A stretch of DNA of 64,000 bases from assembly GCF_002407245.1 (NCBI RefSeq), contig NZ_CP010681.1, positions 124,001-188,000 on the forward strand, given 5' to 3'. Below the pieces are notes generated by a model that searched no databases, had not been told where the DNA came from, and saw only the letters and a program-made list of their open reading frames with translations. A program made the position numbers and the translations under genes. Each line of letters starts with the position of its first letter. Position 1 is the first letter of the stretch. The DNA is from Phaeobacter piscinae. GTDB taxonomy: Bacteria > Pseudomonadota > Alphaproteobacteria > Rhodobacterales > Rhodobacteraceae. Below, piece by piece: positions 1 through 64,000 of the stretch.

Positions 1-118
1 TGGGACCGACGATGGCGGTCAGTTCACCGGCGTGAAAGGCACATGTAACGGCATCGACAGCCACGTGCCCACCAAAGCGTACAGTCAGATCATCGGTGGT
101 CAGAAGGGGGGCAGTCAT
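1..118 (-). CDS. Branched-chain amino acid-type ABC transporter ATP-binding protein (LivG-like), 5' part only
   Basis: Only the first 39 codons lie in the window; the gene runs off the left edge. The start is the ATG at 118-116 on the minus strand. The N-terminus reads as a typical LivG opening: a short polar lead, the stretch LTVRFGGHVAVDAV, then GELTAIVGP, which leads straight into the Walker A loop just outside the window. LivG-type ATPases energise uptake of branched-chain amino acids or related solutes from the inner face of the membrane. It lies 92 bp downstream of a LivK-type binding protein gene on the same strand, so the two are probably one operon. Substrate cannot be told from this fragment. 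Confidence 0.8.
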   Translation of the reverse strand, partial: MTAPLLTTDDLTVRFGGHVAVDAVTCAFHAGELTAIVGP

Positions 119-168
119 GAACGGATCCGTGTGGAGTGGGATTGAATCGCGGTTATCCGCTTCGCATC

Positions 169-195
169 AGGCCCGGCACCACATGCGCCGGACCT
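169..195 (-). terminator. Intercistronic hairpin between binding protein and livG
   Basis: Arms 169-177 and 187-195 form a 9-bp stem around a 9-nt loop. The one imperfect pair is C/A on the plus strand but G-U in minus-strand RNA, so the hairpin is stable only in the sense of the liv operon. There is no T-run. Such hairpins behind binding-protein genes commonly stabilise the upstream message or attenuate reading into the ATPase and permease genes; that role is inferred. Confidence 0.45.
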
Positions 196-210
196 GAGAG
201 AAGGATACGA

Positions 211-1395
211 TCAGTTGCGCACCGGGATCGGCAGATCATCGATGCTCAACTCGCGAACCAGCTCGGGGATCGCCCATTCGACATCATCTTCGACGCGTAG
301 TTTGAAGTGATACATCGGCTGTAGCGCCTGATGATCTTCAGCCCGGAATTGCATGGTGCCCTTCGGGGTTTCCCACTCCATGCCTTCCATTGCGGTGATC
401 AGGGCTTCGGTGTCGGTAGACCCGGCTTTCTTGATGGCTTCCACAGCCGCGATACCTGCGGCCATGCCGCCTGCGGTGAAGAAATCCGGGGGGCTGTCAA
501 ACCGCTCAAAATGGGTTTTGACGAGCCAGTCGTTCACAGGATTGTCGGGCAGCTCATAGTAGTAGTAGGTGCCGCCTTCCATGCCAGCGAAATCCTTGAA
601 CCCTTTCAGAGCGGCAAGGATGTTGCCGACGCCGGCAAACTCAATCCCGAAACGGCTGGGATCCATGGCGTTGATTTTGGCCCAGGGGTTGCCGCCACCG
701 GCCCAGATGATGAAGAGCTTCTTTTCGCCTTCGAGATCCTTCATCGCGTTGAAGATCCGTTCCCCGGCCGCCGTAAAATCGGTGGTGTCGGTCGGTGCGA
801 ATTCTTCGTGGACGATCTCGTGACCCTGCGCGGCAAGGGCTTCGCGGAAGGCGGCGATGCCGTCGCGGCCAAAGGCGTAGTCCTGTGCCAGCGTTGCGAT
901 ATGCACGTTGTCCCCGGCCAGAGCGATGGCGCTGGCTACGGCATCCTGAGAGGAGTTGCGCGAGGTCCGGAAAATATAGCGGTTCCAGTTCGACCCGGTA
1001 ATGGAGTCAGCAACCGCGGGCTCTACGATCAGCAATTTTTCGTATTCCTCGGCGACCGGTAGCATCGCCAGCGCAACGCCGGAGCTGACTGGCCCAATGG
1101 CCAGATCGACCTCATCATCGCCATAAGCTTCCTCGAGCAGGGCTTTGCCATTCTCGGGCTTCAGCTGCGTGTCTTTTTCGATCACCACGATCTTCTCGCC
1201 GTTCACCTCCATGGTGCCGCCGGTGGCGTATTCCAGCCCCAGCATCAGACCGTCGTGTGACTGTTTGGCGTAGGCTTCAAACGGGCCGGTTTTGCCATAG
1301 ACATGGGCGATTTTAATATCAGCAAAGGCGGCGGTGGCTATAGCTGACGTCAGCGTCAGTGCGGAGACCATCCCCGCAGCAAATGTGCGTTTCAT
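211..1395 (-). CDS. Branched-chain amino acid-type ABC transporter substrate-binding protein (LivK-like)
   Basis: A 394-residue periplasmic binding protein of the LivK/Peripla_BP_6 class. It has a clear Sec signal peptide (KR, then a hydrophobic run, cleavage near ATAAFA-DIKIA at about residue 25). Mature-domain hallmarks include a first strand IKIAHVYGKTGPF, the segment LAIGPVSSGVALAMLPVAEE and IATLAQDYAFGRDG, as in type I periplasmic folds. The family delivers amino acids, amides or aromatic acids to a LivHMGF permease. It is followed by livG on the same strand. The nearby HpaI-type aldolase and aromatic decarboxylase make an aromatic or amino-acid-derived ligand possible, but that is context only. 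Confidence 0.88.
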   Translation of the reverse strand: MKRTFAAGMVSALTLTSAIATAAFADIKIAHVYGKTGPFEAYAKQSHDGLMLGLEYATGGTMEVNGEKIVVIEKDTQLKPENGKALLEEAYGDDEVDLAIGPVSSGVALAMLPVAEEYEKLLIVEPAVADSITGSNWNRYIFRTSRNSSQDAVASAIALAGDNVHIATLAQDYAFGRDGIAAFREALAAQGHEIVHEEFAPTDTTDFTAAGERIFNAMKDLEGEKKLFIIWAGGGNPWAKINAMDPSRFGIEFAGVGNILAALKGFKDFAGMEGGTYYYYELPDNPVNDWLVKTHFERFDSPPDFFTAGGMAAGIAAVEAIKKAGSTDTEALITAMEGMEWETPKGTMQFRAEDHQALQPMYHFKLRVEDDVEWAIPELVRELSIDDLPIPVRN

Positions 1396-1537
1396 CCTGT
1401 AACTCCCTCGTGGCGCGCCAAGTTATCTGGCGCGGTCTCGCTCCTGTCGTGGCAGGCTAGCGGCGGGGTGTCAAACCGGTCAATTGCGCGAAAATACGTA
1501 TTTTCTCACGCGGTTTTGTCTCTTGGGGTGCCGGTGG

Positions 1538-2308
1538 CTACTTCGATGTCCAGTTCGTGGCGAGGGCGCGCGCGCTCTGCGCCAGCAGCATAACGTCAAT
1601 CCCGACGGCGAGAAACTGCGCTCCCATGTCGAAATAGGCCTGTGTGGCCTCGGGTGAGGTGCCCAATATGCCCGGCGCCTTGCCTGCGGCTTTGATCCGC
1701 GCCAGCGCGTCGGCAATCACGGCGCGCACCTCCGGGTGAGCGGAATTGCCCTGATGTCCCATATCCGTGGAGAGGTCGGCGGGCCCGATGAAGATACCAT
1801 CAATACCCGGCACCGCCAGAATTTCGTCGAGATTTTCGATGCCTTTACGGTTTTCGACCTGTAACAGTAGGCAGATCTGCTGATCGGCGGTCTGAAGATA
1901 GTCGCTGGTCGTTCCGAACAGCGTCGCCCGTGCGGCTGTCGCGCCGACCCCACGGGTGCCATGTGGCGGGTACTGGCAGGCGCGCACGAGTTCGCGGGCC
2001 TGATCTGCGTCCTCCACGATGGGGACCAGAACGGTTTGCGCACCGGCGTCCAGCACCTGTTTGATGATCCATGTCTCCCCCACCGGCACGCGCACCACCG
2101 GATGGCTGGCCGATGCTGCCAGTGCCATCAACTGATCCCGAATGGAGCGGATGTCATTGGGGGCATGTTCGCCGTCGATCACCAGCCAGTCAAAGCCACA
2201 GGTCCCCATGATTTCGGCGACGGCCGCTTCGCCAAAACTCATCCAGCAGCCGATTTGACGATCCCCGTTGGCCAGCGCCTGTTTGAAGGTGTTTTTGGGT
2301 GCGGGCAT
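1538..2308 (-). CDS. hpaI: HpcH/HpaI-family class II 2-oxo acid aldolase
   Basis: A 256-residue protein, the usual HpaI length, from an ATG at 2308 preceded by a GGAGAG ribosome-binding site; a longer reading frame upstream has no site. Family enzymes cleave 4-hydroxy-2-oxo acids to pyruvate or glyoxylate-type products plus an aldehyde, using a divalent metal. Visible motifs are the catalytic His region DGEHAPND near residue 47, a substrate Arg in VVRVPVG, and the metal-binding Glu in LLQVENRKG and Asp in IFIGPADLS. The neighbours (decarboxylase, HpaR-type regulator) fit degradation of aromatic amines or acids, but other 4-hydroxyphenylacetate genes are not in the window, so the true substrate stays open. 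Confidence 0.85.
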   Translation of the reverse strand: MPAPKNTFKQALANGDRQIGCWMSFGEAAVAEIMGTCGFDWLVIDGEHAPNDIRSIRDQLMALAASASHPVVRVPVGETWIIKQVLDAGAQTVLVPIVEDADQARELVRACQYPPHGTRGVGATAARATLFGTTSDYLQTADQQICLLLQVENRKGIENLDEILAVPGIDGIFIGPADLSTDMGHQGNSAHPEVRAVIADALARIKAAGKAPGILGTSPEATQAYFDMGAQFLAVGIDVMLLAQSARALATNWTSK

Positions 2309-2445
2309 GGGAACTCTCCGGTTTGGATTGGGCGCGATCGCTTGTGTTTGTTCGGGGCGGTCACGACTGAGGAAAAAGGTATCGCCCCGCGCTGCGGCTT
2401 GTCCAGCGGCCACGCATCAGCCTCGGCGGAGCGGGTTGGTCGGTG

Positions 2446-3855
2446 CTATAGCGTTCGGGCGATTTCAGTGATGACATCATGTGCCATCATGACATCGGCT
2501 TCGGTTGTTTCAAATTGCCCTGCCTGAAAACGGATCACCAGAGCGCCATCGACGCGGGTCTGGGTCAGGTAAATGCGGCCATCGTCGTTGATCGCATTCA
2601 CCAACCGCAGATTCAGATCGTCCAGATCCTTGGCTCCATCGGGCTGATACCGAAAGGACCAGAGAGACCACATTGGCGGCGTCACGATCTCGAAATCAGG
2701 CTCTAACTGGAGCCGATCATGCAATTGCTGTGACCATGTCACATGGTTGCGCAACCGTTGGCGCAGCCCTTCCAGACCGTAGGTCCGGATCAGGAACCAG
2801 ATTTTGAGCGCACGGAAACGGCGGCCCAGGGGCACCGACCATTCAGAGTAGTTGATGATGCCGTCTTTGCCATGGGTTTTGAGATATTCGGGGCTTATGG
2901 CCAGCGTTCGGACCAGATCGTCGGGATTTTTCAGGAAATGGGCGGAACAATCAAATTGCACCCCCAGCCATTTGTGCGGGTTGAAAACGATGCTGTCTGC
3001 GCGCTCAATTCCGGGCCAGTAATGGCGGTATTCGGGGCAAATCATGGCGGAGCCGGCCCAGGCGGCATCCACATGGGTATAGAGACCATAATTTTCAGCC
3101 ACATCGAGTATCTGATCGACCGGGTCGGTGGCGCCAACTCCGGTGCCTCCGACACAGAGGATGACGCCGGCGGGCTGGTGGCCGGCCGCGATGTCGGCCT
3201 CAATTGCTGCGGTCAGCGCGTCCGGGTCCATGCCGCGCCAGTCCCCTTTGATCGGAACACGGACAAGATTTTGCTGGCCGATACCGGCAACCCAGATGGC
3301 ACGATCGACGGAGGTGTGCACCTCCGAAGAGCAGTAGATGCGCAAAGTCTTCTGGGAAAATAGCCCCTGCTCATTGCCCTGCCAGTTCAGCGCCTTTTCC
3401 CGCATCGTGAGGACGGCTGCCAGGGTGGCGGAAGAGGCACTGTCCTGAATGACGCCCTGAAACTCTTCTGGCAGGTCAAGCGCCTGGCGCAGCCAGTCCA
3501 TCATGCGGGTTTCCATTTCCGTCGCCGCAGGAGAGGTCTGCCAGAGCATGCATTGCGGCGCGATGGCAGAGGTGAGGAATTCCGCAAGCACCGATGGGGC
3601 AGCGGCATTGGAGGTGAAATAGGCAAAGAACCGTGGATGCTGCCAATGGGTGATTCCGGGCATCACAACGGTTTCAAAATCGGCAAAGATGGTCTCCATG
3701 CCTTCGCCAGCTTCGGGCGGCGTGGCGGGAAGCGCATTCAGAACGTCACCGGGTTCGGTTCTGGCGCGCACCGGCCTGTCACCAACCGTCTGATGGTAGT
3801 GTTGGGTCCAGTCGGCAATCTTGCGACCCCAATGGGAAAAATCAGACCAGTTCAT
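2446..3855 (-). CDS. PLP-dependent group II decarboxylase (aromatic-L-amino-acid decarboxylase type)
   Basis: 469 residues, typical of group II amino acid decarboxylases such as DOPA, tryptophan or tyrosine decarboxylases. Visible motifs are PGITHWQHPRFFAYF near the N-terminus, the cofactor aspartate in YTHVDAAWAGS, and the PLP lysine in NPHKWLGVQFD. The start ATG at 3855 follows AAGGACGG with good spacing. The reaction would release CO2 from an aromatic L-amino acid to give the amine. It lies 137 bp upstream of the HpaI-type aldolase on the same strand and is divergent from an HpaR-like regulator, which may control it. Acting on a non-aromatic amino acid is possible; residues alone do not settle specificity. 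Confidence 0.85.
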   Translation of the reverse strand: MNWSDFSHWGRKIADWTQHYHQTVGDRPVRARTEPGDVLNALPATPPEAGEGMETIFADFETVVMPGITHWQHPRFFAYFTSNAAAPSVLAEFLTSAIAPQCMLWQTSPAATEMETRMMDWLRQALDLPEEFQGVIQDSASSATLAAVLTMREKALNWQGNEQGLFSQKTLRIYCSSEVHTSVDRAIWVAGIGQQNLVRVPIKGDWRGMDPDALTAAIEADIAAGHQPAGVILCVGGTGVGATDPVDQILDVAENYGLYTHVDAAWAGSAMICPEYRHYWPGIERADSIVFNPHKWLGVQFDCSAHFLKNPDDLVRTLAISPEYLKTHGKDGIINYSEWSVPLGRRFRALKIWFLIRTYGLEGLRQRLRNHVTWSQQLHDRLQLEPDFEIVTPPMWSLWSFRYQPDGAKDLDDLNLRLVNAINDDGRIYLTQTRVDGALVIRFQAGQFETTEADVMMAHDVITEIARTL

Positions 3856-4083
3856 TGTGCCGTCCTTTGCGCTGAGAGGGGAAACCCATGAGACACCATA
3901 TGATTAACATGTGTATTAAAATCTGTCTACTTTGGGGAATTATATCAATAGATGCGATTGCTTGAGCGTCATTTCGCTCGCCTTTGCGGACGGCTCCCTG
4001 ATCGTTCCGTTTTCAGAAGCACTCTCTTGCTGGCGCCAGCATTGAAGATTTGCCTTTGTGCGCCGGGGCGGCGATAATTGGCC

Positions 4084-4518
4084 ATGACCAAGCAGTTACC
4101 AAGCACTGACCGATCTTTGCCCATCGCCCTGCTGCGCGCCCGCGAGCGTGTGATGGGCCCTATCCGCGCGCTGCTGAGCGATGCCGGTTTGACGGAACAG
4201 CAGTGGCGCGTGCTGCGTGTTGTTCAGGAAACCGGAGGGATCGACCCTACGCAGATTTCTGAACGGGCCTGTCTTCTTCTGCCAAGCCTGACACGCATCT
4301 TGCAGAAGCTTGAGGATAAGGGGCTGATCCAGCGTACGAAGGATCAGATAGATCGCCGCCGCCAGGTTGTGAGCATCACACCGGCGGGGACACAGGTCAT
4401 TGACGATAATCTGGATGCAAGCCTTGCCGTCATTCAGCGTACCCGTGCCCAAATGGGGGAGGATCGCTATGAGGCGTTGCTGGATTTGCTGAACGAGCTG
4501 CATCAATTGGACGAATAG
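4084..4518 (+). CDS. hpaR: MarR-family regulator, HpaR-like
   Basis: 144 residues with a winged helix-turn-helix: LTEQQWRVLRVVQ, then LLLPSLTRILQKLEDKGLIQR as recognition region and DRRRQVVSITPAG as wing. The resemblance is to HpaR, the repressor of homoprotocatechuate degradation operons. I chose the ATG at 4084; a TTG two codons earlier is less likely. It diverges from the aromatic decarboxylase with 228 bp between, where its operator probably lies. HpaR-type repressors are released by phenolic ligands such as 4-hydroxyphenylacetate; whether that ligand works here is inference. Its stop is 9 bp from the end of the convergent glycerate kinase gene. Confidence 0.85.
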   Translation: MTKQLPSTDRSLPIALLRARERVMGPIRALLSDAGLTEQQWRVLRVVQETGGIDPTQISERACLLLPSLTRILQKLEDKGLIQRTKDQIDRRRQVVSITPAGTQVIDDNLDASLAVIQRTRAQMGEDRYEALLDLLNELHQLDE

Positions 4519-4527
4519 GGGCCTATT

Positions 4528-5802
4528 CTACTGCGGTGACAGCAGCATAATTTGGACATCGGCTACATTGGTGCCGGTTCCGCCTGTTATCAGGAGATCG
4601 CCCGCCAGCTTCAACGCAGCGTTGCTGTCGTTGTTTCTGAGGAGGGCCTCGGGATTGCCGCCGTTGTCACTGATCCGTTGCCAGGTACCGCTGTCGACAA
4701 TACCGCCCGCCGCATCTGTCGGACCGTCACGACCATCGGTGCCTGCGGAGAGGAAGGTCCAATGCTCTTTGAGGGCACGAGGCCCCAGGCGGGCAACGTG
4801 CAGTGCCAGCTCTTGGTTCCGCCCGCCACGACCGCTGCCAGTCAGCTGCACTGTGGTTTCTCCGCCAAAAATCAGCGCAGCAGGGTGACCGGATTCGTGT
4901 GCTTTGGTTGCTGAGAGAATGGTCGTGGCCGCCGCTTCAACATCTCCCGTAAGCGCATCGTTGATGATATGTGCGGCCCAGCCATCGCGCTTTGCCTGAT
5001 CGCGCACGGCAATCAGGCTATGGCGGTTCGACCCGATTAGATGGGCTGACGCCACGCTGGAGTTCGCGGGCGATTGCTGCGGGTCTTCTGGTGTTGCCAG
5101 ATGGGTTTGAACCGCGTGAGGCAGCGCCTCCCACAGGTTCTGGGACAGAAGAAAATCGCGCGCCATTGCCCGCGCGCCCAGTGGTGCCACCGTGGGGCCC
5201 GAGGCGATGGCTCTCAGATCATCGCCGATGACATCCGAGAGAATATAGCTGAACACCTGTGCGGGCTGCGCCGCGCGCAACAGGCCGCCGCCCTTCAGCT
5301 CCGACAGTTGCTGGCGGATCAGATTCATCTGGGTGATGTCGACACCGGCCCCGAGCAGCAGATCCGTCACAGCGGTTTTGTCAGCCAGCGTGAGACCTCC
5401 CGCTGGCGCGACCGCCAGAGCGGAGCCGCCGCCCGATATCAGCGCGACGACCCTGTCCTTGGCGTTCAGATTGCTGAGTGCCGCGCGTAGGGCGGCCCCC
5501 GCAGCCAGGCTCATGTGGTTCGGAACAGGGTGACTGCCTGCCAACACCTCGACATCAGGTAGGTCCGCAACATTCTCTGGATTGGTCACAGCGATTGCAC
5601 GATCCGGGGGCGGCAGCATCTCTATCGCCTGACGCATCATGGGAATCGCGGCTTTCCCAAGGGCGACAAGGATCAGGCGTCCCCCCGGTTGCGGTAGGGC
5701 CGGTGGGTGTTTTCGCAGGCTCTCGGCCAGTGCCATGGCGGGGTTGGCACGGGCAACAGCCACTGCAAAGAGGGCGCGGGCAGTCCTGCGCAGATCAGCC
5801 AT
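4528..5802 (-). CDS. Glycerate 2-kinase (GckA/TtuD, MOFRL family)
   Basis: 424 residues, full length for the DUF4147/MOFRL glycerate kinases often annotated as hydroxypyruvate reductase TtuD. N-terminal nucleotide-binding features are LILVALGKAAIPM, VALISGGGSALAV and QLSELKGGGLLRA. The C-terminal MOFRL part has LIFGGETTVQLTGSGRGGRNQELAL and FLSAGTDGRDGPTDAAGG. The enzyme makes 2-phosphoglycerate from glycerate in the serine-cycle, tartrate and glyoxylate branches. Its start overlaps the end of the upstream sulfatase gene by 8 bp, so the two are translationally coupled. A divergent DeoR regulator upstream of the sulfatase probably controls both. Confidence 0.88.
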   Translation of the reverse strand: MADLRRTARALFAVAVARANPAMALAESLRKHPPALPQPGGRLILVALGKAAIPMMRQAIEMLPPPDRAIAVTNPENVADLPDVEVLAGSHPVPNHMSLAAGAALRAALSNLNAKDRVVALISGGGSALAVAPAGGLTLADKTAVTDLLLGAGVDITQMNLIRQQLSELKGGGLLRAAQPAQVFSYILSDVIGDDLRAIASGPTVAPLGARAMARDFLLSQNLWEALPHAVQTHLATPEDPQQSPANSSVASAHLIGSNRHSLIAVRDQAKRDGWAAHIINDALTGDVEAAATTILSATKAHESGHPAALIFGGETTVQLTGSGRGGRNQELALHVARLGPRALKEHWTFLSAGTDGRDGPTDAAGGIVDSGTWQRISDNGGNPEALLRNNDSNAALKLAGDLLITGGTGTNVADVQIMLLSPQ

Positions 5803-7372
5803 CCTGGTGGCCTGCAGCGAACGTCGGCCTATGGCGCAGCTGCCTGCGCGGCCCCTGTGGGGTGATGGTGTCCAGCGACAACGTATGATCCATGTTACGC
5901 ATACGATGGCGCAACATCTGTCGCGTCAGCCGGGCCAGATCGCGTTGATAGTCGGGGTGCTCCGCCACGTTAACGGCTTCGCCCAGGTCATCGTGATCAA
6001 ACAGCAGGGGCGGCAGGTCGGCTGCAAACTCGACCAGTGTGAAGCGCGCATCGCGCAGAATCGCAAGGCAGGAACAGCTCGCATCCGTGCCCAGATGTTG
6101 CTGCCAGATGCTAGGGCGCTCAGGCTCTGCGAAATCCAACTCCGAATAGCTGTAACTGCGCCAGTTGTCTGGAGTGTTTCCGGCAAGCAGCGGCAGCAGG
6201 GAGCGCCCGTCCATTGCGTTAGGAATAGGCTGGCCCACGCAGTCCAGAATGGTCGGTGCGAGGTCGATGGATTCGGTGATATCATGCACCACAGCGCCGG
6301 CGCGCGCTGCGTTGCCCGGTTGGCGAATGATCAGAGGCGTGTGATAGGCCGCCTCATAAACCGAGAATTTCCCCCAGCTGTGCCGATCGCCCAGCATTTC
6401 CCCATGATCTGCGCTGAGCACCACAAGCGTGTTCTCCAGCTGGCCGCTGTCGCGGAGGTACTCCATAACCCGACCGATATGGGCGTCGACCTCGCTGGCA
6501 AGACCCAGATAGATCGAGCGAAGCGTCTGGATTACTTCGTCGCTGGGCTCCAGATCGGGGAACCCTTCAACAAAGGACGCCGGGGAGGCGGCGCGGGTGG
6601 CTGGATCAAAAAATGGATGAACCGCGCGCTCGTCCTCAACAGTGGCAAGACGGTGCGGGAGCGGCAGGGACGCGGGATCATACATCCGGTTGTAGGGGGC
6701 AGGCGCAACAAGCGGTGGATGCGGGCGTATATAGGTCAGATGCGCGAACCAATTCTGGTCGCGGTAGCCGGGCAGCGTTGCCAGAAATCGGTCGGTCAGA
6801 AATGCGGTGTCACTGTCCTCAGCCCGATACGGAGCCGGATCGTTAAGACGCGGGGCATCCCCGGTTGGCGATACCGGTTTGTAGATGTCCCAGTAGCGGT
6901 CGAATGTGTAACCTTTGTTCAGAAGATGCGCGCGCCATGGATGCGACATTTCCATCCGCATCTCCAACATCTCATGAAACCCGCTCATCGGGTATTCGTA
7001 TGTTTGCATCGCCGGGTCGCTTGGGTGGTGGACGCGGGGATCGTGCGAGGTGTCGGTATACCCAAACAGCATTGGCAGATAGCCTGCCTTGCGCATCTCC
7101 GAGGCGAGGTTCGGTGTGTCATGCCGCAAGGGGGTGCCATTGCGGACGGAGCGGTGGTTCATCGCATACTGGCCGGTCAGGATAGAGGCACGCGACGGAC
7201 CGCAGGGGTTCACAACTGTGTAGTTCTTCTGAAAGGTAACGGCATCCCCCATTAGCGCGCGAAGATTGGGCAGCGCCACATGCTCCGCTAAGGCACCAAA
7301 CAGGCAGTCGGCCCGCATCTGATCAATCAGGATGAACAGGACATTCCTGCGCTGGTCTGAACATCGGCTCAT
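5795..7372 (-). CDS. Sulfatase-family hydrolase, phosphonate monoester hydrolase-like
   Basis: 525 residues from the ATG at 7372, preceded by GAGGAAG; the frame extends further upstream but without a site. The fold is alkaline phosphatase/sulfatase: NVLFILIDQMRADC supplies a metal-binding Asp, and VNPCGPSRASILTG is a perfect C-x-P-x-R formylglycine motif with the cysteine at residue 57. VVLSADHGEMLGD is a second metal site. The motif context, including the following YAMNHR and the pattern GYTDTSHDPR, looks more like the phosphonate monoester hydrolase/phosphodiesterase branch than like arylsulfatases. No signal peptide is seen, so it acts in the cytoplasm. It overlaps the glycerate kinase; a glyceryl ester substrate would connect the two, as inference. 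Confidence 0.85.
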   Translation of the reverse strand: MSRCSDQRRNVLFILIDQMRADCLFGALAEHVALPNLRALMGDAVTFQKNYTVVNPCGPSRASILTGQYAMNHRSVRNGTPLRHDTPNLASEMRKAGYLPMLFGYTDTSHDPRVHHPSDPAMQTYEYPMSGFHEMLEMRMEMSHPWRAHLLNKGYTFDRYWDIYKPVSPTGDAPRLNDPAPYRAEDSDTAFLTDRFLATLPGYRDQNWFAHLTYIRPHPPLVAPAPYNRMYDPASLPLPHRLATVEDERAVHPFFDPATRAASPASFVEGFPDLEPSDEVIQTLRSIYLGLASEVDAHIGRVMEYLRDSGQLENTLVVLSADHGEMLGDRHSWGKFSVYEAAYHTPLIIRQPGNAARAGAVVHDITESIDLAPTILDCVGQPIPNAMDGRSLLPLLAGNTPDNWRSYSYSELDFAEPERPSIWQQHLGTDASCSCLAILRDARFTLVEFAADLPPLLFDHDDLGEAVNVAEHPDYQRDLARLTRQMLRHRMRNMDHTLSLDTITPQGPRRQLRHRPTFAAGHQDG

Positions 7373-7559
7373 AGAGATCTTCCTCGCGGCAATTGACGCC
7401 AGATAAGCCCGAAAGTGTCTTCGTGGCAAAGGGTTTCCGGGCTCAACACCGTCGAAATTGACCGATAATGTGGGTTTTTGTGTTTTCCTGTTTGATTTTT
7501 TCGATTGAGCTGTGGTTCACTGCCCGGCAGATTCACCAGTCCTGTACAGAGGTTTCCGG

Positions 7560-8396
7560 GTGCCAGCAGACCAGAAAATGTCCCATCGCGAGCTTGAACT
7601 GCTAGAGGCCTTGCGCCGTCTGGGCGGTTCGGCGCGCAGTGGCGAACTGGCTAAGGTGCTGGGCGTTTCGGAAGAAACCGTGCGGCGCACGATCAAGGCA
7701 CTGGCCAAGCAAGGGTTGGTACAGCGCGTCCATGGTGGCGCCTATCTGAGTGGGCCGGATACGGCGGATAGTTTTTATCGGCGGATCTCGAAATATACCG
7801 AAGAAAAGCAGAGTATCGCCGCCGGAGTTCTGCCGCAGATCACAGACGGGATGGCGATCTTTCTCGATGTGGGATCCACCACAGCGTTTGTCGCAAAGGA
7901 ACTGCGTCGCCGCGCCAATCTGACAGTGGTGACCAATTCTATTGGCGTCGCGCAGACACTGGCCAATCACAACGGCAACAGAGTTCATTTCCTCGGCGGA
8001 GAAATCCAAAGCAATGAACGTGGCACGTTTGGCTATGTTGCCGAACAGCAAGTACGCGCATTTGCATTGGACCTGGCGGTGTTGTCGGCTGATGCGTTTT
8101 CTGCCAAACACGGCGCCCTCTACCACAGTGCGACAGAGGCCCAGCTTGCGGCGGTGGTTGCGCAGGCCGCCGAACGGACGCTGTTGTTACTGGCCCATCC
8201 GAAATTCGATGACATGGCGCCGCACCGGGGGCCGCAACCGGAGATGCTGGACCTGCTGATGACTGATGCCTTACCGGGCCGAAAGTACCGCCGTGCGTTG
8301 GAGACCTGGGGAATTGACCTTGAACTGGCGCCAACGCGGGACGCTGACGCGGCGAGCGAGGTGAAGGCAAAGAAACGGGCCCCCTCAATGGAGTGA
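7560..8396 (+). CDS. DeoR-family sugar-phosphate-responsive transcriptional regulator
   Basis: 278 residues from a GTG at 7560, chosen because AGAGG lies 7 bp upstream; an ATG at 7578 is the alternative. The N-terminal helix-turn-helix is ELLEALRRLGG...SEETVRRTIKALAKQGLVQRVHGGAY, typical of DeoR. The C-terminal DeoRC domain shows AIFLDVGSTTAFVAKEL and LTVVTNSIGVAQTL, the phosphosugar-binding fold. DeoR proteins usually repress neighbouring catabolic genes until a phosphorylated intermediate binds. It is divergent from the sulfatase-glycerate kinase pair across 187 bp, so these are its likely targets. The C-terminus has a short charged tail beyond the family core. Confidence 0.88.
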   Translation: MPADQKMSHRELELLEALRRLGGSARSGELAKVLGVSEETVRRTIKALAKQGLVQRVHGGAYLSGPDTADSFYRRISKYTEEKQSIAAGVLPQITDGMAIFLDVGSTTAFVAKELRRRANLTVVTNSIGVAQTLANHNGNRVHFLGGEIQSNERGTFGYVAEQQVRAFALDLAVLSADAFSAKHGALYHSATEAQLAAVVAQAAERTLLLLAHPKFDDMAPHRGPQPEMLDLLMTDALPGRKYRRALETWGIDLELAPTRDADAASEVKAKKRAPSME

Positions 8397-8494
8397 GCCG
8401 CGCGAACAGTTGCGCAGACGGAGTTCCGTTGAGCGCCAAAATAAAGATCGGCAGCCGTTAGAGACTGCCCGACAGAAGGAAAAGACACGAGCCT

Positions 8495-10171
8495 ATGGCC
8501 ATATTGAGCTTTCTTACCAGCCTCGCCGGTGCTGTCATGCTGCTGCTTTTTGCGGTGCGTATGGTGCGCACGGGCATTGAACGCAGCTATGGTGCCACGT
8601 TTCAGCGACTCCTGACTGAACAGCGCAGTCTTGTGCAGGCCAGCTTCGTGGGTATTGGCATGGCCATCGTTCTTCAAAGCTCGGCCGCGGTTGCGTTGCT
8701 GACGTCCGGGTTCGCGGCTGGGGGGCTGCTGTCCTTTGCCTCCGGGTTGGCGATTGTGCTGGGCGGGGATCTGGGCTCCGCGTTGATCATTCAGCTTCTG
8801 TCGTTCCGTCTGGACTGGTTGGTGCCGGTGCTGCTGGCGGTTGGTGGCTATCTGTTCGTCAAGGTTGAGGCGAAAAAAGCCCGTCAGATGGGGCGCATCC
8901 TGATGGGGATTGCGTTCATCTTGATTTCTTTGCGTTTCCTGCGTGAGGCGATGGACCCGATCCGGGAAAGCGCGTTTTTGCCCGCGATTGCAGAATACCT
9001 GGCGCGGGACTACATCACCGCGTTCCTTGTCGGGGCTGCACTCGCCTTTGTCATGCACTCCTCGGTGGCGGCTATTTTGATGTGTGTCACCTTGGTGCAG
9101 ATTGATGCGATCCCCTTTGCGGCTGGCCTGTCTTTGGTGTTGGGTGCGAATTTCGGCTCTGCGTTCATTCCCGTCTGGCTGAGCCGCGGGATGCCAGCGC
9201 CAGGGCGACGAATACCGCTGGCCAATCTGGGGCTGCGCGGGACTTGGGCCGTGCTGTGTCTGTTTGGTGTCAATATGGCGTTGCGAGCCGGTGTTCTGGG
9301 CGCGCCTGAGGGCGGGCAGACGCTGGTCTATGCGCATTTGCTGTTCAACACATCGCTACTGATTTTGGCGCTGCCCTTCTGCGGTATGTTGCACGGTGTG
9401 CTGACAGGTCTGGTGCCAGACCCGGCGACGCCGCAGGATACCGCGCATGGGATGCCTGTGAGTGTGCTGAATACCGACGATTATCGGCAGCCCAATCAGG
9501 CGATCAGCAGTCTCAAGCGGGAGTTGTTGCGAATGTCGGATCTGGTCAGCGCCATGTTCCGACCCGTTCCAGACCTCTACCAGCATGGTGACCGCACTCA
9601 GATCAGGGCGGTGCAGGCGTTGGACCGGGAGGTGAACAATTGCCTGTCAGGTATCCGGAGTTATGTGGCGGGCATGCCGAGCGAGGGGTTCGGCAAGGAA
9701 AACGCCAAAGTGGCCCGCGACTTGGTGGAATATGCCATCCGGCTCGAGACCGCCGGGGATGTAGTGGATGAACGTCTCGCCACCCTTGCCACGTCAATGC
9801 ACAAGAAGGGCGTGCGGTTTTCGAAAGAAGGCTGGGCGGAGATCACCCGTATGCACGAGGTCATTGTCGCCAATATGCAGCTGGCCTCCAACGTGCTGAT
9901 CTCGGACGATCTGGAAAGCGCGCGTCTGCTGAGCCTTGAGAAGACCGAGGTGAAGCGTATGGAACGCGACAGCCGCAAACGCCATCTGCGCAGACTCCAG
10001 AGAGGGGCCGCGGAGAGTTTCGAGAGTTCTGATATCCATCTTGAGACCCTGCGCGCACTGCGGGAATTCAACAGCCATATCGCTGCCATCGCCTATCCGA
10101 TTCTCTATCGGAACGGGCAGTTGCTGGAAACGCGTTTGATACAAGACATGCCTGCCGAGGAAATGGACTGA
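8495..10171 (+). CDS. Na+/phosphate cotransporter family protein (NptA/YjbB type) with PhoU-like tail
   Basis: 558 residues. The first 300 or so hold the two inverted Na/Pi-cotransporter repeats, with the telltale QSSAAVALLTSGF and a second, MHSSVAAILMCVTL, each in a strongly hydrophobic context, plus GGDLGSALIIQLLS and GANFGSAFIPVWLS. After about residue 330 the sequence becomes soluble and helical like the PhoU-type domain found at the end of YjbB. The protein sits in the inner membrane and moves phosphate coupled to sodium; YjbB itself exports phosphate when cellular levels are high. Phosphate handling would fit the nearby phosphonate/phosphodiester-type hydrolase, but no shared promoter is evident. 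Confidence 0.87.
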   Translation: MAILSFLTSLAGAVMLLLFAVRMVRTGIERSYGATFQRLLTEQRSLVQASFVGIGMAIVLQSSAAVALLTSGFAAGGLLSFASGLAIVLGGDLGSALIIQLLSFRLDWLVPVLLAVGGYLFVKVEAKKARQMGRILMGIAFILISLRFLREAMDPIRESAFLPAIAEYLARDYITAFLVGAALAFVMHSSVAAILMCVTLVQIDAIPFAAGLSLVLGANFGSAFIPVWLSRGMPAPGRRIPLANLGLRGTWAVLCLFGVNMALRAGVLGAPEGGQTLVYAHLLFNTSLLILALPFCGMLHGVLTGLVPDPATPQDTAHGMPVSVLNTDDYRQPNQAISSLKRELLRMSDLVSAMFRPVPDLYQHGDRTQIRAVQALDREVNNCLSGIRSYVAGMPSEGFGKENAKVARDLVEYAIRLETAGDVVDERLATLATSMHKKGVRFSKEGWAEITRMHEVIVANMQLASNVLISDDLESARLLSLEKTEVKRMERDSRKRHLRRLQRGAAESFESSDIHLETLRALREFNSHIAAIAYPILYRNGQLLETRLIQDMPAEEMD

Positions 10172-10210
10172 TGCCTCCCCGCAGCGACCTGCCAGATCTG
10201 AAAGCCTGAC

Positions 10211-11050
10211 ATGACTCCATTTGTGATCGCCATTATCCTGTCGGCTGCGTTGCTGCATGCGATCTGGAATGCCATTGTCAAAACCGCAACAGATCGGACC
10301 ACGACATTGGGGTTGGTCGCGCTGGGTCATGTTCTTCCCGGGGCGGTCATGGTGGTGTCGCTGCCATTACCTGCGGTGGCGAGCCTGCCCTATATCGGCC
10401 TCTCGACCGTCGTGCATTTCGGGTATTTCTACATGCTGGGGCGTGCCTATCAGCATGGCGACCTGAGCGTGGTCTACCCGATCGCGCGCGGAATTGTGCC
10501 TGCATTGGTTTCGCTCTGGGCGATGATTTTCGTGGGAGAAATGCTGCCCTTACAGGCTTGGTTCGGGATTGCGCTTATTGCGGTGGGAATCCAACTCAGC
10601 AGTTGGAAAGCGCTGCGATCCGGTGTTGGGCGGGGTGCGCTATGGTACGCGCTGGGCACCGGATTCTGCATTTCGGTATATTCGTTGGTTGATGGTGTCG
10701 GGGTGCGACTGTCACAGAATACCGTCAGCTACTGGGCTTGGGGTGCCTTTTTGCACATCTTTGTCGCGGTGTTTGTCATCCTGCGAAAGCGAGAGACCTT
10801 GCCGGGATTGCCGCTTAAAGTTTGGGCATTGGGAATTGCGGGCGGTCTGGTGTCGATGTGCGCGTATGGGTTGGTCTTGTTTGCTAAAAACTTTGCGCCG
10901 CTGGGCGCGGTCTCGGCCTTGCGCGAAACATCGGTCATCTTCGCCGCGCTGATTGGTTTCCTGATCCTGAAAGAGGGCAATTGGAAGCGCCGCCTCGGGG
11001 CGGCTGTCCTGATGGCGGTCGGGGTTGCGCTTATCGGCATGGCGGTTTGA
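10211..11050 (+). CDS. EamA/DMT-family transporter
   Basis: 279 residues with about ten predicted membrane helices in two EamA halves, the drug/metabolite transporter pattern. Recognisable pieces are AAVLLHAIWN-like ALLHAIWNAIVK at the N-terminus, YPIARGIVPALVSLWAMIFVGE at the end of the first half, and ALRETSVIFAALIGFLILKE near the end of the second. Such proteins move small metabolites or amino acids, often outward; substrate cannot be called from sequence. The gene starts 39 bp after the Na/Pi transporter on the same strand, so cotranscription is likely. Confidence 0.82.
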   Translation: MTPFVIAIILSAALLHAIWNAIVKTATDRTTTLGLVALGHVLPGAVMVVSLPLPAVASLPYIGLSTVVHFGYFYMLGRAYQHGDLSVVYPIARGIVPALVSLWAMIFVGEMLPLQAWFGIALIAVGIQLSSWKALRSGVGRGALWYALGTGFCISVYSLVDGVGVRLSQNTVSYWAWGAFLHIFVAVFVILRKRETLPGLPLKVWALGIAGGLVSMCAYGLVLFAKNFAPLGAVSALRETSVIFAALIGFLILKEGNWKRRLGAAVLMAVGVALIGMAV

Positions 11051-11355
11051 GCAGTCCGGCGATTTTGTGAACGCTTCCACAGTGTTGCAGCGTTGACGTG
11101 AGGGGCCTTCGAGGCGCAGACTGATCGGTGTGAAACAATATGAGAGTCGGCATCATCATCGAAAAGCGGGTAACCGCTTTGGTCTGATCGTTGACGGTGG
11201 AGCGCTAAAACTGGCCCCATAAGTGTCTTTGCCCGACATCGTCTGGCCTTATCGAATTCTGAATCTGTCACTGTAGCAACAGGAGTGCGTTCCGCAGAGT
11301 TTCACCACCAAAAGCAAAAACAAACGACCAACAGTTCCATAGGGAGAAAAACAAG
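11051..11355. other. Intergenic region upstream of the polyamine-type ABC operon
   Basis: About 305 bp without a credible gene. A perfect 7-bp stem with GTAA tetraloop (11163-11180) lies mid-way; it may end the EamA transcript, though its T-run is short. The promoter and leader of the downstream four-gene ABC operon should lie between it and the AGGGAG ribosome-binding site at about 11341. Confidence 0.4.
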
Positions 11356-12480
11356 ATGACTGCAAAGTCCAAAGTAACCCGCCGTTCCATTTTGAAAGGG
11401 GCAGGCGCGGCAGCGCTGGCAGCACCACTCTATTCCAAGAGCGCCCTGGCATCCTCCGGTGAGATCAACATTCTGATGTGGTCCGATTACCTGCCGCCCG
11501 AGTTCATCGCCGGGTTTGAGGGCAAGACCGGGATCAAGGTGAATTACACCGGTATCGGGTCGAACGAAGAAATCATCAACAAGATGAAGGCGACGAAGGG
11601 TCAGGGGTTCGATATCGTTTCGCCGACCAACAACCGGTCCCTGCAGTGGGGGCCGCTGGAGCTGCTGAAGCCATTCGATCTCAACAAGGTCAATATGGAT
11701 GCGGTGAACCCGGCAATGGCCAAGATCGGTACCGACGCCTGGAACTTCGACGATGATGGCGCGCATTGGTTGCCGCATATCTGGGGCACTGAGGGCATCG
11801 CCTACCGTACAGACAAATGGCTGCCTTCCGGGGATGCGCCGTCTTACGGCGATGTCTGGAGCGAAGAAAACGCAGGCAAAACCATGGGTCGCGCGCATTC
11901 GATGATGCTGGGCGCAGGTCTCTATATGGAAGCCTCCGGTGAAATGGAGCCGGGCTCAATCTGGGCGGCCTATGATGACGAAGAGACCATGCGCAAGGTC
12001 TGGGGCCAGGTCACTGATTGGTGCGTGGCGCGTAAAAACCGCATCAAGCTGATCTGGAACGACGCGGATTCGCAGAAGAATGGTCTGCTGAACGAAGGTG
12101 TCGTTGTTGGCCAGACTTGGGATGGTCCGCCGCTGGCGCTGAAATCCGCAGGCGAACCTGTGCACTATCAGGCGCCGGTTGAAGGGGCGATGGCCTGGGT
12201 CGACGGGATGTCGATGCCGGTTGGTGCCAAGAACGAAGAGCAGGTCTATGCGTTCATCGATTATGCTTACGAGCAGGAACCTGCGGGCAAGGCCATCGAC
12301 AGCCACGGCTACAACTCACCGGTGCTGAAGGCCGATGATTACTCCGGCGATGTCTATAAGAAAAACTTCGCGGAGGCCTATCCGGGCAACAGCCTGGCCA
12401 ATCTGAACCCTTGGCCTGCTGAGGCTCCCTGGTATGCGGATGTGCGTACCGAATTCGTCAACAAGTTCAAGAGCGCCTGA
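11356..12480 (+). CDS. Polyamine-type ABC transporter substrate-binding protein (PotD-like), Tat signal
   Basis: 374 residues. The N-terminus TRRSILKGAGAAALAAP is a twin-arginine signal, so the protein is exported folded. The mature part is a type II binding protein of the spermidine/putrescine family: INILMWSDYLPPEFIAGFEGKTGI at its start, then KGFDIVSPTNN-like GFDIVSPTNNRSL and a late PVGAKNEEQVYAFIDYAYEQE. It captures polyamines or similar cations, or amino-acid derivatives, in the periplasm. It leads an operon with an ATPase and two permeases. Roseobacters carry many paralogues of this importer, so putrescine or spermidine is only the default guess. Confidence 0.87.
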   Translation: MTAKSKVTRRSILKGAGAAALAAPLYSKSALASSGEINILMWSDYLPPEFIAGFEGKTGIKVNYTGIGSNEEIINKMKATKGQGFDIVSPTNNRSLQWGPLELLKPFDLNKVNMDAVNPAMAKIGTDAWNFDDDGAHWLPHIWGTEGIAYRTDKWLPSGDAPSYGDVWSEENAGKTMGRAHSMMLGAGLYMEASGEMEPGSIWAAYDDEETMRKVWGQVTDWCVARKNRIKLIWNDADSQKNGLLNEGVVVGQTWDGPPLALKSAGEPVHYQAPVEGAMAWVDGMSMPVGAKNEEQVYAFIDYAYEQEPAGKAIDSHGYNSPVLKADDYSGDVYKKNFAEAYPGNSLANLNPWPAEAPWYADVRTEFVNKFKSA

Positions 12481-12633
12481 TTACCTGATCGCGCGACCCT
12501 ATCTGGCTCCCGTTTCATGCGGGGGCCAGCCACACGCCTGAGGGCGTAAATTCAACATATTATCAACCGGATGCTATCTGCATCGGCCGGGGGTTCGCCT
12601 CCGAACGGACGGTTGCACCGAGGGAGAGGCCAC

Positions 12634-13746
12634 ATGAGTGCTGGGGTAGGCGTAGATCTTGAGAAGCTCTGGATCCGCTTTGGAGATTTCGTTGCTGTGC
12701 GCGACGCGAATGTCAAAATCAATGGGGGCGATTTCTTTTCGTTCCTGGGCCCGTCTGGCTGTGGCAAGACGACCATCTTGCGCGCGGTGTCCGGGTTTCT
12801 GGAGCCAAGCGAAGGCAATGTTCTGATCGGTGGTAACAATATGCGCGGGATTGGTCCGAACAAGCGTCCAACCGCCCTGATTTTCCAAAATCTTGCGTTG
12901 TTTCCGCTGATGAAAGTCTGGGAAAACATCACGTTTTCGATGGAAATCAGGGGGGCTTCGGCCAAGGAGCGTCGCAAGCGCGCAGATGAGCTGCTGGATA
13001 TGATCGCGCTGCCGGGGCAGGGCGACAAACTGCCTTCGGAGCTTTCTGGTGGCCAACGTCAACGGGTTGCTATCGCGCGCGCGCTATGCGCCGAACCGGA
13101 TGTTCTGTTGCTGGACGAACCGCTGTCAGCGCTGGATCTGAAACTGCGTCAGCACATGCGGACGGAGCTGCGCGAGATTCAGCAACGTGTCGGCATCACG
13201 TTCATCTACATCACCCACGACCAGGGTGAGGCGCTGACCATGTCAGACAATATCGCCGTGATGCGCGCCGGGGTGATCGACCAGATCGGCAATGGCAAGG
13301 CGGTCTACAACGACCCCGCAACAGCCTTTGCCGCGTCTTTTGTGGGCGAAAACAACGTATTCCGGGGGAAGGTCAAGCGGGTGATGGGCAATGAGGCACT
13401 CATCGCGACCAACCGGTCGGGTGATCTGGTTGCACGAATTTCCTCTGCCAATCAGGGCAAGATGAAAGAGGGGGATGACGCGATGATGTTCATTCGCCCG
13501 GAGGCCTTTGCCCTGGCACCGCAGGGCGCCACTGGCGACCATGTGGTCAGCGCCAAGGTCAACCACGAGGAATTTGAGGGCAATGCCTTCAATATCTTCA
13601 TGGAGGGCGACGGGGGCAAGGAGTTGAAGGTTTCAATCCCCAACCTTGGCCAATCCTTTGAAGATCACACAGGCCAGACAATCACCCTGGAATACGAGAC
13701 GCAGAACGCTGTCATCGTACCCGCGGGTGAATTGGCCGCAGAATAA
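12634..13746 (+). CDS. Polyamine-type ABC transporter ATP-binding protein (PotA-like)
   Basis: 370 residues from the ATG at 12634, which has GGGAGAGG upstream; an earlier in-frame start lacks this. Walker A is GPSGCGKTT, signature ELSGGQRQRVAIARAL, Walker B VLLLDEPLSALD, and the H-loop ITHDQGEAL. The C-terminal 110 residues form the TOBE/OB regulatory domain of the MalK-CysA-PotA group, including MFIRPEAFAL. It powers import by the two permeases encoded directly downstream (13 bp gap). Confidence 0.92.
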   Translation: MSAGVGVDLEKLWIRFGDFVAVRDANVKINGGDFFSFLGPSGCGKTTILRAVSGFLEPSEGNVLIGGNNMRGIGPNKRPTALIFQNLALFPLMKVWENITFSMEIRGASAKERRKRADELLDMIALPGQGDKLPSELSGGQRQRVAIARALCAEPDVLLLDEPLSALDLKLRQHMRTELREIQQRVGITFIYITHDQGEALTMSDNIAVMRAGVIDQIGNGKAVYNDPATAFAASFVGENNVFRGKVKRVMGNEALIATNRSGDLVARISSANQGKMKEGDDAMMFIRPEAFALAPQGATGDHVVSAKVNHEEFEGNAFNIFMEGDGGKELKVSIPNLGQSFEDHTGQTITLEYETQNAVIVPAGELAAE

Positions 13747-13759
13747 GGAGGCCCGGACC

Positions 13760-14680
13760 ATGCCAAGATTCCTGAGGGAATTTTTCAATCGCAACGGCTA
13801 TGGGCTGGGCTCTGTGATGTTGGGGCTCGTCCTGTTCTGGACGATTGGTCTTATCATCCTGCCACAGCTGTCGATGCTCGACTTTTCATTCCGGCCAAAC
13901 CTGCCGCCGCCAGAAATCGGCGGGCCGAAAGATGTCTATACGCTGGAGAACTACAAATATCTGGTTTTTGGCCCCGAGGGCGGCGGTCAGGATTATAATG
14001 CGGTGGATCTGCGCGTGTTCTTTCGCACGCTGGTCGCGGCAGTCTGTGTAACACTGTTCAATCTGATCCTGTGCTATCCGATTGCCTATTATCTGGCGCA
14101 GACCAAGGGCAATCACATCCGCATCTTCGCGTTGATGCTGATCATTCCCTACTGGATCAACGAAATCCTGCGGGCCTTTGCGCTGCGTATCATCTTTGGC
14201 GAAAGCGGGGTCTTGAACACCGCACTGGTCGGGATGGGAGTGTTTGACACCCCGTTTGATTTCATCCGGAACGATATCGCGCTTTATGCAGGGCTTGGGT
14301 ATGCCTACATCCTGCTGATGATTTTCCCGATCTACAATGTGATCGAGAGTCTGGACCGCAACCAGATTGAGGCTGCCCGCGATATGGGGGCCAGTTGGAC
14401 CAAGATCCATCAGCGCGTTGTCATCCCCTATGCCAAGCCCGGTATCAGCTCGGGTTGCACTATGGTCTTCATGTTGTCGGCGGGCGCATTGGCTGCGCCG
14501 CAGATCCTTGGCGGGCCGTCGTCCCTGTGGTTCACACAGCTGATCTATCAGCAGTTCAATGACAACAGCGACTGGCCACAGGGTGCTGCCTATGCAGTTG
14601 TTCTTCTGGTGACCTGTATCCTGTTGGTTCTGGCCGTCATGCGCCTGTTCAAGGTGAACATGGGAGATATCGGCAAATGA
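13760..14680 (+). CDS. Polyamine-type ABC transporter permease (PotB-like)
   Basis: 306 residues from an ATG at 13760 with AAGGAGG upstream; the longer frame running back into the ATPase gene is rejected. About six membrane helices. The ATPase-coupling EAA loop is visible as IEAARDMGASWTKIHQRVVIPYAKPGI. A long periplasmic stretch between helices 1 and 2, around DVYTLENYKYLVFGPEGG, is typical for PotB. Its stop overlaps the ATG of the next permease by 4 bp, coupling the pair. Confidence 0.9.
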   Translation: MPRFLREFFNRNGYGLGSVMLGLVLFWTIGLIILPQLSMLDFSFRPNLPPPEIGGPKDVYTLENYKYLVFGPEGGGQDYNAVDLRVFFRTLVAAVCVTLFNLILCYPIAYYLAQTKGNHIRIFALMLIIPYWINEILRAFALRIIFGESGVLNTALVGMGVFDTPFDFIRNDIALYAGLGYAYILLMIFPIYNVIESLDRNQIEAARDMGASWTKIHQRVVIPYAKPGISSGCTMVFMLSAGALAAPQILGGPSSLWFTQLIYQQFNDNSDWPQGAAYAVVLLVTCILLVLAVMRLFKVNMGDIGK

Positions 14681-16002
14681 AAAACCTCTCCTTTCTGCGT
14701 CTGAGCGTCTGGTTCTATCTGGCGATTTTCTTCGCCTACCTGCTGGGGCCGCTGGTGATCATGTCGGTCACGGCGTTCAACTCACCTGGATTTCCGCAGG
14801 CGACGCCATGGGAATGTCTGACATTCGAATGGTTTTCGGCGCTGTTCCAGGACGAACGTATTCTGAACGGGATCAAGAATTCGATCCTGGTCGGGGCGGG
14901 TACCGTCGTGTTGTCGGTTGCGATGGGCCTAGCGGGGGCGCTGATGCTGACCCAGATCTGGCCAAAGCTGCGTGCCACCTATTACACGGTAATCATCGCG
15001 CCAATCCTGATCCCCGGTGTGGTGATTGGTATCTCAACACTGGTGTTCTGGGATCGCATCAATCGCATGGTCGGGCTGGGGGCAGATAGTTTCCTGTCGA
15101 ACGGTCTGTTTCTGACCATCATTGGTCAGTCCACCTTTATTGCCAGCTACTGCATGCTGGTGCTGGTGGCCCGTCTGCAGCGCTATGATATCGCGCTGAC
15201 CGAGGCAGCGCTTGATTTGGGGGCCACCCATGCGCAGGCGTTCCGCAAGGTGCTGCTGCCGTTCATGAAGCCTGCAATTGCATCAGCAGCGGTCCTGGCC
15301 TTTCTCGCCAGCTTCGAGAACTACAACACCACCACCTTCACCTTCGGAGAATATCCAACGCTCACCATCGAGCTCGCGCAGAAGGTGCGCTATGGCATCA
15401 CACCGGCAATCTCTGCCCTGGCATTCATTATTGTTGTGCTGACAGTTTTTGCCGCGCTGTTCAACGAGGCGACAATTCGTCGACGGGAACTCGTGGCGGC
15501 TGCGCGTAAGGATGCGACGGTAGAAGAGCTTGAGAGCGGTCGTCTGCGGCTTCCGGGGTTTCTCAGTTCCAACTGGGCAGCTCTCGGGTTGGTTGGGGTT
15601 GCCTGTTTCACCATCGTGATTGTCGGAACTGCGACTGTTTATAGCCCGGCCCAATGTATCGCGGAGGTCAAAGAGCAGAAGCGCCTGGAAACGGAGTTGC
15701 GTATTCAGGAACTGCGCCAGCGTCGCGCCGATGAAGCGGCCCGCCGGGCTGCGGAAGAGGCCGAAAACGGTGCGTCTGATGCTGGTGGGGCAACAACATC
15801 TGAGCCCGCGCCCAGCGGTGGGAACAACTCTGGCTTCGGCGGGGTCTTTGATCCCAACGCGCTCGGGGGCGGTGATGCAGCTACATCCGACGGCGAAGAC
15901 GAAAGCAGCGCTCCAGCGCCCGCGACAGGCGGCAGCTCCGCCTTCGGAGGGGCCTTCGATCCAAATGCGCTCTCCGGTAGTAACACGTCAGACGACAACT
16001 GA
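14677..16002 (+). CDS. Polyamine-type ABC transporter permease (PotC-like) with unusual C-terminal extension
   Basis: 441 residues, against about 260-280 for ordinary PotC. The first 270 are a normal permease: six helices, with the EAA loop as ALDLGATHAQAFRKVLLPFMKPAI. After it comes a cytoplasmic linker (EATIRRRELVAAARKD...), then an extra hydrophobic helix (WAALGLVGVACFTIVIVGTA), a highly charged Arg/Glu/Ala coiled-coil-like stretch at about 330-365, and a Gly/Ser/Pro/Ala-rich tail. The tail repeats a short unit twice, FGGVFDPNALGGG and FGGAFDPNALSG. The extension is continuous in frame and ends at a good terminator, so it is real. Its function is unknown to me. Confidence 0.88.
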   Translation: MKNLSFLRLSVWFYLAIFFAYLLGPLVIMSVTAFNSPGFPQATPWECLTFEWFSALFQDERILNGIKNSILVGAGTVVLSVAMGLAGALMLTQIWPKLRATYYTVIIAPILIPGVVIGISTLVFWDRINRMVGLGADSFLSNGLFLTIIGQSTFIASYCMLVLVARLQRYDIALTEAALDLGATHAQAFRKVLLPFMKPAIASAAVLAFLASFENYNTTTFTFGEYPTLTIELAQKVRYGITPAISALAFIIVVLTVFAALFNEATIRRRELVAAARKDATVEELESGRLRLPGFLSSNWAALGLVGVACFTIVIVGTATVYSPAQCIAEVKEQKRLETELRIQELRQRRADEAARRAAEEAENGASDAGGATTSEPAPSGGNNSGFGGVFDPNALGGGDAATSDGEDESSAPAPATGGSSAFGGAFDPNALSGSNTSDDN

Positions 16003-16023
16003 TACGTCGTCATTGCCAACAAC

Positions 16024-16058
16024 AAACCTGCCCAGGCCTCATGCTTGGGCAGGTTTTT
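16024..16058 (+). terminator. Rho-independent terminator of the ABC operon
   Basis: Arms AAACCTGCCCA (16024-16034) and TGGGCAGGTTT (16046-16056) pair perfectly, extended by three inner pairs, and run into a T5 tract ending at 16058. It lies 22 bp behind the permease stop and also faces the end of the convergent exopolysaccharide synthase gene. Confidence 0.88.
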
Positions 16059-16102
16059 CTTTGTGCAATGCCTTGGTTACTTGCTGGAACAGCGGGCCTG
16101 GG

Positions 16103-19100
16103 TCAGCCGAGGCGCGCCCGGGCGGCAACCGTGGGTCGGACAGGCGCCTGGACAGACCCGAATCGGCGCAGCTTGTGCCAACCTGTCAGCCGCCCTGTTA
16201 GGATCCGCCACAGCGAACGGTAGACATTTATAATCAGAAGCTGGCGGTAAATGAATCTGTTCAGCAACAGCAGCAACACCATGGACCGCGGCATGGTCGG
16301 CTCTGACCGCACGGCATAGTCGGCCATGATCATTTCCAGCAGCGGCAATGCCAGGAAGATAGAAAGCACGGCGCAATCGCGCATTGTGAAGGCATCAAAG
16401 GTGGTTCCATCAAAACTGGAAACAAACCGCACCAGCATGAGCACCAGCAACAGGTCGATGATCGGGCCAAGCAGGGGCATGATCACCCCAAAGATCACAA
16501 GATCGGTGAGGCCGACCAAGCCGACGGCGTGCCCCTTGCGGATGGTGCTGCGATGCTTCCAGGCGGATTGCAGAATACCAATGGACCAGCGCATCCGCTG
16601 TTTCATCAGGGTGCCAACAGAGGCTGGCGCTTCGGTGTAGGCATAGGCACGCTCGGCCGCGCGGACCTCATAGCCCTGCTCCAGAAGCGATATCGTCAGA
16701 TCGGTGTCTTCCGCCAAAGTCTGGCTGGAGTAATAGCCGCATTTGCGCACTGCTTCAGTGCGCCAGGCACCAAAGGCGCCGGGGACCACCATGATCGCAT
16801 TGATCGTCTCATAGGCACGACGGTCAATGTTCTGAGCAACGGTGTATTCCAGCTTTTCCAGTTTGGTCAGCAGGTTGTTCGAATTGCCCACCATGATCTT
16901 GCCGGCGACAGCGCCGACCTTGGGGTTGCGCAGGGGCTGCATCAGACGGCGGATTGCATCCGGTGCGACGATAGTATCGGCGTCGATCGCGACGACATAG
17001 TCCGTTGTCACATGCGAGAAGGCAAGATTGGCGGCCTTCCACTTGCCGCCATTGGGTTGGCGCAGGATCTGGACGTTTGGATTGTCTTTGTAGGTCTTGC
17101 TCACCAGCCCATGTGTGTCGTCGGTTGATCCGTCATCCACCACCAGCACCGACAGATTTGGATAGTCTGATTGAAGCACACTGTAGATTGTCTTCAGAAT
17201 GCTCTTCTCTTCGTTGTAAGCGGGGATCACAACCGTGACCGGGGCGGAGAAATCACCCGTACGATGGCGCAGGTCGGCACGGTCGGCTCGGCGGGACCGG
17301 ATCGCCATTACAAACAAAACAAGTGCACGAATGACCCCGAGCAGCACCGCGAAGGGCACCAGGAAGGCCACCCATGTTGCGCTATTTCCAAAACCGGTGA
17401 AGGCAAGCGCCTCAAACGGTTCGAGACTGGCAGCCTGACGGGTTTCATAGGGGCTGCCGACCCCTGCCATGGCTTGTTTCAGTGTCAGAAACTGATAGCC
17501 GCGCGCCTTCAGCTCAGGGATCAGCAGGCGCAGTGCGCTGATCGTGTTGCTGCGGGCGCCGCCGCCGTCATGCAGCAGCAGGACCTGACCGCTGCCATCC
17601 AATGCGTCCAGCGTGTAGTCAACCAGTTGCTTGGGGCTGAGGCTGCGCCAATCGGGCGGCACGATATCGGCACCCAGAAGGTGATAGCGCTGGTCAATGA
17701 TGGTCTTCAGCCGGCGCGCTAGATCGCCCTCAAGCGGTCCGGGACCGCGCATGTAGGGCGCGCGAAACACCACGGGTGTGCGGCCTGTCAACCAGGAGAA
17801 AATCCGAGACTGCAACGCCAGTTCCACCTGAACTCGCGCCGGAGAAGATCGGTCAATCCGAGGATGAGAAAAGGTATGGAGGCCAAAATCAAACTCGGAC
17901 CGAGCCAACGCATCAACGACGTTCTTTTGCTCGAACATCTGGTTACCCACCATGAAGAAGGTTGCGGGCACCTTGGCATCGCTGAGGATATTGAGGATAT
18001 CCTGCGTGTGGTCCTGAGCGGGTCCATCATCGAATGTAAGAAGGATGGATTTGTCTGGAAGGGTACCGTAGCGGTTAGCAATGACTGGCAGCGGCAATGG
18101 ATCAGTGACCGCATCGGTCACCATCAGGGTTTCGGGATCCCGTGTCACATGGCGACGTCCGAAGACCTCTTTTTGAGTGAATCGCAAAAAAGGCCCCACG
18201 CCGCGATATGAGACAAAGCTGTTCAGATCAATGTGGCGTAGCGTGTTAAAAGCACTGTCCGAAAGAATGTCTTCTTTGGCGAGCAGGGGCCAGATGGAGG
18301 GATCTTCCTGCCCCAAACCCCAAATGGCGACGCCGTCGATGCCAGCCTCCGCAATGCTCAAAAGCTGGCTGTAATGGCTGACGGCATCGAGATACCAGAT
18401 CATGTTCCGCTCGCCGTGTGTATCCATGTAGGAAATCAATCCATGGCCTTTTTCAGGCGCGTAGCCTGCAAAGGCTCCGTATTGATCCGCCTGAGACATG
18501 GCATCTGCGTAGCTGATGAATTCAGGTGCGGGCGCGCCAGTTGTCCAATGGACGCCGCCGGCCGCCATGCCGATCACCAGCTTGTCTTTGGGAATGGTAC
18601 TGCGCGCGCGTTCCAGCACAGTCTGGAACCAGTCCAAAGGTGCGGGTGACTCTTCATATATTCCAAGCCGATAGCTGTTCTGAACCGCCGGTAAAATGAC
18701 CCGGTCAGGTAAGGCGACCCCGTAGGAAAGGGCCTCAATCTGATCAGGAGCAATGACGGCGCAGGACTCAAGGTTTCTGGCCGAGAAATCATCCTGCACG
18801 CCATTCAATTGGGTCAGCGCCTCTCGTAGGTTCTGCACCTCCAACCGGCGCATATCGAAACATAGACCGGACCAACCGTGCCGAGTTGCGAGTTCAGCGG
18901 TTTTTGACCAGTGTCGGCTACTGTCTTCCTCAAGCGCGCTGGCCTGAACATGCATCAACGGCTGGATGGGATGATCGCCAAACGGATTGGTTCGTACGAC
19001 GTAAGGTGTACCAAATTCCTGATTGCCGGATTGCAGCCAGTCGATCCCTTCGTCACTGATGATCAACCACTCCGGAACAAACACATTGATTGTGTCGCAG

Positions 19101-19630
19101 GTCCGTTGAACGGAATTGGATACGTCTTCCAGATCGGCCGTCACAAAAGCATATAGTGTTGAGGGGTTATTACTGGCGCTGCGGGCCTTGGGAGGGGGCG
19201 TCTGGCAGCTGTTTCTTGTCGCCGTTGCAACGCTCGGATCATCGCTGTCCAGCTGGTCATAACCACCATCACCTTCAAGACTGTCGTTTTGCGGCAGGAA
19301 CCGGCGCCAGTCTGGGTCGATTGTATCTGCCGGTCGGTTGGACTGAAACAAGGGACGCGCGAGTTTGAATTCAGTGATGACGCTCTGCGTGACCGCGATG
19401 ATCATTGCCGCGGCCAGTGCCAACCCCAGTGCAATAAACAAGGCAGCCAGGAACGGACGTGTTGCATTACCAGCTTTGAATATCTGTCTCTGGGCGTCGG
19501 TCGAGACGGTCATCTCGGCCGGTAGAATTTCGGTCGGAAATGTTTTGTGCACACGAGCTGCAGACTCAGAAGGCATTGCTCTGCGTTTCCCTACCCTTGG
19601 TGCCGTCCGATTTTTGGTCGTCGTATGCAT
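16103..19630 (-). CDS. Trifunctional exopolysaccharide protein: GH18-like domain, NodB polysaccharide deacetylase and processive GT2 synthase
   Basis: 1175 residues in one frame. A cytoplasmic lead and a membrane helix (about 60-85) come first. Residues about 155-460 resemble a GH18 barrel, with VFVPEWLIISDEGIDWL and IDGVAIWGLGQEDPSIW, but the usual DGxDxDxE motif reads SGLCFDMRR, so the catalytic Glu seems absent. Residues about 525-725 are a NodB deacetylase: TFDDGP (D534/D535), HTFSHP (H585, H589), FRAPYMRGPG and LLLHDGGG, all key residues present. After another helix, residues about 795-1040 are a GT2 synthase with VVDDGSTDDT, IDADT, LAEDTDLT and QRMRW, the processive signature. Terminal helices would form the pore. 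The likely product is a partly deacetylated N-acetylhexosamine polymer. Confidence 0.88.
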   Translation of the reverse strand: MHTTTKNRTAPRVGKRRAMPSESAARVHKTFPTEILPAEMTVSTDAQRQIFKAGNATRPFLAALFIALGLALAAAMIIAVTQSVITEFKLARPLFQSNRPADTIDPDWRRFLPQNDSLEGDGGYDQLDSDDPSVATATRNSCQTPPPKARSASNNPSTLYAFVTADLEDVSNSVQRTCDTINVFVPEWLIISDEGIDWLQSGNQEFGTPYVVRTNPFGDHPIQPLMHVQASALEEDSSRHWSKTAELATRHGWSGLCFDMRRLEVQNLREALTQLNGVQDDFSARNLESCAVIAPDQIEALSYGVALPDRVILPAVQNSYRLGIYEESPAPLDWFQTVLERARSTIPKDKLVIGMAAGGVHWTTGAPAPEFISYADAMSQADQYGAFAGYAPEKGHGLISYMDTHGERNMIWYLDAVSHYSQLLSIAEAGIDGVAIWGLGQEDPSIWPLLAKEDILSDSAFNTLRHIDLNSFVSYRGVGPFLRFTQKEVFGRRHVTRDPETLMVTDAVTDPLPLPVIANRYGTLPDKSILLTFDDGPAQDHTQDILNILSDAKVPATFFMVGNQMFEQKNVVDALARSEFDFGLHTFSHPRIDRSSPARVQVELALQSRIFSWLTGRTPVVFRAPYMRGPGPLEGDLARRLKTIIDQRYHLLGADIVPPDWRSLSPKQLVDYTLDALDGSGQVLLLHDGGGARSNTISALRLLIPELKARGYQFLTLKQAMAGVGSPYETRQAASLEPFEALAFTGFGNSATWVAFLVPFAVLLGVIRALVLFVMAIRSRRADRADLRHRTGDFSAPVTVVIPAYNEEKSILKTIYSVLQSDYPNLSVLVVDDGSTDDTHGLVSKTYKDNPNVQILRQPNGGKWKAANLAFSHVTTDYVVAIDADTIVAPDAIRRLMQPLRNPKVGAVAGKIMVGNSNNLLTKLEKLEYTVAQNIDRRAYETINAIMVVPGAFGAWRTEAVRKCGYYSSQTLAEDTDLTISLLEQGYEVRAAERAYAYTEAPASVGTLMKQRMRWSIGILQSAWKHRSTIRKGHAVGLVGLTDLVIFGVIMPLLGPIIDLLLVLMLVRFVSSFDGTTFDAFTMRDCAVLSIFLALPLLEMIMADYAVRSEPTMPRSMVLLLLLNRFIYRQLLIINVYRSLWRILTGRLTGWHKLRRFGSVQAPVRPTVAARARLG

Positions 19631-19803
19631 CGCTTGCCAACCCGTTCAAATAACGTGTTACTTTTCCATTCGTTCGTTTGGGGGGCAGGCGATTTTCGCC
19701 AGAATCACTTTCGCGCGAACCATTTTGATTCCGCGTCCGCTAATTAAGTTTTTAACAAAGTCCTAATTATAATTCAAGATGGGCATCCTGTATCCTGCAC
19801 GTT
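19631..19803. promoter_or_regulatory. Divergent promoter region of the exopolysaccharide locus
   Basis: 173 bp, clearly AT-richer than its surroundings, separate the synthase (minus) and the DUF3131 gene (plus). A perfect TATAAT at 19768-19773 could be the -10 for the plus-strand gene; the matching -35 (about 19744-19750) is poor, which suggests an activator. No clear operator palindrome was found. Confidence 0.45.
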
Positions 19804-22236
19804 ATGGTAAACACCGCCGGAACCAGAAAATTGGACAACGTAATGCCGTGGAAACGCCGCGATTTTCTGGGTTTGGCCACAAGTGGCCTGCTGAGCACGT
19901 CTTTGCCAGCCCTGGCACAGACTGACAGGGCTGAGGGGATACGTGCATTTTCCATTTTGCTGACGGGTGTACATCCGTCGCTGCCGGAGAATGCGCTTGG
20001 CTCTCTGATCTTTGCGTTTCTGTCACAGGGGGTCGCCCTATCCGTTGAGGTCGCATTCGAAGACTTTGCCAAGCACACACCGGATAGCACCCATCCTCTT
20101 CTGGCGATGCTGAGTGACACCGCCTCCCAAAATCGGACATTTGTCGAGATCGTTCCTGTATCGCGGAATCTGATGCGCAAGACGGGATATTTTAAGGCGC
20201 GGAGCCTTTGGGGGCTGCGCTCGCAAATCGATCAGCAGCTGCCCGGTGCCATGGCGGCCGCCGCTCAGCCAGCGCATTTTTCGACGGTGTCGACCAATGA
20301 GCTTGCGGGCGAGTTGCGGCAGGACGGCCTGCGGACCGGGGGGTGCACGACCGTGATCTATGATGCGGTCGAGGCAGCTGAACGCGAGGCGCTGCTTGGC
20401 CCTGCTGCCGTGTTGATGCTGCCATTGAAGGCGCGCCTGGATCTGAGGTCTGCGCAAGAGAGGATGACATCAAAGCTGTTTTCCCAGTTGGGGGATGGCA
20501 CTGTTCTTGCCGTGGATGTTGCCGAGTTGCCGATTGACCCGGCTCGTGCCTATGAGGTTGGTCAGCGCATTGCCGCAAGCGTTAACCGTGCGCGGCTATC
20601 AGGATATCTTCTGTCTGTTTTGCCGCGCGAAATTTACAAACGGTGCTGTGCCTTCTTGCCGAACCACTCCAGGCACTATGTTATTTTGCCGGAGTTTCCG
20701 GGCGATGCGGAGGGACACAACGGGTTGCTGGATCAGGCGCGGACGCGGCTAGGCACCGACTGTGTGACCTTTGTGCGCGGTGGCGAACGCCGTGCCGATG
20801 GTACATTTCTGGTCGAAACCCGTGATGGAGCGGAGCATCGGCTCGGGGCTCCAGGGCTGGGACCTGATGGAGAGCCGATCGAAGGTCCGATTTTTCTTGC
20901 AGATGATGTCGCCCCACAACGTGGCGATGTGCGCCACCCGGATACGGTCTTTGTCCATAAGGTGCAAACGATCAGTCGGCTCTCTGCCAAAGTGCCAGCA
21001 GCAAACGGTATCTGCCTGAACTATCCCACAGGGATAGTTGATCCCGCACATGAGTTGCTGCTCGAAGCGCGAAGCACGCTACGTGAGAGCAGCCTGGCGC
21101 CGGAGTCACCTGTTTTCGATGCCGCTATGATGGCTGATGCCGAGCTTGCCTATAGCTATATTGAGCAGGCAGAAATGAATGCCACCGGATTGGCGTTGAC
21201 AGTTAGAAAGCAGATCAACGGCAAGTCCTTCAACAACTCCGAAATCACAATGTGGGATGTCGGGAGCCTGATCCTCGGCTTGTTGGCAGCAGTGGAGTTG
21301 AAGCTGGCGCCAGCTGAGAGGATTTATCGCCGGATCAGAAAAATCATGGCATCGCTGCCGGTTATTCAGGATGCCGATGTGGCCTACCCGCCAACGTTGA
21401 TCAATGTCCGGGATGCTTCAATTGAGAGGCGAGGGTTCGATGCTTGTGATTTCGCACGGCTTACCAGCGCAGTTACCCGGGCGGCGCAGCATGCCGCGCT
21501 TGCGGACGCTTGTGCGCAGCTGATGAGCAAGTGGCGGATTGCGGGTTTGATGCAGGGTGGTGTCCTTAACAATATCCTTAAGACACGTATCCAATCATCT
21601 TATCAGTCACATTGTGCGCACTATCAGACCCGGGTTTTGCCAGCTCTGGGCCAGTCGGACACCCGCTCTCCCTACCGGGAGGCGTTTGTTGGTGAAACCG
21701 TTGCCGACAGAACGGTTAGCCTGCTCTATGCAGTCGACCAAATTGGCATCTTGCCAACTGAGCCGCTGTTGCTCGAATACGTGGAGCTGGGGCCATCTGC
21801 GGAATGCGCCGTTCTAACGGATGTCTTTCTGGGTGCGATGAAGCACCACTTTGACCAGACCGGGCAGCTGCTCGCGCCATCTGAGACGCCAATCGACACG
21901 TCACCCTGGTTTGTCTACCAAGGCTTCGATTTGGGTCATGAAACGCGTTGGAACGTCAGCTATCGTAAGGGGCGCGAGGTTGTGTTTGAGCCGGTAGCCA
22001 GCAGCCCCTATGGAATTTTCTCGACCAAGGCAGCTTATCTTTGGTACGCGGTAAGACCCTGTAGGCACACCCGTAAAATGCTGGATATGGCACGAGAGCA
22101 AGCCCGGATTGATGGTTTTGGCATGAGCAGTGGATTGTTCCTTGATGGATATACCCAAATGAAAAACCATGCCGATCTTAACACAAATGGGATCGTCTTG
22201 CAGGCGCTGGCGCATCTGAAGCGCCGCACCCGCTAG
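19804..22236 (+). CDS. Tat-exported DUF3131-family protein of the exopolysaccharide locus
   Basis: 810 residues. The N-terminus carries a twin-arginine signal, KRRDFLGLATSGLLS, ending near ALAQ, so it acts in the periplasm or outside. An ATG at 19843, directly before the signal, is an alternative start; neither has a strong ribosome-binding site. Residues about 45-250 look like a degenerate deacetylase-type barrel. From about residue 440 (AELAYSYIEQAEMNATGL) to the end is a DUF3131 domain, with TMWDVGSLILGLLAAVEL, SPYGIFSTKAAYLWYAV and GLFLDGYTQMKNHADLNTNG. DUF3131 has a helical-barrel look like glucan-processing enzymes and often travels with polysaccharide synthases. It diverges from the synthase gene, so modifying that polymer is the natural guess. 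Confidence 0.75.
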   Translation: MVNTAGTRKLDNVMPWKRRDFLGLATSGLLSTSLPALAQTDRAEGIRAFSILLTGVHPSLPENALGSLIFAFLSQGVALSVEVAFEDFAKHTPDSTHPLLAMLSDTASQNRTFVEIVPVSRNLMRKTGYFKARSLWGLRSQIDQQLPGAMAAAAQPAHFSTVSTNELAGELRQDGLRTGGCTTVIYDAVEAAEREALLGPAAVLMLPLKARLDLRSAQERMTSKLFSQLGDGTVLAVDVAELPIDPARAYEVGQRIAASVNRARLSGYLLSVLPREIYKRCCAFLPNHSRHYVILPEFPGDAEGHNGLLDQARTRLGTDCVTFVRGGERRADGTFLVETRDGAEHRLGAPGLGPDGEPIEGPIFLADDVAPQRGDVRHPDTVFVHKVQTISRLSAKVPAANGICLNYPTGIVDPAHELLLEARSTLRESSLAPESPVFDAAMMADAELAYSYIEQAEMNATGLALTVRKQINGKSFNNSEITMWDVGSLILGLLAAVELKLAPAERIYRRIRKIMASLPVIQDADVAYPPTLINVRDASIERRGFDACDFARLTSAVTRAAQHAALADACAQLMSKWRIAGLMQGGVLNNILKTRIQSSYQSHCAHYQTRVLPALGQSDTRSPYREAFVGETVADRTVSLLYAVDQIGILPTEPLLLEYVELGPSAECAVLTDVFLGAMKHHFDQTGQLLAPSETPIDTSPWFVYQGFDLGHETRWNVSYRKGREVVFEPVASSPYGIFSTKAAYLWYAVRPCRHTRKMLDMAREQARIDGFGMSSGLFLDGYTQMKNHADLNTNGIVLQALAHLKRRTR

Positions 22237-22243
22237 AGCAGTG

Positions 22244-22864
22244 TCAGCTCACCGGGCCAAAAACCTGACATCCGCTGGCTGAAATCTCACCACGTGCCAC
22301 CGGGTAACCGCGTCGGGGGTTGAGGCGGATCGGCTGCATCCCGGTCAACCGGTTCATGCATCTTTCTGTATCACGTACGGAATTGCGCTTACCCCCGATA
22401 TAGATATCAAGCCACGGGCGACCATTCTTGCCGGTATGGCAAGGGCCATTTTGGGGTTGGTGACCGTCACCGCAGACGTCTTCCACGATGGCGTATTTGC
22501 GCAGGCGTTCTATGTAGAATCGCGTGCCTGCCGGAAAATCCAACGTCTGGCGTCCCCGTCGGATGGCATGACCCACGGCGATGGTGACTGGGTCATTATA
22601 TGTCCCGGTTCCCCCGGCCTGACGCCGCAGGACCGGGCGCGCGATGGCAGCACTGCCAGGGGGAGTGTTATCCCAATAACTATAACCCGTCAGATAGCCC
22701 TCGAATCTGACTTCGGTACCACGGCGGACAAACTGGTCCAGTTGGCTCTTGATATTGTTATTGATGCTTTGAGCGGGCAGCATACCGGCGCAAACGCTCA
22801 TCACGGTCAGAGCAGCAGCGACTACGGCGGTTTTTCTGAAAATGGAGTTCCACATCGTCGACAT
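22244..22864 (-). CDS. Secreted protein with probable double-psi beta-barrel-like domain
   Basis: 206 residues. A signal peptide (RKTAVVAAALTVMSVCAGMLPAQS) implies export. The start ATG at 22864 follows AAGGA. The mature part has GYSYWDNTPPGSAAIARP, GGTGTYNDPVTIAVG, FPAGTRFYIERLRKYAIVED, paired cysteines (VCGDGHQPQNGPCH) and WLDIYIGG. This pattern of a small barrel with a conserved Asp before a disulfide recalls double-psi barrels of expansin, MltA and 3D-domain proteins, and similar strings occur in secreted fungal proteins as I remember them. I cannot assign an activity; wall- or glycan-binding fits the locus. It is convergent with the DUF3131 gene, 7 bp apart. Confidence 0.6.
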   Translation of the reverse strand: MSTMWNSIFRKTAVVAAALTVMSVCAGMLPAQSINNNIKSQLDQFVRRGTEVRFEGYLTGYSYWDNTPPGSAAIARPVLRRQAGGTGTYNDPVTIAVGHAIRRGRQTLDFPAGTRFYIERLRKYAIVEDVCGDGHQPQNGPCHTGKNGRPWLDIYIGGKRNSVRDTERCMNRLTGMQPIRLNPRRGYPVARGEISASGCQVFGPVS

Positions 22865-22869
22865 GACAT

Positions 22870-23997
22870 GTTCCTTATCGAGGGCAGCCTCGGGTTCTCG
22901 CGGCTGCCCGGATGAGGCTGCTCGCTAGTGTCTCTTGTGATCGCCAGACGTACCGACTGGTTGTCGGCACGCATTGGTGGCGATCGGGTTTGGTTGTGCC
23001 CTGTCAGCGGGAATGTGCGTCTTTTGGTGGTTTGCGGACCGAACCTTCAGAATCTCGATCGCGAGGCGTTGATCTGCCCCTTGTGGTGGGGCGGGTCTTC
23101 AGCGCCTTACGACTGAAGCAATGCGAATACATCAACTGCTGCATCGCGCTCAAAGGGAGCCCACTGGAATTGGCGGGATCCTTCCAATGAATAAGCGGAT
23201 TTCAGGCGGAGCAGCTTCAGGAGGCCACTTGATCTTTTTGTCGCTCGGCAATCACGCTGAAACACCATCGTCGTTTCCAGCATGATTTGAACCGAGAGAA
23301 CCTCGGCGATCTGACCAGTTCCGCCGCGTCGCCGGAGCCGCAAATCTTCGACAGCCAGACGCCTTTGTCCGTGTCAAAATGAGTGAGTGGCCAGAGCCAT
23401 CGAGTATGTGCCTGTATGATCTGCCGTGTGGCATAGTGCTTGGAAAACCGTTGCAGCGGCCCCCATTTTTTTGCGTGACTCGAATGACCTAGTTTGTCAG
23501 TTTGGCGTTTGGTACCGAGCGAAACTGTCGATAACCACAGTCTTGGCGCAGCCGGGCAATGTTGTTTTGTATCTGTCATTCAACCCTCCTGCACCAATGA
23601 CTATTGCGGCCGCTTACCCGCCCCGAGCTTGCAATGGGGTGAGCCTTCAGGGGCAGACTGGAGGTTGAAAATTAAAATCCGCCTTAACCGATGCGATTCG
23701 CGCGCTAGAAACTGCAGACAAATTGATTCAATGGCGGTTAACCGCTGACAGTCGTGAGTAAGCTGTGACGTTGTTTCCGAGTGAACAACAGTCTGCCCGA
23801 ATCAAGCGCCGCTGCAGTGTCAGTTCGATTCGGATCTATGCGTGAGAGGTTGGTTTCGCTTTGCCCCGAGGGTCTCAACTGCGCCTCATGGGCAAGGTCG
23901 AAAACGCCGGGCGCAAGTAGATGACCACGCATGGCGAACAGCACTCAGAATAGATGCATCATCATCTAAGTATCTGAAATATCTTTGATTGGGAGAC
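22870..23997. other. 1.1-kb stretch with no credible gene
   Basis: Several frames of 60-120 codons exist on both strands, but none has a ribosome-binding site, a recognisable motif or typical codon use. The longest (minus 23217-23579) is rich in Trp, Arg and Ser and looks like noise or decayed coding sequence. A perfect 12-bp palindrome GCGGTTAACCGC sits at 23734-23745. The stretch separates the exopolysaccharide locus from core genes and may be a decayed accessory segment. Confidence 0.5.
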
Positions 23998-24072
<75 letters not shown>

Positions 24073-24157
24073 GCCGGTGAGGGGGCTTTTAGGCATAAAC
24101 GAACTGGGGCGCAAGAGCATTCTGGACGGTTTTTTCACACTCCGGTACAGAAGATCT

Positions 24158-24337
24158 ATGGCAGAGAAGAAAACAGCAAAAAATGGCGGGTTGGCGCCCA
24201 CGCGTGAAGATCGATTGAAGGCCGCATTGAAGGCGAATATGGGCCGTCGCAAGGCCCAGGCAAAGGCGCGTGCGGTCAAAGATGACGGAACCGGCGGTCC
24301 GGCAGACGACCCCACAACAGGCAGTTCTAAGGAGTAA
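24158..24337 (+). CDS. Small basic conserved protein upstream of murA
   Basis: 59 residues, very Lys/Arg/Ala-rich (MAEKKTAKNGGLAPTRED, then RLKAALKANMGRRKAQAKAR), with an acidic, Gly/Asp-rich tail. The ATG at 24158 gives a compact frame ending 6 bp before murA, so it is probably translated from the same message. I recall a small basic protein in this position in other roseobacters but know no function. Low complexity suggests a disordered, possibly nucleic-acid-binding protein. Confidence 0.6.
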   Translation: MAEKKTAKNGGLAPTREDRLKAALKANMGRRKAQAKARAVKDDGTGGPADDPTTGSSKE

Positions 24338-24343
24338 AGGCAG

Positions 24344-25615
24344 ATGGATTCGATTTTGGTGACGGGGAATGGCCCCCTGAAAGGGCAGATCCCTATCGCG
24401 GGTGCAAAAAACGCCTGCCTGACGCTTATGCCGGCAACAATGCTGAGCGAGGAGCCGCTGACACTGACAAACGCACCGCGGCTTTCTGACATTCGCACCA
24501 TGACAACGCTGTTGCAGTCACTGGGGGCCGAGGTTTCAACACTGCAGGATGGCCAAGTGCTGGCCATGTCGAGCCATGACATCAACAATCACACCGCCGA
24601 CTACGATATCGTGCGGAAGATGCGGGCGTCGATCCTCGTGCTGGGCCCGATGCTGGCGCGTGATGGTCACGCTGTTGTCTCGTTGCCCGGCGGCTGCGCC
24701 ATCGGTGCGCGACCGGTGGATCTGCATCTGAAGGCGCTTGAGGCGCTTGGGGCGCAGTTGGATCTGAAGGATGGCTATGTTCATGCCAAGGCGCCTCTGG
24801 GCGGATTGAAGGGCGGGGTCATTGACTTCCCGCTGGTCTCCGTCGGCGCCACTGAGAATGCGCTGATGGCCGCGACATTGGCCAAGGGAACGACTGTTAT
24901 CAACAACGCGGCGCGTGAGCCGGAGATTGTCGACCTGGCACAGTGCCTGCGTAAAATGGGCGCGCAGATCGAAGGTGAGGGGACATCCACCATTACGATC
25001 CAAGGTGTAGATCGCCTGCATGGTGCCACGCATCCGGTTGTCACCGACCGGATCGAATTGGGGACCTATATGCTGGCGCCTGCCATTTGCGGTGGCGAGG
25101 TGGAGCTGCTGGGCGGCAAACGATCCCTGATCGAAGCCTTCTGCGACAAGCTGGAGGCGGCTGGGGTTGAAATTACCGAGGATGAGAACAGCCTGACGGT
25201 ACGCCGCGGTGACAACCGGGTAAAAGCGGTAGATGTCGTGACTGAACCCTTCCCCGGTTTTCCGACCGATTTGCAGGCACAGATGATGGCGCTGATGTGT
25301 ACCGCTGAAGGGACCAGTGTCCTGGAAGAAAAGATCTTTGAAAACCGGTTCATGCATGCACCGGAACTGATACGTATGGGCGCACAGATTGACGTTCAGG
25401 GTGGTCATGCCACGGTAACGGGCGTCGAAAAACTGAAAGGTGCTCCGGTGATGGCGACCGATCTGCGGGCCTCGGTCTCCTTGATTCTTGCAGGTCTTGC
25501 GGCTGAAGGTGAGACAACCGTTAGCCGTGTCTATCATCTGGATCGTGGGTACGAACATGTGGTGCGCAAGCTGTCCTCGGTCGGTGCCAAGATTGAACGG
25601 ATCCAGGAGCAGTAA
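24344..25615 (+). CDS. murA: UDP-N-acetylglucosamine 1-carboxyvinyltransferase
   Basis: 423 residues, full length. MurA adds enolpyruvate from PEP to UDP-GlcNAc, the first committed step of peptidoglycan synthesis, in the cytoplasm. Visible are the N-terminal [15 protein letters not shown] with the conserved Lys-Asn, the active-site loop [15 protein letters not shown] with the PEP-binding cysteine (the fosfomycin target), and [16 protein letters not shown] near the C-terminus. TAATG overlap with the DUF2948 gene indicates coupling. The order murA-DUF2948-GNAT-hisD is a conserved alphaproteobacterial block. Confidence 0.97.
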
Positions 25616-26091
25616 TGTCAGATGCAACCTTCGATGACGGGCGCGAGGCGCCGCTGAACCTTGGCGCGCTTGGCGCTGAGGATTTGGAGATTATTGCCGC
25701 GCTCGCGCAGGATGCTGTGTTTCCGGTGACGGAGATCAGCTGGCGACCTGCGGAGCGGCGCTTTGCGTTGCTGTTGAACCGGTTCCGCTGGGAAGACAAA
25801 GATTCTGCCGAAAAGCGTGGTCGCCCTTATGAACGGGTGCAAAGTGTGCTGGTCGTCGATCAGGTGTTGTCGGTGGCCTCGCAGGGCGTTGATCGGAAGG
25901 AGCGCGACCTTATTCTGTCGTTGCTGTCGCTGAGTTTTGAGCCGGGATCTGATGGCGACGGGCATATTGTTCTGACCCTTGCCGGTGATGGGGCCATCCG
26001 GCTTGCCGTGGAGGCGGTTGAGGTCACCCTGCGCGATGTAACACGTCCCTATCAGGCGCCGTCCGGGCAGGCTCCTCGGCACGAGGCATGA
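25615..26091 (+). CDS. DUF2948 family protein
   Basis: 158 residues. The family is small, soluble and nearly confined to Alphaproteobacteria, almost always next to murA and hisD. Recognisable stretches are GALGAEDLEIIAALAQDAV, EISWRPAERRFALLLNRFRWE and RPYERVQSVLVVD. No catalytic motif is visible and the function is unknown. Its ATG shares bases with the murA stop, and its stop overlaps the next ATG by 4 bp. Confidence 0.85.
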   Translation: MSDATFDDGREAPLNLGALGAEDLEIIAALAQDAVFPVTEISWRPAERRFALLLNRFRWEDKDSAEKRGRPYERVQSVLVVDQVLSVASQGVDRKERDLILSLLSLSFEPGSDGDGHIVLTLAGDGAIRLAVEAVEVTLRDVTRPYQAPSGQAPRHEA

Positions 26092-26630
26092 TGCTGCGCC
26101 AGTTGGTGGGCGCTGATCTTGCCGATCTTCGTGTCTTGTGGCGCGAAGGTCTGACCGCCTTTCCGGCCTCTTTCTTGATGACTGCAGAAGAGGCGGATGG
26201 CACCCCGGATGCGAGCCTGATCAACGGGTTTGAGAGCGGTGCTTACTGGGGCGCGTTCCTTGGCGATCAATTGGTGGGCTTTGCGGTTTTGCGTCAGGGC
26301 GGACTGTCGCGCCTGTCGCATACAGCGGATCTTGGCCCCTTCTACATCTCAGCGGCCTATCAGCGTCGGGGGGTGGCCAAAGCCCTTTTGACACGGGTCC
26401 TGGATCAGGCCCGCGCGCGGGGGCTGAAGCAGGTGGAGTTATGCGTGGATCAGGAAAACCATGCGGCGCGGAGGCTTTATGAAGACGCAGGGTTCCGTCC
26501 GTTTGGCCTGCGCCCGCGCTCTGTTGTCGTGGAGGGCCAGCCGAGAAACGATGTGCTGATGCTATGCCCGTTGGATAATGCTCTGGCGGCAGATGCAATC
26601 CCGTCGCTTGCGCGGCAAGCGCTTGACTGA
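26088..26630 (+). CDS. GNAT-family N-acetyltransferase
   Basis: 180 residues. The acetyl-CoA-binding motif A is YISAAYQRRGVAKALLTRVLDQARARG, followed by VELCVDQENHAARRLYEDAGFRPFGLRPRS, the standard GNAT end. The acceptor, an amine of a small molecule or protein, cannot be told. It overlaps the DUF2948 gene by 4 bp and ends 69 bp before hisD. Confidence 0.87.
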   Translation: MMLRQLVGADLADLRVLWREGLTAFPASFLMTAEEADGTPDASLINGFESGAYWGAFLGDQLVGFAVLRQGGLSRLSHTADLGPFYISAAYQRRGVAKALLTRVLDQARARGLKQVELCVDQENHAARRLYEDAGFRPFGLRPRSVVVEGQPRNDVLMLCPLDNALAADAIPSLARQALD

Positions 26631-26699
26631 CGTCAATATGTGCAACCATCTTGAGACTGCGGGCAGGGGACTATATTGCAGGCTCAAAGGAGAGCCATA

Positions 26700-28001
26700 A
26701 TGCCCGTTTTTCTGAACGCGTCCAATGCTGATTTTGATCAGGCGTTTGCAACCCTTCTGGGGGCAAAACGCGAAGACAGCCCCGATGTGGATGCGGTGGT
26801 CGCCGACATCATCGCGGATGTGCGAACCCGTGGCGATGCGGCGCTGATTGAGCTGACCGCGAAATTCGACCGTTTGCCGTTGACTGCGGATCAACTGCGC
26901 ATTTCGGACGCTGAGATTGATGCCGCGATTGAGGACGTATCGGTTGAGGAACGCGCCGCGCTGGAGCTGGCGGTGGAGCGTATCCGCGCCTATCATGTGC
27001 GGCAGATGCCTCAGAACGCCGAATGGCAGGACGACGCCGGGGCTTCACTCGGGTGGCGCTGGTCGGCAGTGTCGGCGGCTGGTCTCTATGTGCCGGGTGG
27101 TCTGGCAAGCTATCCGTCGTCGGTCCTGATGAATGCAGTTCCGGCGAAAGTGGCGGGTGTCGAACGACTGGCAGTGGTGGTTCCCACGCCGGATGGACAG
27201 ATAAACCCGCTGGTATTGCTGGCGGCCCGCCTGTCCGGTGTCGATGAAATCTACCGTGTCGGCGGCGCGCAGGCAGTAGCGGCCCTCGCCTATGGAACTG
27301 AGACTATCGCTCCAGTCGACAAGATCACCGGCCCCGGCAATGCATTTGTCGCGGCAGCGAAACGGCGGGTTTTTGGCAAGGTCGGCATTGATATGATTGC
27401 TGGCCCGTCGGAAATTCTGGTCATTGCGGACAAGGACAACGATCCCGACTGGATTGCGCTCGACCTTCTCAGCCAGGCAGAGCACGATGAAAGTGCGCAA
27501 TCGATCCTGATTACAGATGACGAGGCATTTGGCCGGTCTGTGGCTGATGCGGTAGAGGCGCGTCTGCAGACACTGGACCGCTCCGCCATCGCCGGCCCCA
27601 GCTGGCGGGACTACGGCGCGGTGATCGTTGTGCCTGATCTGGATGTGGCAGCACAGCTGTCCAATCGCATCGCCCCGGAACACCTGGAGCTCTGCGTTGC
27701 GGACGCTCGTACGCTCAGTGAGAAAACCATTCACGCCGGCGCGATTTTCCTTGGTCAGTACACACCCGAAGCGATCGGGGATTATATCGGCGGGCCGAAC
27801 CATGTGCTTCCAACTGCCCGATCGGCGCGGTTCTCGTCCGGCCTGTCGGTGATGGATTTCCTGAAGCGCACCACGTTGAGCGAAATGACGCCGGAAGCGT
27901 TGCGCGCAATCGGCCCGGCAGCCGAAACGCTGGCCAAAAGCGAAAGCCTGGAAGCGCATGGCCTGTCAATCCGGGCGCGCCTGGATCGACTGAACCGCTG
28001 A
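26700..28001 (+). CDS. hisD: Histidinol dehydrogenase
   Basis: 433 residues from the ATG at 26700 behind AAGGAGAG. HisD oxidises L-histidinol to L-histidine in two NAD-dependent steps using zinc. Visible are the NAD-binding GLYVPGGLASYPSSVLM, the segment VDKITGPGNAFVAAAKR, GVIDMIAGPSE-like GIDMIAGPSEILVIAD, the catalytic AEHDESAQSIL, and NHVLPTARSARFSSGLSV. Length and motif order are complete. Confidence 0.97.
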   Translation: MPVFLNASNADFDQAFATLLGAKREDSPDVDAVVADIIADVRTRGDAALIELTAKFDRLPLTADQLRISDAEIDAAIEDVSVEERAALELAVERIRAYHVRQMPQNAEWQDDAGASLGWRWSAVSAAGLYVPGGLASYPSSVLMNAVPAKVAGVERLAVVVPTPDGQINPLVLLAARLSGVDEIYRVGGAQAVAALAYGTETIAPVDKITGPGNAFVAAAKRRVFGKVGIDMIAGPSEILVIADKDNDPDWIALDLLSQAEHDESAQSILITDDEAFGRSVADAVEARLQTLDRSAIAGPSWRDYGAVIVVPDLDVAAQLSNRIAPEHLELCVADARTLSEKTIHAGAIFLGQYTPEAIGDYIGGPNHVLPTARSARFSSGLSVMDFLKRTTLSEMTPEALRAIGPAAETLAKSESLEAHGLSIRARLDRLNR

Positions 28002-28163
28002 GCACAGGGAGCAGGAGTGAGGGGAGGCAGGCTGCTGGCTGCCCGTGCGTATGGATGGTGGCGCTGGCACATCGTTACGGCACAACTGTGCCCTGCGGAT
28101 TGCCGTGGCACCGACCATCGGCTAGTCAGTTATCTACATAATCTGCGCACAGAGACCTGACCC

Positions 28164-28643
28164 ATGAGCCGCATCAGCCAAATCGACCTTGATGACCGCA
28201 ACCTGCCGCCGCCGACGCCTGAAATTGAGCAGGAGCGTCGGGTCGCGATTTTCGACCTGATCGAGGACAACAGTTTTGCGCTACCGGCGCGCGGTGAGCG
28301 AGCAGCGCCTGAGGGGCCCTACCATCTGGGGCTTGCCATCCGCGACAAACGGCTGGTCTTTGATGTTGCCTCCGAGGCTGGCGAAAAGGCGGCGGAATTC
28401 CACCTGTCCCTGTCGCCGTTCCGTCAGGTGGTCAAAGACTACTACCAGATCTGCGAGAGCTACTTTACGGCTGTCAAAACTTTGCCGCCCAGTCAGATCG
28501 AAACCATCGACATGGCCCGTCGGGGTATTCACAACGAAGGCAGCCGTGTCTTGCAGGAGCGGCTGGAGGGCAAGGCGGAAATTGATACCGACACGGCGCG
28601 CCGTCTCTTCACCCTGATTTGCGTATTGCATTTTGGAGGCTGA
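28164..28643 (+). CDS. UPF0262 family protein
   Basis: 159 residues, matching UPF0262, a small alphaproteobacterial family of unknown function found beside hisD. Typical stretches are LIEDNSFALPARGE, GPYHLGLAIRDKRLVFDV and SPFRQVVKDYYQICESYFTA, then IDMARRGIHNEGSRVLQERL and a C-terminal LFTLICVLHF. The start ATG is at 28164, 162 bp behind hisD; the next gene begins 3 bp after its stop. Confidence 0.87.
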   Translation: MSRISQIDLDDRNLPPPTPEIEQERRVAIFDLIEDNSFALPARGERAAPEGPYHLGLAIRDKRLVFDVASEAGEKAAEFHLSLSPFRQVVKDYYQICESYFTAVKTLPPSQIETIDMARRGIHNEGSRVLQERLEGKAEIDTDTARRLFTLICVLHFGG

Positions 28644-28646
28644 AGC

Positions 28647-29105
28647 GTGAGCGAGTTGCCGCAGTCGATCCTGTTCTGCTGTGACCACAACGCGGTCAGA
28701 TCCCCGATGGCAGAGGGGATTATGAAACAGTTTTATGGCTCCGGCACCTATGTGCAGTCAGTCGGCGTCAAGAACGACATGGAGATTGACGGCTTCTGCA
28801 TCGCGGTCTGTCAGGAGATTGGTGTGGAACTTTCGCGCCATCGGTCACGGTCCTTCGACGAGATGGAACAGTGGGGGGACGACCTGTCCTCCTTCGACCT
28901 GGTGGTGGCGCTGTCCCCCGCCAGTCAGCGCCGGGCGCTGGAACTGACGCGGTTTTTCCACCTTGATGTCGAATATTGGCCAATTATGGACCCAACTGGA
29001 CTGGGGGAAACCCGGGATGCCAAGCTAGACAGTTACAGGCAAACCCGATCCCAGATTATCCAGCGCCTGACAGAGCGCTGGGGCAACCCGTTGGAGATAA
29101 AATGA
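28647..29105 (+). CDS. Low-molecular-weight protein tyrosine phosphatase / ArsC-like protein
   Basis: 152 residues from a GTG at 28647 with GGAGG upstream. The active-site P-loop is CCDHNAVRSPMAEGIM, a correct C-x5-R-S; a later Asp-Pro (IMDPTG) supplies the general acid typical of LMW phosphatases and arsenate reductases. The usual second-half Cys pair of thioredoxin-linked ArsC is not obvious, so phosphatase activity is more likely. The gene is tightly packed between UPF0262 and a SnoaL-like gene with a 4-bp overlap. Confidence 0.85.
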   Translation: MSELPQSILFCCDHNAVRSPMAEGIMKQFYGSGTYVQSVGVKNDMEIDGFCIAVCQEIGVELSRHRSRSFDEMEQWGDDLSSFDLVVALSPASQRRALELTRFFHLDVEYWPIMDPTGLGETRDAKLDSYRQTRSQIIQRLTERWGNPLEIK

Positions 29106-29497
29106 ACAGCACCGTCACCCGCTATTTCGAGGCCTTCAACGCAAAAGACACCGATGCCATGCTTGAGTGCCTGTCGGACGACGTGGCCCACCATGTGAAT
29201 GAGGGCAAGATCCGCATCGGCAAGGCGCTGTTTGCGGAGTTCTGCAACCACATGAGCCGCTGCTATGATGAATCCCTCACCGACATGGTGGTGTTCGCCA
29301 ACGAAGATGGCACACGCGCGGCCGCTGAGTATGTCGTGAACGGCACCTATCTTGAAACAGACGCAGGGCTACCGGAGGCGCATCAGCAAACCTATCGCCT
29401 GCCTGCCGGGTCGTTCTTTGATCTGGAAGATGGCAAGATCACGCGTGTGACGACCTACTATAACCTTGCGGATTGGATGGCACAGGTCTCAGCCTGA
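29102..29497 (+). CDS. SnoaL-like / ketosteroid isomerase-fold protein
   Basis: 131 residues from the ATG at 29102, overlapping the phosphatase stop. The sequence opens VTRYFEAFNAKDTDAMLECLSDDVAHHVNEG and later has GTYLETDAGLPEAHQQTYRLPAGSFFDLEDGKI, the standard NTF2-like cone fold with a polar pocket. Such proteins catalyse isomerisations or hydrations, or bind ligands. No specific role can be named. Confidence 0.78.
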   Translation: MNSTVTRYFEAFNAKDTDAMLECLSDDVAHHVNEGKIRIGKALFAEFCNHMSRCYDESLTDMVVFANEDGTRAAAEYVVNGTYLETDAGLPEAHQQTYRLPAGSFFDLEDGKITRVTTYYNLADWMAQVSA

Positions 29498-30087
29498 TGG
29501 GGTTGCGTCTGCAGAGCCTGCGCGGCGCAGCGCTGGCGCAGGCGATGGACGACGTCGCCCGCCTGCGGATCGCTGTATTCCGGGATTGGCCCTATCTCTA
29601 CGATGGGGATCTGGCTTATGAACGCAGCTATCTTCAAAGCTATCTGGACAGTGACCAGTCTGTGGTGGTCGGCGCTTGGGACGGGGAGCGGTTGATTGGT
29701 GCCTCGACCGGCGCGCCTCTCATTGATCATGCCGAGGATTTTGCAGCCGCTTTCGAAGGGACCGGTCTGGCGCTGAAGGACGTCTTTTATTGCGCCGAAT
29801 CTGTTCTTTTGCAGGAGTATCGCGGAATGGGCTTAGGGCACCGTTTCTTTGACCTGCGGGAGGCGCATGCCAGGGAGCTTGGCTATGCAGTTTCGGCATT
29901 TTGCAGCGTGCAGCGACCGGCTGACCATCCGGCCAAACCGCAGAACTATCGCGCTCTGGATGATTTCTGGCGCAAGCGCGGTTATGAACCCATGCCCGGC
30001 GTGGTCGCCGGTTTCTCCTGGCTGGATGTGGGAGAGGTGGACGAGACCCGAAAACCGCTTCAGTTTTGGTCTCGCCGTTTGACCTGA
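29497..30087 (+). CDS. GNAT-family N-acetyltransferase
   Basis: 196 residues from the ATG at 29497, which shares bases with the preceding TGA; an earlier TTG is unlikely. Motifs: LRIAVFRDWPYLYDGD near the start and the CoA-binding VLLQEYRGMGLGHRFFDLREAHARELG. The C-terminal FWRKRGYEPMPGVVAGFSW fits a subfamily that sits just upstream of a nitrilase-type hydrolase, so the two may act on one metabolite, for example N-acyl removal or protection. That link is inference. Confidence 0.82.
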   Translation: MGLRLQSLRGAALAQAMDDVARLRIAVFRDWPYLYDGDLAYERSYLQSYLDSDQSVVVGAWDGERLIGASTGAPLIDHAEDFAAAFEGTGLALKDVFYCAESVLLQEYRGMGLGHRFFDLREAHARELGYAVSAFCSVQRPADHPAKPQNYRALDDFWRKRGYEPMPGVVAGFSWLDVGEVDETRKPLQFWSRRLT

Positions 30088-30109
30088 CACCAATGAATAG
30101 GACCCTTTG

Positions 30110-30988
30110 ATGAAAATTTCTGCCGCTGCCTATCCCCTTGATTGGTTTGATGACTGGTCCGCTTATGAGGCAAAGATCGCCCGATGGGTGCAGGAGGCCG
30201 CAGAGGAGGGCGCAGATCTTCTGGTATTTCCCGAGTATGGCGCGATGGAACTGGCTACCTTGGACGGCGCCGCGGTGGCGGGCGATCTGGAGCGATCCTT
30301 ACATGCGGTCTCCCGGCGCATACCGGATGTTGATGCACTGCACTTGCGTCTCGCGGCTGAATTCAATGTGCATATCCTTGGTGCATCTGCGCCGGTTTTT
30401 GATGGCGGCATACGTCCTGTCAACCGCGCGACCCTTTATGCGCCGAATGGACACAAGGGAGTTCAGGACAAACAGATCATGACCATGTTCGAACGCGCCC
30501 CCTGGGATGTGACCGGTGGAGATGCACTCAGGGTGTTTGACACCGAACTGGGAAAGATTGGTATCCTGATTTGCTACGACAGTGAGTTTCCTCTGCTGGG
30601 CCGCGCGCTAGCAGATGTGGATCTGTTGCTGGTGCCGTCCTGCACGGAGGCGCTGGCGGGCTACTGGCGGGTGCGCATTGGCGCCATGGCCCGCGCGCTT
30701 GAAAACCAGTGTGTTTCAGTCATGTCATCTATCGTCGGCCCCGCTGACTGGTCCGAAGCAGTGGACCAGAACACTGGCATGGGCGGCATATTCGGCCCCC
30801 CTGACACAGGATTCCCGGCCACCGGCGTGTTGGCCGAAGGGGTGCTGAACAAACCGGGCTGGACCTATGCTGATGTCGACCTCAAAGCAATCGCCGAGGT
30901 GCGCCGCAACGGTGTCGTACGCAACCGAACCCATTGGGATGAAAGGTCCGAACCGGGGAAAACAGTCACAATATGTCCGCTGCGGTGA
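30110..30988 (+). CDS. Carbon-nitrogen hydrolase (nitrilase superfamily)
   Basis: 292 residues from the ATG at 30110. The catalytic triad is complete: Glu in LLVFPEYGAMEL, Lys in GVQDKQIMTMFE and Cys in ILICYDSEFPLLGR. Nitrilase-superfamily enzymes split amides, carbamoyl groups or nitriles through a cysteine thioester. The following SCTEALAGYWRVRIGAMARALENQ is family-typical. It lies 22 bp behind the GNAT gene, in an apparent five-gene run with small gaps. Amidase on a small metabolite is most likely; a true nitrilase is less so. Confidence 0.88.
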   Translation: MKISAAAYPLDWFDDWSAYEAKIARWVQEAAEEGADLLVFPEYGAMELATLDGAAVAGDLERSLHAVSRRIPDVDALHLRLAAEFNVHILGASAPVFDGGIRPVNRATLYAPNGHKGVQDKQIMTMFERAPWDVTGGDALRVFDTELGKIGILICYDSEFPLLGRALADVDLLLVPSCTEALAGYWRVRIGAMARALENQCVSVMSSIVGPADWSEAVDQNTGMGGIFGPPDTGFPATGVLAEGVLNKPGWTYADVDLKAIAEVRRNGVVRNRTHWDERSEPGKTVTICPLR

Positions 30989-31072
30989 TTGCGCCCTTGA
31001 AAATCAGGGAAAAAGCGCTCATTTAAGCGCACGTCCCGCAGACTCGCGGGAAACCATCATTATGGAGATAAC

Positions 31073-31291
31073 ATGGCCAAGGAAGATACGCTCGAATTTC
31101 CCGGTGTCGTGAAGGAACTCCTGCCCAATGCGACGTTTCGGGTCGAGCTGGAAAACGGCCATGAGATCATCGCACATACGGCAGGCAAGATGCGCAAAAA
31201 CCGCATCCGCGTTCTGGCTGGCGACAAGGTACAGGTCGAGATGACACCATACGATCTGACCAAAGGACGGATCAACTATCGCTTCAAATAA
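31073..31291 (+). CDS. infA: Translation initiation factor IF-1
   Basis: 72 residues, exact family length. The single OB-fold is clear: [20 protein letters not shown] at the start, then [20 protein letters not shown] and the C-terminal [13 protein letters not shown]-1 binds the ribosomal A site during initiation. An ordinary ribosome-binding site (GGAGATA) precedes the ATG and a terminator follows. Confidence 0.98.
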
Positions 31292-31315
31292 GCGCTGGTA
31301 TCCATCAAGTAACAC

Positions 31316-31344
31316 AAGCCCGGCCTTAGCCGGGCTTTTGTTTT
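31316..31344 (+). terminator. Rho-independent terminator of infA
   Basis: Perfect 9-bp stem AAGCCCGGC/GCCGGGCTT (31316-31324 and 31329-31337) with a CTTA tetraloop, followed by TTTTGTTTT. It lies 24 bp after the infA stop. Confidence 0.92.
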
Positions 31345-31491
31345 GGGGCGCCTGCAATCGACCAAGTGTCATTTGAACGCACCCACTGCGATCACCAGTT
31401 GGGGTTTTTCAGCCTTGATGAACCGGATATGACTGGGCCAAAGCCAACATTAAGTGCAGCCCCGCTGCGCCATAGGACAAAAGGGCCAGAC

Positions 31492-32073
31492 ATGGCATTC
31501 ATTCTTGGATCGGGCAGTCCGCGCAGGCTGGAGCTACTGGCCCAATTGGGAATCACCCCGGATGCGGTCTGCCCGCCGGACATCGACGAAACGCCAAAGC
31601 CGAGGGAATTGCCGCGTCTTTATTGCGCTCGCATTGCCCGCCAGAAAGCTGAGGCTATTTCTGCCGCTGCAGAGGATGTGATCCTTTGTGCCGACACAAC
31701 TGTCGCCCTTGGGCGTCGGATCCTCGGAAAGCCGGAAGATGCTGCAGAGGCCGCCCAATTTCTGTTGGCCCTGTCCGGCCGCCGTCATCAGGTGATCACA
31801 TCTGTCGCCGTACGACGGGGGGATCGGATCTGGTCCCGCGATGTGGTGAGTGCTGTGAAGATGAAGCGGCTCTCGGATGAAGAGCTGAACGGCTACCTCG
31901 CGACCGGGGACTGGCAGGGCAAGGCGGGTGCCTATGCCATTCAGGGACCTGCGGGGGCGCTTATCCCTTGGATCAATGGATCTTTTACGGGAATTGTCGG
32001 CTTGCCATTGGCCGAAACTGCTGCCCTGTTGCGCGGGGCGGGCTGGACATCAAACAAGGAGGCCGCCGCATGA
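31492..32073 (+). CDS. maf: Maf-family nucleoside triphosphate pyrophosphatase
   Basis: 193 residues from the ATG at 31492 behind AAGGG. Family marks: [18 protein letters not shown] at the start, [19 protein letters not shown] with the catalytic Asp, and the end [28 protein letters not shown], compatible with the YceF/YhdE types. Maf proteins hydrolyse non-canonical nucleotides and can affect division. The final 4 bp overlap the next ATG. Confidence 0.93.
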
Positions 32074-33092
32074 AGGGCCGTACAATCATTCTCGACCACA
32101 TCGACGGCCGCGAAGCCGCCGCACTCATGGTGGATGGCCAGCTTGAGGATTTGCTGATCGACAGCGATGCGCCGACCCCCGGCACGATCTACCGTGCCCG
32201 GGCTGATCGACCCGTCAAGGGGCAGGGAGGCATGTTCCTGACAACGCCGGATGGTCCTGCCTTTTTACGCCAAGTCAAAGGTCTGGCGCCCGGACAGGAG
32301 TTGCTGGTCCAGCTGACGGGCTATGCAGAGGCGGGCAAAGCACTGCCTGTTTCTCAAAAGTTGCTGTTCAAAAGCCGTTACGCCATCGTCACACCCGAGG
32401 CACCCGGGCTCAATATCTCCCGCTCGATCCGTGACGAGGAGGAGCGCGATCGCTTGTTGGAAATTGCTCATGACGCGATAGGCGGCAGCGGTTATGGCCT
32501 GATCCTGCGGTCGGCTTGCGATGGCGCTGACAGCACCGATATCGAAGAAGACATTCTCGCCATGGTGTCGCTGGCGTCCCAAGTGCTTGAGGATGCTGGT
32601 AGCGGGCCAGAGGTCCTGGCAGAGGGCGATACACCACACCTGTTGGCGTGGCGTGACTGGACCGATCCGGCAGATATTGAGCGCGAGGCTGGCGGATTTG
32701 AACGTCTGGGCGTGCTAGATGCTCTTGAGACAGTGCGGGGTATTCGCGAACCTCTCAGCGGCGGCGCGTTTTTGTTTATCGAACAGACCCGCGCCCTGGT
32801 TGCAGTGGATGTGAACACTGGCGCGGACACCTCGCTGGCCGCTGGGGTGAAGGCGAACATGGCCTGCGCCAAATCCCTCGCCCGGGCCCTGCGCCTGCGC
32901 GGGCTAGGGGGGCAGATTGTGATCGATCCCGCTCCCATGCCCAAGAAGGATCGCCGCGCCTTTGAAACGGCTCTGCGGGCCAGCTTCCGCAGCGATAGCG
33001 AAGACACGGTATTGGTGGGGTGGACCACGCTTGGCCACTTTGAGTTGCAGCGGAAACGTGGCCGCATCCCGCTGAAGGAGGTCTTGGCGTGA
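32070..33092 (+). CDS. Ribonuclease E/G family protein (short alphaproteobacterial form)
   Basis: 340 residues from the ATG at 32070, overlapping maf. The catalytic core is recognisable: [19 protein letters not shown] in the sensor/S1 border, [22 protein letters not shown] with the magnesium Asp, and [22 protein letters not shown] in place of the usual IVIDFIDM stretch. It lacks the CPxCxG zinc-link and the scaffold of RNase E, so it is one of the short RNase G-like proteins found beside maf and yacG in this order. RNA cleavage is the likely role; dependence on 5' ends is unknown. Confidence 0.88.
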
Positions 33093-33271
33093 GCTGCCCG
33101 ATTTGCGCTGAGGAAACCCAAAAGGACTACCGCCCGTTCTGTTCGCGCCGCTGTGCTGACATTGATCTTGCGAAGTGGCTGAACGGCGCTTACGCAACCC
33201 CGAGCACAGACCCGGAAGACATTGAAAACGCTCTGGAAGAAGCCGCAAATTCCCGCGAAATGAAACATTAG
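33089..33271 (+). CDS. yacG: DNA gyrase inhibitor / zinc-binding protein YacG
   Basis: 60 residues from a GTG that overlaps the RNase gene by 4 bp. The zinc site is complete: CPICAEE at the start, then PFCSRRCADIDLAKWL. YacG proteins bind gyrase and reduce DNA access; the short acidic tail is normal. It closes the maf-RNase-yacG operon. Confidence 0.92.
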   Translation: MSCPICAEETQKDYRPFCSRRCADIDLAKWLNGAYATPSTDPEDIENALEEAANSREMKH

Positions 33272-33352
33272 CGAATTTCTTTGAAAAAGCCTCTGGACAC
33301 GGTCATGCACACGTCATAGAAGGCCCACACCCAAGGCGAACAGCCTTCCCGT

Positions 33353-33427
33353 GCCCGGGTAGCTCAGGGGTAGAGCAGTGGATTGAAAATCCTCGTGTCG
33401 GTGGTTCGATTCCGCCCCCGGGCACCA
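33353..33427 (+). tRNA. tRNA-Phe (GAA anticodon)
   Basis: 75 nt including the encoded CCA. The acceptor stem GCCCGGG/CCCGGGC is perfect, the anticodon loop is TTGAAAA with GAA, and the T-arm has GGTTCGATTCC. It lies 81 bp behind yacG. A decayed tyrosine recombinase begins just downstream, so its 3' end was probably an attachment site. Confidence 0.96.
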
Positions 33428-33499
33428 TTTATCCGGTCTAACCTTTTATTTTATATCCGCTTTTGCATATGGCAAGGCGAAGCGTAGAGCATTTTGGAG

Positions 33500-34230
33500 A
33501 ACATATCCGCTAAGTACCTCTCCCTCAAAGAGGGTATCTTTTTATTTCAATCGGCGCGTTCCTAAGGATCTCAGGTCACATTATTCCTGCTCTCTGAGAA
33601 CCCGATCACGTGCCGTTGCACTGGTTAGGGCTAGCGGCGCATCTGTGAAGTTGGATGTGTATTGGTACCACCTCAGATCTTAAGATGCTGAGTTGCCTGG
33701 GGAGCATTGGCTATGCCACGTTCTATCGCGTCTAGGTTCCACCGATTCTTAAATTAGTCACACCTGACGTTCTAACGCTTTCCGAGGGAGTGTTGACATA
33801 TGTCCGCCTCAAGGGGCGCGGACGTCCAAAGACGTTTGAGAGGGCAGCGCATCGTTCCTTGGTCTATGTGATCGGCCTATGCGGCGGCAAACGGTTATCT
33901 GACTACACAAAAGCAGACGCCAACGCCTTTTGTGATGCGCTTATCAAGCCTGGTTTGACTGAATTCAGCATCATCCGAATCTTCGGTACTGTCTGGGCTG
34001 TTTTTAACTCTGCAGAGGCCAAAGAAGGTCTTGAGATCAGTTCGCCCATTGCCAACGTCTGCTACGACCGAAATGCCGGAGTTTCAGAGAGGTTTTCACT
34101 TCCTGCTGAAACATCTGCTTCTTTCAGCAACAACTTGAGAAGCTAGACGACGAGATGCGATGGCTGGTTGCAATGGTGTGGACATGGGCATGCGGATCGG
34201 CGGGTCTTTTGCACCAAGTGTAGAATGCGA
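33500..34230 (+). pseudogene. Decayed phage-type tyrosine recombinase (integrase)
   Basis: Pieces of one integrase appear in successive frames. Near 33540-33660 a frame reads YFNRRVPKDLRSHYSCSLRTR, the arm-binding N-terminal domain, but it is shifted from its own lead and is stopped at about 33680. At 33790-34143 a frame gives the core-binding domain (YVIGLCGGKRLSDYTKADA, then FSIIRIFGTVWAVFNSA). Behind the TAG, EMRWLVAM and, after another shift, DMGMR recall the first catalytic-domain strand. The Arg...His-x-x-Arg...Tyr set is not recoverable, so it is dead. It sits 70 bp behind tRNA-Phe in the orientation of an integrase next to attL. Confidence 0.78.
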
Positions 34231-34529
34231 CGTTCTCCATCGCTCTGTCTCTCTTTTTGACTGCCGCAAGCGAGGTTGCACGGCACTGGACAAAAGGACC
34301 ATGGACAGATCCACTCTACGCGGCGTGCCAGCATACAGTCGGTCTGACAATGATCATGAGCGCATCGCCGAGCCGTCCGGAGGATCAAAGCCGCCGACGA
34401 CAAGACCGCCTATTTAGATCCAGCTGCGCCCTGGGAAACCGCTTACTGCGATAGTTTCGGCAGCCAAATGTGGCCCTCTTGATGAGGCCAGCATCACCTG
34501 CTGTCATATCTCCGTCGGCCCTCGTTTAC

Positions 34530-34820
34530 GTTGGAAATTCTTGCAGGGATCGCTGTCTTTCGTTTCCACGAAACAAAGACAATTGTCGTCGTCGTAGTGT
34601 GCACTAACGCCAACCCAATCGGGATCCGCCGTCCGCTTCTGTCAAACAGACCTCCCAACAGCAAAGCGTTGGCGTAAGTCCTCCAACATAGGCCGAAAAT
34701 GCGATTGTCGCAGCCACTGCTCCAAAGCCACTTTCAGTGGCGTAGACGCCGTAGAGAGGAGCTTGCAAGTTTACAGCAAAGGCCACAGTAAAAACGACCA
34801 AACGCAAAAAATGAAGCAGG
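34530..34820 (-). pseudogene. N-terminal fragment of a frameshifted MFS transporter
   Basis: On the minus strand the first membrane helices are clear: FTVAFAVNLQAPLYGVYA, then GAVAATIAFSAYVGGLTPT. One frameshift near 34650 moves the reading into LLLGGLFDRSGRRIPIGLALV, which contains the classic MFS loop 2-3 motif G-x-L-x-D-R-x-G-R-R. Beyond about 34560 similarity fades and the remaining ten helices are absent. It starts back-to-back with the MocR-type regulator, the usual place for that regulator's target transporter. Confidence 0.72.
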
Positions 34821-34885
34821 GACTTAGGCTGTGATCAGGGCGCCTGAAAAATGAGCTTGAACCCTTGACGAAGAAACGTGATTAT

Positions 34886-34909
34886 TATGACAATTTTTAA
34901 ATTGTCATA
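34886..34909. promoter_or_regulatory. Perfect 11-bp inverted repeat, probable MocR/GntR operator
   Basis: Arms TATGACAATTT (34886-34896) and AAATTGTCATA (34899-34909) are perfectly complementary around a 2-bp centre. The repeat ends 14 bp before the ATG of the MocR-type regulator and lies between it and the divergent MFS remnant. GntR-class wing-helix dimers bind such palindromes, so autoregulation and control of the lost transporter are likely. Confidence 0.7.
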
Positions 34910-34923
34910 GATGCGGTAATCTG

Positions 34924-36258
34924 ATGCCCAAAGCTCGATATATCCAACTCGCTGACACAATTGCGCGCGCGATCCAGTCCGGGAAATTAACACCTGGGTC
35001 CAGGCTGCCGACGCACCGTGCATTTGCCGATCAGTTTGAGATTGCACTTGCGACGGCTACTCGTGTTTATGGGGAGCTTGAGCGACGGGGCCTTGTCGTC
35101 GGTGAGGCAGGGCGTGGGACATTTGTGCGGGATGACGGGTTGCCAATGGCGTTGGGGGTTCACCAGACCGCGACCGATGGCTTGATCGACCTCGTGTTCA
35201 ACATGCCAGGTGATGCCGGGGATGCAGATGTGCTGCGCGCCGGGCTTCGCAAATTGGCAACGGCGGGCGACCTTGAGGCGATGTTGCGATATCAGCCCCA
35301 TGGGGGTCGCAGCCATGAGCGACGAATTATCGCGAACAACCTAAACCAATCACTTGGTTCTGTTGATCCAGAACGCCTATTGGTCACTTCCGGTGGTCAA
35401 CATGGGCTGGCGATTACCGCACTTGGATTGTTGCGGCACGGCGATGCTGTTGCGACGGACACTTTGACTTATCCTGGCTTCAAATCTGTCGCTGCTTTGC
35501 AGGGGCTGGACCTTGTTTCAGTTGATGGTGTGGAGGGTGCCATGGTTCCGGACGATCTCGATCGGAAGTGCCGTAGCGGTCAAATTCGGGCAGTCTATTT
35601 GATGCCAACCGTTCACAACCCACTGGGGGCGGTAATGGGAGAGGCCACCCGCCTTGCTCTGATCCAGATCGCCAGAAAGCATGATCTCATTATCATAGAA
35701 GACGCCGCATATGCGTTTCTGGAGAACGACCCGCCGCCCACCTTTCTGGCTCTAGCCCCTGAGCGAACAGTTTACATCGGCGGTTTTTCGAAAAGCATCG
35801 CAACAGGGCTGCGTTTGGGATATGTGATCGCACCAGCGGGTAAAATCTGCCGCCTCGTTGAAGCCATTCGAGCGACCACATGGAACGCTCCGGCGCTCAT
35901 CTCTGGGTTAGTCACAGGTTGGATTGAAGACGGGACCCTAGGAGCATCCGAAGAAACCCGCAGACAGGATGGCGCAGAACGACAGCAGCTTTGCCGCGCC
36001 GCTCTAACAGACTTGCCAATTATCGCGCATCCTAATGCAGGGTTTGCATGGCTGCCCTTGGCGAAAAACATGCGGGCCGAACCGATAGTTAGTCGATTGA
36101 GGAATGCTGGCATATCGGTGTCGGGCGCGGAGCCCTTTGCAACTACGGTGGCAGTACCGCAAGCGTTGCGCTTGGCCTTTGGTGGTGTCAAAAAAAACGA
36201 TCTGACTGCCATTCTGGCTTTAGTCAGCAAAACGGTCAAAAATCACTCTTTTGAGTGA
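34924..36258 (+). CDS. MocR-type regulator (GntR helix-turn-helix fused to PLP aminotransferase fold)
   Basis: 444 residues. The first 70 are a GntR winged helix: YIQLADTIARAIQSGKLTPG, RLPTHRAFADQF, TATRVYGELERRGLVVGEAGRGTFVR. The remainder is a fold type I aminotransferase domain with TSGGQHGLAITALGLL, the substrate-side YLMPTVHNPLGAVM, the cofactor Asp-Ala (IIIEDAAYAFLE) and the PLP lysine in YIGGFSKSIATGLRLGY. MocR proteins sense PLP-linked amines or amino acids and mostly control neighbouring transport or metabolic genes. Its obvious partner, the divergent MFS gene, is broken, so its remaining target is unclear. Confidence 0.9.
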   Translation: MPKARYIQLADTIARAIQSGKLTPGSRLPTHRAFADQFEIALATATRVYGELERRGLVVGEAGRGTFVRDDGLPMALGVHQTATDGLIDLVFNMPGDAGDADVLRAGLRKLATAGDLEAMLRYQPHGGRSHERRIIANNLNQSLGSVDPERLLVTSGGQHGLAITALGLLRHGDAVATDTLTYPGFKSVAALQGLDLVSVDGVEGAMVPDDLDRKCRSGQIRAVYLMPTVHNPLGAVMGEATRLALIQIARKHDLIIIEDAAYAFLENDPPPTFLALAPERTVYIGGFSKSIATGLRLGYVIAPAGKICRLVEAIRATTWNAPALISGLVTGWIEDGTLGASEETRRQDGAERQQLCRAALTDLPIIAHPNAGFAWLPLAKNMRAEPIVSRLRNAGISVSGAEPFATTVAVPQALRLAFGGVKKNDLTAILALVSKTVKNHSFE

Positions 36259-36909
36259 GGGAACTCTCTCGCAACTCTGGGACGTGGACGCCATATCCCC
36301 ACGAAGCCTCTAGTGCCTGGATATCGTGCAGCAAATTGCTCCGCGATAGCGGGCTATCCGGCGGGCGTGCGACGGGACGGGATAGGTTTCGCGGCATTCA
36401 ATGTCGGATGATATGCCGTTGGCCGGAGTTTTCATCTCTTCCGATCAGGGGCTTTGCTATGACAGCTCAACACTGGATGTCAAAGATAGCGCTTCATTGC
36501 TGCCTGATTGCGGATAAGTCTGTGTGCAACTTGGGTCCAGCATAACGGAAGGGCCGCTTTTGGATCTGCAAGCGTTTTGCGGCAGCGCAAGTGTATCCAT
36601 CCGACACGCCGCCATGGTTTTTGTGAATGTGTTTCAGCAGCAGCCTATCGAGACAGGATCCAGTCTCTGCACTTGCAGCTGGACAGACCATGGCCGGTGT
36701 GCAGCTTCTGCTTTATGTCTTCCACGGTGGCTTGCTCGGGCCGCCGAAGTTCTCCGCCTGATGAAATCGGTGAAGGTGCCGATTGTGCTGAAGGGTACTG
36801 GAGTTCAACGGGTTCTGCCCGTGGCGCTCAGAGTATGGGCACGCGATACACTCTCGCGCGCCCATGGATGCGGCCACCCTTCAGCCAGTAGTGCATCATG
36901 ATGTTGCGG
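36259..36909. other. 650-bp stretch with no credible gene
   Basis: Frames of 65-127 codons on both strands lack ribosome-binding sites and recognisable motifs, and they overlap each other. Cys-, His- and Trp-rich translations suggest non-coding or decayed sequence between the MocR gene and the end of the catalase gene. Confidence 0.5.
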
Positions 36910-38967
36910 TCAGAACATCTTCCTTTCCCAGAAACGCAGCTTTTCGCAGGCTCTCAGAAAATCACCAACATTTTCGCCATCGATCTTCATCATGCCGTCA
37001 TCGATCTTGTCAGAGAGACCCACAGTTTCGATCAACGGCATGGCTGCATCGGTCCACGCGATGAACTTTGCATGTGCAAACGCATCGCTGAGAAAATCCT
37101 GTGATGGTTTGTTGTTTGCCATTTCGCTGCCGGCTCCCTCTGAAAACACCAGCGCAACCGCATCGAACAGAACTGAAGGGCCTCCATCGATTTTCTCGTC
37201 TGCGGGCTTTGTCGTGCCGTCGGACAGTTTTGCACCGAAAATCTGCGGTGCGACGATGGCCACCATCGCGCCCGCGCGGGTGAATTCGGCCTCGATCTCA
37301 TTGACCAAACCGGCATCGGCGCCGTCCGTGATAAATAGGCCCAGTTTGCGGCCGGCGAAGCTCTCGGGGCCGTTTTTGAGAATGCTCAGAGCGTCCGAAG
37401 CGGGCAGATCGGTGATAGGCTTGCGCGCTGGTTTTGCCGCGTCGGGCAGGTCAGAGACGCCCAGACCCTTGGCCACGGATTCTGCCAGATCATCGTGCAC
37501 GTTCATCAGATGGCTTAGCATTCGAAGCCTGATCCTTTCATGCTGGCACTTCGACAACTCGAAGGTATAGGCCGCAGCAATGTGGTTCTGTTCAGTGGCT
37601 GTCTGGCTGATCCAGAACTGCCGAGCTTGGCTGTAGTGGTCGGCAAATGTCTCGGAGCGCGTGCGTTGCTTGCCGCCCTGCACCCGCTCAGAATAACTGG
37701 CGAACCCGATTTCGGGATTTTCGCGAGGCCCGCCATCCTCATCCCAGCTGTTCGGCTCATAATTCGCCCGGCCCTTGGGATTGCGCATCGCCATGTGGCC
37801 GTCCTGCTGGAAATGGTGAACGGGACATTTCGGTGCGTTGATCGGTATATGGGTGAAATTCGGCCCGCCCAGACGCTTGGTTTGCGTATCAAGGTAGGAG
37901 AAGTTGCGCCCCTGAAGAAGTGGATCATCGGTGAAGTCGATGCCGCGGACGATGTTTTGGGTACAGAATGCTACCTGCTCGGTTTCAGCAAAGAAATTAT
38001 CGACGTTGTTATCCAGCGTCATGGTGCCGATAATCTGCACCGGCACCTGCTCCTCAGGTATGAGCTTGGTGGCGTCGAGAATATCGAACTCGAACTCATC
38101 CGCGAATTCATCATCGAAGACCTGGATGCCCAAGTCCCATTGCGGGTAATCCCCTGCGTCGATGGCATTCCACATATCGCGGCGGTGAAAATCCGGGTCG
38201 GCGCCGTTGATCTTCAATGCTTCGTTCCAAACCACGGATTGCAGGCCTTGCTTTGGTTTCCAGTGAAATTTCACGAAATGGGATTTGCCCTCGCTATTGA
38301 CCAGCCGGAAGGTGTGTACACCGAACCCTTCCATGAACCGCAGGGAGCGAGGAATGGCGCGGTCCGACATCGTCCACAGGGTCATATGGACGGCCTCGGG
38401 CGATAGTGAGATGAAGTCCCAGAAATTGTCATGCGCGCTTTGAGCTTGGGGGAAGGCGCGATCGGGCGCCGGTTTAACCGAATGAACCAGGTCCGGAAAT
38501 TTCATCGCGTCTTGGATGAAGAAGACCGGCATGTTGTTGCCCACCAAGTCCCAGTTGCCCTCGTTGGTGTAGAACTTCACCGCAAAACCGCGCACATCGC
38601 GTGCGACGTCCGGCGATCCCTTGCTGCCAGCAACGGTGGAAAAACGGGTGAAAACAGGTGTCTTCTCTCCTTCGCGCTGAAAAATATCTGCACAGGAGAA
38701 CTCCGGGATCGCCCTCGTCAGTTCGAAGTGGCCGTGTACGCCATACCCGCGCGCATGGACGACACGTTCGGGAATCCGTTCATGGTCGAAGTGGAAGATT
38801 TTTTCGCGCATGATCTGATCTTCCAGCAGTACCGGTCCACGCGGTCCGGCTGTTAGGGAATTCTGATCGTCGGAGACGGGTGCGCCTTGTGCCGTCGTGA
38901 TGGTTCCCTCGCGTGCATCCGCTTCCTGATGCGGTGCGCCACCTTTATCCAAATTGAGTTTTTTCAT
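36910..38967 (-). CDS. katE: Large-subunit monofunctional catalase (HPII/KatE type)
   Basis: 685 residues, the size of clade II catalases. The haem catalase core shows the catalytic His in [16 protein letters not shown], Asn in [17 protein letters not shown], and the proximal Tyr in [19 protein letters not shown]. From about residue 540 the C-terminal flavodoxin/DJ-1-like domain appears ([17 protein letters not shown], then [15 protein letters not shown]). It converts hydrogen peroxide to water and oxygen in the cytoplasm. AAGGAG precedes the ATG. It begins only 32 bp after the Y4yA-type decarboxylase on the same strand, with no terminator between, so it may be the last gene of that operon. 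Confidence 0.94.
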
Positions 38968-38999
38968 GCTTGGTCTCCTTCCCTATAATGACACAGCTA

Positions 39000-40457
39000 T
39001 CAGCCTGTTGGGTGATCGTGTCCGCCATAGTCTATCCCGTCGAGCCTGGCCGACGCGTCGGGGTCCGATCGCAAGAAGATGTTTCGGGCCAGTGGAAACT
39101 GGTGTGAACGACTTTCCAGAAAATGCATGAGGTAGCCTGCGGTGTTAGGGAAAACCATCAGGTCACCGACCCCAACACCATGGGGGAATGCCATCTTGCG
39201 CCGGGTCAGCCATTCGCTTTCCGTGCAGTAGGTCCCAGCCAGATAGCCCGCGACCGCATCGCCACGCGGCCCCTTTCCGGGAACCATCAAGGGGTCGAGT
39301 GCAAATTCGGAAAAGCCCGATCGCGACTGGGTGCGGTTCATCTGCACCCCAATAACCGATTCACCTGCACTGTCTGTCTTTCGGAAGGCTACTCGCGCCA
39401 CGGTCATGCCGCACCCGTCCAGCAGAGACCGGCCGGGCTCGCACCGCAAGGTTACGTGGGCATCGCGCAGCCGCCTAGCGATTGTGCGGTCCCCATCGGG
39501 GGCTTGCAGGATCTGTCGCATCCAGTCGGTTTGAACCAGAGACTGAGCCACCGGATAACTGTCCACTGTGCCGGGAGCGCCATCGGGTCCCCGTTTTCGC
39601 CCAAGGTTGTCATTGTGTTGCGTAATCGGGTCACGTTCTCCGGCTAGTGCCTTGTCCAGCTCAGCCAGCCAAACGTCCCATTGGCGGGGATCGGCGAGGT
39701 AGTTCATCGGGATGCCGCCCCCGATGTCGAGGAAGAAATCGCGACTACAGTCGCCCCGAATATCCGCCACCATGGGCAGTGTCTGTGATATTGCTGCGAT
39801 ACGCTCCTCAGCACTGTATCCGTTGAGGTGGAAATGCAGCCCGTCCAGTCTGAGCGCGACGGACCGTTCCAGCCGCGCCACAATCCCAGGAATCTCGCTC
39901 AACGTGAAGCCGAAACGCGAGTAGATCGCCCTACCACCGCATGAAAATCCGTTCAGCCGCAACCCGACCGAAATCGTCCGGTCGCCGCCCTGAGAAACCT
40001 CTTCCAGCAATGCTAACTCGTCATAATTGTCGAGCACGATGGTCACGCCGCCAGCAACACAAAGCGCCATCAGTGCCCGGTCCTTTACCGCCGCCGTGCA
40101 AACGATCCTGTGACCGGGAACCCCTTGCGCAAGACATTGTTCAACCTCTGCATGGCTTGCCGTGTCGATGCCGATGCCCTGACCCCGAGCCGATTGGACA
40201 TAGGTCAGGCACTTGTTGGCCTTACGAGCGAACATCGGCATGAAAGGCAGATCAAAATCAGCGACACAGCCGGTCAGCGCTGCGATGTGCCGACTGAAAG
40301 GCTCAACCGACTGGATATTCAACGGTGCGCCAAATTCCTCAATTAGCGCGTGCAAGCGGGGTGGATCAGCAATCAAATCGACCATCCAGTCCTCCAGCCG
40401 CGGGCGGAGGGGGACAACACCTCGGCAATGATCAAATAGGGACTGCCGCGGGTTCAT
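39000..40457 (-). CDS. Y4yA-family PLP-dependent decarboxylase (fold type III)
   Basis: 485 residues from the ATG at 40457, which overlaps the stop of the preceding gene. It is an alanine racemase-fold decarboxylase of the DapDC/ornithine/SbnH group. The PLP lysine is in MPMFARKANKCLTYV, the phosphate-binding glycines in FFLDIGGGIPMNYL and CEPGRSLLDGCGM, and the second-subunit cysteine in AGTYCTESEWLTRR. It closes with VFPNTAGYLMHFLESRSHQF. Family enzymes decarboxylate a D-centre or free amino acid. With an SbnA-like synthase in the same operon, a diaminopropionate-type substrate is the obvious hypothesis; SbnH of staphyloferrin B synthesis belongs to this fold. Confidence 0.85.
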   Translation of the reverse strand: MNPRQSLFDHCRGVVPLRPRLEDWMVDLIADPPRLHALIEEFGAPLNIQSVEPFSRHIAALTGCVADFDLPFMPMFARKANKCLTYVQSARGQGIGIDTASHAEVEQCLAQGVPGHRIVCTAAVKDRALMALCVAGGVTIVLDNYDELALLEEVSQGGDRTISVGLRLNGFSCGGRAIYSRFGFTLSEIPGIVARLERSVALRLDGLHFHLNGYSAEERIAAISQTLPMVADIRGDCSRDFFLDIGGGIPMNYLADPRQWDVWLAELDKALAGERDPITQHNDNLGRKRGPDGAPGTVDSYPVAQSLVQTDWMRQILQAPDGDRTIARRLRDAHVTLRCEPGRSLLDGCGMTVARVAFRKTDSAGESVIGVQMNRTQSRSGFSEFALDPLMVPGKGPRGDAVAGYLAGTYCTESEWLTRRKMAFPHGVGVGDLMVFPNTAGYLMHFLESRSHQFPLARNIFLRSDPDASARLDGIDYGGHDHPTG

Positions 40458-42031
40458 GCCGTTTGCTCCAGACTTGTCGCTCGGCCCGCACGGGCTGCAT
40501 GAACGACATTGGCTGCCCACCGCTCCGGCAAATCGTGCAGCGCGCGCGATAAGGTGTCGTTGCCCAATACACTGCCTTCAGTCGCGCGCCCGATGATCGA
40601 CAATCCCGGTGTTGCGGCACCGTTCACCAGCGCCTGCGCTCGGCCATTTACGACAATGCCCTGCAATGCCCCCACGCTCAAATGACCGTCGCGCATCAGG
40701 CCGTTCAGGGGCTGCGACAAGGCTGCACTTCCAGCGGGCGGGATCGTCGCGTCAACTGTGACATCCGCAGCCATACCGCCATCGAGGTGGTTTAAGCTCA
40801 CCAACCCGGTTCGTTCGAGGCAGATCAGTTTGCCGATATTCTGGGCAGGCGGACCGAAGGCCAGCCGTTCCATCTCGGTCGCGACAGTACGGAATAGGGC
40901 TGCGTCCGTCTCCGGTAGATCATGGTGGTTTATCCACGCAACGAGGTGGGGATAGCATCGCCGCCAAGTCTCGCCTAAGGCCCACAAGACGTCCGGTGGG
41001 CGGATACCGAGCGCAATCTCGAAGCCCGTGCGCAATTCATCTCGGCACCGTTCCGGGTCGAATACGGACCCCTGCCAGTGGGTGAAGACAGCCGCCGCAG
41101 TGCCAGGCGCGCTACTGATCGTTCGCTCAGCCATCTGCCGTATCGAGGGCCAAATATCACTAGTGAAAGTAGCGCTAGGTTTTTCCGAAAGAAGTGCTTC
41201 GAACGCGTCTAGCTGTGTCTCCCAATAGGCCTCATCTTGGGGGCGTGCGAACCGATCAACATCGACCTTGGCCCGCATCGGGCGTCCGGTGCGGCTGAAC
41301 GGTGCGATCAACTGCGGCTCAAGGCCAGACGAGTGATAGACGTAGCCCTGCTCCGAGGGCGCGAAGGAACCGCCGCGCCCTTCGGTGAGTGCCAGCATCG
41401 TGTCGAGGAACGTTAGGGCGAACCCCTTACAGGCTACGGAGGTGCCTGGCGGTATGCGCGCCTTGGTCAACGCCAGATCTACGGGAAACGGAGAGGGAAT
41501 CTCCTCGCTAAGATGGGGCCGACGCGTCCGGGACCAATCCTGGTGGCCAGTGCAAATTAGCAGCTCGTCAACGACGATGCTACCGGGTGAGATCATCCAC
41601 CGGGCCTGGAACTGTCGTACGTCGTGGACCCTGACGGGGTGTATCGAGATCTGGAGGTTAGGCGGTGCGTTCGCGACCACTTGGCCAAAGCACCATGTGA
41701 GGTATTGGCCAACCACCGCGCGCGGAACGTATTCCTCCGCAGCCACCTTCTTGCCCTGGCTCATTAGCCATACCTGCAAGTCCGGCCCCCGTCCGCCGGT
41801 CCAGGCGTCGATCTTACCGGCCGGAAAATTCATCAGCAGTACATTCGGCTGCCCCGGATCGTAAATTGGACCCGCGCCCGGGTGGGGAGACTCTTCGAAA
41901 ACATGGACATCGAAACTGTGCGATGGCGTTTTACGGGCTGCTTCGGACAATGAGTCCAATGCATAAAGCCCTTTGGGGCCGCAACCGACGATGGCGATTT
42001 CTCGATGCGCCTGACCTATGTGGAAGTTCAT
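40454..42031 (-). CDS. FAD/NAD(P)-binding protein (NAD_binding_9 type)
   Basis: 525 residues from the ATG at 42031, which overlaps the preceding stop. The N-terminal dinucleotide fold is EIAIVGCGPKGLYALDSL, followed by DVHVFEESPHPGAGPIYDP and NVLLMNFPAGKIDAW, as in the FAD-dependent PF13454 family. A late NG...GRATEGSVLGNDTLSRAL is also family-typical. Such proteins are flavin oxidoreductases of poorly known substrates. Its place between SbnA-like and Y4yA-like genes suggests oxidation of the condensation product, the step done by unrelated SbnB in staphylococci. This is inference from context. Confidence 0.78.
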   Translation of the reverse strand: MNFHIGQAHREIAIVGCGPKGLYALDSLSEAARKTPSHSFDVHVFEESPHPGAGPIYDPGQPNVLLMNFPAGKIDAWTGGRGPDLQVWLMSQGKKVAAEEYVPRAVVGQYLTWCFGQVVANAPPNLQISIHPVRVHDVRQFQARWMISPGSIVVDELLICTGHQDWSRTRRPHLSEEIPSPFPVDLALTKARIPPGTSVACKGFALTFLDTMLALTEGRGGSFAPSEQGYVYHSSGLEPQLIAPFSRTGRPMRAKVDVDRFARPQDEAYWETQLDAFEALLSEKPSATFTSDIWPSIRQMAERTISSAPGTAAAVFTHWQGSVFDPERCRDELRTGFEIALGIRPPDVLWALGETWRRCYPHLVAWINHHDLPETDAALFRTVATEMERLAFGPPAQNIGKLICLERTGLVSLNHLDGGMAADVTVDATIPPAGSAALSQPLNGLMRDGHLSVGALQGIVVNGRAQALVNGAATPGLSIIGRATEGSVLGNDTLSRALHDLPERWAANVVHAARAGRATSLEQTA

Positions 42032-43053
42032 TGCAGACCAGCCAAGGCGCGAACCTCGTCCCCGGATGCGCCCAGCTCCCGTGCGACCCAATCGTCGTCG
42101 AAAACAGTACTCAAGTACCGCGAGCCTGAATCATGAAGGATTGCCACAGCGGTCTTGCCGGATAGTTCGTCCTGCATGCTGCGCACAGCTTCGAGTACGC
42201 CCCCCCCTGATCCGCCGACCAGGATGCCCTCGTGCTTAACGGCTCGACGGCAGCCAGCCACGCACGTGAGGTCGGATACGCGAACTAGGCCATCGAAACT
42301 TTGTCCTTGTGCCAGCTCGGGCAGGCGCCCCGCGCCCATGCCGGATATTTTTCTCGGTCCAGCCGTGCCGTCAAACAATGTGCTGCCTTCGGCGTCAACG
42401 GCGACAACTTTGGTCCTGCGCCCCTTTGCGCGCAGAAAGTCCCGGCAGCCCCGCGCTGTGCCTGTGCTGGAGCAGGCGACAAAAAGGTAATCGACCTGCC
42501 CAGAAAATGCGGCATCAATTTCCGCTACGGTCCCGGTTTCGTGCGAAGCGGGGTTGTCGAGGTTTGCATATTGATTTGGCCAGAACCGGTCAGCGGACTC
42601 TTCGAGCAGCACGCTCACCCGCTCCAAGCGAGCAGCAAGAAAATCACCGTCTAGCGCTTGGTCGACCAGCTCGATCTGTCCTCCCAAAGCGCGAATTATG
42701 TCGATATTTTGTGCCTGTGCATTTGGGTCTACCACGCAGATGAACTTCAGGTGGTGTAGAGCGCAGGCTTGCGCTAGGCCGATGCCCATATTCCCGGAAG
42801 AAGATTCCACAACCGTATCACCTGGTGAGAGGCGTCCATCGGCGAGGGCGCGCTCAATCATGTGACGGGCGGGTCGGTCCTTCGCACTTCCACCTGGGTT
42901 CAACGCCTCCAACTTGGCAAACAAGTTGACCGATGCCTTGTCTAGATAATGATGTAGACGCACCAATGGAGTCTGGCCAATAAGATCCAGAAGATTGTCG
43001 GCGACACGAGGGACTGAAGTGTGTGCAGGGGCAATATTTGTCTCAATGTTCAC
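42028..43053 (-). CDS. SbnA-like cysteine-synthase-family enzyme (O-phosphoserine-dependent synthase)
   Basis: 341 residues from a GTG at 43053 with AGGTGA upstream; a TTG six codons earlier overlaps the previous gene. It is a fold type II PLP enzyme: IGQTPLVRLHHYLD, then NPGGSAKDRPARHMIERAL with the PLP lysine, SSSGNMGIGLAQACAL and VACSSTGTARGCRDFL. The lysine loop GSAKDRPA, rather than GSVKDR, and the overall flow match SbnA, which joins O-phospho-L-serine and glutamate to give N-(2-amino-2-carboxyethyl)glutamate, the precursor of 2,3-diaminopropionate. A ParB-fold serine-kinase-like gene directly upstream, 8 bp away, could make the O-phosphoserine. An ordinary cysteine synthase is the main alternative. 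Confidence 0.82.
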   Translation of the reverse strand: MNIETNIAPAHTSVPRVADNLLDLIGQTPLVRLHHYLDKASVNLFAKLEALNPGGSAKDRPARHMIERALADGRLSPGDTVVESSSGNMGIGLAQACALHHLKFICVVDPNAQAQNIDIIRALGGQIELVDQALDGDFLAARLERVSVLLEESADRFWPNQYANLDNPASHETGTVAEIDAAFSGQVDYLFVACSSTGTARGCRDFLRAKGRRTKVVAVDAEGSTLFDGTAGPRKISGMGAGRLPELAQGQSFDGLVRVSDLTCVAGCRRAVKHEGILVGGSGGGVLEAVRSMQDELSGKTAVAILHDSGSRYLSTVFDDDWVARELGASGDEVRALAGLQ

Positions 43054-43061
43054 GATATCAC

Positions 43062-43505
43062 CTATACGCAAAGACGACCGGTGCTGCCCGGTCTGGTGGA
43101 GGCGCCGCGCAGGAGATCACTGAGCGGGACACGGATGGAGGGGATTGAGAACTTGAGTAGGTGTCTCGAAGTTTTTGGTGGCATCATCTCGCCTCGGGCC
43201 GCAGCCGAGCGCACCATTTCAGGTGTAACCAATTCATCCGGCCGCCAAGCCGTCACTTCGACTTCTGCCGGATCGTCGTAGTCGACCTCGACACATGGGG
43301 CTAGGTCAGCGCCCAGAGCATTCAGTGCGGTGTACCGGTGATGGCCATCCAGCAATGTCCGACAGCGCCGCGCGATGATTAAGGGTCGCCAGATCGCTTG
43401 GTCAGTTCGAATGGACCGCGCAATACTGGCAGAGTGATCCGCGTTCACGAATTCATGCGGTCTAATCTCCACAAGCGGCCGAAGTACAACAGACATAGGG
43501 CGCAT
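43062..43505 (-). CDS. Minimal ParB/sulfiredoxin-fold protein, probable free-serine kinase (SerK/SbnI-like)
   Basis: 147 residues. It has a ParB-type N-terminal domain and no DNA-binding helix-turn-helix. Diagnostic strings are VEIRPHEFVN near the start, whose Glu would be the catalytic base of SerK-type kinases, WRPLIIARRCRTLLDGHHRYTALNALG with the DGHHR nucleotide/serine loop, and ADLAPCVEVDYDD. SerK and SbnI phosphorylate free L-serine to O-phospho-L-serine, the substrate of SbnA. It is shorter than those (about 240-250 residues), lacking most of the C-terminal domain. It leads the operon; a second ATG three codons later is equally possible. Confidence 0.75.
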   Translation of the reverse strand: MRPMSVVLRPLVEIRPHEFVNADHSASIARSIRTDQAIWRPLIIARRCRTLLDGHHRYTALNALGADLAPCVEVDYDDPAEVEVTAWRPDELVTPEMVRSAAARGEMMPPKTSRHLLKFSIPSIRVPLSDLLRGASTRPGSTGRLCV

Positions 43506-43692
43506 AACAAATGACCTTTTTAGGGTTAAGGATGAAGCGCCAGAATGGCCTGACCTCCATTTACGCCAATAACGTTCAATCTACTGAATTGTTCCAATCA
43601 GCCGATGCTACAATATTGGCTTGCAGAAGACCGCCCGCCGCTTGTCTCGTGGTCTGAAAATTTAGAAGCCCATCAGGCAGACAGCTCTCAGC
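43506..43692. promoter_or_regulatory. Likely promoter region of the serine-kinase/SbnA operon
   Basis: 187 bp, AT-richer than average, between the operon's first ATG and the end of the DUF998 gene, which is on the same strand. It should contain the operon promoter. I found no unambiguous Fur-box or other palindrome by eye. Confidence 0.35.
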
Positions 43693-44331
43693 CTAGGTAT
43701 TGAGCCTTTCACCGCACCGGATGAATAAGCTCGCGAGCACGAACACAAAAGCGAAGGCAATAAGTCCGAGATAGCGTTCGTAAACGCCATCAATTCCATC
43801 GGGGAGGAAAAAGAAGACCGGTGCAGAAAACGCCCACACTACCGAAATGCCGACTAAAACTTTACCATAATGACGACCCGCACAGGCTGCCCCGTCGGAC
43901 ATCAGCCAAGGAATGATCGCCATGAGCAATCCCAGCGCGTAGACGAGATAAATATGGATCACCACGCCATCACTGTCGCTGTCGCCGTATTCATTACGAG
44001 CCCCAACCAGAAAGACGATCAGTCCTAGAAGGGCTAGGCCGATTGTTCCGAAGCTCCAGCCCTGTCCACCCATGTGAATATGTGCAGCCAACAATGCTAT
44101 GGAAATGAGCGAACCTGAGAATGCATAGATGCCGATATCGACGATGTACTCAAATTCGCCGGCACCCAGATCGCTGATCGTGTCAGCAATCCAGTCATGG
44201 TTGGGGACAACAAAGTCCGCCACGAGGATGGAGAGAGCGAATACTAGGCAGCCGACTATGGAGTACCACCCAAGCACAATCACCAGCGTAGGTTCGGCTT
44301 CGAATGTTGATGATTTGGTCTGGTTGTTCAT
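43693..44331 (-). CDS. DUF998 family membrane protein
   Basis: 212 residues from the ATG at 44331; a GTG seven codons upstream is possible. About six to seven membrane helices. The family motif region is VADFVVPNHDWIADTISDLGAGEFEYIVD, with the conserved Asp-x-x-Ser-Asp-Leu-Gly-like segment between helices 1 and 2, then GARNEYGDSDSDGVVIHIYLVYALG. DUF998 function is unknown. The C-terminus is short and basic. Confidence 0.78.
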   Translation of the reverse strand: MNNQTKSSTFEAEPTLVIVLGWYSIVGCLVFALSILVADFVVPNHDWIADTISDLGAGEFEYIVDIGIYAFSGSLISIALLAAHIHMGGQGWSFGTIGLALLGLIVFLVGARNEYGDSDSDGVVIHIYLVYALGLLMAIIPWLMSDGAACAGRHYGKVLVGISVVWAFSAPVFFFLPDGIDGVYERYLGLIAFAFVFVLASLFIRCGERLNT

Positions 44332-44445
44332 ATCGATTCGCCGTCTGATCACGCCGGGTAGCAACCATCGAGGAGCTTGGCTCTTCCTGCTGCATGGAAG
44401 GGGCTACAACAGCCCCTTCGCTACGCTTACGTTTGCTGAAGCTGG

Positions 44446-44865
44446 TTAATCCCACCAGCCCTCATCAACCGATTCCATCTCTTCGAGCTGCTCTTCGGTC
44501 TTGCGCGTCACGATGGCATAGTTCTTGTCATCCACTGGTGTCAGGCGAATGTCTTCGACAGGGATCAGCACATGTTTGTCGCCGATATCTAGGAAGCCGC
44601 CAACTTCAGCCACGACACCAATCATCTTTCCACCGCGGTCCAAGACAATATCTTCGATTTCACCGATATCATTCCAGTCTGGGCCGACACCTTCGGCCTC
44701 CCAATTACCCCAAGTATCTTCGTCCATGGGGCCATTCAGAGTGTAGATATCTCCGCCAGTGATATCGCGTGTGCGGATCAGATTATCAGTATCCATCATT
44801 GTTTCCGCAACAGCAGGCGCTGCAACCATACCGGCAATAAGAGCAAAAGAGGTGAGGCGAGGCAT
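44446..44865 (-). CDS. Exported PRC-barrel domain protein
   Basis: 139 residues from the ATG at 44865, preceded by AAGGGAA. A signal peptide (RLTSFALIAGMVAAPAVAE) exports it. The rest is one PRC barrel: WNDIGEIEDIVLDRGGKMIGVVAEVGGFLDIGDKHVLIP followed by VDDKNYAIVTRKTEEQLEEME. Periplasmic PRC-barrel proteins are common in roseobacters and rhizobia and are linked to stress or surface properties, without a clear activity. It precedes the DUF998 gene on the same strand by 114 bp. Confidence 0.82.
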   Translation of the reverse strand: MPRLTSFALIAGMVAAPAVAETMMDTDNLIRTRDITGGDIYTLNGPMDEDTWGNWEAEGVGPDWNDIGEIEDIVLDRGGKMIGVVAEVGGFLDIGDKHVLIPVEDIRLTPVDDKNYAIVTRKTEEQLEEMESVDEGWWD

Positions 44866-45234
44866 ATGACATTCCCTTTCTGTTTGCTTCAATGACCGAA
44901 CAATCTCAGGACTGCTTTTGTTCCAAAAAAATATGCCTTGGGTTGAAAATGTGCAGGATAAGGAAGGCTGTTTGAGTGGTTTTGATAGATGTTTTCCGGC
45001 TCAGGTCGAAGGCTTCGGGAAGCATCGATGCGGCTAGCGCGGCTTCAATCGCCGGATTTTGCCTATCAGAATGGGAGAAGCCTTAGACAGGATGGCTGCA
45101 CGCACGGCAGGTAGGCTGCCGTCTTATTGGCCCTTGGTCTGTGTGGAAACCTACTAGGCCATGGCGGCAGACTAAGTCGAATCTACCTAGGATGTCTCGC
45201 TGGCAGCTATCACATGTGACCTATTGGATCGATG
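44866..45234. other. 369-bp intergenic stretch
   Basis: No frame with coding character, no tRNA and no obvious terminator. It should contain the promoter of the PRC-barrel gene at its left end. Confidence 0.45.
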
Positions 45235-46032
45235 TCAATTGGGCCGCTTGAACTCAAAACCAGAGGACCATTCCGCAAGCCTTTTCAAGAACACGTCATC
45301 ACTGGATGTTGGCTGGTCAGTGAAGTTCGGAAGATCCCTGAGTACGGTACGTACCCCCTTCAAATTTCTCTTGTGCTCAAGCCAGTCCGCGGTGAACCGC
45401 AACAGCCCTTCGGGCAGGCGTAGGTGAGGGGCCGGGGTGGAGTAGTATAATGCGTGTGGCACACTGTTCAGGCTGGATACTAGATCTGCGAGGTGTTTCA
45501 GCTCGGTGGTGAGCTCGCCCCCAAGCTCCTGTCGTGCGGCCAAATGTGTCAAAAATGCACGCCCTGCTGCGACTGTTTGCGTGGTGTTCAAGACAAAACT
45601 TACAGAGAGTGTGAGCACAATCATGCCATTTACACCCACGAGAACGGTTACCAGTTCCCAACCTGCTGATCCCGGCTTGGTATTCCCTCCCCCAAGTGTG
45701 GACAGTGCTTCGCCGACATATCCTAGATCCAGTAATAGGCCCGCAGGTTGTCTGGTATCTGAGAGGACCACCGACCTCTCAGAACCTTGAAATATGAGAA
45801 ACCAAGCCAGAGCAGTACCGATAACCCAGAACACGGCAATAGAGGCCATAACTATAGGCCCCACCGCGATACGACTGAAAGCGTTGATAGGCAGAAGGCG
45901 TTTCATCAGGTTCCAAGCCGCTTGGGCAACCCAACGGGACGGTAGCTTGCGATCCGTAATTGCAACCGTAGTCAGCAAAAAGTCTGAAAAAACCAAGAAG
46001 AGACTGATTAAGCCGATAAACATGAGTATCAT
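45235..46032 (-). CDS. Membrane protein resembling a two-helix K+ channel with degenerate selectivity filter
   Basis: 265 residues. An N-terminal helix (MILMFIGLISLFLVFSDFLL), a second at about 60-85 (VMASIAVFWVIGTALAWFLIF) and a third at about 125-150 surround a pore-loop-like string GEALSTLGGGNTKPG, where K+ channels have T-x-G-Y-G-D-x-x-P. The spacing to the last helix (ELVTVLVGVNGMIVLTLSVSFVL) also fits an Ion_trans_2 pore. The C-terminal 110 residues are soluble and helical. The filter reads LGGGN, so K+ selectivity is doubtful. The start was taken from the frame; no strong ribosome-binding site is seen. Confidence 0.6.
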   Translation of the reverse strand: MILMFIGLISLFLVFSDFLLTTVAITDRKLPSRWVAQAAWNLMKRLLPINAFSRIAVGPIVMASIAVFWVIGTALAWFLIFQGSERSVVLSDTRQPAGLLLDLGYVGEALSTLGGGNTKPGSAGWELVTVLVGVNGMIVLTLSVSFVLNTTQTVAAGRAFLTHLAARQELGGELTTELKHLADLVSSLNSVPHALYYSTPAPHLRLPEGLLRFTADWLEHKRNLKGVRTVLRDLPNFTDQPTSSDDVFLKRLAEWSSGFEFKRPN

Positions 46033-46424
46033 AATTGGATAACGCGGCGAAGCGAGTTTGGTTTCTTAGAATTTTTACCGCAGCCGTTCCAGAAGGCCAA
46101 ACGGCCGAACTTTCCTACTTGGAGCAGTGGTTGGAACTCGTCGCATGTCCGGTGTCCAGAGCGCTGGTCAGGGCAAAATGACGCCTTCGCCGTTGGATTC
46201 CGTCTGCGGTTGGCCTGCATTGCATCCATATCTGCTTTCATTGCGGCGGAGCTCATTCGATGCATCTGAACAAGCAGTGGACAGTTCCTATGGTCGGGCC
46301 CCCGACTGAGCATACAAAAAGTTGCCAGTGAGATGGCAACTTAACTCAAATTTATATCTTCTAGACCTATTCTTGCAGATGTACGTGCACAACACCGTGC
46401 GTATCTTGCTGGAGAACCGGTCAC
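46033..46424. other. 392-bp gene-free stretch with a perfect hairpin
   Basis: No credible gene. A perfect 9-bp stem AAGTTGCCA/TGGCAACTT with 6-nt loop lies at 46319-46342. The T-run is on its left side in minus-strand sense (TTTTTG), so it would terminate leftward transcription, yet no leftward gene lies to its right before the glycan cluster. It may be a remnant or bidirectional insulator. Confidence 0.45.
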
Positions 46425-47375
46425 ATGAAATTTCATTCATTTAATGCACCTGACCCAAATGCGCCTAATCGCCCCCTGGTGACGGTTTTTTGTGCTGTCT
46501 GGCATAAGCAGCCGAACAAATTGGAGCTATTGCGCTCCCATTGGGCCAACCTAAAGGCTCAGTCGATACCGGTAGAACCATGCTATATTTTCGACAATGG
46601 AGACCAGGCACCGGACTGGCTGGAAGCCCCATGGTATAGCTTCGATGAACCTCTAACGATCTACGAGGCTTGGTCGGCGGCAACCGCGCTTTCGCACACA
46701 AGATACATCATGAATCTCAATATGGATGATCGCCTGGCGACCAATGCTGTCCAAACTTTGGTTGCAACGGCTGACGCCACCAACTCAACACTGGTTGGTG
46801 GTGAGTGGCTGGTCAATTTCGATGAGAGTCACTTGGAGCAGAAATTCGGTGTGGAGGATCTCTGGGAGACGGGTTTCTCCGCCGACTGGCCACCAAGAAA
46901 GCAGGCAAATCTACGGCTCGGCAGCGGCACGGCGGAGCGGGGAACATATGGGCCGGCGACACTTTGGAACTTGGAGCAGGTGGGGCAGTGGTATCCAAGC
47001 TATTTCGGCAATCAATCACCGATCAAATCGATCGGAGACTCGATCTTTTGGCAAATGCTGGCCGACAAAAACTGCAAGTTCACTCGCATCCCTATGATCA
47101 TTGGGCGGTACTACTCAGAAGAGGGATCGCAAGCTGAATTTCGGCCTCATAAGGATAACGATCACCTGCGCGCGCATGGTATCAGTTTGATTTCCTTCGC
47201 GAATTTTGTTCTCTCGGGAGACTATTCAAAATGGCCGGGGCTGAATCCGGAAGCTGTTGCTCCAGAAGCCGGACCACGTAACAGGATTGAACAAGCCAGT
47301 GACAAGCTGGCCGCCCAATTCCGCGCCATGGGTCTTGGGGCACAGTGCGCGCCACAAATGGCGTCAATGCAGTAA
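46425..47375 (+). CDS. Glycosyltransferase-like protein (GT2/GT-A fold)
   Basis: 316 residues. The N-terminus PLVTVFCAVWHKQPNKLELLRSHW is a GT-A-type first strand, IMNLNMDDRLATNAV carries a D-D motif in place of DxD, and the middle has GGEWLVNF followed by a charged loop. The late IGDSIFWQMLADKN suggests an acidic ED-like catalytic base region. It is probably a transferase adding a sugar to a surface glycan; donor unknown. It begins the glycan cluster and is 1 bp from the next gene. Confidence 0.65.
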   Translation: MKFHSFNAPDPNAPNRPLVTVFCAVWHKQPNKLELLRSHWANLKAQSIPVEPCYIFDNGDQAPDWLEAPWYSFDEPLTIYEAWSAATALSHTRYIMNLNMDDRLATNAVQTLVATADATNSTLVGGEWLVNFDESHLEQKFGVEDLWETGFSADWPPRKQANLRLGSGTAERGTYGPATLWNLEQVGQWYPSYFGNQSPIKSIGDSIFWQMLADKNCKFTRIPMIIGRYYSEEGSQAEFRPHKDNDHLRAHGISLISFANFVLSGDYSKWPGLNPEAVAPEAGPRNRIEQASDKLAAQFRAMGLGAQCAPQMASMQ

Positions 47376-47376
47376 C

Positions 47377-48174
47377 ATGTTAAGACGTGTATTTTTAACC
47401 GGAAGCGGGGGCATTGTGGGCCGCCACGCTCTGAGGGCACTGGAGGCGCTTGCGCCTGACGCCGAGGTGTTGCGCAATACCGCCGATCTTACCAATCCGG
47501 GTGAAATTTCGCAGGCTATTGAGGAAGCTGGCCCAATCGATCTGGTGGTTCATCTCGCCGCAATGGTGCCAGTCAAGTCTGTTCAAGCCAACCCGGGTGC
47601 TGCTTTTGCAGTGAATGCCGGAGGGACGATTAACCTTCTCGCGGCGCTTGATGGCAGCGCGGCACGGATGCTTTTGTGTTCGTCCAGTCACGTCTACGCA
47701 AGCAAGGAGACTCCGCTTCGAGAGACCGACGCAACAGAGCCGGTGTCACTTTATGGTCAAACAAAGCTCATGTCAGAGCAGGCTGCGCAGCAAATTTGCG
47801 CGGTGACCGGTCGCTCACTTTGCATCGCACGATTGTTTTCGATCCACGATCCAGATCAAACCGGAAGCTACTTGCGACCGACTCTCGAGCAGCGCTTTGC
47901 TACCCATGCGCCAGAGACCCCTTTTGAGTTGTACGGAGCTCGCAGCCGTCGTGATTTTCTTTCTGCATCCGATGCAGCACGATTGATCACTAAACTTGCG
48001 CTCTCAAATGCCGAAGGTCCGGTCAATGTCGCTTCTGGGCACGCCATGACTGTGGCCGACTTTGCACAATCAATCGCTCCCTTTCCGCTGAATATTCGGC
48101 CCGTGGGCCAAAACGATACGCTTGAGGCTGATGTGACACGCCTACGTGCGATCCTTGGAGAACGCTATGACTAA
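47377..48174 (+). CDS. NAD(P)-dependent sugar epimerase/reductase (extended SDR)
   Basis: 265 residues from the ATG at 47377. Rossmann motif VFLTGSGGIVGRHALRAL (G-x-x-G-x-x-G), then VVHLAAMVPVKSVQ, the catalytic serine strand LLCSSSHVYAS and SLYGQTKLMSEQ with the Tyr-x-x-x-Lys pair. The C-terminal sugar-binding part is short. With a ColD-like dehydratase and GDP-mannose dehydratase next to it, it could be the ColC-type epimerase/reductase ending a GDP-dideoxyhexose pathway. A GDP-fucose-synthase-like or unrelated reductase is possible. Confidence 0.78.
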   Translation: MLRRVFLTGSGGIVGRHALRALEALAPDAEVLRNTADLTNPGEISQAIEEAGPIDLVVHLAAMVPVKSVQANPGAAFAVNAGGTINLLAALDGSAARMLLCSSSHVYASKETPLRETDATEPVSLYGQTKLMSEQAAQQICAVTGRSLCIARLFSIHDPDQTGSYLRPTLEQRFATHAPETPFELYGARSRRDFLSASDAARLITKLALSNAEGPVNVASGHAMTVADFAQSIAPFPLNIRPVGQNDTLEADVTRLRAILGERYD

Positions 48175-48943
48175 GACAATTTCTATCGTCATCCCGACAT
48201 TTAACCGTGCGGATATGCTTCCCAAAGCTATCGAGAGCGCACTTAACCAGACAATGCCATGCGAGGTGATTGTGTCTGACCACGGGTCGACGGATCATAC
48301 TGCCCAGATCGCTGCAGAGTATGGTGCCAAAATCACTTACATCCGCCGGGAGAAAGACTTTGGCCCGCATTTTTGCTGGCTGGAAGGCGTACTGCATGCG
48401 ACCGGAGAGTTTGTCCATCTGCAGTATGATGATGATTGGATTGCGCCTACCTTCATCGAAAAATGCGCGTCTGTCCTCAAGGATGATGTTGGGTTCGCCT
48501 TTACCGGCGCGGAAGTCATTGACGACAAAACCGGCAAACAGATGATGGTGCAGTTTTTGGAATGGCTGCCGGAGACAGGTATCTTCGACAACCGGCTAGC
48601 GGAGGAGAACATTGTCGGCTCTCTCATCTCGCCGGGCGCGGCGCTGTTCCGGCGTCAAGTGCTGATTGATGCGCTCTATCAGGGGCGCCTTCCGTTGCAG
48701 AACAGTGAATACCATGGTGTGGGTCCGGACATCTTTGCCTCGCTGTTGTCCATGCTGCGCTATCCCAAGGTGGGATTTGTCAAAGAACCTCTCGCAAGTT
48801 TTCGCGCCCACGAAGGGTCGATCACGATCGACGCCCTGACTGACAAACAAAAAGCAGCCAATATCGCCGCTGCCTACAATGAGGTGCGCCACTACTATGT
48901 CGAACTGAAAGCGATGCAGGCTGTGCGGGGGGCACAGGCATGA
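48167..48943 (+). CDS. Family 2 glycosyltransferase
   Basis: 258 residues from the ATG at 48167, overlapping the SDR gene by 8 bp. GT2 signature: ISIVIPTFNRADMLPKAIESAL, VIVSDHGSTDHT (with His in place of the usual second Asp), and HLQYDDDWIAPTFIE with the metal-binding acidic cluster. PLASFRAHEGSIT is a common end of such enzymes. It should transfer a sugar to a lipid-linked or growing chain at the inner membrane. It overlaps the next gene by 4 bp. Confidence 0.88.
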   Translation: MTKTISIVIPTFNRADMLPKAIESALNQTMPCEVIVSDHGSTDHTAQIAAEYGAKITYIRREKDFGPHFCWLEGVLHATGEFVHLQYDDDWIAPTFIEKCASVLKDDVGFAFTGAEVIDDKTGKQMMVQFLEWLPETGIFDNRLAEENIVGSLISPGAALFRRQVLIDALYQGRLPLQNSEYHGVGPDIFASLLSMLRYPKVGFVKEPLASFRAHEGSITIDALTDKQKAANIAAAYNEVRHYYVELKAMQAVRGAQA

Positions 48944-50136
48944 AGAATTTCCAACCTCCCCGCCCGATCACGCTTGCACAGGACACGATTTCGCGGCGTG
49001 AACTGCAGCAGACGGCAGATTGGATGATGGCTGGTAACCGCCTGACAAAGGCCGAGGAAACCGTCGCATTTGAGGAAGAGTTTGCGGCCTGGATGGGGTC
49101 CAAACATGCAGTATTCGTTAACTCCGGCTCTTCAGCAAATCTGTTGATGATATATGCTGCCCGTGAGGCAGGGCGGCTGCGGAACAATAAGGTGATTGCT
49201 CCTGCGGTTAGCTGGGTGACAACCGTGTCGCCGCTCATTCAGTTCGGGTTCGATGTCAGGCTCTGTGACTGTGATCCGGTGAACCTTGGTCTGGATCTGG
49301 AGCATTTGGAACAGCTCTGCAAGGATGAGGCCCCTGCGATGCTGATCCTTGTGCATGTGTTGGGTCATGCCAATCACATGAAAGCGATCCAAGACATTTG
49401 TGACCGTTACGATGTGCTGTTGCTGGAAGACAGCTGCGAAGCGCTTGGCTCGGTCAGCGGCGGACGCAAACTCGGCTGCCATGGTGCTGCGGGTAGTTTT
49501 TCATTCTATTATGGCCACCATATCTCAACGATCGAGGGTGGGATGGTGGTGACCGACGACAGTGAGTTGCATCAGGTCATGTTGTCGCTTCGCTCCCACG
49601 GCTGGAGCCGGGATCTGAACCCAACGCTGCGGGATCAACTGCAGCAGGACCACAATATTGACGATTTCCGCAATCTTTATACTTTTTATTACGCCGGCTT
49701 TAACTTGCGCTCAACCGACCTGCAGGCATTCATCGGGCGACAGCAGATCCTGAAGCTTGACGATATCTGCCGCGTACGGGCACGCAATTTCGACACCTAT
49801 GCCGAAGAATTGCACGGGTTTTATGCTCAGGATAGCGAGACTGATCTACTGTCCTCTTTTGCCTATGGCACGCTGGTTGAAAATAGAATGGACGTGTTTG
49901 AGCATTTGAGAGCGCAGCAGATTGAATGCCGGCCGCTCATCTGCGGCAACATCGCTCGTCATCCATTCTGGATCCGGCACTATGGGCGTCAGGTTTTGCC
50001 AAATGCGGATATGATCCATGACTACGGGATCTACCTGCCAAACCACCACAACCTGTCGACTGCGGATGTGATCAGCGTCGCCAGCGCCTTCAAAGATGTG
50101 GCGCAGCCCAAAACTATGCGTGATCGTGCAGCCTGA
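48940..50136 (+). CDS. ColD-like GDP-4-keto-6-deoxymannose 3-dehydratase (DegT/DnrJ aminotransferase fold with His in place of PLP Lys)
   Basis: 398 residues. The fold is that of DegT/DnrJ/EryC1 sugar aminotransferases: VFVNSGSSANLLMIYAA, VIAPAVSWVTTVSPLIQFG and LLLEDSCEALGS. Where the PLP lysine should be (S-F-x-x-x-K), the sequence is SFSFYYGHHISTIEGGM, so His193 replaces it. ColD and E1-type 3-dehydratases have exactly this His, with PLP (or PMP) bound non-covalently, and remove the 3-hydroxyl of a nucleotide 4-keto-6-deoxysugar. LRSHGWSRDLN is also typical of that group. Its substrate would come from the Gmd encoded just downstream, giving a 3,6-dideoxy sugar. Confidence 0.85.
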   Translation: MKNFQPPRPITLAQDTISRRELQQTADWMMAGNRLTKAEETVAFEEEFAAWMGSKHAVFVNSGSSANLLMIYAAREAGRLRNNKVIAPAVSWVTTVSPLIQFGFDVRLCDCDPVNLGLDLEHLEQLCKDEAPAMLILVHVLGHANHMKAIQDICDRYDVLLLEDSCEALGSVSGGRKLGCHGAAGSFSFYYGHHISTIEGGMVVTDDSELHQVMLSLRSHGWSRDLNPTLRDQLQQDHNIDDFRNLYTFYYAGFNLRSTDLQAFIGRQQILKLDDICRVRARNFDTYAEELHGFYAQDSETDLLSSFAYGTLVENRMDVFEHLRAQQIECRPLICGNIARHPFWIRHYGRQVLPNADMIHDYGIYLPNHHNLSTADVISVASAFKDVAQPKTMRDRAA

Positions 50137-50177
50137 GCTGCATCTGAGGTCTGATTGCAAGAACAACGGATAAAATA

Positions 50178-51305
50178 ATGCCAATTGTAAAAAAAGCCCT
50201 CATCACCGGTGTAACGGGTCAGGATGGGTCCTACCTTGCGGAGTTTCTTCTGGAGAAGGGCTATGAGGTGCATGGGCTGAAGCGGCGGGCGTCGTCGTTC
50301 AACACGGCGCGGGTGGATCATATCTATCAGGATCCGCATGTGGATCATGCCCGGTTCAAACTGCATTACGGCGATCTGACCGACACGTCGAACCTGACCC
50401 GCCTGCTGAGCGAGATCGAGCCGGATGAGGTCTATAACCTCGGCGCGCAGTCCCATGTGGCGGTCAGCTTTGAGGCGCCGGAATATACCGCCGATGTGGA
50501 TGGCATCGGCACCCTGCGCCTGCTGGAGGCGATCCGCTTTCTGGGGCTGGAGAAGAAGACCCGGTTTTATCAGGCCTCCACGTCTGAGCTCTATGGTCTG
50601 GTGCAGGAAACCCCGCAGCGCGAGACCACGCCGTTTTACCCGCGCTCGCCTTATGCGGTGGCCAAGCTGTATTCCTACTGGATCACGGTCAACTACCGCG
50701 AGGCCTATGGCATCTATGCCTGCAACGGCATCCTGTTCAACCACGAGAGCCCGCGCCGGGGCGAGACCTTTGTGACGCGCAAGATCACCCGCGGCCTCGC
50801 CAATATCGCCCAAGGCCTCGAGGAGTGTCTTTATATGGGCAATATCGACGCGTTGCGCGACTGGGGTCATGCCAGAGATTACGTGCGCATGCAGTGGATG
50901 ATGCTGCAGCAGGAGGCGCCTGAGGATTTTGTGATTGCCACCGGCAAGCAATATTCGGTGCGCCAGTTCATCACCTGGTCGGCGCAGGAACTGGGGCTGA
51001 CGCTGGCGTTTTCGGGCGCAGGTGTCGAGGAAATTGCCACGGTGACCGCGATTGAGGGCGATATGGCCCCGGCGCTGAAGGTGGGCGATGTGGTGCTGCG
51101 CATTGACCCGCGCTATTTCCGCCCCGCTGAGGTGGAGACACTGCTGGGCGATCCGTCAAAGGCGAAGGAAAAACTGGGCTGGGAGCCGGAAATCACCACC
51201 CAAGAGATGTGCGCCGAAATGGTGCGCGAAGACCTCAAGACCGCCCGCCGCCACGCCCTGCTGAAAGAGCACGGCATGGATCTTCCGGTCAGCATAGAGG
51301 GCTGA
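50178..51305 (+). CDS. gmd: GDP-mannose 4,6-dehydratase
   Basis: 375 residues, full length. Rossmann motif [19 protein letters not shown], then [23 protein letters not shown] with the NADP-binding Arg, [19 protein letters not shown], the catalytic Thr-Ser-Glu in [18 protein letters not shown] and Tyr-x-x-x-Lys in [10 protein letters not shown]. Gmd makes GDP-4-keto-6-deoxymannose, the branch-point for GDP-fucose, rhamnose, perosamine and colitose. The neighbouring ColD-like gene picks the dideoxy branch. The gene is clearly more GC-rich at third positions than the upstream cluster, and no Lys-to-Pro codon oddities or breaks are seen. Confidence 0.95.
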
Positions 51306-51317
51306 GAGCAGCCTTTC

Positions 51318-51348
51318 GGGTGGCCTGTCAAAGCTACACAGGCCACCC
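51318..51348. terminator. Perfect hairpin between convergent gmd and the trefoil gene
   Basis: Arms GGGTGGCCTGT (51318-51328) and ACAGGCCACCC (51338-51348) pair over 11 bp with a 9-nt loop. No T-run follows on either side, so it may act as a bidirectional or Rho-assisted terminator. It lies 13 bp behind the gmd stop. Confidence 0.6.
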
Positions 51349-51417
51349 ATTGGGGCTGTTGTCGGCCAATACCTCAGAGTGAGAGAGATGGGCGACTTTC
51401 CATCGTAGATCAGGAAA

Positions 51418-51924
51418 TCAGCCGGATTGCGACACGAGTTCAAATGTCGCGTTCTCGTTTAACTCTTGGATCCCCTGCGCGATGCCGACACCATTCCCGC
51501 TCCCATTTTTGGCGCCTTCCGTGTTGAGCGATAGATAGTAGCCAGACAGTGTCGAGCATTCGAAGGCAACACGATTGGGGCCGACAAAGCGCATTAGCCA
51601 TTTTTCAAGTGCGCCGCAGCTAAACTGGCAGTTAATCGGCTTGATCTGTTGCGGTGATGGCGTTCCAATGCGCACATAGCAATTGGACCATTCCGCCGAC
51701 AATAGGGCTACTGTGCCGCCATCCTGTGGGGTCAGAATAAACTGTTCCCATGGTCCGGCCCCAATTTGGGCATTAACCGTTCCTGCCCCTTCAGGGGCGG
51801 GCTTGTCGACGCCATTTGCATCCATTCGAAGATAAGCGTCATCATATGCGACACATTTGAGAGCATAGGTCAGATTTTGGGTCGCTACTGCAGCAGCATT
51901 TTCGTCAAGTATACCAAGGTTCAT
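51418..51924 (-). CDS. Beta-trefoil (fascin-like) protein
   Basis: 168 residues without signal peptide. Internal threefold pattern: YALKCVAYDDAYLRMDANG with WEQFILTPQDGGTVALLSAEWSNCYVRI, then AFECSTLSGYYLSLNTEG and ELNENATFELV. The recurring V-A-L-x-S-x-x-x-x-Y-x-x-x pattern and WE-x-F near the turn resemble fascin/actin-crosslinking or ricin-type trefoils. These bind sugars or proteins. Function here is not known. Convergent with gmd; its promoter region is the 616-bp stretch to the right. Confidence 0.62.
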   Translation of the reverse strand: MNLGILDENAAAVATQNLTYALKCVAYDDAYLRMDANGVDKPAPEGAGTVNAQIGAGPWEQFILTPQDGGTVALLSAEWSNCYVRIGTPSPQQIKPINCQFSCGALEKWLMRFVGPNRVAFECSTLSGYYLSLNTEGAKNGSGNGVGIAQGIQELNENATFELVSQSG

Positions 51925-52540
51925 TGCGAATACTCCTTTAGGGTCAAAGAAGGTTTGAATAGCACAGATACAACCTATAGGAGAGTTAAATCCTCATTAC
52001 CCCATCGCAATTGCAAAGTGATCTGGAGCGTAAGTGGCAGTTTCAACCGCTTTTTCCGGTTGTCCAGGATATCCAGAGGTTCAGTCATGTTCCGCAGGGT
52101 GCGCTGGAAGTCGGTAGAGGACGCACAAACGTTCTTTGCAAGGCTCTGACCCGTACGGGTATCGTCGCGGACACTGTTCATATTCTGACCCGGTGAGGAG
52201 ATAGCGCCACAGGTCGCATTGGCATTCCTGCCATAGGCTTCGGCGCAGATCGGTGTGGCACTGCTAGCTCCCGCCTGGCGTGACCGTAACCGCATGTTGA
52301 GGAAAACTGTACATTGAGACAAAATCAGCTGACCGCAGGTCAGAGGAAAAGGGGCGCTGCCAGGGCACCGGCCAGTCGGCCTATCGTCTGTTTCATTAAG
52401 ATCATGCTAAGAATTTCGACCATGGACGTGGCTCTTCTGAAGGTGACGGTTGTTATCGCAGTCCTCGGAAAAGGGACCGAGTAGCGGAACATTCCAAGGC
52501 AGCTGAACGTTGTGTAGTATTGGAAAAACAGGAGTTGCAT
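51925..52540. other. 616-bp stretch with no credible gene
   Basis: Short frames on both strands (for example minus 51975-52322) have no motif, no ribosome-binding site and odd composition. It should contain promoters for the trefoil gene (left) and the FNT gene (right). Confidence 0.45.
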
Positions 52541-53386
52541 ATGACCGAGGCCAGACCCCCCGGCGAGGATCTCATTCAAGAAGAATGTGAGAATGAGGCG
52601 GTCGAGGAGGCGACGGGCCTTTCTCCCAGGTTAATCTTTGAAACCATACGTCGCAATGGCGAAGAAGAGCTCGAACGCCCGATCCGGGCGCTTTGGTGGT
52701 CAGGGATTGCTGCTGGGTTGCTGATCAGTTTTTCGGTGCTGGGCAAGGCGGTATTCAAGACACATCTGCCGGAGGCCAGTTGGTCACCTCTGGTCGAAAA
52801 CCTCGGCTATTCTTTAGGCTTCTTGATGGTGATCTTGGGGCGCATGCAACTCTTCACCGAGAACACTATCACCACCGTGGTGCCTGTCATGTTGCGCGGA
52901 GACAAAGCGAGTTTTCTGCGCACGGCGCGGCTTTGGGCGGTTGTGCTGGCAGCGAATGTCGTCGGTGCCTTTCTTATCGCCTCGTTTTTTGCGTTGACAC
53001 CTGTGCTGGATGCAGATCTGCGTGCGGCCATGTTGAAAATCAGTGAGCATGCGACCGGTATGCCGCCTCTTATAGGCCTGATCAGCGGTATTCCATCGGG
53101 AATTTTGATCGCTGCTATTGTCTGGATGCTGCCCTCAGCACAGCACAGCGAAATTCCTCTAATTGTCATCTTTACCTGGATGATTGCGGCGGGCGATTTC
53201 ACTCATATCGTGGCCGGATCGGTCGAAATGGCGTTTTTGATGGTGCAGGGGTTACTGCCTTTGGGACAGGCGATCTTTGGGTTCTTCATCCCGGTTCTTG
53301 TTGGCAATGTCATTGGCGGCACCGCGGTGTTCACCGTGTTGACCTATGCGCAGATCAAACCGGAGATACCCGAACACAGGCCATGA
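52541..53386 (+). CDS. Formate/nitrite transporter (FNT) family protein, YfdC-like
   Basis: 281 residues from the ATG at 52541 behind AGGAG. A 60-residue acidic N-terminal lead precedes six membrane helices. The FNT marks are LGYSLGFLMVILGRMQLFTENT in the first half-repeat, AANVVGAFLIASFFAL, and FTHIVAGSVEMAFLMVQG in the second with a conserved central His-type residue. The long acidic tail before helix 1 and the GRMQLFTEN form point to YfdC-type members rather than FocA. These move small monovalent anions; the exact substrate is not known. Confidence 0.86.
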   Translation: MTEARPPGEDLIQEECENEAVEEATGLSPRLIFETIRRNGEEELERPIRALWWSGIAAGLLISFSVLGKAVFKTHLPEASWSPLVENLGYSLGFLMVILGRMQLFTENTITTVVPVMLRGDKASFLRTARLWAVVLAANVVGAFLIASFFALTPVLDADLRAAMLKISEHATGMPPLIGLISGIPSGILIAAIVWMLPSAQHSEIPLIVIFTWMIAAGDFTHIVAGSVEMAFLMVQGLLPLGQAIFGFFIPVLVGNVIGGTAVFTVLTYAQIKPEIPEHRP

Positions 53387-53496
53387 TCTCAGAACAGATC
53401 CGGACCGGACGTCTTTGCGGTTGGGGTCAGATTGGGAACTTTCCGTTGTTAAAAGCGTTTTCTCAGCAGACGATAACGACAGAATGAGGAAGAGCG

Positions 53497-53658
53497 ATGA
53501 TAAACTGGCCATTGATTTTCTCTCTGATTGCAGCGGCTTCGGCGGTGCTGGCATTCGGAGGCATCGCAACCGGATTAGCCTTGGCTGCAAATGTGGTGTT
53601 TCTGATTTCAATGTTTTTACTTGGATTGGCACTGATCGATCGGACACTCTGCGATTGA
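53497..53658 (+). CDS. DUF1328 membrane microprotein
   Basis: 53 residues from an ATG at 53497 with GAGGA upstream, too short for common gene calls. The sequence has two membrane helices with FGGIATGLA between them, the mark of the DUF1328/YtjA family (one Gly-Gly-Ile-Ala turn). Such proteins are widespread in proteobacteria, stress-linked in several, and without known activity. It is 110 bp behind the FNT gene and followed by a terminator. Confidence 0.82.
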   Translation: MINWPLIFSLIAAASAVLAFGGIATGLALAANVVFLISMFLLGLALIDRTLCD

Positions 53659-53720
53659 ATTTACAACACTCAGCAGGCGGCGCAAAAAGCTAGGTTACCT
53701 GACCTGTCTGAGACAAAAGG

Positions 53721-53749
53721 AACGCGATCCCTTGGGAACGCGTTTTTTT
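53721..53749 (+). terminator. Rho-independent terminator behind the DUF1328 gene
   Basis: AACGCGATCCC and GGGAACGCGTT pair over 11 bp with one mismatch and run into T7. It lies 62 bp behind the DUF1328 stop and faces the convergent reductase gene. Confidence 0.82.
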
Positions 53750-53762
53750 GCCCTTAGGGGCC

Positions 53763-55091
53763 TTAGGGGCCGACGGTCTCCTCCGCGAAACTAGGATGAA
53801 TGCCGGTGACAGCTGCCAAGGCTTCAGCGGTCGCACCGCTTGCCAGGAGAGCAGCAAATGGGGCGATCATCTCAGGTGCAGCATGGTTGACCAAGGCAAC
53901 GCCAGTCAGAACATCGTCGACAAAGGTACTCGCGAAAAATGAATTCGCTGCGGTGCCGTCGTCCAATACATCGCTGGCGAGATTCGCAATGACCTCTCCG
54001 TCGTCCTGCCCCTCTGACAAGGACCCAATCTGGGCCACGGGCGGGATCGTGTAGGCTGATTGCGGAACGAGATCCAGATTGATCTGATCGGCGCCCGCCC
54101 CAAAATGTTGCGCGGCGAAACAGGCGCCATCGCGTGTCGCCACCGGTGTCAGGGGCAGACGGTTTGCGACATCACCGATCGCATAGATGCCGGGAATCGA
54201 GGTTTGGAAACGTTCATCAATGGCCAAGGCTCCGGTTTTCGCGTGAGCAATGCCCTGGAGGCCCGGCCCCAGATTGTCCGTATTAGGCACCCGCCCGACC
54301 GCTGCAATGACACGATCAGCATATTGAATGCTGCCGTCGTCAAAGCTGACCTTAAACATGGCCCCATTGAGATCGATCTTAACCGGTTTGCAGCCAAACC
54401 CGATGGTCACGCCCTGTTTTTCGAGACCAGCTTGAACGCAGTCGACAGCGGGGGCGTGAAACTGTTCCAGCAACCGGTTGCCATCGGTCATAAGCTGGAC
54501 CTCGCTACCGAGTGCTGCGAATATGCTAGCGAACTCGCAGCCGATATAGCCACCGCCGATAATAAGCAACCGACCAGGCAAATCGGCCCAGCGGAAGACA
54601 TCATCGCTTGTCGCGGCAAGTTCTCCTCCTGGAATATCCAGAGCGCGCGGCCGCGCACCGGTTGCAAGTAACAACTTGCCCGGTCGAAAGATATCGCCGC
54701 CGGCGTGAACCTGACCGCCCTCGTCAATCTCGGCGGTTGCGCGCAGCAGGTGAACGCCGGCCTGTTGCAGATCTTCTTCGAAATGGCGATTGAGCCGATC
54801 AATCTTTGCGTCTGATCGGCGGCGCAGGGCGGCAAAGCCAAACGGAGGCTTGTCGGTCAGGCCAACCTTGGCCATTTCTTTCAAGCCCTGCTGCTGGGCC
54901 GCTGCGCACCACATTAGTTTTTTCGGCGTGCAGCCCCGGTTGACGCAGGTTCCACCCAGTTCAGCCCGCTCGATCATGACGACAGAAGCGCCCAGCCGTG
55001 CGGCGGTTTTTGCTGCGGCCAACCCGCCGGAACCACCACCAATCACCACGAGGTCATGGGTGGCGGTGGGGTAAGAGGTTAAATGGCTCAT
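53763..55091 (-). CDS. Glutathione-reductase-like flavoprotein disulfide reductase
   Basis: 442 residues of the class I pyridine nucleotide-disulfide oxidoreductase family. FAD motif DLVVIGGGSGGLAAAKTAA, the redox-active disulfide GGTCVNRGCTPKKLMW (C-x4-C), NADPH motif LLIIGGGYIGCEFASIFAALG and the C-terminal dimer-interface His-Glu in GIHPSFAEE. The C-x4-C spacing and the motif GGTCVNRGCTPKK match glutathione reductases; mycothione or mercuric reductases are alternatives. It reduces a disulfide with NADPH in the cytoplasm. Confidence 0.87.
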   Translation of the reverse strand: MSHLTSYPTATHDLVVIGGGSGGLAAAKTAARLGASVVMIERAELGGTCVNRGCTPKKLMWCAAAQQQGLKEMAKVGLTDKPPFGFAALRRRSDAKIDRLNRHFEEDLQQAGVHLLRATAEIDEGGQVHAGGDIFRPGKLLLATGARPRALDIPGGELAATSDDVFRWADLPGRLLIIGGGYIGCEFASIFAALGSEVQLMTDGNRLLEQFHAPAVDCVQAGLEKQGVTIGFGCKPVKIDLNGAMFKVSFDDGSIQYADRVIAAVGRVPNTDNLGPGLQGIAHAKTGALAIDERFQTSIPGIYAIGDVANRLPLTPVATRDGACFAAQHFGAGADQINLDLVPQSAYTIPPVAQIGSLSEGQDDGEVIANLASDVLDDGTAANSFFASTFVDDVLTGVALVNHAAPEMIAPFAALLASGATAEALAAVTGIHPSFAEETVGP

Positions 55092-55200
55092 GGGTATCTC
55101 CGATCAGATTGAGTCATGACCCCAACCCGCAGGCACTGTGTAAGTTCCAAGAAACAAAACCGCGTCTGAAGCGTTGGTTTGTCAATTCAGGAGAGACATC

Positions 55201-56310
55201 ATGCCAAATCAGCCAGAATATCGAGGGGATAAGTCCAAAGAGACAGCTTCCGCTATGCTCCACGCTGGGGACGATACCCAGGTTATGGGGGGGAATGCGA
55301 CGAATAAACCTCGAGGCCGAGATGAACTGCGTACTGAGGGCATGGCAGGTAATAGTGCTGTCGCCACCAATCAGGAGCGACCCTCCGGCGCAGAGGGTTG
55401 GCTGGGGAAGTTTCCCGCCTCAGTGAAATTGTTCTGGTGCGCTTGGGCCCGCATGGGTGAGGCCCATGGCGGGCTACTGGCGGCCGGTGTTGCATTCTAC
55501 GGGCTTCTGTCCGTGTTTCCCGGCATCACTGCAGCGGTTGCCCTGTTTGGTTTGTTTGCTGATCCGACATTGATTACCGAACAGTCCACCTGGCTTACCA
55601 GTCTGCTACCGTCGTCGGCGGCGGAGCTGGTGAACAAGCAACTGGTTCAGGTTGCAGGGGCACGGCCCGACACGCTCGGCTGGGCCGCAGCTGCCTCAGC
55701 AGCACTGGCATTGTGGTCGGCGTCGCGCAGCACCGATAGTGTGATCCAAGGTTTGAACGTCATTTTTGGCACGACGGAGCAGCGCAGCTTTATTGTTCTA
55801 AAGCTCGTGACTGTCACCATCACGCTTGCCGCAATCTGTGGTGCGCTTCTGCTCTTATTGATCGTCGCAGCAATTCCGGCAGCAATTGCGCTATTTGGGG
55901 ACTCCGCCCTGCTGGCTGGTGTAACTCAACTGCTGCGTTGGCCTTTGATGTTTGTGGTGGGGATCGCCGGAATTTCGCTGCTTTACCGCTTTGGCCCTGA
56001 CAGGTCGGGTGAGGGCTGGAAGCTGTTCACCCCCGGCGCAATTCTCAGCTGCGCGCTTTGGGTGGCCGGGAGCATAGGGTTCAGCCTCTATGTGCAGGCG
56101 TTCGGCAGCTATAACGAAACGTTCGGGGCTTTGTCGGGGGTGATCATTTTGCTGACTTGGATGTGGCTTTCCGCCTTTGTCATCCTGTTTGGCGCAGGGT
56201 TGGACGCTGAAAGACGGGCAGACACCATGGCCGATTGTGCCCCACTGTCGGCAGAGGCGGAAAGCGGCGCGGAGGTGGGTGATAGCCGGTCGTCCTCCGC
56301 TGCCGCCTGA
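55201..56310 (+). CDS. YihY/BrkB family inner membrane protein
   Basis: 369 residues from the ATG at 55201 with AGGAGAG upstream. A 75-residue hydrophilic lead precedes about six helices. The family start is AWARMGEAHGGLLAAGVAFYGLLSVFPGITAAVALFG, and later ASAALALWSASRSTDSVIQGLNVIFG is the typical loop; TWMWLSAFVILFGAGLDAERR closes it. YihY/BrkB proteins were once called ribonuclease BN; their true role, perhaps in transport of a small solute or lipid, is unsettled. It diverges from the reductase gene. Confidence 0.86.
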   Translation: MPNQPEYRGDKSKETASAMLHAGDDTQVMGGNATNKPRGRDELRTEGMAGNSAVATNQERPSGAEGWLGKFPASVKLFWCAWARMGEAHGGLLAAGVAFYGLLSVFPGITAAVALFGLFADPTLITEQSTWLTSLLPSSAAELVNKQLVQVAGARPDTLGWAAAASAALALWSASRSTDSVIQGLNVIFGTTEQRSFIVLKLVTVTITLAAICGALLLLLIVAAIPAAIALFGDSALLAGVTQLLRWPLMFVVGIAGISLLYRFGPDRSGEGWKLFTPGAILSCALWVAGSIGFSLYVQAFGSYNETFGALSGVIILLTWMWLSAFVILFGAGLDAERRADTMADCAPLSAEAESGAEVGDSRSSSAAA

Positions 56311-56342
56311 GAAACACTGGCGAGCAGCGACCAGATCGATTG

Positions 56343-57614
56343 TCAGTTGGCAGACTCGTCCTGTACCTCACTCAACCGCGCGCCAAGGGCCGCGCCAAGC
56401 CCACTGAGAATGGCGAGGAGGGCCAAAACAGGGGCGGCTCCAAACGCATCGGCAAGTAGCCCAAAGCCACCACCGAGCAGTATGAGCACTCCAATCAGCG
56501 TATTGGAAAGCGCGGTATAGACAGATGTGTGCCCATCGGTGTCCATGTCCGTCAGATGGGTCTTTCGTCCGGCGCGCGCGCCTTGATAGGCGATCTGCGC
56601 CACAAAGACGAAACCAGCGACCACGATACCTGCAGGCGCTCCGGCGGTCCAGCCGACAGCTGCCGCCGCAGCCAGTGTCACGGCACTTAATGCACCTGAG
56701 ATCATCAGGGTCTGGCGGCTGGAGCGATCCGACAGCTTCCCCCAGATATATGACGACACAATCGCGGCAATCGATGACGCCAGGACCAACAGGCCAAGGT
56801 TGCCAAAACCGCTCTCCGCGTCCCGGCCACCAAGCATCACGAGAAACGGTGGCGCCAGGGCGGTTGAGACCAGCAGCGCTCTTGTGCCGATATAACGGCG
56901 CAGTTCGTAGTCTTCCTTGAGGGGGCGCAGCAGCTGGTTCGGGGCAAAACCTTCAGCCTCCTGGGGTGCGGCTTCGGGCTCATCCAGCCGCGCAAAAATG
57001 GCTGCTGAACCAAGCCAGAACACCCCTGCCAAGGCAACCACCAGCGAGATTGCGACAGTCGTGCGTGGCAAGAGGCCAGTGCTGAGAAGAACGGCGAAGA
57101 GGAACACGCCACTGGCCGCGAGCGTCCCCGCCGTCCCCGAGACCGAGCCGCGTTTGCCCTTGTCCACGGTGCGGGCCAGAATATCCTTGTAGCTGGCAGA
57201 GCATGCCGACCGCGCCACCGCGAGCAGCGCCAGACAAGCTAGAATGACCCAGCCTGCCGCAACCCCCGGCAGCAGCAAAGCCGCTGTTGCAATGCCGAGT
57301 GCCGCCAGTCCCTGCAGGCCCGATCCTGCAGCCCAATAGTATTTGCGCTGGCGACTTTGTTCGATGCGCTGCGCAAGCGCCAGCTGCGGCAGCAGTGAGC
57401 CGGATTCACGCACCGGAACCAGTACGCCGATCAGGTAGCCCGGTGCTCCGATGGCGTTAAGCAGCCACGCCAGCACCAGTTTAGGGTCAATCAACCCGTC
57501 GGCCAGCTTGGTTGCAGTCAGTGCGGTAACATGGGTGGCAACCCGGTCAGCAGCCTGCTGATTTGGAGCCTTCGCATCTGTGATCAGCCTATAAATCGAA
57601 TGTGCCACACCCAT
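56343..57614 (-). CDS. Major facilitator superfamily transporter
   Basis: 423 residues from the ATG at 57614; the frame extends 50 codons further but with no site. The first 75 residues are hydrophilic and the remaining sequence has ten to twelve helices, including LNAIGAPGYLIGVLVPVRESGSLLPQLAL at helix 1-2, AVARSACSASYKDILARTVDKGKRGSVSGTAG and IWGKLSDRSSRQTLMISGA, the loop-8/9 MFS motif. Substrate unknown. It lies close behind the MerR gene on the same strand. Confidence 0.82.
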   Translation of the reverse strand: MGVAHSIYRLITDAKAPNQQAADRVATHVTALTATKLADGLIDPKLVLAWLLNAIGAPGYLIGVLVPVRESGSLLPQLALAQRIEQSRQRKYYWAAGSGLQGLAALGIATAALLLPGVAAGWVILACLALLAVARSACSASYKDILARTVDKGKRGSVSGTAGTLAASGVFLFAVLLSTGLLPRTTVAISLVVALAGVFWLGSAAIFARLDEPEAAPQEAEGFAPNQLLRPLKEDYELRRYIGTRALLVSTALAPPFLVMLGGRDAESGFGNLGLLVLASSIAAIVSSYIWGKLSDRSSRQTLMISGALSAVTLAAAAAVGWTAGAPAGIVVAGFVFVAQIAYQGARAGRKTHLTDMDTDGHTSVYTALSNTLIGVLILLGGGFGLLADAFGAAPVLALLAILSGLGAALGARLSEVQDESAN

Positions 57615-57706
57615 GATGTCTTTTGCCTCGCAACTGTACCTCTCGCTCCCTGCGATATGGTTCAGAGCATTAATAAGTCTATGGGCGGCGCGCCACATAT
57701 GCGGTG

Positions 57707-58111
57707 TCAGCCGCTTGCACGCGCGCGCTTCGCAACCTTCAGCAGACGTTGAAATGTCGGGCATTCCATATGCGATGGGGCAGGGCAGTCTGCGACATGG
57801 CGGATTGCGTCACGCAGGGTCGACAGGCTGCGGATCTGCTGATCCAGCTGGTCTGCGCGCTGATGTAGCTCTGCGCGGGGCAGGTCTGGCTGGCCGTCGG
57901 AACCAAACATACCGGAAATTTCCGCCAGCGTGAAATCGGCAGCCTTGCCAAGCGCGATCAGCGAGAGCTGCAAGAGCGTCTCCGGTCCGAACTGCCGCCG
58001 CAATCCCTTGCGGCTCAGCGAGGTAATCAGGCCGAGTTCCTCGTAATACCTGAGCGTGGCGGGAGTGACGCCACAGCGGGCAGCAACCTCTCCGATATCA
58101 TATAGGCGCAT
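57707..58111 (-). CDS. MerR-family transcriptional regulator
   Basis: 134 residues from the ATG at 58111 with AGAGGGGAAA upstream; the longer frame upstream is antisense to the MFS gene. Helix-turn-helix: MRLYDIGEVAARCGVTPATLRYYEELGLITSLSRKGLRRQF, then a dimer coiled coil. Two cysteines in the C-terminus (VADCPAPSHMECPTF) recall redox- or metal-sensing MerR proteins. It is divergent from an MFS gene, which it probably activates. Confidence 0.86.
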   Translation of the reverse strand: MRLYDIGEVAARCGVTPATLRYYEELGLITSLSRKGLRRQFGPETLLQLSLIALGKAADFTLAEISGMFGSDGQPDLPRAELHQRADQLDQQIRSLSTLRDAIRHVADCPAPSHMECPTFQRLLKVAKRARASG

Positions 58112-58123
58112 CGATTTCCCCTC

Positions 58124-58154
58124 TTGACCTAAAGTGGACTTGAAGTTGCAGGGT
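58124..58154 (+). promoter_or_regulatory. MerR-type promoter with dyad between -35 and -10
   Basis: A -35 TTGACC (58124-58129) is followed after 19 bp by a weak -10 (58149-58154). The imperfect dyad CCTAAAGTGGACTTGAAG (58128-58145, six of eight pairs) fills the over-long spacer. An extended 19-bp spacer with a central dyad is the hallmark of MerR-activated promoters. It would drive the MFS gene at 58191. Confidence 0.6.
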
Positions 58155-58190
58155 GCTTGAGAGTGCTGAATATCACAACAGGAGTATCGC

Positions 58191-59432
58191 ATGTCCGGGC
58201 AGATAGTTTCAGGATCCGACGCCATCTGGAAGGATCCGCGCGCCATAACATTGTTGCTGGCGGCAACCTTGACGATCATGGCAAATGCGACCATCAGCCC
58301 GGCGCTGCCTGGCATCGAGGCAGAATTCTCCGGAAGCCCGAATGCGGCTTTGCTGACGCGGTTCTTGGTACCTGCACCGTCGCTTTCCGTTCTGATTTTC
58401 GCGCCCGTTGCAGGATGGCTTGCAGATCGATACGGGCGGCGCTGGATGCTGCTGCTTGGTGTCGTGCTCTTTGCGTTCAGCGGTGTCGCGGGGCTCATGT
58501 TGCCGGACCTGACTTCCATCATGATCAGCAGGCTGCTGCTCGGGGTGGCGGTCGCTATGATCATGACCGCACAAACCGCGCTGATCGGCGATTATTTCGT
58601 CGGCGACGCGCGGCGCAGTATGATGGGGTTGCAGACCTCGGCGCGCAACTTTGGTGGGTTGCTGTTCATCACCTCTGCCGGGTGGCTGGCGCTGATATCT
58701 TCGCGGCTGCCGTTTGCCATCTACGGGGCCGCAATCATCTTGGCGCCTTTGGTCTGGCGGCACGTGACAGAGCCGGATCCTCTGCGTCAGAACAAACATG
58801 CTGCCGGGCCTGAAGGTGGTACAGCTCACGCAAGATGGCGGATGTTGCTTGCAGGACTGGCGCTGCTGCAGATGATCACCAGTCTGGTCTTCTTCATGAT
58901 GCCAACCCAATTGCCGTTTTTCCTTGCTGCACAGGGCGGGGACCATGCGGCAAAAACCGGGTTGATGCTGGGCATGCTGACGCTAACTGGTGCCATGACG
59001 GGATTCTTCTACCTCCGTATCAACCGCATTCTTCAGGAGGCTGGTTCTTATGCGTTGGGGTATACCCTGATGGCGGGTGGGTTCCTGCTGCTGACGATTG
59101 ACGGTGATCTGTGGCACAGCCTTGCGATGGTTGCGATTGGTGGCGGGTTGGCAACCGTGATGCCAAATTTCATTGCCTTGGCTCTTGCATTATCGCCAGC
59201 CAACCGGCGCGGTATCGTTGCAGGGGCGTTGATGGCCTCGGTGTTTCTGGGACAGATACTGTCACCGGCTGTGAGCATTCCGGGAATCGCCGCACTTGGA
59301 TTTCAGGGGATGTTTCGTGCGGCGGCTGTGCTGTTGGCCTGTCTGGCACTTGGTGCTGCAATGTGGGCCCTGATTCCCCGGCTCAATATGATTCTTGTTG
59401 AGCCATTCAGGGGGCTACGCCGCTCAAGATAG
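58191..59432 (+). CDS. Major facilitator superfamily transporter, MerR-linked
   Basis: 413 residues, twelve helices predicted. Motifs: the loop 2-3 GWLADRYGRRWMLLLG, TIMANATISPALPGIEAEF at the start (as in DHA1-type exporters) and ALIGDYFVGDARRSMMGLQTSARNFGG. An ATG at 58191 behind AGGAG. Probably an exporter of a toxic or signalling compound sensed by the divergent MerR protein; the substrate is not visible. Confidence 0.86.
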   Translation: MSGQIVSGSDAIWKDPRAITLLLAATLTIMANATISPALPGIEAEFSGSPNAALLTRFLVPAPSLSVLIFAPVAGWLADRYGRRWMLLLGVVLFAFSGVAGLMLPDLTSIMISRLLLGVAVAMIMTAQTALIGDYFVGDARRSMMGLQTSARNFGGLLFITSAGWLALISSRLPFAIYGAAIILAPLVWRHVTEPDPLRQNKHAAGPEGGTAHARWRMLLAGLALLQMITSLVFFMMPTQLPFFLAAQGGDHAAKTGLMLGMLTLTGAMTGFFYLRINRILQEAGSYALGYTLMAGGFLLLTIDGDLWHSLAMVAIGGGLATVMPNFIALALALSPANRRGIVAGALMASVFLGQILSPAVSIPGIAALGFQGMFRAAAVLLACLALGAAMWALIPRLNMILVEPFRGLRRSR

Positions 59433-59888
59433 GTCAAATTGGCAGCATCACACCACCGCGCGTTAAGATATTGCAGATAAAACCTAACAGAGCGTTAAGG
59501 TCGAGTTTTGGTTTTCTGAAAGTTAATCCCGCTGTTTGCCGCGGGTCTTGTCGTCAGTGAGAGCCGGGCCTGCCGCTTTGTGGCAGCCTTGCCACGGCGC
59601 TGCCGCATTGGGGCGGGTGCCGGAAGTCGATGGCCGAACAGTCGTGGTTTGCCATCTAGATTTGTCGAGTAATTATAGGGGTTTATTAAAAAGTTAATAA
59701 AAACACTGAGAAATTGTGTGCGCTCTGAGGTTTTTTTGCGATGATGGGTCATCAAAACCCTGGGGGGGGTACTGATTTGTTAGTAGTGACTTATTTCGCC
59801 CATGGTTTCGGCCATGTTTGGCAGTTTCGCGCCTCAATCCAGCCGCAGCCTTGCACCAATGTGTGAGCGTGGGAATTTGGAGAGGGCG
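59433..59888. other. 456-bp intergenic stretch, AT-rich right half
   Basis: No credible gene. The part from about 59655 to 59760 is AT-rich, with runs such as TTTATTAAAAAG and TTTTTTTG, and a G8 run lies at about 59763. It should hold the promoter of the protease gene. Confidence 0.45.
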
Positions 59889-60602
59889 ATGAAACGCATT
59901 TTAGCTGCTTTTGCGGCATGCCTCCTGCTTGGCATGCCTGATAGCGCTGCTGCGGAGGAACCGCAGACCAGCATTACCTCCGTCGTCGGTTGGGAGGCCG
60001 TAGGTCGGCTGAACATTTCGGGGCGGAACATGTGTACCGGGGCGCTGGTGGCGCCTGATTTGGTCGTGACAGCCGCGCATTGTGTCTACGACCCGGTCAC
60101 GGGGCGTCAGGTTGACCCGACCAGCATCCGCTTCGACGCTGGGCTAAACGGACGTCGAGCAAAGGCGGCGCGGTCAATTACAAAGACGGTTGTCCATCCA
60201 AGTTATCAATACGGGCAACCGGGCGACTCTCAGCTTGGCAATGACATCGCGATCCTTCGGTTGGATCGCCCCATCAGTCGCAAGATGATCCAGCCTTTTG
60301 AATTGGCCAATCGCCCGGCGCGCGGCGCGTCAGTTGAGGTCCTCTCGTATTCGATGGCGCAACAGAACCGCCCTAATCTGGAGCAAAACTGCCATGTCTT
60401 GGCGCGGCAGGCGCAAATATTGGTGATGACCTGCAGGGTTGATTTCGGTGCTTCCGGAGCGCCGGTGTTTGATGTGGCGCCGGGCCGGATGCCGCGACTG
60501 GTCTCAGTTATTTCGGCCAAGGCGGCGGTGGGCAATCGCCGGGTTTCCATCGGAACCTCATTTGACCGCACAGTGATTGCGATGATGCGTTCTGCCAGCT
60601 GA
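59889..60602 (+). CDS. Exported trypsin-like serine protease
   Basis: 237 residues from the ATG at 59889, chosen because GGAGAGG precedes it and because it opens directly on a signal peptide (RILAAFAACLLLGMPDSAAAEE). The chymotrypsin fold shows the His in VVTAAHCVY, the Asp in GNDIAILRLDRP and the Ser in DFGASGAPVFD. The loop before the serine is GASGAP instead of GDSGGP, so the oxyanion-side Asp is lost but the nucleophile stays. It acts in the periplasm or outside. One disulfide pair in the His loop (C-TGALV...AAHC) is typical. Confidence 0.83.
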   Translation: MKRILAAFAACLLLGMPDSAAAEEPQTSITSVVGWEAVGRLNISGRNMCTGALVAPDLVVTAAHCVYDPVTGRQVDPTSIRFDAGLNGRRAKAARSITKTVVHPSYQYGQPGDSQLGNDIAILRLDRPISRKMIQPFELANRPARGASVEVLSYSMAQQNRPNLEQNCHVLARQAQILVMTCRVDFGASGAPVFDVAPGRMPRLVSVISAKAAVGNRRVSIGTSFDRTVIAMMRSAS

Positions 60603-60837
60603 TGTGAGGATCTGACGGGGTAAACCGGCATTGAGACCGGGTCGAGCAGCCCCCGTTGGCCCATTCGGACAGAGGCATTTCAGATGTTCTACCGGCAAAG
60701 CATCTGCCTGATACTAGAGTTCCTTTGAACTGCGCTCCCTGACCGGCGCAGCCTTGGACTGAAATCAGTTCAGCAACAAGACGCTACTATAGAGCCTGGC
60801 CCCGACTGGATCGCAGCGGGCGCGTTGAGGTGTGCCC

Positions 60838-62007
60838 CTAAGGTTCGCGCAGCGCCTCGCGGGATTTATACAGCGGCTTTAGCATGTAGTTGAGGATCGT
60901 CTTGCTACCGGTCTGCAATTCTGCCGTGGCGCGCATACCTGGACGGATCTCAATCGCCTGCTGGCGTTCGGTAAACTCCGACCGGTCCACTTTCACCGTA
61001 ACACGATAATAAGGTTCGGCACGCGGATTGCGTTCGTCCTCGAATGTATCTGCGGAAACAAAATCCACCTTGCCACGCAGCGAGCCATAGATGGTGTAGT
61101 CATAGGCCGAGAGTTTGATCGTGGCATCCTGTCCGGGTTGCACGCTGGCGATATTCTCGGGCTTCACCCGCGCTTCGACAAACATCTCCTCACCCAGCGG
61201 GATGATTTCGACAATCTCCTCGCCCGGGCGGATCACGCCACCGATGGTGGTAACGGCCAGACTGTTGACAATCCCTGCCATGGGGGAGGTGATCACGGTC
61301 CGGTTCAACTGATCCTGCGCCAGCCGCAGTTCCTGCCGGTAGGAGGTCAGCTCACGCAGCGTTTTGGAGTAGTCCTCCGCCAGCTCAAGCTCTGACTGGG
61401 TGCCGATTTCATTGTATTTCGCCTGCGCATCGCTCACAGATTTTTGCGCGCGATTGACCTCGATCAGCGCGACGATCTCTTTTTTATAGAGGCGCTGCAT
61501 GTTGGCCAATTCATCCTTCAACTGGTCAAGGATTTCGCGGGCACTGGCGCGACGGCTGGTAAAATCTGTCTGACGGGCATTCAGAAGCGCCCGTTCAGAC
61601 GTATAAATTCCGGGAGAGCGATCCGCCAATTCCTCCGGCACCTTGAAGTCGAAGGCACCTTCCAGCTCGGCCTCAAGCCGGTACTGTTTGATTTCCAAGG
61701 CGTCGATCCGGTCCTGCAGATCATCTGCAGCGGCGCGGAATTTGGTGTCTTGCAGGCGGGCAAGGATCTGTCCGGCCTTCACCGCATCGCCCTGATGGAC
61801 ATGCAATTCAGCCAGAATGCCGCCCTCAAGGTTCTGCACGATCTGGGAGCGCGAAGAAGAGACAACCTCGCCATCCGCGCGCACGATTTCATCAACCCAG
61901 GCAAAGCTGGCCCAGAGCAGAAACACCACCAGCGCGCCTGCGACCAGATAGATGATACGGCTGGCCCCGCGTGAGGTTTCGCGAAGATCGTAGCCGGTTG
62001 AGGTCAT
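60838..62007 (-). CDS. Type I secretion membrane fusion protein (HlyD/LapC family)
   Basis: 389 residues. One N-terminal helix (IIYLVAGALVVFLLWASFAWV), the start of the lipoyl half (VVSSSRSQIVQNLEGGILAELHVHQGDAVKAGQIL), a long alpha-hairpin coiled coil (about 100-240), the second lipoyl half (NRTVITSPMAGIVNSLAV) and the beta-barrel end with IEIRPGMRATAELQTGSKTILNYMLKPL. This is the standard adaptor joining an ABC exporter to an outer-membrane TolC-like channel. Its ATG overlaps the stop of the ABC gene by 4 bp. Confidence 0.92.
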   Translation of the reverse strand: MTSTGYDLRETSRGASRIIYLVAGALVVFLLWASFAWVDEIVRADGEVVSSSRSQIVQNLEGGILAELHVHQGDAVKAGQILARLQDTKFRAAADDLQDRIDALEIKQYRLEAELEGAFDFKVPEELADRSPGIYTSERALLNARQTDFTSRRASAREILDQLKDELANMQRLYKKEIVALIEVNRAQKSVSDAQAKYNEIGTQSELELAEDYSKTLRELTSYRQELRLAQDQLNRTVITSPMAGIVNSLAVTTIGGVIRPGEEIVEIIPLGEEMFVEARVKPENIASVQPGQDATIKLSAYDYTIYGSLRGKVDFVSADTFEDERNPRAEPYYRVTVKVDRSEFTERQQAIEIRPGMRATAELQTGSKTILNYMLKPLYKSREALREP

Positions 62008-64000
62008 TTGGTTTCCCCTGCCGCGAGATGGGCCAGAACTTGGTCACGCGGGCCATCGACCACCATCCGGCCCGATTGCAGGATCAGCGTCCGATTGGTC
62101 AGCGACAGGATCGGCATCCGGTGCGTCGCAATCACGGTCGTGCGGCCTTCAAGCCAGGTTTCCAAACGGCTGACCAGGGTGCGTTCCAACGTCTGATCCA
62201 GCGCCGCCGTGGGCTCATCCAGCAGCACGATTGACGGGTTCTGCAACCACAGGCGTGCCCAGCCGATGGATTGGCGTTGCCCGATGGAAAGACCGCCGCC
62301 GCCGTCGAAAATTTCCAGATCGAGGCCCTTGTGGTGGTTGCGCACATGCGCGCCCAGGCCGGCAAAATCCAGCGCTGTCATCAACCGGTCGTCGTCGCGC
62401 TCCAGCTGGTTCAGGTTCAAGTTTTCGCGCAGGGTGCCGGCAAACAGGCGGACATCCTGGCTGAGATAGCCAATGTGGCGGCGCAGATCGCGCGGGTCGA
62501 TCTGGGTCATATCGGTGCCGTCGATCATCACCCGGCCGCGATCCGGCGCATAAAGCCCCGACATCAGTTTGAGCAGCGTGGATTTGCCCGAGCCATTGAC
62601 GCCCAGCACGGCAACCCGCTGGCCCGGTGTCACCGCGACACCCGGCACATCCAGCGTCGGCGCGCCATCTTCGTCATAGCGGAACATCACTTCGCGCAGT
62701 TCAAACCGCCCTTGCAGGCTGTCACGGCGCAGATAGGATCGTTCGTCTTCTTTTTCCTGAGCAGAATTGGCGATGGCATCCAGCCCCTCCAGCGCGCCTT
62801 TCACATTGCTCCAGCGGGCAAGTGTCGCGGCGAACTGGGTTAGGGGAGCCAGCGTCCGGCTGGTCAGAATGCCCGTCGCAATGATGGTCCCGACGGTGAA
62901 TTCACCGGCAAACACCATCAACGTACCAACCACAACCGACCCGATATAGGTCGCCTGCTGCACACCCTGCGACCAATGGGTCAGGGCGCTGGACAGGCGG
63001 CGCTGCTCGGTTGCGGCATGGGTGGACAAGGTGTTCAACTCGTCCCAAAGGCGTAGCACACGATCTTCGCCGCGCTGGCTCTTGAGGGTGTCCAGCTCAT
63101 TCACCACCTCATGCAGCAGGCGACCAGCCTTGGCATTGGCCCCTTGGGTCTGACGTGTCAGAGCAATCATGCGCTTCTGCATGAAATAGGCGGGCAACAG
63201 CATCAGAATGCCGCCAGCGATGATGATCCAGACAATCGGGCCGGCAATTGATGCCACCAGCAGCAGGAACACGGCGATGAAGGGGATATCAGCCAGTGTC
63301 GAAATCGTTGTCGAGGTGAAGAACTCGCGCACCGATCCAAAGTCACGCATCGCGGCAAACAAGCCTGACGGGGGCAGCGGTTTCTTGTCCGACCGCATCC
63401 CGATCAGACGGCGCATCAGGTTGTTCTGAACCGAGAGCTCAATTTGGCGTCCGGCGGCATCGGTCAGCCGGGCACGGGCCAGTTTCAGCAGCGCCTCCAG
63501 CATGATGGCGAGGAAAGCACCAACCGCCAGCACCCAAAGCGTCGCGTGGGACTGGTGCGGCACGACACGGTCATAGACCTGCAGGGAGAAGAGCGCGACC
63601 GAGACTGCCAGAATATTGGCAACCAGCGAGCCGAGCATGATTTCACCGACCTGACGGCGGTATTTGGGGAATTCCCCCCAAAACCAATGGTCACTTTCCA
63701 GCTGCGGCGTATGACGCGCGGCGATCTGTTTCAGCGAATTGCGCGCACCCAGCGTGGTGCCGGTAAAATAGGGGCCGAACTCGCCCACCGGAACATCGGC
63801 GCGATTGTCCGTGCAGGTGGTGTCATAGACGCTGAGCATGTCGCGACTTTGCGACAGCACCAGCACACATTGGCCGTTGTTCATCATTGCCAGCGCGGGC
63901 CAGCTCTCGGCGGTGAGAGGCACCTGATGATTGATCTGGGCCTGCATGCCGGTGGTTTGTAGCGCACGCGCAAGCGAGTCCACAGAGACATCGCCGGGAT
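62004..64000 (-). CDS. Type I secretion ABC transporter (LapB/HlyB family), 5' end beyond the window
   Basis: At least 665 codons; the frame stays open through the window's right edge, so the true start is outside and an in-window GTG at 63983 is unlikely. The first 130 residues resemble a C39 peptidase-like domain without a visible catalytic Cys, as in RTX-type exporters. Membrane helices follow, then the ATPase: Walker A GVNGSGKSTLLKL, signature LSIGQRQSIGWARL, Walker B SIVLLDEPTAALD, and the H-loop VIATHRM. It pumps large glycine-rich proteins across both membranes with the HlyD-type adaptor. No RTX substrate is in the window. Confidence 0.92.
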   Translation of the reverse strand, partial: PGDVSVDSLARALQTTGMQAQINHQVPLTAESWPALAMMNNGQCVLVLSQSRDMLSVYDTTCTDNRADVPVGEFGPYFTGTTLGARNSLKQIAARHTPQLESDHWFWGEFPKYRRQVGEIMLGSLVANILAVSVALFSLQVYDRVVPHQSHATLWVLAVGAFLAIMLEALLKLARARLTDAAGRQIELSVQNNLMRRLIGMRSDKKPLPPSGLFAAMRDFGSVREFFTSTTISTLADIPFIAVFLLLVASIAGPIVWIIIAGGILMLLPAYFMQKRMIALTRQTQGANAKAGRLLHEVVNELDTLKSQRGEDRVLRLWDELNTLSTHAATEQRRLSSALTHWSQGVQQATYIGSVVVGTLMVFAGEFTVGTIIATGILTSRTLAPLTQFAATLARWSNVKGALEGLDAIANSAQEKEDERSYLRRDSLQGRFELREVMFRYDEDGAPTLDVPGVAVTPGQRVAVLGVNGSGKSTLLKLMSGLYAPDRGRVMIDGTDMTQIDPRDLRRHIGYLSQDVRLFAGTLRENLNLNQLERDDDRLMTALDFAGLGAHVRNHHKGLDLEIFDGGGGLSIGQRQSIGWARLWLQNPSIVLLDEPTAALDQTLERTLVSRLETWLEGRTTVIATHRMPILSLTNRTLILQSGRMVVDGPRDQVLAHLAAGETK

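Follow-up and report, generated by a model that had tools for sequence, protein, structure and literature searches.

A conserved SbnA-flavoprotein-Y4yA gene trio and a candidate general-stress amine pathway in Phaeobacter piscinae

The window analyzed here is a 64,000-nucleotide stretch of the Phaeobacter piscinae genome, and within it lies a compact minus-strand gene set that recalls the precursor pathway of a siderophore. This raises the question of what such an operon would make, and in which context. An initial annotation had read four tightly coupled genes as a route to an O-phosphoserine-derived diamino acid or amine, lacking a siderophore synthetase and perhaps serving an unknown metallophore or signal.

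Gene layout and predicted enzymes

An ORF check of the window confirmed all four minus-strand ORFs at the positions described. The ATGA overlaps previously noted among three of the genes were seen at both the SbnA/FAD and FAD/Y4yA junctions, and 8 nt separate the SerK stop from the GTG of SbnA. The features are as follows.

43571-43595, minus strand: EcfG-type general-stress promoter-like site GGAAC-N16-CGTT (exact match; predicted only)
43062-43505, minus strand: SerK-like, compact free-serine-kinase-like protein (ParB fold), 147 aa; phmmer matches to 1vk1/5x0b
42028-43053, minus strand: SbnA-like, O-phosphoserine-dependent beta-substitution enzyme, predicted ACEGA synthase; GTG start, 341 aa; TIGR03945
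40454-42031, minus strand: FAD protein, flavin/NADPH N-monooxygenase-like, of the aspartate N-hydroxylase superfamily with a different substrate site, 525 aa; PF13454, 8cp2
39000-40457, minus strand: Y4yA-family fold III PLP decarboxylase, 485 aa; PF02784
36910-38967, minus strand: KatE/HPII-type long catalase, probable fifth gene; PF00199, PF06628, PF18011

The catalase start lies 32 nt past the Y4yA stop and is preceded by AAGGAG, and it is plausible that this gene is the fifth of the operon. It falls outside the stretch covered by the initial annotation. An anti-phage defence reading of the locus was rejected, PADLOC having matched none of the four proteins.

The first protein had been described as a ParB-fold free-serine-kinase-like protein with a DGHHR motif, and that motif was found. 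A phmmer comparison with solved SerK (1vk1) gave E 5.8e-13 in two stretches (1vk1 and 5x0b both at about 1e-12); the protein is 95 residues shorter than solved SerK, the middle of which (about 105-202) has no counterpart in it. Glu30, Asp69, Trp102 and KTxRH of SerK/SbnI, which we take to be catalytic-region residues, have aligned equivalents, and among 12 aligned short SerK-like proteins E18, D53, H56, R57, W87, K111, R114 and H115 are invariant. At 55.4 and 21.8 bits the protein missed the SerK/SbnI equivalog cut-offs (380/350 bits). The description holds for a compact form below the equivalog cut-off, and this protein is predicted to make O-phosphoserine.

The assignment of the second protein as an O-phosphoserine-type synthase is likewise supported: it passed the curated cut-off of TIGR03945 (364.5 bits against 349.95), and its nearest solved structure is SbnA (5d84, E 1.3e-67). 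R142, Y162 and S195 of the window align with the O-phosphoserine-selecting Arg132, Tyr152 and Ser185 of SbnA, and across the aligned rows of the trio family described below these residues are kept in 74/74, 74/74 and 72/74, respectively. In two further SbnA-like proteins of the same loci (34-35% identity), the first position is A or Y, the second F or Y and the third G. The enzyme is predicted to be an ACEGA synthase using O-phosphoserine and glutamate, the latter being the most likely nucleophile by analogy with SbnA. A taurine-like route, in which this enzyme would yield cysteine or cysteate, the flavoprotein would oxidize the sulfur and Y4yA would decarboxylate, might by our own reasoning suit a stress osmolyte. 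We consider it very improbable, given that the SbnA model was passed whereas the cut-offs of the cysteine synthase and cysteate synthase models were not reached, that the R/Y/S residues are kept, and that the nearest characterized relative of the flavoprotein hydroxylates nitrogen.

That relative allows the third protein, initially described as FAD/NAD(P)-binding, to be refined to probably N-monooxygenase-like. Its family match is PF13454, and it matched 8cp2, an L-aspartate N-hydroxylase, at E 1.8e-25 as a single sequence and 6.1e-47 as a profile; in the profile search 8cp2 was the only solved chain under E 0.01 and is, by sequence, the sole convincing though distant solved relative. Features of the class B N-monooxygenase superfamily were found throughout, namely the FAD glycine motif (G16/G18), N68 as the equivalent of catalytic Asn62, and the NADPH-domain motif (G203/D210), all in 74/74 flavoprotein rows.

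Might the flavoprotein be an aspartate N-hydroxylase that supplies nitrosuccinate or nitrite, for instance for a diazeniumdiolate? Five aspartate ligands of L-aspartate N-hydroxylase have been published, Arg13 and Arg577 among them. The equivalent of Arg13 is conservatively kept (K/R in 74/74) and those of R266 and, in 52/74, R409 are kept or conservatively replaced, which together with the lone match to 8cp2 speaks for this reading. The Arg276 position is unconserved in the trio family, and the window protein may have R263 there. Against it, the equivalents of Arg412, Asn413 and Arg416 in the window protein are Y360, P361 and V364, in a weakly aligned stretch (i-E 0.24), the family showing mainly Y/S, P and V/N; in published work an N413E change abolished aspartate hydroxylation. 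Since these key residues of the aspartate site are not kept, the flavoprotein is probably an N-monooxygenase that acts on something other than aspartate, the simplest candidate being the product of the SbnA-like enzyme, and direct use of aspartate seems highly unlikely.

The fourth protein agrees with its earlier description as a Y4yA-type fold III PLP decarboxylase: it matches PF02784, its orthologues carry the Y4yA-family name, and K79, GGG 246-248, C411 and E413 occur in 74/74 Y4yA rows (E340 in 73/74). We presume that these conserved residues represent the PLP lysine, the GGG loop, EPGR and the catalytic Cys.

The trio across genomes and its surroundings

Of the 80 genome loci that matched best, 71 have the order SbnA–flavoprotein–Y4yA, and these come from seven phyla. 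The distance matrices of the three proteins are correlated (Mantel r 0.891/0.898/0.851; 0/1000 permutations as high), and in-frame fusions occur at both junctions, SbnA~FAD in seven loci and FAD~Y4yA in two. This core is an old unit whose members are inherited together. SerK, found beside it in 2/71 genome-collection loci plus the window, is an optional partner missing beside most trios. A literature search of open-licence titles and abstract starts yielded no description of the trio among the matches listed.

To characterize the surroundings, 278 neighbouring proteins were picked; limiting them to co-directional ones of 130 aa or more left 130, and 86 of those were scanned. In the 50 other trio genomes, KatE was found beside the trio 6 times against 0.11 expected, DUF421 9 times against 0.20 and DUF2383 5 times against 0.17, making these families 30–55 times commoner there than expected. 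Most trio neighbourhoods have none of the three, which counts against a general-stress role. A recurring neighbour of about 700 aa was considered as a TonB receptor and rejected, its family match being the long catalase.

The promoter-like site lies about 65 bp 5' of the SerK start codon and matches exactly the pattern given as the EcfG-type general-stress promoter consensus in PMC7083833. The window holds five matches against 0.86 expected; genome-wide there is no excess, the pattern occurring 59 times and its reversed form 109 times. NepR is encoded in the genome, with eight promoter-like sites in the 13 kb around it against 0.18 expected, so that two features of an EcfG regulon, the upstream GGAAC-N16-CGTT and a genomic NepR, were found for this operon. 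An exact site also precedes the SerK-like gene of one other locus (L013). Seven other trio loci from alphaproteobacteria were compared, and in six of them the 1.2 kb before SbnA contained no exact site. Taken together, the surroundings of the trio point to general stress rather than to a metallophore or signal, the purpose suggested initially.

A siderophore or other metallophore precursor pathway, with its condensing enzyme elsewhere in the genome, is improbable, although several observations favour it. SbnA-like, Y4yA and short ParB-like proteins occur together in rhizobial siderophore operons, the P. piscinae genome has one NRPS condensation domain (contig 5), and SusC-type TonB receptors (a cluster of about 1030-1150 aa, with TonB plug domains in two scanned members) are encoded no more than 10 kb from the trio in six Bacteroidota loci, some of which have sigma-70 and FecR genes nearby. 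An ExbD match near locus L049 was below its cut-off. Against this stand the stress genes enriched beside the trio, the absence of TonB, IucA/IucC and NRPS families from the 25 commonest Pfam families of the 86 scanned neighbours (which matched 82 further families), and a genome-level search. IucA/IucC and SbnB over its cut-off, which together would mark a staphyloferrin-type NIS siderophore locus, were both missing from the P. piscinae genome, in keeping with the claim that no siderophore synthetase is present, and each occurred in 1/51 trio genomes (1/50 others), trio genomes being the only ones counted. SbnB matches at E 0.001 are common, in 34/51 trio genomes, nine at 93 bits or above (the level of the cassette proteins discussed below) and 78 bits in P. 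piscinae; SbnB-like activity may therefore exist elsewhere in the genome, which weighs against replacement of SbnB by the flavoprotein.

A candidate pathway and its product

The reading that we tentatively favour is a biosynthetic operon under general-stress control, in which the compact SerK would phosphorylate free serine to O-phosphoserine. SbnA would then exchange the phosphate for an amino group supplied by an amino acid, with glutamate as the likeliest donor, and so form N-(2-amino-2-carboxyethyl)-glutamate (ACEGA) or a closely related compound. Acting as an NADPH/O2 N-monooxygenase in the place of SbnB, the flavoprotein would oxidize the secondary amine of this adduct, either releasing 2,3-diaminopropionate (or an N-hydroxy form) and 2-oxoglutarate or leaving an N-hydroxy adduct. 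Y4yA would remove the amino-acid carboxylate, yielding an ethylenediamine-type amine, and the catalase would be part of that stress programme, perhaps with the added task of clearing peroxide leaked by the flavoprotein. All of this chemistry is what we infer from the sequences, including which amino acid serves as nucleophile, which of the last two steps comes first, and what is finally made.

It is less probable, and on the whole rather unlikely, that the flavoprotein N-oxygenates without cleaving, with Y4yA converting the SbnA adduct to N-(2-aminoethyl)-glutamate and the flavoprotein then hydroxylating its secondary amine to an N-hydroxy amino-polycarboxylate chelator, intracellular or secreted. 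Action of Y4yA on an uncleaved adduct, as in rhizobactin, would suit the rhizobial loci, where Y4yA and an SbnA-like protein accompany octopine dehydrogenase and IucA/IucC and where the annotation of the stretch examined shows no gene of the ornithine-cyclodeaminase type, and the solved relative of the flavoprotein is a true N-hydroxylase. However, direct action of the flavoprotein on what SbnA makes is suggested both by the gene order and by the SbnA~FAD fusions, and no exporter family recurred directly beside the trio among the scanned families listed.

Returning to the favoured operon, we suggest, with considerable reserve, that across seven phyla the trio, sometimes fused, makes an N-oxygenated diamine that protects cells under general stress by scavenging radicals or chelating metal, the flavin N-monooxygenase doing with oxygen what SbnB does with NAD. 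With similar reserve, candidates would be N-hydroxy-ethylenediamine, formed by decarboxylation of 3-hydroxyamino-alanine, or an N-hydroxy-N-(2-aminoethyl)-amino acid. If true, O-phosphoserine/diaminopropionate chemistry, best known from siderophores and antibiotics, would have a wider second role in the survival of bacteria under stress, and both a new class of N-monooxygenase substrates and a new stress metabolite could be identified directly.

Comparison with known systems

The staphyloferrin B precursor pathway (SbnI, SbnA, SbnB, SbnH) shares with the window a serine-kinase-like protein, an SbnA with R/Y/S and a fold III decarboxylase. It differs in that the window has a flavin N-monooxygenase-like protein instead of the NAD-dependent SbnB, a compact kinase, stress surroundings and no synthetase genes.

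Short ParB/SerK-like, Y4yA and SbnA-like proteins also occur together in the rhizobial y4x/y4y loci (pNGR234a), which differ in having IucA/IucC and an opine dehydrogenase, and two of the three also have a gene annotated as MFS. Unlike the window protein, their SbnA-like enzyme carries S in place of the Y and G in place of the S.

Cassettes of A. vitis pAvCG412 (L094) and M. avium pMAH135 (L092) combine an SbnA-like protein with a decarboxylase, the former also with a short SerK-like protein, and have no IucA/IucC annotated in the stretch examined; the A. vitis SbnA-like protein, with a score of 240, does not reach the SbnA cut-off. In the place of the flavoprotein, these cassettes hold an ornithine-cyclodeaminase-family protein, in line with the earlier idea that the flavoprotein could stand in for SbnB. 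The best NCBIfam match of these proteins is TIGR03944 SbnB, at 102 bits (A. vitis) and 93 bits (M. avium) against a cut-off of 327, and they are therefore SbnB-like rather than proven SbnB.

Finally, the window flavoprotein resembles L-aspartate N-hydroxylase (FzmM/CreE, 8CP2) in superfamily, FAD and NADPH motifs and catalytic Asn, but is 76 residues shorter and does not keep the Arg412/Asn413/Arg416 set.

The operon and the spread of its last three genes

Reading of open frames in the window recovered the four minus-strand genes described in the initial annotation, running from 43505 to 39000. The ATGA overlaps claimed among three of them were found at the SbnA/FAD gene and FAD gene/decarboxylase junctions, and 8 nt separate the SerK stop from the SbnA GTG.

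Genes of the operon and the catalase that follows
Operon gene 1, minus strand: SerK-like protein, 147 aa
Operon gene 2, minus strand: SbnA-like enzyme, 341 aa, GTG start
Operon gene 3, minus strand: FAD protein (flavoprotein), 525 aa
Operon gene 4, minus strand: fold III PLP decarboxylase (Y4yA), 485 aa
36910-38967: long catalase, start 32 nt past the decarboxylase stop, AAGGAG ahead of the start

A GTDB genome scan with a flavoprotein profile confirmed 132 relatives, and the best 80 of these were analyzed. SbnA, flavoprotein and Y4yA (the trio) lay on one strand in that order in 71 of the 80, a fraction that does not describe the whole superfamily because these loci are the nearest relatives by construction. 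A SerK-like gene beside the trio is uncommon (the window, L013 and L022). The 71 loci belong to Bacteroidota (38), Planctomycetota (9), Actinomycetota (9), Pseudomonadota (8), Verrucomicrobiota (4), Gemmatimonadota (2) and Balneolota (1). One partner was found at L054, L062 and L073 (L054 and L073 at contig ends), and none at L030, L037, L042, L043, L052 and L086 (L052 at a contig end). At L052 (Acidobacteriota) an octopine-dehydrogenase-family gene (PF02317) lies near a trio-type flavoprotein (1617-2918 and 3984-4892), with no SbnA match anywhere on the contig. Four of 61 genomes around the source, itself included, had a flavoprotein match, and only that of the source adjoined SbnA and Y4yA within the short locus fetched. 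The trio also occurs on two Sulfitobacter plasmids and one Tsukamurella plasmid.

Alignments of 74 rows comprised the window, 70 of the 71 trio loci (L046, whose decarboxylase is truncated where the contig stops, was omitted) and L005-L007. Distance matrices of the three proteins correlated at 0.891, 0.898 and 0.851, compared to 0.104 for the best of 1000 permutations. Seven loci, six of them in Flavobacteriaceae and one in Balneolota, have SbnA and flavoprotein in one open frame; flavoprotein and Y4yA share a frame in two actinobacteria (L033, L036), weaker evidence because open frames there are long by chance. The initial observation holds and extends further than first described: the trio is an old, widespread three-enzyme unit, for which the titles and abstract openings of the open-licence papers listed in literature searches describe no product.

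Predicted activities of the four proteins

The SbnA-like enzyme passed the NCBIfam SbnA model (364.5 bits; cut-off 349.95), and phmmer against solved structures matched it to SbnA 5d84 (E 1.3e-67). It has been reported that Arg132, Tyr152 and Ser185 of SbnA are responsible for selective O-phosphoserine binding (PMC12414870). The window enzyme has R142, Y162 and S195 at these positions, as do nearly all trio rows (R 74, Y 74 and S 72 of 74). Two further SbnA-like matches within L029 and L033 (34-35% identity) carry A/Y, F/Y and G at these sites and are presumably cysteine or cystathionine synthases, and SbnA-like enzymes from siderophore and SbnB-like cassettes keep R and have G at the serine position. 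L044, a Verrucomicrobiales MAG, carries two SbnA copies (6636-7862 and 8995-9966) ahead of the flavoprotein, both with R/Y/S.

The SerK-like protein scored far under the NCBIfam SerK (55.4 bits; cut-off 380) and SbnI (21.8; cut-off 350) models. Its phmmer match to SerK 1vk1 (E 5.8e-13) is split in two, one part N-terminal and the other C-terminal with KTxRH, leaving the middle of SerK unmatched. E18, D53, H56, R57, W87, K111, R114 and H115 are common to this protein and the ParB-like proteins of related cassettes (12 rows), which argues for a predicted compact serine kinase serving both the window operon and those cassettes. For each of two metagenome SerK-like proteins (P0123 and P0125), the longest contig is exactly as long as that of a flavoprotein match (P0043 and P0007), to which they therefore appear to be linked.

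Among solved structures, 8cp2 alone matched the flavoprotein convincingly (E 1.8e-25 with the single sequence, 6.1e-47 with a 30-member profile). This Streptomyces L-aspartate N-hydroxylase is described as having Asn62 positioned over the flavin, Arg13, Arg276, Arg416, Arg577 and Asn413 as aspartate ligands, and Arg266, Arg409 and Arg412 in the same cluster; N413E destroyed hydroxylation (PMC10404684). Asn62 is kept, as N68, in the window protein and in 74/74 trio sequences. At the Arg412/Asn413/Arg416 positions the window protein has Y360, P361 and V364, and the 74 rows mainly Y/S, P and V/N, in a weakly aligned stretch of the profile (i-E 0.24). The Arg13 and Arg266 positions are each K/R in 74/74, and 52 of the 74 rows have R at the Arg409 position. 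The family shows no conservation at the Arg276 position, where the window itself may have R263. Outside trios, 7 of 10 flavoproteins have R at the Arg416 position. Because Asn62 is kept and Arg412/Asn413/Arg416 are changed, the flavoprotein belongs to the 8CP2 superfamily yet, judged by its residues, is probably not an aspartate hydroxylase. The catalytic positions of the decarboxylase are conserved in 74/74 rows, except E340 (73/74).

General-stress promoter motif and neighbouring genes

A perfect GGAAC-N16-CGTT, the motif of the conventional alphaproteobacterial general-stress promoter (PMC7083833), lies ~65 bp ahead of the operon. The window holds 5 motif copies against 0.86 expected, a number reached in 0 of 100 shuffles.

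Further exact GGAAC-N16/17-CGTT sites, and a PRC-barrel gene
52486-52511: site just ahead of a formate/nitrite-transporter-family gene (52520-53386)
53435-53459: site
53719-53744: site
4795-4820: site
44446-44865: PRC-barrel gene

Because of these further sites, one of them before the transporter gene, a general-stress island may extend past the operon, with the catalase and PRC-barrel genes. Two catalases are listed among general-stress targets (PMC7083833), and catalases and a PRC-barrel protein are reported as EcfG-dependent (PMC6599016). NepR is present in the source genome, with eight motif copies within 13 kb around it against 0.18 expected. As counter-evidence, the genome has 59 motif matches versus 109 for the reversed pattern. 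Only one of seven other alphaproteobacterial trio loci has an exact upstream motif (L013, 8285-8309, ~115 bp ahead of the SerK-like gene).

Short-chain dehydrogenases, Catalase_C and DUF421 topped a tally of 86 of 278 trio neighbours with 4 each; catalase, DUF3891, DUF2383 and sigma-70 domains came next with 3 each, and DJ-1, MscS, DEAD helicase and others had 2 each. We compared genome-wide copies with copies in the fetched loci of 50 trio genomes, leaving out 19 over-cut-off Catalase_C matches (short frames of 181-241 aa, not catalases) and every below-cut-off match (3, 1 and 7). Near the trio we found 6 of 28 KatE copies (0.11 expected; Poisson 2e-9), 9 of 53 DUF421 (0.20; 1e-12) and 5 of 49 DUF2383 (0.17; 1e-6), P values that are optimistic because the families were picked after their recurrence was noticed and some Bacteroidota are related. 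Most trio loci have none of the three. Pointing the other way, within 10 kb of the trio six Bacteroidota loci have genes that cluster with two scanned TonB-plug (SusC-type) proteins, and nine loci have sigma-70 genes. In Maribacter (L063, L065, L066 and L072, ~5.9-8.7 kb) a molybdopterin-binding/2Fe-2S subunit pair, encoded on the other strand, adjoins the trio. In Sphingomonas, EcfG dependence is reported for CO-dehydrogenase-like genes (PMC6599016).

The candidate route and related cassettes

We infer all the chemistry of the following route. Serine would become O-phosphoserine via SerK or the host's own route, SbnA would convert it to an adduct of the N-(2-amino-2-carboxyethyl)-glutamate type, the flavoprotein would oxygenate the secondary amine of this adduct, and Y4yA would decarboxylate last. 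The pathway logic of the initial annotation, from O-phosphoserine to diaminopropionate or an amine, finds support for the most part, but its metallophore reading does not and is a less likely possibility. A profile search found no IucA/IucC in the source genome; one of 50 other trio genomes has it, on another contig, since the gene's coordinate lies beyond the end of the contig that carries the trio. One NRPS condensation domain (1490-aa frame) lies on contig 5 of the source genome (L096), a different contig from the window's.

Of 51 trio genomes other than the source, 1 has a match that reaches the cut-off of the SbnB model TIGR03944. SbnB relatives of at least 93 bits occur, at any genomic position, in 9 of these 51; the best in the source genome scores 78 bits. 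Two flavoprotein-free cassettes, by analogy, may show what the flavoprotein replaces. A. vitis pAvCG412 (L094) has the order short ParB/SerK-like, "ornithine cyclodeaminase", decarboxylase, SbnA-like, and the order in M. avium pMAH135 is SbnA-like, "ornithine cyclodeaminase", Y4yA, MATE. Their middle proteins (Pfam OCD_Mu_crystall) have SbnB as top NCBIfam model (102 and 93 bits; cut-off 327). Three points make SbnB's role the simplest reading for the flavoprotein: in comparable cassettes it and SbnB-like proteins occupy one slot; both the fusions and the gene order put it after SbnA; and, by our reasoning, N-oxidation of a secondary amine would lead through a nitrone/imine to hydrolysis. At L094 (1283-10411) the SerK-like, SbnB-like, decarboxylase and SbnA-like genes directly follow aepX, cytidylyltransferase and CDP-alcohol phosphatidyltransferase genes, and the product is possibly a lipid head group with an ethylenediamine or diaminopropionate unit.

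pNGR234a and two relatives (L090, L091 and L093; y4x/y4y) have the order ParB-like, Y4yA, SbnA-like, octopine dehydrogenase, IucA/IucC, a gene set that would explain stepwise the aminoethyl-lysine core of rhizobactin. These loci thus share ParB-like, Y4yA and SbnA-like proteins with the window and add octopine dehydrogenase and IucA/IucC, whereas the A. vitis and M. avium cassettes carry an SbnB-like protein in the slot held by the flavoprotein in the window operon.
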